NCBI GenBank assembly: GCA_900553165.1
Contig: USCN01000002.1
Span: forward strand, 1-23,339
Direction of reading: 5' to 3'
Origin: an uncultured Collinsella sp.
GTDB lineage: Bacteria > Actinomycetota > Coriobacteriia > Coriobacteriales > Coriobacteriaceae
DNA: 23,339 nucleotides
Below the pieces are notes generated by a model that did no database searches, was not told the origin of the DNA, and was given only the letters and a program-made list of their open reading frames with translations. This document shows, one piece after another, positions 1-23,339 of this stretch. A program made the translations under genes and the position numbers. Numbering within the stretch: position 1 is the stretch's first letter; the number at the start of each line of letters is the position of its first letter.

Positions 1-307
1 AAAGGTCCGGGGCCTCGCTACGGGGCGGCCAAGTTGACGTAGCTGAGATGCGGCATGCGGTCTGCTCACTCCTCGAAGTTCTTAGCGGAGATAATTCGAG
101 CTGCAGCTGCGATTTACTTGCGATGGCGGTTGAGCCGCAACCCAGTTTTTATTAGATCTCGAACCCTATACTCGATGTTCGCTTCGTTCATTGAGTTACC
201 CTTTGCATGAGGCCGGGACATATCGTCCCGCCCGCAGTTTCGCAGGCCGAAGGCCGAGAATGTTTGAGGACGGGATGATATGTCCCGGCCTCCCGGGAGA
301 GTTACCT
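1..307. other. Non-coding leader region before nrdG
   Basis: No gene can be supported here. A frame open from base 3 to about 155 gives a Ser/Cys-rich peptide that matches no family I know, and it lacks the glycyl-radical C-terminus expected if NrdD lay directly upstream. A TATACT hexamer at 167-172 could be a -10 element, but no good -35 lies 16-18 bases before it. The last part, 209-292, is a long inverted repeat annotated separately. The nrdG ribosome site GGGAGA lies at 295-300. Confidence 0.5.
209..292. repeat. 22-bp inverted repeat (long hairpin) next to the nrdG ribosome site
   Basis: Arms 209-230 and 271-292 are complementary over 22 positions, with only one G-T wobble (225/276), around a 40-base loop. 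Each arm is itself a small dyad: CGGGAC-N5-GTCCCG on the left and nearly the same on the right. As RNA it would form a very long stem ending three bases before the Shine-Dalgarno. It could be a dispersed palindromic element, a 5'UTR regulatory hairpin or an RNase III site; the sequence alone does not decide. Confidence 0.85.
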
Positions 308-889
308 ATGAACTACGCGAACATTAAGTATTTCGACATTGCTGATGGGGAAGGCGTTCGTACTTCTCTGTTTGTGAGCGGGTGCCGTCGTGGGTGCAAG
401 AACTGCTTTAACTCTGTCGCGTGGGACTTTGCTGCGGGTGAGCCGTTCGACCGTGCCGTCGAGGACAAGATTATCGAGAGTCTCGACCATCCCTTTATTG
501 ATGGCCTGACGATTCTGGGCGGCGAGCCTATGGAGCCCGAGAATCAGGTGGGGCTTGTTGACTTTATCGAACGCGTGCGTGCGGCCTATCCCGCGGGGTC
601 GGGCAAGACCATTTGGTGCTTTACCGGCGACGTGCTCGAGGAGCTTATGCCGGGTGGCCGTCATCATACCGAGGTGACGGACCGTATCCTGGCCTGCCTC
701 GACATGTTGGTGGACGGCCCGTTCGTTCAGGATCTGTACGATATCTCGTTGCGCTTTAGGGGCTCGAGCAATCAACGCGTGATTGACATGAACGCCACGC
801 GTGCCCGTGCCGAGCGTGAGAACGTTGCGCTTTGCGACGCCGTGGAGCTTTGGCGGGACGATCCGGTCTATTCGACCCATACTATGTAG
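308..889 (+). CDS. nrdG: Anaerobic ribonucleotide reductase activating protein (radical SAM)
   Basis: This radical SAM activase would generate the glycyl radical on the class III ribonucleotide reductase NrdD, allowing dNTP synthesis without oxygen. The 193-residue protein opens NYANIKYFDIADGEGVRTS and has the C-x3-C-x2-C iron-sulfur motif of NrdG at C26, C30 and C33 (CRRGCKNC). A GGEPM SAM-binding segment, the IWCFTGD segment and a DGPF motif follow, all typical of the family. It is longer than the ~155-residue E. coli protein, mostly at the C-terminus. ATG 308 was chosen because GGGAGA lies seven bases upstream; an in-frame TTG at 191 would translate through the long hairpin. nrdD is not in the window. 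folE follows after 66 bases on the same strand. Confidence 0.9.
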   Translation: MNYANIKYFDIADGEGVRTSLFVSGCRRGCKNCFNSVAWDFAAGEPFDRAVEDKIIESLDHPFIDGLTILGGEPMEPENQVGLVDFIERVRAAYPAGSGKTIWCFTGDVLEELMPGGRHHTEVTDRILACLDMLVDGPFVQDLYDISLRFRGSSNQRVIDMNATRARAERENVALCDAVELWRDDPVYSTHTM

Positions 890-890
890 C

Positions 891-921
891 TTGTGGCCGA
901 TGCCGGAGGGCGTGGTACCAT
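891..921 (+). promoter_or_regulatory. Weak candidate promoter for folE
   Basis: TTGTGG (891-896) and TACCAT (916-921) are separated by 19 bases, placing a start about 28 bases before the folE ATG. The spacing is longer than ideal and the -35 is poor, so folE may instead be read through from nrdG. Confidence 0.25.
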
Positions 922-955
922 AGCGCGAACGCAAAATCGGAAAAGTGAGGCCCAG

Positions 956-1513
956 ATGGTCGATCAGGAAAAAGTCGAGGCCGCCATTAAGCTGTTGCTT
1001 GAGGGCATAGGCGAGGACCCAACTCGTGAGGGCCTGCTGGAGACCCCGGCGCGCGTTGCCCGTATGTATGGCGAGATCGCCGGCGGTATGGACCAGAGTG
1101 CCGAGGAGCACCTGTCCAAAACCTTTGCCGTCGCTTCGAACGATTTGGTTATCGAGCGCGACATCACGTTTTACTCGCTGTGCGAGCATCATCTGCTGCC
1201 GTTTTACGGCAAGGCTGCCATTGGCTATATCCCCAACGGCCGTGTCGCAGGGCTTTCTAAGCTTGCCCGCACGGTAGAGGTCTACGCCCGTCGTCTGCAG
1301 CTGCAGGAGCAGTTGTGCGCACAAGTTGCCGATGCCCTCATGGAGTATCTCGCTCCCCAGGGAGCGATTGTGCTCATGGAAGCTGAGCATATGTGCATGA
1401 CCATGCGCGGCGTGCAAAAGCCTGGCACCAAGACCGTGACGCTCGCTCGCCGCGGCGTCTTTGAGACCGATCCCGCGCTCGAGGAGCGGTTCTTTAGGAT
1501 GCTGGGCCGTTAG
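956..1513 (+). CDS. folE: GTP cyclohydrolase I
   Basis: This enzyme converts GTP to 7,8-dihydroneopterin triphosphate, the first step of folate synthesis in the cytoplasm. The 185-residue protein carries the zinc-binding CEHH motif (C76, H79) followed by [14 protein letters not shown], the GLSKLAR segment (99-105), and the third zinc cysteine C147 in the MCM motif of EHMCMTMRG. These are the hallmarks of the type I (FolE, not FolE2) family. ATG 956 is preferred because GTGAGG lies five bases upstream; the frame is open further upstream but has no ribosome site there. The next gene starts one base after its stop codon, which suggests translational coupling within a folate operon. Confidence 0.95.
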
Positions 1514-1514
1514 C

Positions 1515-2096
1515 ATGAGGGTCGTCAACGACTTTACATCGAAGACCGATGAGGGGACGTCGCGTCGCGGCTTTATGGCTTCGGGTCTGACTCCCTTTGG
1601 TGCCATGCCTCGCATTGATTACATTTGTGCCAACGGGCTGTTCCGGCGGCACCTGGGCAACATTGCACAGTTGGAATCGGGGCGCATCTTCTGCCGCCAC
1701 GGTATTGACCATCTTCTCGATGTCGCTCGCATTATGTGGATCAAGAATCTCGAGGAACAGTTCGAATTTGACCGTGAGGTCATCTACGCCACGGCACTTC
1801 TTCACGATATCGGCAAAGATGAACAGTATGAATCGGGTATATCCCATGATGTTGCAAGCGAACGCGTCGCTGATGCGATTCTCGGCGGCATGCCCGATGA
1901 TGTGGCGTTTGAGCCGGCCGATGCCGCAGCCATTAAGACGGCCATTCTGGGCCATCGAAAGCTGCGTGTGAACAGCCAACCGCTTGAGCGTTTGCTCTAT
2001 GCAGCCGACAAAGCGTCGCGCGCCTGCTTTGCATGCCCCGCGCGCAATGCTTGCAACTGGAGCGATGATAAAAAGAACCTGTCGATTCGCGTGTAG
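1515..2096 (+). CDS. HD-domain phosphohydrolase of the folate operon
   Basis: A 193-residue HD-superfamily metal-dependent phosphohydrolase. Metal ligands are visible as H62 and H66 (RHGIDH), H97-D98 (LLHDIGKDEQ) and D166 (YAADKAS). A cysteine cluster, CFACPARNAC at 171-180, lies near the C-terminus and might bind metal. ATG 1515 lies one base after the folE stop, and folB follows 43 bases downstream, so it is almost certainly co-transcribed with pterin genes. Substrate is unknown from sequence. I infer that it could remove phosphate from dihydroneopterin triphosphate, the step between FolE and FolB for which no dedicated enzyme is visible here; a general nucleotide phosphatase is an alternative. 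The first 20-30 residues are weakly conserved in character, and M21 or M31 are alternative starts. Confidence 0.8.
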   Translation: MRVVNDFTSKTDEGTSRRGFMASGLTPFGAMPRIDYICANGLFRRHLGNIAQLESGRIFCRHGIDHLLDVARIMWIKNLEEQFEFDREVIYATALLHDIGKDEQYESGISHDVASERVADAILGGMPDDVAFEPADAAAIKTAILGHRKLRVNSQPLERLLYAADKASRACFACPARNACNWSDDKKNLSIRV

Positions 2097-2139
2097 TTAG
2101 TTTACGCGGTCGGGGTTCTAAACGAAGGAGACGATCGCG

Positions 2140-2625
2140 ATGAGCAACAAGAAACTGCCCGAGAATGCAACCAAGACTGAAGGCGCCGAGCTCGCCCGCC
2201 GTGGAAGGGGCGAAATATCCACCGCAACGGCGGTTCCCCACGTGAGCTATGACGATCTGCGCCATGCCGACCGTATTACTATCGACGGTCTCGAGGTCTT
2301 TGCCAACCACGGCGTGTATCCCGAAGAGAACGCGCTGGGCCAGAAGTTCATCGTGTCCTTGGTGCTCTATGCCGACCTGCGTGCAGCGGGGGAGCACGAT
2401 AACCTGGACGCTTCGATTGACTACGGCTCGGTGTGCCACGATGTCGATGGCTATCTGCGCGAGCATACGTTTAAACTCATCGAGGCGGCAGCCGAGGGTG
2501 TGGCCCAGATGCTGCTGCGTCGTTACCCCTTGCTGCTTGGCGTGCGTGTTAAGCTCGATAAGCCTTGGGCGCCCGTCGGTCTTCCCCTGGCAAGCTGCGG
2601 CGTCGAGATCGAGCGCGTGCGCTAA
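2140..2625 (+). CDS. folB: Dihydroneopterin aldolase
   Basis: FolB splits 7,8-dihydroneopterin into 6-hydroxymethyl-dihydropterin and glycolaldehyde in folate synthesis. The recognisable domain begins near residue 45 (RITIDGLEVFANHGVYPEE) with the family glutamate in VYPEEN, the tyrosine of SIDYGSV, and the lysine of the KLDKPWAP segment near the C-terminus. The 161-residue protein carries an extra ~40 residues at the N-terminus rich in Lys, Glu and Thr, without a signal peptide; family members are usually near 120 residues. AAGGAG at 2125-2130 supports ATG 2140. FolP and FolK are not in the window. The gene converges on the metallopeptidase with only six bases between their ends, leaving no room for a terminator. 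Confidence 0.9.
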   Translation: MSNKKLPENATKTEGAELARRGRGEISTATAVPHVSYDDLRHADRITIDGLEVFANHGVYPEENALGQKFIVSLVLYADLRAAGEHDNLDASIDYGSVCHDVDGYLREHTFKLIEAAAEGVAQMLLRRYPLLLGVRVKLDKPWAPVGLPLASCGVEIERVR

Positions 2626-2631
2626 CCGGTT

Positions 2632-3408
2632 CTAATACGTCTCTATGGGTGGCTGCTTGAGCCGCTGCGACAGCGCTCTATTGTTGGGGCAGTACCTGTC
2701 GAGCAGGGCGTGAAACCGCTGATTGTGGCTTGGCTCGAGCAAGTGGACGAGCTCGTGGGCGACAACCATGTCGAGACACTCGATGGGATAAGCGGCAAGT
2801 TCGCGTGCGATGCGAATGGCTCCGGTCTTGGGCGTGCATGATCCCCAGCGCGTTTTCATGCTGCGCACGGAGACGCGGGAAACGGCGACACTCATTGTGA
2901 TTTCGTATGCGTGCACGATGTCGCGTAGCGCTGCGGTGACCTCGGTCGTATAAAGCTGGCTGATGTGGGCTTGGAGCTCGTCGGACGTTAGGCCGTCGAG
3001 GATTGCGCGCCGCTTGGCCTGTGGGCCTTCGTCCGATTCGTCGGTACCCATAAAGCTTGCGAAGGTGGCCTGCTTGGGCCGCGGCGCGGGTGATGCAAAG
3101 TTGTGATCGAGTGCATCCTGTACCGTGATGGGCTTGCCCCAAAGTGCAATGACGGACGAGGTGCTGAGCGGCTCTCGCGCCGTCGCCTGATGTTGCTCGC
3201 GCTTGGCAAGTCGGCTGACAATCCAGGTGCTGTTGCGCTTCACAAATGCCTCGATGCGCTCGCGGCTGGCGCCGAGCGGTGCGCTGGCGTGGACCTCACC
3301 GCTTGATGTGACGCGTAGGTTGAAGTTTTTGACGCGCTTTTTGGTAACGACGACGGAGATGGGCGTCCCATCCGGTCGGGATATGGAAATCGTAAATTGC
3401 TGCGTCAA
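2632..3408 (-). CDS. YgjP/DUF45-type zinc metallopeptidase-like protein
   Basis: This belongs to the YgjP (DUF45, PF01863) family, whose physiological substrate is generally unknown. The zinc motif HExxH is present as HELVHLLEPSHNQRFH near the C-terminus, preceded by the typical RWGSCTPKTGAIRIARELAAYP block; the third ligand is the His of SHNQRF. The N-terminal part has the beta-rich segment KRVKNFNLRVTSSGEVHASA usual for the family. I choose TTG 3408 as start, because GAAGGA lies six bases upstream; a longer frame to ATG 3441 or 3471 would place a perfect 12-bp hairpin (3431-3466) inside the coding region. Predicted length is 258 residues, normal for the family. Cytoplasmic, with no signal peptide. 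Confidence 0.85.
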   Translation of the reverse strand: MTQQFTISISRPDGTPISVVVTKKRVKNFNLRVTSSGEVHASAPLGASRERIEAFVKRNSTWIVSRLAKREQHQATAREPLSTSSVIALWGKPITVQDALDHNFASPAPRPKQATFASFMGTDESDEGPQAKRRAILDGLTSDELQAHISQLYTTEVTAALRDIVHAYEITMSVAVSRVSVRSMKTRWGSCTPKTGAIRIARELAAYPIECLDMVVAHELVHLLEPSHNQRFHALLDRYCPNNRALSQRLKQPPIETY

Positions 3409-3430
3409 AAGCGGTCCTTCAGATTGGGGA

Positions 3431-3466
3431 CGGGCCGGCATGTCGACCGTTCGGCATGCCGGCCCG
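3431..3466. terminator. Perfect 12-bp hairpin between dipeptidase and metallopeptidase genes
   Basis: Arms 3431-3442 and 3455-3466 (CGGGCCGGCATG and its complement) are perfect, around a 12-base loop. It lies 17 bases past the dipeptidase stop on the minus strand and ends ten bases before the metallopeptidase ribosome site. No U-run follows, so it may act as an attenuator, an mRNA end stabiliser or a Rho-assisted terminator. Confidence 0.55.
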
Positions 3467-3482
3467 CTCAAGGGATGTGAAA

Positions 3483-4496
3483 TTAATAACGCTCAAAGAA
3501 GGCAAGCGCGTTGTCGCTGCAGAGCTTCTGCATCACGGTCTTGCCAAAATGCTTGGAAAGCATGTTCTGAAACTCGGGCATCATGCTGGCATCGGAGAGG
3601 AAAGCGGGCACCGTGGCACCGTCCCAGTCGCCGCCGAGCGCGATGACGTCCTCGCCGCCCAGGTCGAGCCAGTGCTCGATATGTGCCGCCAGCTGGTCGA
3701 AGGTGACGTCTGCGGCGGTCTTGTCGGTTGCGTCGTTGGATAGGAACTCGCTGCAGTAGTTGAGGCCGACGATGCCGCCCATGTCGCGAATGGTGCGGAA
3801 CTGGTCGTCGGTGAGGTTGCGCTTGTGGGCGGCCACGGCGCGGGCGTTGGAGTGGCTGGCGACGAAGGGGCGCGTGGCGTGGGCGACAACCTCGTCAAAG
3901 CACTCATCGTTGAGGTGGGAGACGTCGAGTACCATACCGGCGTGCTCCATCTGCGTAAGTGCCTCGATGCCGGCGGCGGTGAGGCCGGCGTGGGTATCGT
4001 GTCCGCTCGCGAGCGGTCCCTGCGCGTTCCAGCTGAGTGACGACATAAGCACGCCCAAGCTCTTGAGCACCTCGATCAGTGCGGGGTCCTCGGCAAAGAA
4101 CGTGGCGTTTTCGATGGTGTGGATGCAAGCGACCTTACCGTCCTTGAGCGCGGGGCGAATGTCTGCGGCGCTGCGTACGTTGACCATGCGGTCGTGGTTG
4201 AGCATTGCCTGGCCGCTCATATGCGCCATGATTTGCGCCTGGAAGCGCGCGGCGTGGGCGGTGGGAATCTCGTCGGGGACAAACGTGGCGAAGCACTGTG
4301 CCCACGGCGTGTTGCCGATCTTTGCGAGCGAGATGGCGCAGGCGTTGCCCTCGATGAGGTCGAAATCTTGCGGATGCGTTTCGTCGCCGGGGAAATAACC
4401 GTCGGTGCCGGCGGTAAAGCGCAGGTCGAGATCGAGCGTGGCCCAGCCGATTCGGTCGGCGGTGTCGCAGTGTAGGTCAAATACGGGATATGCCAT
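3483..4496 (-). CDS. Membrane-dipeptidase family (M19) dipeptidase
   Basis: Peptidase family M19 enzymes are zinc dipeptidases that hydrolyse L,L or L,D dipeptides. The 337-residue protein opens MAYPVFDLHCDTADRIGW with the metal-binding H-x-D at H9 and D11. Further family signatures are the VLDVSHLND block, the SHSNARAV block carrying a metal-site histidine, and the C-terminal VIALGGDWDGA segment. No signal peptide is visible, so it is probably cytoplasmic, like many bacterial homologues. ATG 4496 is supported by GGAGG four bases upstream; a longer frame to 4526 lacks a ribosome site. It is transcribed divergently from the FKBP gene across a 120-base gap and is followed by the YgjP-like gene on the same strand. 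Confidence 0.88.
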   Translation of the reverse strand: MAYPVFDLHCDTADRIGWATLDLDLRFTAGTDGYFPGDETHPQDFDLIEGNACAISLAKIGNTPWAQCFATFVPDEIPTAHAARFQAQIMAHMSGQAMLNHDRMVNVRSAADIRPALKDGKVACIHTIENATFFAEDPALIEVLKSLGVLMSSLSWNAQGPLASGHDTHAGLTAAGIEALTQMEHAGMVLDVSHLNDECFDEVVAHATRPFVASHSNARAVAAHKRNLTDDQFRTIRDMGGIVGLNYCSEFLSNDATDKTAADVTFDQLAAHIEHWLDLGGEDVIALGGDWDGATVPAFLSDASMMPEFQNMLSKHFGKTVMQKLCSDNALAFFERY

Positions 4497-4616
4497 GGTT
4501 CCTCCGGTTGCAGCGTTTCTTTGCAAACTGTCATTGAATTGTATGACTAGGGTATAGTTAGCGCCATATGTTCACGGCGGCCTGCGTTGTGCGCCGCCCT
4601 TATCACGGAGGTTACC
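4497..4616. promoter_or_regulatory. Divergent promoter region, dipeptidase/FKBP
   Basis: This AT-richer stretch must serve both divergent genes. On the plus strand TATAGT at 4553-4558 is a plausible -10, but no convincing -35 lies at the right distance. On the minus strand TACAAT (complement of 4537-4542) is a plausible -10 for the dipeptidase. A 6-bp GGCGGC/GCCGCC hairpin (4576-4581, 4593-4598) precedes the FKBP ribosome site CGGAGG. Confidence 0.35.
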
Positions 4617-5045
4617 ATGTCCAACCAGGGCAAGAAGGTCAAGACCCATTATCGCGGCACGCTCGACGACGGCACGCAGTTCGATAGCTCCTACGATCGC
4701 GGCGAGCCGCTGGAGTTCACCTGCGGCGCCGGTCAGATGATCAAGGGCTTCGACGCCGCTGTTGTCGACATGCAGGTGGGCGAGAAGAAGACCGTGCACA
4801 TCCCGGCTGCCGATGCCTACGGCGAGCACAATCCTGAGATGGTTATTACCTTCCCGGCCGAGCAGGTTCCCAACATCGAGCAGATCGAGAAGGGCATGAA
4901 GCTCTTCCTGTCCACGCCGAGTGGCATGCCTGTCCCCGCCGTCGTCATTGACGTGACGCCCGAGGCTGTGACGCTCGATGCCAACCACGAGCTTGCCGGC
5001 AAGGATCTCAACTTCGATATCGAGCTCGTCGAGGTCGAGGATTAG
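4617..5045 (+). CDS. FKBP-type (SlyD-like) peptidyl-prolyl isomerase
   Basis: A 142-residue FKBP-fold isomerase that would catalyse cis/trans isomerisation of prolyl bonds and act as a folding chaperone. It starts MSNQGKKVKTHYRGTLDDGT, with the FKBP core QFDSSYDRGEPLEFTCGAGQMIKGFDAAVVDM split into the usual strands, then an insert-in-flap region (AYGEHNPEMVITFPAEQVP) characteristic of the SlyD subgroup, and a closing NHELAGKDLNFDIELVEV. It lacks the His/Cys-rich metal-binding tail of E. coli SlyD. ATG 4617 is preceded by CACGGAGG. The stop is followed after three bases by the start of a UreE-like gene, implying co-translation; since SlyD proteins take part in nickel-enzyme maturation, that pairing may be functional. 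Confidence 0.9.
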   Translation: MSNQGKKVKTHYRGTLDDGTQFDSSYDRGEPLEFTCGAGQMIKGFDAAVVDMQVGEKKTVHIPAADAYGEHNPEMVITFPAEQVPNIEQIEKGMKLFLSTPSGMPVPAVVIDVTPEAVTLDANHELAGKDLNFDIELVEVED

Positions 5046-5048
5046 GCT

Positions 5049-5627
5049 ATGCCTGCAAATCTGGTTTCGACAACGTGCCTCGGAAATCTCAACGACCCGT
5101 CCTATGAGCTTTTGCTTCGCCGGGAGCTGGGCGGTGTCTTTGAGGTCGATGAGCTACTGCTCGATTGGGACCAGGCTGATGTATGCGCGTTTGCGGGCGT
5201 GACGGAGCTGGGGCGCACGATCGATGTTCGGCCGGATGCTACCGACGGTGGTCGTCTTGCCGACGGCGACGTGCTCGCCATTGACCGTTCGGGCGTGGTG
5301 CCCGTGGCGGTTGTCGTGCGCCTGCGCAGCGCCGAGGTTTATTTGGTCGAAGTCGACCGCATGGATCCGATTGCGCTCGCGCATGCGTGCTGGGAGATCG
5401 GCAACATGCATGCGCCGCTCTTCCGGGGCGACTCGGACGAGCATACCGTGCGCATGTATACGCCGGTGCAGCCTGTTTTGGGCCGCATGCTCCGGGGTAT
5501 CGAGGGCGTTCGCCTCTCGGTGGTTACCCGTGAACTCGATACGGACCGGCGCTTTGCGTCGAGTGCGGCGGAGGTCGTCGTTAGCATGGCTCCGGACTTT
5601 ACCATCGTAAAAAAGACGCGCGGCTAA
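5049..5627 (+). CDS. Orphan UreE-like metallochaperone
   Basis: The 192-residue protein resembles urease accessory protein UreE. Residues ~50-90 match the UreE N-terminal domain (the GRTIDV strand, then GGRLADGDVLAIDRSGVV). Residues ~98-165 match the metal-binding domain: DPIALAHACWEIGNMHAPLF corresponds to the family block ending GNRH, with the essential nickel-binding histidine at H121, followed by VQPVLGRMLRGIEGV. The secondary histidines of the family HDHVLDDM block are absent (TPVQPVLGRM), and there is no His-rich tail. It begins three bases after the FKBP stop codon, so the two are coupled. No urease gene is present in the window. It may deliver nickel or another metal to a different enzyme, for example a hydrogenase or CO dehydrogenase; this is inference. 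Confidence 0.65.
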   Translation: MPANLVSTTCLGNLNDPSYELLLRRELGGVFEVDELLLDWDQADVCAFAGVTELGRTIDVRPDATDGGRLADGDVLAIDRSGVVPVAVVVRLRSAEVYLVEVDRMDPIALAHACWEIGNMHAPLFRGDSDEHTVRMYTPVQPVLGRMLRGIEGVRLSVVTRELDTDRRFASSAAEVVVSMAPDFTIVKKTRG

Positions 5628-5709
5628 GCGCGCGTATGCGCAAGACGGGCTTTGAGGGGCGACCAATCAAGGTCCGTCTTGCTGTTGATAGGAGGCTTTG
5701 GGAAAGCAT

Positions 5710-6507
5710 ATGGGTCTTGAGGGAATCAAGCTGATTGCATGCGATTTGGACGGCACGTTGCTGCATCCGGGGGAGCGCGAGCCGCGTTCCGAGGCCTTTG
5801 AGCTTATCGATGAGCTGCATCGTCGCGGTATCGTGTTTATGCCGGCGAGCGGCCGTCAATATGCGAGCTTGCGCCACCTGTTTGCCCCGGTGGCCGATGA
5901 GCTCGCCTATGTATGCGAAAACGGAGCCCTGGTGATGAGCGAGGGACGTGCCGTTGTCAAGCGTTCCATGGAGCGCAGCCTTGCTATGGATATCGCGAAT
6001 GCCGTGGTTGCGTATCCCCATGCCGACGTGACCCTTTCGTGCGAGGGGCACCTCTACACCATGGGCGGCAACGATGCGTTCGTCGACCATTTGCGCTATG
6101 AGGTCCACTGCGATGTGGCGGTGGTCGACCGTCCCGAGGACATCGACGAGGACGTCATTAAGATTGCCTTCCAGACGCCCGAGATGGATCAGCCGGCCGC
6201 GCTGGAGCATTTTGAGCGCCTCTTTGGCGACCGTGTCGACGTGATGACGTCGGGAACCGAATGGACCGACTTTATCGGCTTTGATTCGGGCAAGGGGTCC
6301 GCGCTTGCCGATTATGGTCGCGCGCTGGGGATCTCACCTAACGAAATGGTGGCGTTTGGCGATAACGAAAACGACCGCGACATGCTCAACGTGGTGGGCC
6401 ATCCTTATCTAATGGAGAGCTGCAATCCCAGCATGCGCGGTGTCAATGACCGTGTCCGTTACGTGCACACGGTCGAAGAAGAACTGCGCCGTCTGCTCGC
6501 CGAGTAG
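5710..6507 (+). CDS. Cof-type HAD-superfamily phosphatase
   Basis: A 265-residue HAD hydrolase of the IIB (Cof) group, which dephosphorylates sugar phosphates, FMN or similar small metabolites. Motif I is IACDLDGTLL with nucleophile D12 and acid D14; motif II is PASGRQ; the lysine region is DSGKGSALADYG; motif IV is VAFGDNENDRDML. The middle segment (roughly residues 85-185) forms the large cap domain. The start is uncertain: AGGAGG at 5690-5695 is 14 bases from ATG 5710, which is long, but only two from an in-frame TTG at 5698, which is short. I prefer the ATG. A hairpin CAAGACGG/CCGTCTTG (5641-5648, 5674-5681) separates it from the UreE-like gene. Substrate cannot be named. Confidence 0.88.
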   Translation: MGLEGIKLIACDLDGTLLHPGEREPRSEAFELIDELHRRGIVFMPASGRQYASLRHLFAPVADELAYVCENGALVMSEGRAVVKRSMERSLAMDIANAVVAYPHADVTLSCEGHLYTMGGNDAFVDHLRYEVHCDVAVVDRPEDIDEDVIKIAFQTPEMDQPAALEHFERLFGDRVDVMTSGTEWTDFIGFDSGKGSALADYGRALGISPNEMVAFGDNENDRDMLNVVGHPYLMESCNPSMRGVNDRVRYVHTVEEELRRLLAE

Positions 6508-6583
6508 ATATATGTGGCATGCCTAGGAATCTCTTTTTGCTGCAGAGTGCAGAAAGGTGGATTTTAAGGCATGTCCCGAACAT

Positions 6584-6964
6584 CTACCGGCAGTCGGGGC
6601 AGAGACCCTCGAAGATGGTGTAGTGCGACGTGACGTGCCAGCCGATTTGCTCGGATGCCTTGGCGTCGAGCTGGGCATCGAAGGGGAGTGGTACGTCGAT
6701 GACGCGGCTGCACGAGGTGCAGATGATATGCGCATGCGGCTCGATCGTGCGATCGAAGCGGCTGCCGCCCGGCGTCTTGATGGAGAGAATCTCGCCGGCG
6801 TCGGCCAAGAGATTGAGGTTGCGGTAGACCGTGCCGCGGCTGATTTTGTCATCCTGCGCGCGCACGACGTCGTAGATTTCGTCGGCGGTGGGATGGTTAT
6901 AGCTTTGGCGCACGGCGTCAAGAACCAGCTTTCGCTGCCTGGTATTCCTTCTTTGCACCGCCAT
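6584..6964 (-). CDS. Fur-family regulator, PerR-like
   Basis: A 126-residue Fur-superfamily repressor. The N-terminal winged helix contains NHPTADEIYDVV and GTVYRNLNLLADAGEI; the C-terminal dimer domain has the structural zinc site at C82/C85 (CTSC) and C122/C125 (CPDC). The regulatory metal ligands of Bacillus PerR have clear counterparts: H24, D71 in SRFDRT, H77 and H79 in EPHAHIIC, and probably D100. That pattern fits a peroxide-sensing PerR better than Fur or Zur, and would suit an anaerobe meeting oxidative stress. Start is ATG 6964 with AGAGG upstream. It lies downstream of the acylphosphatase gene and has its own candidate promoter. The HAD gene converges on it. Confidence 0.87.
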   Translation of the reverse strand: MAVQRRNTRQRKLVLDAVRQSYNHPTADEIYDVVRAQDDKISRGTVYRNLNLLADAGEILSIKTPGGSRFDRTIEPHAHIICTSCSRVIDVPLPFDAQLDAKASEQIGWHVTSHYTIFEGLCPDCR

Positions 6965-7000
6965 GCGCCTCGCCTCTTTTCTATCAACGGTCGTAGGTAA

Positions 7001-7029
7001 ATGATACCGTATTTAGCACACAATACTAA
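7001..7029 (-). promoter_or_regulatory. Candidate promoter and dyad operator of the PerR-like gene
   Basis: On the minus strand TTAGTA (7029-7024) and TATCAT (7006-7001) are 17 bases apart. The spacer holds the dyad GTATT-N8-AATAC (7009-7013/7022-7026). A dyad between -35 and -10 is a normal place for an autoregulatory site, but it does not match the classical PerR box closely. Confidence 0.35.
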
Positions 7030-7436
7030 TAACGAGGCGTGAAACCGTCTTCATTGGCAAGTGGGGCTCGGGCCTGGGCGTCTACGAGGCGAAAACGCGT
7101 TCCCATACGCTCGTAGGAGGCATGAAGCGCCTCGAGATGAGATAGGATATTTGCCGGAGCCCCCTGTATCTCCATCTCGACTGAGCCGTCTTCCATGTTA
7201 CGCACCCAGCCGGTGAGCGCGCGTGCCTGCGCGAGGTTGGTGTTGGTAAAGCGAAAGCCAACGCCCTGGACTTGCCCCGCCCAGCGCAGGAAATAGCGCA
7301 GGGGAGTGCCTTGAGTGGCCTCGTCGCTTGCGAGCACAGTAAGCCTGCGGCGCAGCTCGAGCTCGACGTTTGATGGTTTTTGAGGCTCTCGACTGCCGCC
7401 GGTGACGCTGGAGAAGAACGTATCGAAGAGGCCCAT
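7026..7436 (-). CDS. acyP: Acylphosphatase with N-terminal extension
   Basis: Acylphosphatase hydrolyses carboxyl-phosphate bonds such as those in acetyl phosphate or 1,3-bisphosphoglycerate. The domain occupies residues ~46-136: RYFLRWAGQVQGVGFRFTN contains the catalytic arginine (GVGFR), and GWVRNMEDGSVEMEIQG contains the catalytic asparagine (WVRN). About 45 extra residues precede it (GLFDTFFSSVTGG, then a charged stretch with LELRRRLTVLA), so the protein is 136 residues instead of the usual ~90. ATG 7436 was chosen because it begins two bases after the stop of the upstream oxidoreductase, which implies coupling; the longer frame overlaps that gene. The extension has no family I recognise. 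Confidence 0.88.
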   Translation of the reverse strand: MGLFDTFFSSVTGGSREPQKPSNVELELRRRLTVLASDEATQGTPLRYFLRWAGQVQGVGFRFTNTNLAQARALTGWVRNMEDGSVEMEIQGAPANILSHLEALHASYERMGTRFRLVDAQARAPLANEDGFTPRY

Positions 7437-7438
7437 AG

Positions 7439-8545
7439 CTATGCCTGCTTGCCTGCGTCGGCCGGGAAGGTTATGCCGGCCTGCTGGCGCACGGCATCCA
7501 TGATGCGCAGTGAGACGAGTGTGACATCGCGGTAGTGGCCAAGCTCGTGGCGTCCCGCCGGGGTCTCCCAAATCTCTTCCTTAACGTTATCGATGCCGCC
7601 GATGGCGGTGATAAAGTCTGTGAGTTCGTATTCCATAGTGTTGCTCGATTTGGGCAGGTCGAGCACGTGGCCGTTCTCGCCCTGTTCGCGCGGTGCCTCG
7701 GTCGCCGAGCCGCGTACGACGTCGCCGCGATAGTCGATGCGGACGTTGCGGGGCGTGGACAGATGGTCGATCTGGATGGTGCCACGCTCGCCTTCGATCT
7801 GTGAGGGCAGCAGATCGTTGGTGATCTTTGAATGCGCAAGCTCGACGGAGATGCGGCCTCCGCCATAGCTGGCGAGGATGGAACCGCAGCCGTCGATGGG
7901 ACCATGGGTGAGCTCTTGCGTTGAGGGATCGAGCAGCGTGGTCATGCTGGTGAGACCGGAGGGCATGCCGAAAATCTCGACCATGGGCTCGACGGTGTAG
8001 ACACCAATGTCCATGAGGGAACCCGATGCCATATTGCAGTCGAAGATATTGGTGGCGCGTCCCGCGAGAATCTCGTTGTAGCGCGAGGAATACTTGCCAA
8101 AGCGCAATGAGGCGCGGCGGATGGGGGCGATCTCGCCTAGAGCGTCCTCAATGGCGTGGAAAGCGGGATCGTGGAGGGGACGCATGGCCTCGAGGGCCAC
8201 GACACCTGCTGCCTCGGCAGCGCGGAAGACCTCCAGCGCCTGTGCTTCGGTGGCGCAGAAGGGCTTTTCGACGATAACGTGCTTACCGCCGGCGATGCAG
8301 GCGAGCGCCTGCTCGTAGTGAAGTGCGTTAGGGCTGCCGATATAGACGGCGTCGACGTCGGCGGCGGACGCAAGCTCGTCAAGTGTGGTGAAGTTGCGTT
8401 CGCCGCCGTGTTCGGCGGTAAAGGCAGCGCCGCGCTCGGCGTCGCGTGAAAGCGTTCCCACGAATGCAGCCTGGTCGTTGGCATTGACAACTTGGATAAA
8501 GTCGTCGGTGATCATGGATGTGCCGATGGTTGCGATGCGCAGCAT
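7439..8545 (-). CDS. Gfo/Idh/MocA-family NAD(P)-dependent oxidoreductase
   Basis: A 368-residue dehydrogenase of the Gfo/Idh/MocA family, which acts on sugars, inositols and related polyols with a bound nicotinamide. The N-terminal Rossmann fold starts MLRIATIGTSMITDDFI, where the glycine motif is degenerate, and the family signature VEKP (92-95) is present in KHVIVEKPFCATE. The C-terminal beta-sheet domain follows, with the GSLMDIGVYTVEPM segment. ATG 8545 is supported by GGGGG four bases upstream; a much longer upstream frame has no ribosome site. It is coupled to acyP. The substrate is unknown. A second family member lies at 15952-16971 in this window, and the two differ clearly in sequence. 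Confidence 0.9.
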   Translation of the reverse strand: MLRIATIGTSMITDDFIQVVNANDQAAFVGTLSRDAERGAAFTAEHGGERNFTTLDELASAADVDAVYIGSPNALHYEQALACIAGGKHVIVEKPFCATEAQALEVFRAAEAAGVVALEAMRPLHDPAFHAIEDALGEIAPIRRASLRFGKYSSRYNEILAGRATNIFDCNMASGSLMDIGVYTVEPMVEIFGMPSGLTSMTTLLDPSTQELTHGPIDGCGSILASYGGGRISVELAHSKITNDLLPSQIEGERGTIQIDHLSTPRNVRIDYRGDVVRGSATEAPREQGENGHVLDLPKSSNTMEYELTDFITAIGGIDNVKEEIWETPAGRHELGHYRDVTLVSLRIMDAVRQQAGITFPADAGKQA

Positions 8546-8618
8546 GTGTCCCCCTTGCGTTGTTTGGTCTACAGGATGAGTGTAGCGCGTGGGGATATAA
8601 AGCTGCGCGAAAACGCTA

Positions 8619-9104
8619 TTACAGGTCGCTCTCGTTGAAGCCGGTGTCGATATCGAGGTTACTACCGTCGGCCGCCGTGGTGGCGAGCGCATCGCAGCGC
8701 TCATTGAGCTCGTGGCCGGCATGCCCCTTAACCCAGATGAACTCAACCTTGTGCTTGCTTTTGGCGGTGAGTAGGCGCTCCCACAGGTCGCGGTTCTTGA
8801 CGGGCTGCTTGTTGGCGGTTTTCCATCCGCGCTTTTTCCAGCCGTCGATCCAGTGCTTGTTAAAGGCGTTGACGACGTACTGCGAATCGGAATGGACCTC
8901 GACCTCGCAGGGGCGGTTGAGCGCCTCGAGCGCCACGATGACCGCCATGAGCTCCATGCGGTTGTTGGTGGTCTTGGCGTAGCCGCGCGAAAGCTCGGAG
9001 GTGAAGGTCTTGCCGGCGGGGTTGGTGTATTTGAGCACGGCGCCGTAGCCGCCGCGTCCCGGATTTGATCGGGCCGAGCCGTCGGTATAGATGATGACCT
9101 TCAC
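8619..9104 (-). CDS. rnhA: Ribonuclease HI
   Basis: RNase HI cleaves the RNA strand of RNA/DNA hybrids during replication and repair. The 161-residue protein carries all four acidic catalytic residues: D8 ([13 protein letters not shown]), E51 ([10 protein letters not shown]), D73 (VHSDSQYV) and D138 (ERCDALA), with the loop histidine in KGHAGHELN. The basic handle region [24 protein letters not shown] is intact, as in E. coli-type enzymes. The start is a GTG at 9104 with AAGGA five bases upstream. TACAAT (complement of 9143-9148) is a likely -10, so it probably has its own promoter in the 99-base gap after the LysR gene. Confidence 0.95.
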
Positions 9105-9203
9105 GGGCTTCCTTTCGTTGGGTACGTTTCGTGTGAGTGACTATTGTAGCGCCATGCCCGCCGGGGGCTAGCAATCTACGATTTCTACCCCGTCTTCCGA
9201 CAG

Positions 9204-10106
9204 TTAGTTGGCATGGATGATGCGGTTGAGCTCGTCGAGGTATTGCTGCAAGAGGAGAGAGGGCTTGCGCTCGTCGTGCATGATATAGCCTACGTGCATC
9301 GTTGGGGCGTCTGCTAACGGGATCGATGCCATACCCCATTGCATTTCATTGGAGAGGACACCGGTCGACAGGGTGTAGCCGTTCGACGTGATAAGTAAGT
9401 TAGTAAGTGTTCCGCGGTCCGAGATTCGTATGTTGCGGTCGCAAGGGATATAGCTAAAAGGTTCCTCGGCGTAATAGAAGGAGTTTGAGGTTCCCTGCTC
9501 AAAGCTATAACGCGTATAGGGTGTAAGGTCGGCAAGGGACAGCTGCGGGCGGCGGGCAAGCGGGTGGCGCTCGCTAACGAAGACGTGGACCGTCGCGTCG
9601 AATAGGGGATGGAAGCTCGCGCGCGCATCGGCAAAAGCCTTCTGCAGAACGCGGGCGTTAAAGTCGTCCAGATAGAGGATGCCGATGTCGCTGCGAAATG
9701 CGCGGACGTCATCGATGATCTGCGACGTGGTGGTCTCGCGCATGATGAACTCGAACTTGCTGTCGCGGCAGCGCTCGACCACGTTGACAAAGGCCTCGAC
9801 CGAAAAGGCGTAGTGCTGGGCGGAAATGGCGAGGCGGGCTTGCGGGGTACCGCCGTCCTCGTAGCGCGCCTCGAGCATGTCGGCCTGCTCTACGACTTGG
9901 CGCGCATAGCCCAAAAGCTCGGTGCCGTCGTTGGTGAGCGTGACGCCGCGGCTGGAGCGCGTAAAGATCTCCAGGTGGAGCTCCTGTTCCAGGCTTTTGA
10001 CGGCGTTTGAGATGTTGGACTGAGCGGTATAGAGGCGCTGAGCTGCGGCGTTGATTGAGCCGGACTCTGCCACGGCAATCAGAAAACGAAGCTGCTGAAG
10101 GGTCAT
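9204..10106 (-). CDS. LysR-family transcriptional regulator next to metY
   Basis: A 300-residue LysR-type regulator. The N-terminal winged helix-turn-helix is LQQLRFLIAVAESGSINAAAQRLYTAQSNISNAVKSLEQEL, followed by the linker helix and a two-lobed co-inducer domain from about residue 88. ATG 10106 is preferred over ATG 10115, because AAGGA is at a workable distance only for the former. It is transcribed divergently from metY, and a TATC-N9-GATA site lies in the shared region, 66 bases upstream of the predicted metY start point. I therefore infer that it controls sulfur amino acid synthesis and perhaps itself, sensing a sulfur metabolite such as O-acetylhomoserine, O-acetylserine or homocysteine. 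The ligand cannot be read from the sequence. Confidence 0.9.
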   Translation of the reverse strand: MTLQQLRFLIAVAESGSINAAAQRLYTAQSNISNAVKSLEQELHLEIFTRSSRGVTLTNDGTELLGYARQVVEQADMLEARYEDGGTPQARLAISAQHYAFSVEAFVNVVERCRDSKFEFIMRETTTSQIIDDVRAFRSDIGILYLDDFNARVLQKAFADARASFHPLFDATVHVFVSERHPLARRPQLSLADLTPYTRYSFEQGTSNSFYYAEEPFSYIPCDRNIRISDRGTLTNLLITSNGYTLSTGVLSNEMQWGMASIPLADAPTMHVGYIMHDERKPSLLLQQYLDELNRIIHAN

Positions 10107-10127
10107 CGACGCCATCCTTTCGATTGC

Positions 10128-10144
10128 TATCTATAAAACCGATA
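10128..10144. promoter_or_regulatory. LysR-type recognition site TATC-N9-GATA
   Basis: TATC (10128-10131) and GATA (10141-10144) flank nine bases, fitting both T-N11-A and the stricter ATC-N9-GAT form of LysR boxes. Its centre at 10136 is 66 bases before the predicted metY start near 10202, the usual recognition-site position for LysR activators, and 22 bases from the regulator's own start codon. Confidence 0.6.
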
Positions 10145-10166
10145 ACAGGTTAGCGCTTTTAAGTGA

Positions 10167-10195
10167 TTGACCGAGCGAAACAATGCTCGTACTAT
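10167..10195 (+). promoter_or_regulatory. metY promoter
   Basis: TTGACC (10167-10172) and TACTAT (10190-10195) are separated by exactly 17 bases, a good vegetative sigma factor promoter. The predicted start near 10202 gives a 5' leader of about 177 bases before metY. Confidence 0.6.
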
Positions 10196-10201
10196 TCAAA
10201 A

Positions 10202-10378
10202 CACACAAAGGCGGTAGGTAATTAAGCCAACCACGGAACGGGATGCGAAAGGAGGCCCGCATATGAATTGCTTACCAAGACGAATGCCGGGCTCCTGTTT
10301 GCGCCCGTCGGCGTGATCAGGAGACAGCGACTTACTTCTCTCTAATTTATTAACTTTTGTTCGATCAAGGAGATCATC
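10202..10378 (+). promoter_or_regulatory. Structured metY leader with alternative hairpins
   Basis: Three mutually exclusive stems can be drawn. Stem A pairs 10213-10223 with 10266-10276 (11 bp, two G-U) and encloses a small ATGCG/CGCAT hairpin that exposes AGGAGG in its loop. Stem B pairs 10245-10262 with 10284-10302 with small bulges and hides that AGGAGG. Stem C pairs 10286-10292 with 10303-10312. No U-run follows, so control, if any, is more likely translational or Rho-dependent. It matches no SAM, cobalamin or T-box motif that I know. The metY site AAGGAG lies between two GATC halves. Confidence 0.45.
10263..10316 (+). CDS. Putative 17-aa leader peptide with two Cys codons
   Basis: ATG 10263 is preceded by an ideal AGGAGG (10250-10255) at seven bases and opens a 17-codon frame, MNCLPRRMPGSCLRPSA, ending in TGA at 10314. 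The peptide has Cys at codons 3 and 12. It sits inside the structured leader of a sulfur amino acid gene, 62 bases before metY, and its ribosome site and coding bases form parts of the competing stems. This layout is that expected of a leader peptide sensing Cys-tRNA or ribosome stalling. Cys-containing upstream frames before sulfur genes are known in other Actinobacteria, but this one is not one I recognise. It is too short for codon statistics, so it could be chance. Confidence 0.45.
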   Translation: MNCLPRRMPGSCLRPSA

Positions 10379-11689
10379 ATGAGCCAGTTCATCAACAACC
10401 CCGAGCACACCTTTGGTTTCGATACCCTGCAGCTTCACGTTGGCCAGGAGAGCGCCGATCCCGCATCCGACTCCCGCGCCGTGCCTATCTACCAGACCAC
10501 GAGCTATGTGTTCCGCAATTCCCAGCACGCCGCCGACCGCTTTGGTCTTGCCGACGCTGGTAACATCTACGGCCGTCTGACCAACTCCACCCAGGGCGTC
10601 TTCGAGGACCGTATCGCCGCACTCGAGGGCGGTGTGGCAGGTCTTGCCGTCGCCTCCGGTGCTGCTGCCATCACCTATACCCTGCAGGCTCTTGCCCAGG
10701 CCGGTGACCACGTGGTGGCTCAAAAGACCATCTACGGTGGCTCCTACAACCTGCTGGAGCATACGCTCTCCCAGTTTGGCGTCGAGACCACCTTCGTCGA
10801 TGCCCATAACCTGGAAGAGGTCGAGGGGGCCATCAAGGACAACACCACGGTCATCTATCTCGAGACGCTCGGCAACCCCAACTCCGACATCCCCAACATC
10901 GACGCTATCTCCGAGATCGCCAAGAAGCACGGTCTGCCGGTTGTCGTCGACAACACCTTCGGCACCCCGTATCTGTTCCGTCCGCTGGAGCATGGTGCCA
11001 ACATCGTCGTCCACTCCGCAACCAAGTTCATCGGCGGTCACGGCACTTCGCTGGGCGGTGTGATCGTCGACGGCGGTAACTTCGATTGGAAGGCGAGCGG
11101 AAAGTACGCCCAGATCGCTGAGCCCAACCCCTCCTACCACGGTGTTTCGTTTGCCGAGGCTGCCGGTCCCGCCGCCTTCGCAACCTATGTCCGCGCCATC
11201 CTGCTGCGTGACGAGGGCGCCTGCATCAGCCCGTTCAACGCCTGGATCCTGCTCCAGGGCACCGAGACTCTGTCGCTGCGCGTTGACCGTCATGTCGAGA
11301 ACACCAAGAAGGTCGTTGAGTTCCTGGCTGGTGACAGCCATGTCGCCAAGGTGAACCACCCGAGCCTGTCTGAGCACCCCGATCACGAGCTCTATCAGAA
11401 GTACTTCCCCAACGGCGGTGCCTCGATCTTTACCTTTGAGATTAAGGGTGGCCAGGAGGCAGCTTGGAAGTTCATCGATCAACTGCAGGTATTCTCGCTG
11501 CTCGCCAACGTGGCCGACGTCAAGTCGCTCGTCGTGCACCCGGCTACCACCACGCACTCCCAGCTCTCTGCCGAGGAGCTCGCCGAGCAGAACATCACGC
11601 CCTCCACGATCCGTCTTTCCATCGGTACCGAGAACGCCGAGGATATCATTTGGGATCTGAAGCAGGCCTTCGCCGCGCTGGACGAGTAA
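10379..11689 (+). CDS. metY: O-acetylhomoserine sulfhydrylase (PLP-dependent)
   Basis: This Cys/Met-metabolism PLP enzyme makes homocysteine from O-acetylhomoserine and sulfide, the direct sulfhydrylation route to methionine. The 436-residue length fits the MetY subgroup, which is longer than cystathionine synthases. Visible landmarks are the N-terminal [14 protein letters not shown], the YGRLTNST segment near residue 65, the PLP-binding aspartate in [11 protein letters not shown] (D191) and the Schiff-base lysine K216 in [19 protein letters not shown] precedes ATG 10379. Codon use is strongly biased toward C-ending codons compared with its neighbours, suggesting high expression. It is a single-gene unit with its own promoter, structured leader and terminator, opposite a LysR regulator. 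O-acetylserine sulfhydrylase side activity is possible. Confidence 0.93.
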
Positions 11690-11749
11690 GGCGACTTGTG
11701 CAAGGACCCCTTGCGACTCGATAGGTATAACTACATAAAATGCCTGCTC

Positions 11750-11791
11750 AAGGCGCCCGTGCGAACAATGGTTGCACAGGCGCCTTTTTTT
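11750..11791 (+). terminator. Rho-independent terminator of metY
   Basis: AAGGCGCC-C-GTGC pairs with GCAC-A-GGCGCCTT around an 11-base loop and is followed by a run of seven Ts. It lies about 60 bases after the metY stop. Confidence 0.9.
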
Positions 11792-12002
11792 GCATAGAGC
11801 GGGTGCAAAAACAGGGTTTTTGACACGCTTTATGCATTCGAGTTGTGGAAAACTCCTGTTGAGAGGATGTGAGTTTTACGCAATTGACGTGCGCCTTTTG
11901 AGTAAAACCGCAGGTCGCGATTTGCTCGGGGTACTATGCAGCGCGATCGAATCACACGCAGCTCAAACGCAGCAAAAACGCACTACGGAGGTTTCCAGCT
12001 AC
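11792..12002 (+). other. Long leader region before the secreted-protein gene
   Basis: Together with 11690-11791 this makes a gap of more than 300 bases. After the terminator it holds an imperfect inverted repeat (AACAGGGTTTT at 11810-11820, complement at 11849-11860) and a second one (GTTTTAC/GTAAAAC, around 11873-11907). TACTAT at 11932-11937 may be a -10, but no -35 fits. GGAGG sits 11 bases before ATG 12003, a long spacing. I looked for a c-di-AMP riboswitch, common before actinobacterial wall genes, and saw none. Confidence 0.4.
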
Positions 12003-12776
12003 ATGAGGATCGATTCACGAAAACCGAAAGCCGCCGCCCTTTCCCCCGCTCTGACCGTGGCACTTTTGGCGGGCGCCGGTGCAACTGATGCCCACGCCGC
12101 AACACTGTCCGATACGGTTGGATCTACGCCGTCCGAGACGACGCTGGTACAGCCCGTTGACTATCGCGGCGATGGTTGTGGTTCCATGCAGGAGTGGAAC
12201 GCCTCGATGGAGGCCAAGCGCGATTCCCTGGAGATGCGCGCTCAGATCATCATGAACATGTACGGTGACTATGCCACCGATGACGAGCGCGCTGTGCTGC
12301 AGGGTTGCATCGACGGCGCGGGTAGCCTGTTGACGATGGGGGAGGTCGACGCCAAGTCGACCGAGCTCGATGAGCTGCGCACTGCGCTTGAGGATGCCAA
12401 GCGCGAAGCGCTCGAGGCTGCCGCCGAGGCGGAGGCTGCCGAGGTCGCCCAGGCTTCGTACTACAACGCCGGTTACACTCCGTCCTACGCGTCTGCCGCG
12501 TCCTACGCGAACGGATCGGGCCTGACGCGCTCGAGCGGCGTCAATAACTATAACGGCCGCCGCGAGACTTATTACAGCAGCAACGTTTTGTATCACCACC
12601 GCACGGGCGAATGGACACAGGATTCCGAGGGCTTTTGGCGCGATTCCGATGGTTACTACGTCGTTGCTGCGGGCGATAAGGTCCAAGGCTCCACGTTTAC
12701 CGGATCCAAGGGTGAGTGCAAGGTCTATGACTCCGGCTGCGCCGCCGGAACCACCGACTACTATACCGGTTGGTAA
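12003..12776 (+). CDS. Secreted protein with coiled coil and C-terminal surface-type domain
   Basis: A 257-residue exported protein. Residues 1-35 form a signal peptide with a basic start, a hydrophobic core (SPALTVALLAGAGA) and an Ala-x-Ala region (DAHAATLS). Residues ~115-150 form an Ala/Glu-rich coiled coil (STELDELRTALEDAKREALE). A Tyr/Ser-rich linker (~155-190) follows. The C-terminal ~60 residues, from GEWTQDSEGFW to KVYDSGCAAGTTDYYTGW, resemble the terminal domain I associate with cell-wall hydrolases of Coriobacteriia; this is from memory. Cysteines in the N-terminal half and the terminal domain may form disulfides. No catalytic NlpC/P60 Cys-His pair is visible, so it is probably a wall-associated, non-enzymatic protein. 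Function unknown. Confidence 0.75.
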   Translation: MRIDSRKPKAAALSPALTVALLAGAGATDAHAATLSDTVGSTPSETTLVQPVDYRGDGCGSMQEWNASMEAKRDSLEMRAQIIMNMYGDYATDDERAVLQGCIDGAGSLLTMGEVDAKSTELDELRTALEDAKREALEAAAEAEAAEVAQASYYNAGYTPSYASAASYANGSGLTRSSGVNNYNGRRETYYSSNVLYHHRTGEWTQDSEGFWRDSDGYYVVAAGDKVQGSTFTGSKGECKVYDSGCAAGTTDYYTGW

Positions 12777-12807
12777 TCTGCCATAAGGAAAATTGGCACA
12801 TGATGGG

Positions 12808-12855
12808 CGGGCGTCTTTACTGAGCTTTTCGGCAACGTAAAGCCGCCCGTTCTTT
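12808..12855 (+). terminator. Terminator after the secreted-protein gene
   Basis: Arms 12808-12820 and 12837-12849 pair over 13 positions with one mismatch and are followed by a T-rich TTCTTTA. Confidence 0.75.
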
Positions 12856-12965
12856 ATGTGCGTTCGAGTTAACAGAGCCCTTACCGTGGCGGTACGCTGG
12901 GCGTATGGATGCGGGGCACACTGGTTCTTGAGAAATAAGGTCTTTCTCTTGGAGGAAGTGGTCTT

Positions 12966-13172
12966 GTGAATGCTCGAGATATCGCCGTTGCCGCCGTCGC
13001 GTTGATGCTTGGCTGCCTTGGTCCCACGGCCGCGCTCGTCGCGGGCATGCAGGGGGCATGCGGGGCTGCTCCTATCGTGGTCGGCGCGCTGATCGCGGCC
13101 GCGCTGCTGGGAAGTGCGGGTGTAGTCCTTTGTCGCGACGATGAGGACCAGGCGTCGGAGTCGCAGCTCTAA
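12966..13172 (+). CDS. Small two-helix membrane protein, unknown
   Basis: A 68-residue hydrophobic protein that I do not recognise. Two membrane helices are evident, residues ~5-28 (IAVAAVALMLGCLGPTAALVAG) and ~35-56 (PIVVGALIAAALLGSAGVVLC), joined by a short Gly/Ala/Cys loop and followed by an acidic tail (RDDEDQASESQL). The start is GTG 12966, with GGAGGA nine bases upstream, which is good support for a real gene. It stands alone after the terminator of the secreted-protein gene and before a strong hairpin. Such small membrane proteins sometimes modulate transporters or envelope enzymes, but nothing here identifies a partner. Confidence 0.65.
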   Translation: MNARDIAVAAVALMLGCLGPTAALVAGMQGACGAAPIVVGALIAAALLGSAGVVLCRDDEDQASESQL

Positions 13173-13210
13173 CCGTTGTGAAGCTGATTTTTGGCCAAAG
13201 ATGAAAAAGG

Positions 13211-13246
13211 AAGCCGCCGCGAGGGGAGTGCCCCTTGCGGCGGCTT
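13211..13246 (-). terminator. Terminator shared by converging genes
   Basis: AAGCCGCCGC-G-AGGGG pairs with CCCCT-T-GCGGCGGCTT around a four-base loop. Read on the minus strand, a T-rich TTCCTTTTTC follows, so it should end the PanE-like transcript. It also lies 39 bases after the small membrane-protein gene on the plus strand. Confidence 0.85.
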
Positions 13247-13281
13247 TGCCATTGGATCTGTTGGCTGCAGTATGCCGAGCA

Positions 13282-14196
13282 CTACCAGCTGCTTTCTATT
13301 TCGCGAATCCTCTGGTAGAGCCAATCGTTTTGCGGCACTTGGATATCGTGTTTGGCGGCCAGACGGCAAATGGTGCCCGCGAACTCCTCGACTTCGGTTT
13401 TTCGTTGTGCGATGCGGTCCTGCGCCATCGAGGGCATACCGGCGGGGTCGATTCCCTCGATGAGGTGCACCATTTGCGTCAGGTCTGCCTCGGTCAGCTC
13501 AACGCCCTCGGCGTTGGCAACCGCAAGCGTCTCGCGCATGGCGGAGACAAAACAGCGGCGCTGCTCGGAGCCCGGCTCCGTGGCGCTTCCGTAGGTCCCG
13601 CCGTAGGCCATGCAGGTCTGGTTGATGCCGTCGTTGAGCATGAGTTTGGCCCACATGCGGTGCGCAATGTCGCTCTCGACGGTATGGGCGATGCCGCAGC
13701 GCGTATAGAGCTCGTCGATGGCGGTAACGGTTGCGGGCTTGGTGCCCGCTGTCGCGCCAAAGCGAATCTCGCCCGCATTGGTAAAGGTGAGCTCTCCGTT
13801 GAGGAACACGGCGTCCATGCCTTGGCAGATACCCAGGACGGTGTGCTCCCAGCCAAAGCGCTCGGCAATCTTTTGCTCGCTCGTAATGCCGTTGCACAGC
13901 GAGGCGATGAGCGTGTTGGGTCCCACGACACGCTCCATAGTCTTGAGTGCTTGGTCGAGACCGGTGGTCTTGACCGTCAGGATGACCAGATCGGCGGGCG
14001 CTGCCTCGCTGGCGCGGACGGACGTGAGATCGCAAGGCTTTCCGTTGACGGTGAGTGCATCGCCTGCGTGACGCTCAAAACGGGCGTCATCCATAACGTA
14101 TTCGACGGCGTCATTGCCGAGGGCCTTGGCAATCATGCTGCCGTAGAGCAGGCCGACGCCGCCCTTGCCGATAAAGGCGACCTTGTTGATCTGCAT
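13282..14196 (-). CDS. Ketopantoate reductase-family (ApbA/PanE) protein
   Basis: Members reduce 2-dehydropantoate to pantoate with NADPH for coenzyme A synthesis, though many paralogues act on other 2-oxoacids. The 304-residue protein starts MQINKVAFIGKGGVGLLYGS, with the Rossmann glycine motif at G10, G12 and G15. Further landmarks are the VILTVKTTGLDQAL segment with the family lysine, the ASLCNGI segment, and the C-terminal helical domain with AKLMLNDGINQTCM and the SMAQDRIAQRKTEVEEFAG block carrying active-site residues. ATG 14196 is preferred over ATG 14205, because AGGAG is nine bases away rather than adjacent. No pantothenate genes are nearby, so the exact substrate is uncertain. Confidence 0.85.
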   Translation of the reverse strand: MQINKVAFIGKGGVGLLYGSMIAKALGNDAVEYVMDDARFERHAGDALTVNGKPCDLTSVRASEAAPADLVILTVKTTGLDQALKTMERVVGPNTLIASLCNGITSEQKIAERFGWEHTVLGICQGMDAVFLNGELTFTNAGEIRFGATAGTKPATVTAIDELYTRCGIAHTVESDIAHRMWAKLMLNDGINQTCMAYGGTYGSATEPGSEQRRCFVSAMRETLAVANAEGVELTEADLTQMVHLIEGIDPAGMPSMAQDRIAQRKTEVEEFAGTICRLAAKHDIQVPQNDWLYQRIREIESSW

Positions 14197-14212
14197 GTGA
14201 ATCATCTCCTCA

Positions 14213-14240
14213 CAAAAAGGCGCCCGCGTGCGGGGCGCCT
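14213..14240 (-). terminator. Terminator after the 64-aa gene (minus strand)
   Basis: AGGCGCCC/GGGCGCCT arms (14218-14225, 14233-14240) enclose seven bases, and on the minus strand a run of Ts follows (14218-14214). It separates the 64-aa gene from the PanE-like gene. Confidence 0.85.
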
Positions 14241-14312
14241 GATGGATTGTATGCCGCTGGGGCGTGTAGCGTGCACCGGAGGCGGAATTTAGAAGAACAA
14301 ACGCATGGGAAC

Positions 14313-14507
14313 TTATGCCGCGGGGCAGACCGCAAAAACGCGTGCGGGGTATCCGACACCATCACGGACCTTAGGGAAGGTGCAGAAGATGACGGCGCCC
14401 GTGGCGGGAAGCTCGTCTAGATGGTCCATGACCTCGATCTGATAGCGGTCGACCGAGAGGATGTATTGCTCGCCGGGGTAGGGGTAGGCGTCCTCGCGCG
14501 TGGTCAC
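14313..14507 (-). CDS. Small conserved-looking protein, unknown
   Basis: A 64-residue soluble protein that I cannot assign. It starts at GTG 14507 with an excellent GGAGG five bases upstream and has its own downstream terminator, so it is very likely expressed. The sequence has an acidic, tyrosine-rich N-terminus (TTREDAYPYPGEQYILSVDRYQIEVMDHLDELP) and a C-terminal half with two cysteines (VIFCTFPKVRDGVGYPARVFAVCPAA). There are no membrane helices or signal peptide. It is divergent from the Fe-S aldo/keto reductase gene across 163 bases. No function is suggested by sequence. Confidence 0.7.
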   Translation of the reverse strand: MTTREDAYPYPGEQYILSVDRYQIEVMDHLDELPATGAVIFCTFPKVRDGVGYPARVFAVCPAA

Positions 14508-14553
14508 GCTCGCCTCCTTTCATCGGGCTTTTTGCTGATGTTAAAGCGGTTCC

Positions 14554-14583
14554 GTGACAGCTCGATTTCTGCTGCGTTACGAT
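14554..14583 (+). promoter_or_regulatory. Candidate promoter of the aldo/keto reductase gene
   Basis: GTGACA (14554-14559) and TACGAT (14578-14583) are 18 bases apart, giving a start near 14590. This supports the downstream GTG 14671 start rather than any earlier codon. Confidence 0.4.
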
Positions 14584-14670
14584 ACGTTCTCGATTGCGAT
14601 TCCACGATGTTTCGGCTGCGTGACCATTGTGTTTCGCCTTGTCGGGGCGCTGATGGCGAAGGGAGGGGCC

Positions 14671-15858
14671 GTGCAATACCGCGTTGACCCCAAAAGTGGT
14701 AACCGAATATCCGCTCTGGGTCTGGGCTGCATGAGGTTTCCCGGTGCGCCGGGACGTCCGGATGCGAAGACAGCCGATGCCATCATTTCCCGTGCGGTGG
14801 AGCAGGGGATTAATTATCTGGACACCGCGTATCTCTATCCCGGTAACGAGGCGTGCGTGGGCGCCTCGCTTGAGCGCTTGGGGCTGCGTGACCGGGTGTT
14901 GCTGGCGACCAAGTTGCCGCATGCTTCGTGCAAGTGCGCGGAGGATTTCGACCGGTTCTTCGATGAGCAACTGCGGCGCCTGCGGACCGACCATATCGAC
15001 TATTACCTCATGCATAACATTGCCTCGCCCGCCCAGTGGGAACGTGTGGTGGCGTTGGGCATTGAGGACTGGATCGCTCGTCAAAAGGCGGTGGGGCGCA
15101 TTCGCCAGATCGGTTTTTCGTACCACGGCAGCGCAGCGGACTTCCTCACGATGCTCGATGCGTATGAGTGGGACTTTTGCCAGATCCAGTACAATTACGC
15201 TGGAGAGCGATATCAGGCGGGAACAGCGGGGCTCATGGCCGCCGCCGAGCGAGGCCTCGCGGTGTTTGTGATGGAGCCGCTTTTGGGCGGACGCTTGGCA
15301 GGCAAATTGCCTCCGCGGGCGCGCGCTGTTCTCGACGGTGCATGCGACCGGCATTTGCATACGCCTGCCGCTTGGGGGCTCTCGTGGGTGTGGAATCATC
15401 CCCAGGTGACCATGTTGCTTTCTGGTATGACCGATACCGCGCAGGTGGATGAGAATTCGTCACTGGCAGACCTCGCGTTGCCGAATTCGATGACTGCCAA
15501 CCAGCTCGACACGATCGCGCACGTGCTGGATGAGTTTGAAAAATCGAATCGCGTGCCCTGCACGGGATGCGGCTACTGCATGCCATGTCCCAAGGGTATC
15601 AACATTCCCGGCTGCTTTGCCGCCTACAACGCGAGCTATGCGCACAGCTGGTTTACGGGGCTGTCGCAATACTTTACGGCGAGCGCGGTGCGGACGAACG
15701 AGCCCAAGCTGGTGAGCAATTGCGTCAAGTGCGGCAAATGCGCACGTCACTGCCCGCAGCACATCGATATTCCCGAGCGTCTCGACGATGTGCGCCGACG
15801 TTTCCAGCCTGGCCCCGTAACGGCCGCACTTAAAGCCTTTTGCAAAACGCGCTCCTGA
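14671..15858 (+). CDS. Aldo/keto reductase with C-terminal 4Fe-4S domain
   Basis: A 395-residue fusion of an aldo/keto reductase barrel with a ferredoxin-like tail, a class common in anaerobes. The barrel shows the catalytic tetrad D51, Y56, K81 and H115 (LDTAYLYPGNE, LATK, YLMHN). The tail holds two cysteine clusters: C297-x2-C-x2-C-x2-CP (CTGCGYCMPCPKG) and C351-x2-C-x2-C-x3-CP (CVKCGKCARHCPQ), likely one or two 4Fe-4S clusters. GTG 14671 is chosen because GGGAGG lies four bases upstream and the candidate promoter lies at 14554-14583; ATG 14653 is the alternative. Its TGA stop lies within the first bases of a palindromic repeat element. Substrate unknown; electrons could come from ferredoxin or NAD(P)H. 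Confidence 0.9.
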   Translation: MQYRVDPKSGNRISALGLGCMRFPGAPGRPDAKTADAIISRAVEQGINYLDTAYLYPGNEACVGASLERLGLRDRVLLATKLPHASCKCAEDFDRFFDEQLRRLRTDHIDYYLMHNIASPAQWERVVALGIEDWIARQKAVGRIRQIGFSYHGSAADFLTMLDAYEWDFCQIQYNYAGERYQAGTAGLMAAAERGLAVFVMEPLLGGRLAGKLPPRARAVLDGACDRHLHTPAAWGLSWVWNHPQVTMLLSGMTDTAQVDENSSLADLALPNSMTANQLDTIAHVLDEFEKSNRVPCTGCGYCMPCPKGINIPGCFAAYNASYAHSWFTGLSQYFTASAVRTNEPKLVSNCVKCGKCARHCPQHIDIPERLDDVRRRFQPGPVTAALKAFCKTRS

Positions 15859-15946
15859 TGCCCCTTTTATAACTTGCGGTGGAATAGTTCCTGTTTGCGG
15901 CAAAATAGGGCTTAAACAGGAACTATTCCACCGCAACTGAAGGGGG
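15855..15946 (+). repeat. Palindromic element, copy 1
   Basis: Perfect 23-bp arms (15874-15896 and 15914-15936) surround a 17-base loop. An outer CCCCTT (15861-15866) can pair with AAGGGG (15940-15945). The outer right arm overlaps the ribosome site AGGGGG of the next gene. It shares about 90 bases with copy 2 at 17042-17135 in the same orientation. It begins at the stop codon of the aldo/keto reductase. Confidence 0.9.
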
Positions 15947-15951
15947 CTGTC

Positions 15952-16971
15952 GTGGGCCATCGGGATTCATGTGATGATTTACGTGAGGTTCGTTGGGGCG
16001 TTTTGGGCGCTGGGCACATTTCGCATCGATTTGCATCGTCGCTCAAGGAGGTGGACGGGGCACGGCTTGTGGCTGCCGCCGGTCGCACTCCTTCGCATGT
16101 TGAGGAGTTTTGCAGGGCGTTTTCGATTGATACTGCGCACAGTTATGCCACGGCTGACGATAGCGGCGATGCGGCTTATGATTCGCTGATCGCCGATCCC
16201 GATGTCGACGCAATCTACTTGGCTCTTCCACATGGCATGCATGCGCATTGGGCCTGTCGGGCACTGCGCGCAGGAAAGGCCGTGCTGTGCGAAAAGCCGG
16301 CCGTTTTGAGTGAGGAAGAGGCTCTCTCGATTGCCTCCGCCTCTCGCGAGCGCGGAGTGCTGTTTATGGAGGCGATGAAGAATCGGTTTTGCCCGATGCG
16401 CACTCGCGTGAAGGACTTGCTTGCGTCGGGTGAGCTTGGCCGTATTGTCTCGATTGAAAGCGTGCAAAAACTCGATTATGGTGAATCCCCTTCGAGTTAT
16501 CTGCTCGATCCGTTGCAGGGTGGCTGTCTATATGACATGGGCTGCTACGCGGTCGGGTGGTTTGAGGATTTGCTTGCGGGTGCGTGCGATGTTTCGTCTC
16601 GTGAAGTTCGCTGGTGTGACGTATCGGGCGGCCGCGTGGATTGGGCCGATGAGATTCATATGAGCGTCGGCGGCATACCCATTCATATGGCGTGCGACGG
16701 CAAAGCAGCATATGAAAGCCGCTTAACGATTGCCTGCGAGCGGGGCTCGTTGGAAATCGAGCGCCTCCATCGCCCCGAGCTCGCCCATGTGAAGTACTCC
16801 GACGGACGAATGCTCGAAATAAATGCCCCGTTTGAGGTCGATGATTTCTACGGCGAAATCCAGCATGCGACCCAGCTCATCCGGGCGGGGAAACTCGAGA
16901 GTCCCGTCATGCCCCTTGCCGCCACACAGCGCTGCGCGCGCATTGTCGATGCAATCCGTCTAGCCCTCTAG
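15952..16971 (+). CDS. Gfo/Idh/MocA-family oxidoreductase (second copy)
   Basis: A 339-residue NAD(P)-binding dehydrogenase. The Rossmann motif is intact as VRWGVLGAGHISHRFA (G19, G21), and the family signature EKP lies at 114-116 in AVLCEKPAVLSEEEA. The substrate domain contains FMEAMKNRFCP, the LQGGCLYDMGCYAVGW segment and a C-terminal MPLAATQRCARIVDAI helix. This resembles the subgroup related to dimeric dihydrodiol or xylose dehydrogenases, but the substrate is not determinable. It starts at GTG 15952 with AGGGGG just upstream, that site being the outer arm of palindromic copy 1. The gene is bracketed by two same-orientation copies of that element, so it may have been inserted, duplicated or regulated as a unit. 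Confidence 0.88.
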   Translation: MGHRDSCDDLREVRWGVLGAGHISHRFASSLKEVDGARLVAAAGRTPSHVEEFCRAFSIDTAHSYATADDSGDAAYDSLIADPDVDAIYLALPHGMHAHWACRALRAGKAVLCEKPAVLSEEEALSIASASRERGVLFMEAMKNRFCPMRTRVKDLLASGELGRIVSIESVQKLDYGESPSSYLLDPLQGGCLYDMGCYAVGWFEDLLAGACDVSSREVRWCDVSGGRVDWADEIHMSVGGIPIHMACDGKAAYESRLTIACERGSLEIERLHRPELAHVKYSDGRMLEINAPFEVDDFYGEIQHATQLIRAGKLESPVMPLAATQRCARIVDAIRLAL

Positions 16972-17041
16972 GACTTGGCGCTGACGCATGGGGGATCATG
17001 ACGCTGGCGCCCGTAGCCGTAGTGCCTGGCGGCCCGCATCT

Positions 17042-17135
17042 CTGATGCCCCTTTTATAAGTTGCGGTGGAATAGTTCCTGTTTGCGGCAGAATAGGGCAT
17101 CGACAGGAACTATTTCACCGCAACTGATGAGGGGG
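17042..17135 (+). repeat. Palindromic element, copy 2
   Basis: Arms 17059-17081 and 17103-17125 pair over 23 positions with one G-T wobble, around a 21-base loop. Outside the arms it repeats the CTGATGCCCCTTTTATAA start of copy 1 and ends in GAGGGGG, which serves as the ribosome site of nfo. The few differences from copy 1 lie mostly in the loop and the 3' edge. Confidence 0.9.
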
Positions 17136-17143
17136 AGCTGGAG

Positions 17144-18010
17144 ATGCTGACGATTGGGTGTCATCTTTCGACGACGAAGGGCTATCGGGCGATGGGGGAG
17201 ACGGCGCTATCCATTGGCGCCAACACCTTTGCATTCTTTACGCGCAACCCGCGCGGCGGCAAGGCGAAAGACCTTGACATGGATGATGTGGCGGCCCTGC
17301 GCGAGCTTATGGAGCAAAACGACTTTGGCCCGCTCGTGGCTCATGCCCCGTATACCTATAACCCCTGCTCGGCCAAAGAGCGGGCGCGCGAGTTTGCCCT
17401 GGAGGCAATGGCCGAGGACTTGCGGCGCATGGAAGCGCTGCCCGGCAACTACTACAACTTCCATCCCGGTGCGCATGTGGGGCAGGGGACTGATGCTGGC
17501 ATTCAGATGATCGTCGACACCTTGTGTCAGGTGATGTTTGAGGGGCAGCAGACGACGGTACTGCTCGAGACCATGGCGGGAAAGGGTACCGAGGTGGGCC
17601 GTAGCTTTGAAGAGCTGGCGCGCATTATCGAGGGTGCTGCTGCCGAGTGCCCCGAGCTGTCGGCCAAGCTGGGCGTTTGCCTAGACACCTGCCATGTGAA
17701 TGACGCCGGCTATGACATCGTCCACGATCTGGACGGCGTACTCGACGAGTTCGATCGTGTGGTGGGTATCGAGCGCCTGCGCGCCGTGCATATCAATGAC
17801 TCCAAGAACCCCTGCGGCGCCCATAAGGATCGCCACGAGTGCATCGGCAAGGGATACCTTGGCAACGAGGAGTTTGGCGGCGGTATGCAGGTTATGCAGA
17901 ATATTGTATCGAATAGCCGCTTGCGTGAACTTCCTTTTATTTTGGAGACGCCGAACGAACTTGCAGGTTATGCAGCGGAAATAACGCTATTAAGGTCGTT
18001 ACAGCAGTAA
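17144..18010 (+). CDS. nfo: Endonuclease IV (AP endonuclease)
   Basis: Endonuclease IV cuts DNA 5' to abasic sites and removes 3' blocking groups in base excision repair, using three zinc ions. The 288-residue protein has all the landmarks: a start [78 protein letters not shown] and [27 protein letters not shown], which supply the zinc-binding His, Glu and Asp residues. Length matches E. coli Nfo (285). GGGGGAG lies six bases before ATG 17144, within the 3' edge of palindromic copy 2. It is on the same strand as the Gfo gene, 172 bases downstream; no terminator is seen after it. Confidence 0.95.
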
Positions 18011-18071
18011 CGACTGTCACAAAGTGGAGTGTTCCATTCACGTTATGGGTTTGTTTCAATCAGTTTTCTAA

Positions 18072-18100
18072 TTGCAGATTCTCCCAAGCGGGTGCATAAT
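18072..18100 (+). promoter_or_regulatory. Promoter of the amino-acid ABC transporter operon
   Basis: TTGCAG (18072-18077) and CATAAT (18095-18100) are 17 bases apart, and a TG precedes the -10 region. The predicted start near 18107 gives a leader of about 50 bases. Confidence 0.5.
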
Positions 18101-18157
18101 AGCCATCAGTTTTTGCAGACCTCTGAATCAAACGGGGTCACCGGAAGGAGACTGATT

Positions 18158-19018
18158 ATGAAGCTCAAGAAGCTTGGCGCATTTGCCGCCACGGGTGCCA
18201 TGGCGCTCGCCCTCGCACTGACGGGCTGTGGCTCGTCCAACGCCACCTCTGGTTCTGATGCCGGTTCCAGCAGCTCTGACGACGCTAAGGTCGAGAAGGT
18301 CGACGGCTCCAAGGAGTACGCGCTCGTCAAGGACGGTACGCTGACCGTCGGCACCTCTGCCGAGTACGCTCCGTTTGAGTACAAGGATGACAACGGCGAT
18401 TATCAGGGTTTTGACCTTGAGCTCATTAAGGCTATCGGCGACAAGCTGGGCCTGGATGTCGAGTACGTCAACAATGACTTTGACACGCTGGTTCCGGGCG
18501 TTGCTTCGGGCGCCAAGTATGACGTTTCCATCGCGGCTATCACCGACACGCCCGAGCGTGAGAAGGAAGTCACTTTCTCCGATTCCTACTACATGGACGA
18601 TCAGGCTATCGTGACCAAGGTCGATAACACCGACATCACGGCCGACAACTACAGCGATAAGCTCAACAGCGCCGACGCTACCATCATCGTCCAGTCTGGC
18701 TCGACCGCCGAGGCCTTTGCCCAGGAGAACTTCCCCAAGGCCAAGATCGTCCCCTACAAGGACGCTACCGAGTGCTTCAGTGCCCTGCAGTCTGATAAGG
18801 GCGACGCCGTAGTCACCAACCGCTCCGTTGCCAGCCAGCTGACCGCCGAGCAGTTCAACACCTGCCAGACCATCAAGCAGATCAGCACCGGCGAGGAGTA
18901 CGCCATCGCCATCAACCAGGGCAACACCAAGCTCAAGGACGACATCAACCAGGCCATCAAGGACCTGACCGACGACGGTACCGTCGACGCCCTCATGGCT
19001 AAGTACAATATCAAGTAA
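18158..19018 (+). CDS. Amino-acid ABC transporter substrate-binding lipoprotein
   Basis: A 286-residue family 3 solute-binding protein that captures a polar amino acid outside the cell for import. The signal sequence ends in a lipobox, LALTGC, with the lipid-anchored cysteine at C24. A Ser/Gly/Asp-rich linker follows, then the binding domain: LTVGTSAEYAPFEYKDDNGDYQGFDLELIKAIGDKLG, DTLVPGVASGAKYDVSIAAITDTPEREKEVTFSDSYY and the hinge region VQSGSTAEAFAQE. ATG 18158 was chosen because AAGGAG is upstream and the signal peptide starts there; the frame is open further upstream. Glutamine, cystine, histidine or arginine specificity cannot be separated. Followed by a hairpin and then the permease and ATPase genes. 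Codon use suggests high expression. Confidence 0.93.
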   Translation: MKLKKLGAFAATGAMALALALTGCGSSNATSGSDAGSSSSDDAKVEKVDGSKEYALVKDGTLTVGTSAEYAPFEYKDDNGDYQGFDLELIKAIGDKLGLDVEYVNNDFDTLVPGVASGAKYDVSIAAITDTPEREKEVTFSDSYYMDDQAIVTKVDNTDITADNYSDKLNSADATIIVQSGSTAEAFAQENFPKAKIVPYKDATECFSALQSDKGDAVVTNRSVASQLTAEQFNTCQTIKQISTGEEYAIAINQGNTKLKDDINQAIKDLTDDGTVDALMAKYNIK

Positions 19019-19040
19019 AATAGCTACTTGATTGCGCGCG

Positions 19041-19071
19041 GGCCCTTTCCGTTTTGGCGGAGAGGGCCTTT
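19041..19071 (+). terminator. Intra-operon attenuator hairpin
   Basis: GGCCCTTTCCG (19041-19051) pairs with CGGAGAGGGCC (19058-19068) with one T-G wobble, followed by TTT. This weak terminator between the binding protein and permease would lower downstream transcription, giving the usual excess of binding protein. Confidence 0.65.
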
Positions 19072-19137
19072 GCGCTTCTCTTGACGGAGAGCGTATCCGT
19101 CTCGTTTTTGCCGGCAACTTCTACGATAGGAGCCACC

Positions 19138-20499
19138 TTGTCTCGACTGAACAAAGGGGCCGCTGAGCAGCGTTTTCCACTGCCCTCGATGCTCCAAAAG
19201 CTGGCCTGTGTCCTGGCTGTGGCGCTCGCCCTGGTATGCGCGGGGGCCTGCGTGCCCACGACCGCCCAGGCGCTTGAGACCGCAAAGATTACCGCCCGAC
19301 CCAATACCGGTTCGGGCAGCGCTGTGGTCGGCGGCACCGAGACGCGCATTACCTGGGAAGTTCAGGCCGATGCCGACGAGGAGCTGAGCGGTCTTTCGCT
19401 GACGTTTGTCGACGGTACGACGTTTGGTACCGATGACACGCGATTGACGATGCTCTCGGGCGAGGACCTCATGGATCGTACGCCCATGAAGCCCACGTGC
19501 AAGGCTGACGGCCAGACGCTCAAGATCGACTTTGGTGAGACGGCGCCTGCCGGCGGTTTTTTCCGTGTCGAGGTTTACGGTGTGACGTTTCCCGTCGAGG
19601 GCGGCGAAGAGGCCTTTAGCGGCACCTATACGCTCGCCGACGGTTCGACCAAGAAGATTTCCAAGATTCCTTCCGTCGAGATCAAGGGCGTGACGGCATT
19701 CGATAACTTTCTGGCCGACCTTAAGGAGCAGCCGTGGGTCGAGGCGTGGAATTCCAACATGTTCCTTCGCCTGTTCCTGAACCCGGTCATTTTGGTTCAG
19801 AGCCTGCCGATCGTCTTCAAGGGCTTCCTTATGTCGCTCTCGATCGTGCTCGTGGCATTTCCGTTGGCCATTCCCTTTGGCTTTGCGCTGTCGCTCATGC
19901 GCATTTCCAAGTCGCGCATCCTTCGTTGTCTTGCCGGCATCTATGTGAATATCATCCGCGGTACGCCGGCGTTCCTGCAGATTTACATTGCATTCTTTGG
20001 CCTGCCGCTTGCCGGCGTCAAGGTGGACGACTACGTCTTGGGCGTTATCGTCATGGCCATGAACTCGTCCGCCTACCTGTGCGAGATCTTCCGCGCCGGT
20101 ATTCAGTCGATCCCCAAGGGCCAGAATGAGGCTGCTCGCTCGCTGGGCATGAACGCCTTCCAGACACTGCTCTACGTCATGATTCCGCAGACGTTCCGCA
20201 ATGTCCTGCCTACGTTGACCAGCGAGTTCATCCTGCTTTACAAGGATACGTCGCTGCTTGCCGCCGTGGGCGTGGTCGAGATCGTCATGAACGCCCGCAC
20301 CATCGTGGCCACGACGGGGTCCATCACGCCGTATGTGGTTGCCGCCCTGTTCTATCTGGTCATTACCCTGCCGCTTGCGCGCTTGGTGAGCGGTCTTGAG
20401 GCGAGGCTGCTGGGTACGGCCGAAACCAAAAAGAAGCGTCCCACCAAGAGCGCCGGACAGGTTGTCGCGACGCCTGCCGATCACATCGCCGGTCTGTAA
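19138..20499 (+). CDS. Amino-acid ABC permease with N-terminal extracytoplasmic domain
   Basis: A 453-residue HisM/GlnP-type permease, about twice the usual ~220. Residues 1-45 form a signal sequence (KLACVLAVALALVCAGACVPTTAQA, possible cleavage after A45). Residues ~46-185 form a beta-rich extracellular domain, Thr/Asp/Gly-rich, that does not look like a family 3 binding protein. The permease follows from about residue 215 with several membrane helices and the EAA loop EIFRAGIQSIPKGQNEAARSLGMNA (~316-340) that contacts the ATPase. Start is TTG 19138 with AGGAG five bases upstream; an earlier in-frame start at 19054 lacks a ribosome site and would overlap the attenuator hairpin. The ATPase gene follows after 12 bases. 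The extra domain might dock the binding protein; that is inference. Confidence 0.88.
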   Translation: MSRLNKGAAEQRFPLPSMLQKLACVLAVALALVCAGACVPTTAQALETAKITARPNTGSGSAVVGGTETRITWEVQADADEELSGLSLTFVDGTTFGTDDTRLTMLSGEDLMDRTPMKPTCKADGQTLKIDFGETAPAGGFFRVEVYGVTFPVEGGEEAFSGTYTLADGSTKKISKIPSVEIKGVTAFDNFLADLKEQPWVEAWNSNMFLRLFLNPVILVQSLPIVFKGFLMSLSIVLVAFPLAIPFGFALSLMRISKSRILRCLAGIYVNIIRGTPAFLQIYIAFFGLPLAGVKVDDYVLGVIVMAMNSSAYLCEIFRAGIQSIPKGQNEAARSLGMNAFQTLLYVMIPQTFRNVLPTLTSEFILLYKDTSLLAAVGVVEIVMNARTIVATTGSITPYVVAALFYLVITLPLARLVSGLEARLLGTAETKKKRPTKSAGQVVATPADHIAGL

Positions 20500-20511
20500 G
20501 GAGGTCCTATC

Positions 20512-21264
<753 letters not shown>

Positions 21265-21290
21265 CGGCGCGTCGAGGTTATCGATATAAC

Positions 21291-21328
21291 AAACGGGGAC
21301 CGGATGTGAATATCCGGTCCCCGTTTTT
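21291..21328. terminator. Strong terminator after the ABC operon
   Basis: A perfect 15-bp stem (21291-21305 with 21312-21326) closes a six-base loop and ends in five Ts on the plus strand. It lies 26 bases after the ATPase stop and may also serve the converging flavodoxin gene. Confidence 0.92.
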
Positions 21329-21399
21329 GTTTGGGCATGAGCGACTGTTGTTGTACGGTACTCGGCTGTCAGTTGCCTTGCGACTTTCTGACTGCTTCG

Positions 21400-21819
21400 T
21401 TAGGCCAGCTCCGCTCCCAGGGCTTTGCAGGCCGCTTCGCCCTCGTCGTCGGGTGCGTCGTAGCAGATGACGGAATCTACGACGTTGACGCCGGCCTCGT
21501 CGGCGTCGGCCTTCCAGTTGTCCATCCACTCGCCCTCGGCCCACGAATAGGAGCCAAAGAGGACGACCTTCTTGTCGCCGAGGGTCTCCTTGACCTCGTC
21601 CCACATCGGCTGGAACTCGTCATACTCAAGCTCCTCGGAACCCATGGCGGGGCAGCCGAAGGCAATGGCGTCATAGCCGGCGGCCTTGTCTGCGGAGAAG
21701 TCGGCGCAGGAGATGACCTCTGCCTCGGCACTGGCACCGGTTGCGCCCTCGGCAACGAAGTTTGCCATGGCCTCGGTGTTGCCCGTGCCGCTCCAATAGA
21801 CGACGGCAATCTTGCTCAT
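21400..21819 (-). CDS. Flavodoxin
   Basis: A 139-residue short-chain flavodoxin, a low-potential FMN electron carrier that can replace ferredoxin when iron is scarce. The FMN phosphate loop is VYWSGTGNTEAMA (S10-T15); the aromatic loop is FGSYSWAEGEWMDNW, with a tyrosine and tryptophans that can stack on the flavin; AFGCPAMGSEELE supplies the other contact loop. It is acidic throughout, as expected. ATG 21819 has AAGGAAAA upstream. It lies 46 bases downstream of the DUF3793 gene on the same strand, and the pair appears to be transcribed from a promoter covered by three metal-regulator-like palindromes. Confidence 0.94.
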   Translation of the reverse strand: MSKIAVVYWSGTGNTEAMANFVAEGATGASAEAEVISCADFSADKAAGYDAIAFGCPAMGSEELEYDEFQPMWDEVKETLGDKKVVLFGSYSWAEGEWMDNWKADADEAGVNVVDSVICYDAPDDEGEAACKALGAELA

Positions 21820-21865
21820 ATGTTTTCCTTTCGGTTGTGCGGCGTGCGGCCGCGTTTTGTATGCT

Positions 21866-22570
21866 CTATCGGGTTGCCTGGACAAGTTGTCCCAGGGTGC
21901 AGCCCTGTTGATAGATGTAGGTAAGGTATTGCGTGCATGCGCGATAGGAATCGAAGGTCGTGAGCGCCTGCTCAACGTTTGTGTATACCTTCCATGCGCC
22001 AAAGACCTTATAGTTTTCGCCGTGCTGGACGATAAACTGATGGACATCTTCGTAGGGATAGCCCAAAAAATAGCCAATTTCGTGGGGGAACTCGCACGTG
22101 CACCCCGTATCGCAGTGCCTATTCCGTGCGAGTGCGCAGACGCTGCCGTCATAGGCGCTTTCTGCGGCATTGCTGCTTGCCAGCGTGATGTGCGCGGCGA
22201 GATGCACCAGCGATGCGGGCAGGTTGTGGACATCGTAACCTTCGGCGGCAAGCGCCGTCGTGGCGCGGGGGTCGGAGAGGTATCGCATGAGGTCCGCAGG
22301 GCGGTACACATAGATGAGCGCTCCGCAGGGGCGCCAGACCAAAACGCTCATATGGATCCCGAGTGGCTGGAGCTCGCGGTTGCATTGGGCTATGACGGCG
22401 AGCAGGCGAGAGCGTCGCCCTTCGATATGGGCGGCGCCGGGTTTTCCGTTTTGGTTGGCGTAAACGCCGGGATAGGTAAAGAGCGATGCCGGCTTGATGC
22501 TCGCGAGCGTGGGGGAGCAGTTGCGCACGACCGCTGCCTGAAACGTTGGAATGTCTATGGTTCGAGTCAC
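21866..22570 (-). CDS. DUF3793 family protein
   Basis: A 234-residue protein of the DUF3793 family, of unknown biochemical role, which I know mainly beside flavodoxin and ferrous-iron genes of anaerobes. Family features include the block from CNRELQPLGI to MSVLVWRPCGALIYVYRPADL, and the C-terminal segment FPHEIGYFLGYPYEDVHQFI, the KVFGAWKVYTNVEQA segment and FDSYRACTQYL. Cysteines occur in NRHCDTGCTCEF, which might bind metal or form a redox pair. Start is GTG 22570, with AAGGAG four bases upstream; ATG 22591 is further out and lies upstream of the ribosome site. It is the first gene of a two-gene unit with flavodoxin, which suggests a role in iron limitation or electron transfer. That role is inference. 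Confidence 0.85.
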   Translation of the reverse strand: MTRTIDIPTFQAAVVRNCSPTLASIKPASLFTYPGVYANQNGKPGAAHIEGRRSRLLAVIAQCNRELQPLGIHMSVLVWRPCGALIYVYRPADLMRYLSDPRATTALAAEGYDVHNLPASLVHLAAHITLASSNAAESAYDGSVCALARNRHCDTGCTCEFPHEIGYFLGYPYEDVHQFIVQHGENYKVFGAWKVYTNVEQALTTFDSYRACTQYLTYIYQQGCTLGQLVQATR

Positions 22571-22592
22571 GGCGCTCCTTCTGGTCCTCACT

Positions 22593-22658
22593 GTTAGCCT
22601 AGGAAAACTTATACACGAAAGTAAGCCTTGGTCAACTAAAAAGTTTGAACAGGGAAAC
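22593..22658. promoter_or_regulatory. Three tandem 16-bp imperfect palindromes, metal-regulator-like
   Basis: The copies are GTTAGCCTAGGAAAAC (22593-22608), GTAAGCCTTGGTCAAC (22621-22636) and GTTTGAACAGGGAAAC (22643-22658). Each starts with GT and ends with AAC, and the first two fit the dyad GTTAGCC-N2-GGCTAAC in part. The resemblance is to DtxR/IdeR/MntR-family operators. Copy 2 covers the -35 and copy 1 abuts the -10 of the minus-strand promoter. Confidence 0.55.
22608..22635 (-). promoter_or_regulatory. Promoter of the DUF3793-flavodoxin unit
   Basis: On the minus strand TTGACC (22635-22630) and TATAAG (22613-22608) are 16 bases apart. The predicted start is near 22601, about 30 bases before GTG 22570. 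Confidence 0.55.
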
Positions 22659-22697
22659 TAATTGACCGAACGGACATGTTTTTGGGTTAAGATGGGG

Positions 22698-22714
22698 ACA
22701 CCCCATGGGGGTAT
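22698..22714. promoter_or_regulatory. CsoR/RcnR-like operator before the HMA gene
   Basis: ACACCCCATGGGGGTAT fits the dyad ATACCCC-N3-GGGGTAT with a single mismatch, the form of copper-sensing CsoR operators such as that of Bacillus copZA. A perfect palindrome TATCTAGATA (22712-22721) overlaps its end. A weak plus-strand promoter (TTGACC at 22662-22667, TTAAGAT at 22687-22693) lies just upstream. Confidence 0.55.
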
Positions 22715-22743
22715 CTAGATAGGGCTACTTGAAAGGGGAACGC

Positions 22744-23127
22744 ATGAGTGACTTGCTCAACCCTGCGAATCTCATTGTGCTTGCCGTGATTGTCGTTGGG
22801 ATGTTCTTTGGCCTGCGGCGCATTGTCGCTTCGACACACGGGAAGAGTTGTTGCAGCGATGGCGCGAGCGGTAAGAAGGCCAAGAAGGTAGTGGTTGCGG
22901 ATACCGATCTGTCCCACTACCCCTATAGCGATGAGCTGCTCATCGGCGGTATGAGCTGCGATGGCTGCGCTCAGAATGTGGCCAATGCCCTCAATGCACT
23001 GGATGGCGTGTGGGCAACGGTGACGTATGCGGACCACACGGCACGCGTGCGCTCTAAGCAGCCGATCGATCGCGGTGCTCTCGTGGCGGCCGTGAAGGAC
23101 GCGGGTTACTACGTCATGACGCTGTAA
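22744..23127 (+). CDS. Membrane-anchored HMA-domain metal-binding protein
   Basis: A 127-residue protein. One membrane helix (residues ~9-27, NLIVLAVIVVGMFFGLRRIV) is followed by a basic stretch and a CC pair (C36-C37, HGKSCCSDG), an arrangement resembling FeoB-associated Cys-rich membrane proteins (PF12669). A Lys/Ala linker leads to an HMA domain from ~residue 63, with the metal-binding motif GMSCDGC (C72, C75), as in copper chaperones and P-type ATPase N-domains. ATG 22744 is supported by AAAGGGG. A CsoR-like dyad just upstream suggests copper control, and a set of iron-regulator-like sites lies beyond it. The natural reading is a membrane-tethered copper chaperone; iron or mercury binding is possible. 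No copper ATPase is in the window. Confidence 0.85.
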   Translation: MSDLLNPANLIVLAVIVVGMFFGLRRIVASTHGKSCCSDGASGKKAKKVVVADTDLSHYPYSDELLIGGMSCDGCAQNVANALNALDGVWATVTYADHTARVRSKQPIDRGALVAAVKDAGYYVMTL

Positions 23128-23153
23128 GCGCCGCCTTGGATGCATTTCCTTGT

Positions 23154-23339
23154 CTAGGCTCGTCCGCGCAGTTTGATGTCTAGAATGTCATCGAAATCGA
23201 TGGCGATGTCTTTGAGCTTGAGGAGCTTGAAGGCAGGGAGTGCCTCGTCGAGGATGCCGGTGCGGGAGCGATAGCCGTACGTATCGTAATAGGTCACGCG
23301 GAGCAGGTCTCCGCGCTTGAGGCCCTCGAGCTTTTTCGA
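23154..23339 (-). CDS. YolD-like protein, C-terminal part
   Basis: A minus-strand frame enters from beyond the right edge and ends with TAG at 23156-23154, giving the last 61 residues. RGDLLRVTYYDTYGYRSRTGILDE and the closing LKLKDIAIDFDDILDIKLRG fit the small beta-barrel of YolD-like proteins, which often accompany Y-family DNA polymerases. The N-terminus and any neighbouring polymerase lie outside the window, so the assignment is tentative. It converges on the HMA gene. Confidence 0.6.
   Translation of the reverse strand, partial: SKKLEGLKRGDLLRVTYYDTYGYRSRTGILDEALPAFKLLKLKDIAIDFDDILDIKLRGRA

Follow-up and report, generated by a model that had tools for sequence, protein, structure and literature searches.

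A putative methionine/cysteine leader-peptide attenuator family in Coriobacteriia, with a reduced member upstream of Collinsella metY

In a stretch of 23,339 nucleotides from an uncultured Collinsella sp. (contig USCN01000002.1; the window), the gene metY is preceded by a short reading frame with Cys codons and its own ribosome binding site, which raises the question of whether translation of this frame can set the expression of the gene, and by which RNA structures. An earlier note on this DNA had described the frame as having 17 codons, an AGGAGG at seven bases, Cys at codons 3 and 12, and a distance of 62 bases from its stop to metY, and the sequence agrees with all of this (Cys codon 12 is 10296-10298). 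The transcript likely starts near 10202, which is 5' of the leader frame, because there is a match to a sigma-70-type promoter at 10167-10195. The features are listed by position in the window:

9204..10115, minus strand: LysR-type regulator gene, divergent to metY, start 147 bases before the leader start
10167..10195, plus strand: sigma-70-type promoter match TTGACC-17-TACTAT, the sole match in 10100-10400 (0.5 expected in shuffles)
10214..10218, plus strand: GTAGG element within the 5' arm of stem A, probable DNA operator half-site
10250..10255, plus strand: Shine-Dalgarno sequence AGGAGG of the leader frame, seven bases 5' of the start
10263..10316, plus strand: leader peptide frame MNCLPRRMPGSCLRPSA and stop, ATG to TGA, 17 codons, read from the sequence
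10269..10271, plus strand: Cys codon 3, candidate control codon, 23 nt 5' of the antiterminator strand
10281..10286, plus strand: CGA-ATG (Arg-Met) core codons, conserved in the family comparison
10292..10297, plus strand: predicted antiterminator strand 2, CTCCTG, overlapping codons 10 to 12
10318..10323, plus strand: predicted antiterminator strand 3, CAGGAG, pairing with 10292-10297; inner pairs 10299-10305 with 10310-10316
10324..10365, plus strand: pyrimidine-rich spacer (9 C, 4 G, 19 T, 10 A) without intrinsic terminator
10379..11689, plus strand: metY, O-acetylhomoserine sulfhydrylase, the putatively regulated gene (TIGR01326, 611.8 bits, cut-off 495.1)

A DNA search of 43 genomes of the genus found similar leader DNA in 22 of them and no DNA match in 21. 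In all 22 the frame is intact, with start, Cys3, CGA-ATG, Ser11, Cys12 and stop kept; one of them reads Lys at codon 2, and among 21 of them the silent changes are at codons 2, 4, 12 and the stop (TGA or TAA) and the replacing changes at codons 5, 15 and 16. The Shine-Dalgarno sequence was aligned in 19 close relatives, with AGGAAG in L015. The earlier note had looked to such an alignment for a conserved frame as well as for compensatory changes in two alternating stems, and it is the conserved frame, with its start, Cys codons and stop, that is found, but not the compensatory changes.

According to that proposal, stem A (10213-10223 with 10266-10276) and stem B (10245-10262 with 10284-10302) are alternative folds, and stem C (10286-10292 with 10303-10312) competes with B. 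In the 19 close relatives, 96.2% of the cells of stem A are paired (8 broken, 5 of them at one pair) and 98.1% of those of stem B (6 broken), and there is no double-sided change in either stem in this alignment. Pairing of the stem B kind, between the leader Shine-Dalgarno sequence and the Ser-Arg strand described below, is not above shuffles in 21 divergent leaders (Fisher p 0.09; window alone 0.17), and it is individually strong in L179 and L187. Stem C, checked in the window alone, needs a bulge in order to pair, as five of its seven pairs form in simple register and two do not. The whole leader is mildly stable (z -1.75, with 14 of 200 shuffles equally good), and a hairpin at 10292-10323, absent from the stems of the earlier note, has a z of -4.9 with none of 200 shuffles as stable. 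It consists of 13 pairs (10292-10297 with 10318-10323, and 10299-10305 with 10310-10316), which are paired in 100% of the cells in the 19 relatives, including five one-sided changes, spread over four pairs, none of which breaks the pairing; a shuffle control on these relatives is uninformative because no pair varies on both sides. The choice between A and B was therefore rejected, and the conserved switch is predicted to be made of the Ser-Arg codons in a hairpin with a CCGGGAG-like strand downstream.

Leaders of this kind were found 30 times in Coriobacteriia, the window included, with a common core of mostly CGA-ATG and then Ser-Arg codons that form one strand of the hairpin. The genes 3' of them are metY, other OAH-sulfhydrylase genes, metE-like genes, genes for MetQ, a cystine-type permease and an SsuA-like protein, and one MFS transporter gene. 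The short frames with a Shine-Dalgarno sequence are conserved across species in the family, the start of L195 being uncertain. A first set of 21 leaders, with the window counted as one, came from searches by metY homology and by core pattern, and all 21 read CGA-ATG, two codons, TCY, and then CGG, CGA or CGC, or in the window TGT; this conservation is partly preset, as most of them were sought by a pattern or expression that holds part of the core. Three of the 21 precede other genes, namely those for a MetE-like protein (L166), for an OAH-sulfhydrylase-type protein (L190, in G154; 229 residues of it covered), and for an amino-acid ABC permease that is nearest the cystine permease model with 162 bits, below the cut-off of 300 (L195). 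A covariance model built from the 21 leaders, R1, matched 43 of 366 genomes of the class, training members included, and added nine leaders, four of them in related genomes upstream of a MetQ/NlpA lipoprotein gene and the others upstream of genes for a MetE-like protein (L256), an OAH sulfhydrylase (L257), the MetY of G298 (L264), an MFS transporter (L267) and an SsuA-like binding protein (L268). The MetQ, MFS and SsuA-like cases were found by R1 though they are outside its training set. Of the encoded proteins, MetQ is above the cut-off of Pfam NlpA but below that of NCBIfam, and neither the MFS nor the SsuA-like protein scores high enough for a specific NCBIfam family. In the peptide of L267 (genome G241) there is an MMMMCCC run, and a strong terminator is present before the MFS transporter gene, which makes this protein a candidate methionine/cysteine transporter.

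In a sample of the phylum, R1 matched, under strict filters, 4 of 266 genomes, which are the known G040 and three that were rejected. These three matches (L273-L275), like three others of R1 (L269, L270 and L271, in G209, G250 and G329), lie in or against long reading frames without a leader. The core pattern with one mismatch gave 21 places in 17 of 65 family genomes (7 leaders, 10 places judged as chance by their context, 4 not viewed), and two pattern searches of the class gave 15 of 396 genomes (8 leaders, 7 chance) and 12 of 396 genomes (8 leaders, 4 chance). Upstream of a metY paralogue of about 45% identity, the core motif is absent in 20 of 20 loci (L133-L152), and no metY relatives were found in viral contigs. 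Orthologues of metY itself, at E <= 1e-180, are present in 67 of 396 genomes of the class, 66 of them with usable upstream sequence; G384, with 62 bases upstream, was left out of the upstream reading, and for G316 the fetched stretch comprises 297 bases upstream. A full-type leader precedes 39 of the 66 (21 belong to the group of the window and 18 do not, with that of G298 found via the model search alone), and as the other 27 are without one, the full-type leader is not essential to metY. One of the leaders (L200, locus L040) comes from a record titled Slackia isoflavoniconvertens, in which the MetY protein is 94% identical to that of the window, possibly due to gene transfer or a mixed assembly; with 11 codons it is the shortest of the 30, and it has no Met or Cys before the core.

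The helix itself can be described from the 21 leaders of the first set. Strand 2 has the consensus CTCYCGG, made up of the Ser-Arg codons and the base before them, which ends the fourth core codon, and its CCGGGAG-like partner, strand 3, lies 26-94 nt downstream in this set and as far as 117 nt away when all 30 leaders are counted. The duplex is above dinucleotide shuffles at p <= 0.05 in 19 of the 21, with L208 (0.065) and L166 of G040 (0.67) as exceptions, and the combined p of 1.5e-19 is an overstatement because the leaders are related. When the two arms are aligned without the loop, 94.3% of the cells are paired, and 6 of 10 pairs have double-sided changes, in 19 cells; none of 500 shuffles reaches any of these measures, and versions slid against each other pair in 25-55%. 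This alignment is partly circular, as the partner was located by the motif [CT]CGGGAG, or, in the window, L212, L195, L179, L190, L208, L219 and also L166, set by a longer or special string derived from the duplex, but 15 of the 19 double-sided cells are in columns 34-36, outside the locating motif. In the lineage of the window, one C-G pair of the helix has turned into U-A (column 31/54). The comparison thus supports a predicted antiterminator helix with covariation in 21 of the 30 leaders. A U-tract terminator that overlaps strand 3 is found in 11 of the 30 (for example L187, L202, L259 and L267), against a mean of 1.2 and a maximum of 4 in 40 rounds in which the 45 bases after strand 3 were shuffled. 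In the other 19, which include the window, the script rule gave no such terminator; L263 has a similar arrangement by eye and failed the rule.

Upstream of the core, Met codons are confined nearly completely to the reading frame. They make up 42 of 205 codons in frame vs 1 of 185 in each other frame in 20 leaders, 70 of 297 vs 1 of 268 and 1 of 268 in 29 leaders, where the nine added by R1 are biased because the model takes in 15 nt before the core, and 57 of 270 vs 1 of 245 and 1 of 245 when the near-duplicates L203, L260, L262 and L263 are removed. L195 was omitted from the codon counts due to its uncertain start, the leader starts were picked by Shine-Dalgarno sequence and ATG, and Met before the core was no selection criterion, except for one alternative in an expression (Met or Arg just before Arg-Met). 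For Cys, the counts are 22 of 297 in frame vs 26 of 268 (+1) and 1 of 268 (+2), and the +1 count is expected, because an ATG followed by C or T reads Cys one base on; as this frame is inseparable, the enrichment of Cys rests on the background in 16 reading frames of the window, where 87 of 5032 codons are Cys. Met is present before the core in 25 of the 30 leaders, Cys in 14 and either of them in 28, with L200 and L212 having neither. The main control codon across the family is thus predicted to be Met, with Cys second. Of the Met and Cys codons before the core, 81 of 97 lie 14-26 nt 5' of strand 2, and the last five codons before the core contain 78 of 141 Met/Cys in 29 leaders, compared to 46.7 with shuffled codon order, where none of 2000 shuffles was as high; after the core, Met and Cys account for 26 of 361 codons. 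A ribosome with its A-site codon 14-26 nt upstream would have its edge just before the strand, and one at the core ATG (8 nt) would cover the strand, so that the placement of the control codons would fit the ribosome footprint. The window has no Met codon from the start to the core and one Cys codon in this control zone, at 23 nt, which is also the distance of Cys2 in L125. As for the sensing role that had been ascribed to both Cys codons, Cys3 lies within the control zone and may have it, but Cys12 is itself part of the hairpin strand, at a position where most other leaders have an Arg codon.

In the first set CGA seemed invariant (21 of 21), but leaders found by R1 turned out to carry other codons. 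CGA is present in 25 of the 30 leaders and ATG in 29, the exceptions being the four MetQ leaders, where CGA gives way to CAC, TCC or TAC, L268 with CGG, and L264, whose ATG is replaced by CTG. In 16 reading frames of the window, CGA accounts for 19 of 284 Arg codons, and being so rare it could hold back a ribosome over strand 2; alternatively, the peptide may join in an arrest. An RNA partner for CGAATGC above shuffles was not found downstream or upstream (Fisher 0.64 and 0.10). Three genomes of family f6 (G356, G382 and G318), which are among the 27 without a full-type leader, have CGA-ATG-CC frames ending in Arg-Met-Pro-Ser/Arg-stop, without the Ser-Arg strand. The frame in G356 is Met-rich and ends MNMMMFGRMPS-stop (L236, a weak R1 match of 24.2 bits), and those in G382 and G318, likewise weak matches (L232 and L234), end MSGRMPR-stop and have no clear Shine-Dalgarno sequence; in L232 a strong hairpin, GACGCCTT with AAGGCGTC, follows right after the stop. 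Another weak match, L227, was taken to be chance. In G357 (L220), a frame rich in Met and Cys (MEMRMCTCMCKTCC; MKQRTDIVTGVIMEMRMCTCMCKTCC...) precedes metY without a core, and this frame and the three of f6 were left out of the 30. The f6 frames, in which the core is kept and the strand is missing, argue that CGA-ATG has some function of its own, and they are possibly another form of leader device.

On the DNA level, 16 of the 21 leaders have a GTAGG or CCTAC in the 130 nt preceding their start, with 4.5 expected from base shuffles, and a perfect dyad of the two is found once, as ACCTACCAGTTTGGTAGGT in L179. The element is present also before leader-less metY genes (L130 and L131; genomes G038 and G039), and for this reason the GTAGG in the 5' arm of stem A is probably a DNA site. 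It is probably the operator of a sulfur regulator, and the divergent LysR gene of the window encodes a candidate for the regulator acting there; its product is matched by several LysR models (GltC, CysB and others), all far below their cut-offs.

Methionine genes of Gram-positive bacteria are usually seen as being under the control of SAM riboswitches, Met T-boxes or repressors. The leaders precede the same kinds of genes as SAM riboswitches and T-boxes control, but no Rfam match to these at the gathering score was found in the leaders scanned. In the window, Rfam gave nothing at the gathering score, with its five weaker matches (E values up to 1) all lying away from the leader, and in 38 other loci nothing except a tRNA in L195. 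The earlier statement that the leader matches no known riboswitch class thus holds in Rfam for the window and these 38 loci, and the kind of device, leader-peptide attenuation, is a known one. Polycysteine leaderless short frames of mycobacteria, the subject of work by Canestrari in 2020, reportedly control sulfur genes. Such frames and the cys leaders in the available part of PMC1262725 are alike in that upstream Cys codons control sulfur genes, and without an obvious terminator they resemble the window; however, the Cys runs there lie near the stop, whereas the window has one Cys in the control zone, and in the family a 2:3 helix is defined and 25 of 30 leaders contain Met codons. In the same part of that source, trp, ilv and cys leaders are described in Actinobacteria; genes of other amino acid pathways are said to show no conserved structure upstream, and a methionine attenuator is not named. 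The family shares with the classical attenuators treated there (trp and ilv, Actinobacteria and Proteobacteria) the short frame with control codons and, in 11 of its 30 leaders, an antiterminator and a terminator that share a strand, but its control codons are Met and Cys, its antiterminator strand is a Ser-Arg codon pair, and a CGA-ATG core lies ahead of it. The closest precedent, which limits the novelty, is, as far as the accessible text of PMC8079986 goes, metL, a leader proposed before metNIQ in Streptomyces lividans with the peptide MSTTSDRTPATEATTTPGARCMCRRMCAF and stop. Like the family, metL has Met and Cys codons in a leader peptide before a methionine import operon, but its transcript is leaderless, no typical Rho-independent terminator was found, and the portion of the paper referred to describes no conserved antiterminator (PMC8079986). 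The part of PMC2965389 that was available contains no methionine leader peptide, and a methionine attenuator of Coriobacteriia was not recognised in the literature searched, most subscription papers lying outside that search.

As a frame with a Shine-Dalgarno sequence, placed Met and Cys codons, a covarying antiterminator, in a third of the leaders a terminator that shares its strand, and sulfur genes downstream match the classical requirements, the leader family is probably a ribosome-mediated attenuator that is tuned to sulfur amino acids. A ribosome would start the leader frame once the leader RNA emerges. When charged Met-tRNA (or Cys-tRNA) is scarce, it would stall at Met or Cys codons 14-26 nt before the Ser-Arg codons, which would thereby be free to pair with the CCGGGAG-like strand (2:3, the antiterminator), and the sulfur gene would be transcribed. 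With an ample supply, the ribosome would proceed over the Ser-Arg codons, strand 3 would be left for the terminator hairpin (3:4), and the gene would be off. In this scheme we infer the stalling, the direction of control and the action on transcription; the leader family, its gene links, the 2:3 helix with compensatory changes, the enrichment and placement of Met, and the 3:4 terminators in 11 of 30 leaders come from the comparison. The view of the earlier note that leader translation and ribosome speed choose between folds fits this evidence, but the folds are not A and B, Cys12 lies in the hairpin strand and not in the control zone, and Met is the main codon. The window is a reduced member of the family, with the core, the strong 2:3 hairpin and one control-zone Cys codon, and without a Met run or a terminator. 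Its Cys3 may be the remaining control codon, and its output step may depend on Rho, for which the composition of the spacer at 10324-10365 is compatible with a possible loading tract, or on folding around the metY start. Confidence in the route by which the window member itself acts on metY is lower than that in the family as a whole.

Other explanations have to be weighed against this attenuator. The simple model leaves the short f6 frames unexplained, and an arrest by the nascent Arg-Met-Pro peptide, or a pause at the slow CGA, in which the ribosome is held in response to an effector (for instance methionine or S-adenosylmethionine) and so masks strand 2, would account for them, for the Arg-Met that is kept at the codon level beyond the needs of the helix despite the rarity of CGA, and for the conservation of CGAATGC without an RNA partner. 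Such an arrest is nevertheless unlikely, as CGA is replaced in the four MetQ leaders and L268 and ATG in L264, the peptide before the core is highly variable save for Met and Cys, and Ser-Arg is accounted for by the helix. Very improbable is the version with stems A and B as the two states and Cys 3 and 12 as sensors: both stems are able to form in the window, but their broken cells come without any compensatory change, the Shine-Dalgarno pairing does not exceed shuffles, and codon 12 is usually Arg elsewhere and part of the hairpin strand.

For the window lineage itself, two further explanations come into question. Its leader may have lost Met sensing and the terminator and exert a Cys-responsive translational or Rho-dependent control, which overlaps with the main attenuator model and is possible, at clearly less than an even chance. 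Cys3 is kept in 22 of 22 relatives at the same distance from strand 2 as Cys2 of L125, and a pyrimidine-rich spacer follows strand 3 where the terminator is missing, but a single Cys codon is a weak sensor and Rho loading by the spacer is putative. It is rather unlikely that the Collinsella aerofaciens group has retained the leader as a relic, with metY now controlled only at its promoter by a DNA-binding regulator, possibly the divergent LysR, via GTAGG. The excess of GTAGG/CCTAC, its presence before leader-less metY genes, and the lack of both Met run and terminator in the window would suit a relic, but a decaying leader is hard to reconcile with start, Cys3, core, Cys12 and stop kept in 22 of 22, where the stop varies between TGA and TAA alone, and with five changed cells in the 13-pair hairpin that all still pair.

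Returning to the attenuator, one may go further and suppose, somewhat short of an even chance, that Coriobacteriia have a dedicated attenuator family that reads Met and Cys jointly over a sulfur regulon (metY, metE-like genes, MetQ, and cystine- and sulfonate-type uptake), in which core codons double as the antiterminator strand and the slow CGA brakes a non-starved ribosome over this strand. If true, it would have no forerunner in the literature searched as a conserved attenuator family for methionine and cysteine in which antiterminator and terminator are both defined. By way of comparison, the leader family supports the view that attenuation extends to two further amino acids, in a class to which common human gut bacteria belong, and it predicts which sulfur genes respond jointly. 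The clade of the window suggests a route by which such a switch may be reduced, with the Met run and the terminator gone and the hairpin and a Cys codon kept.
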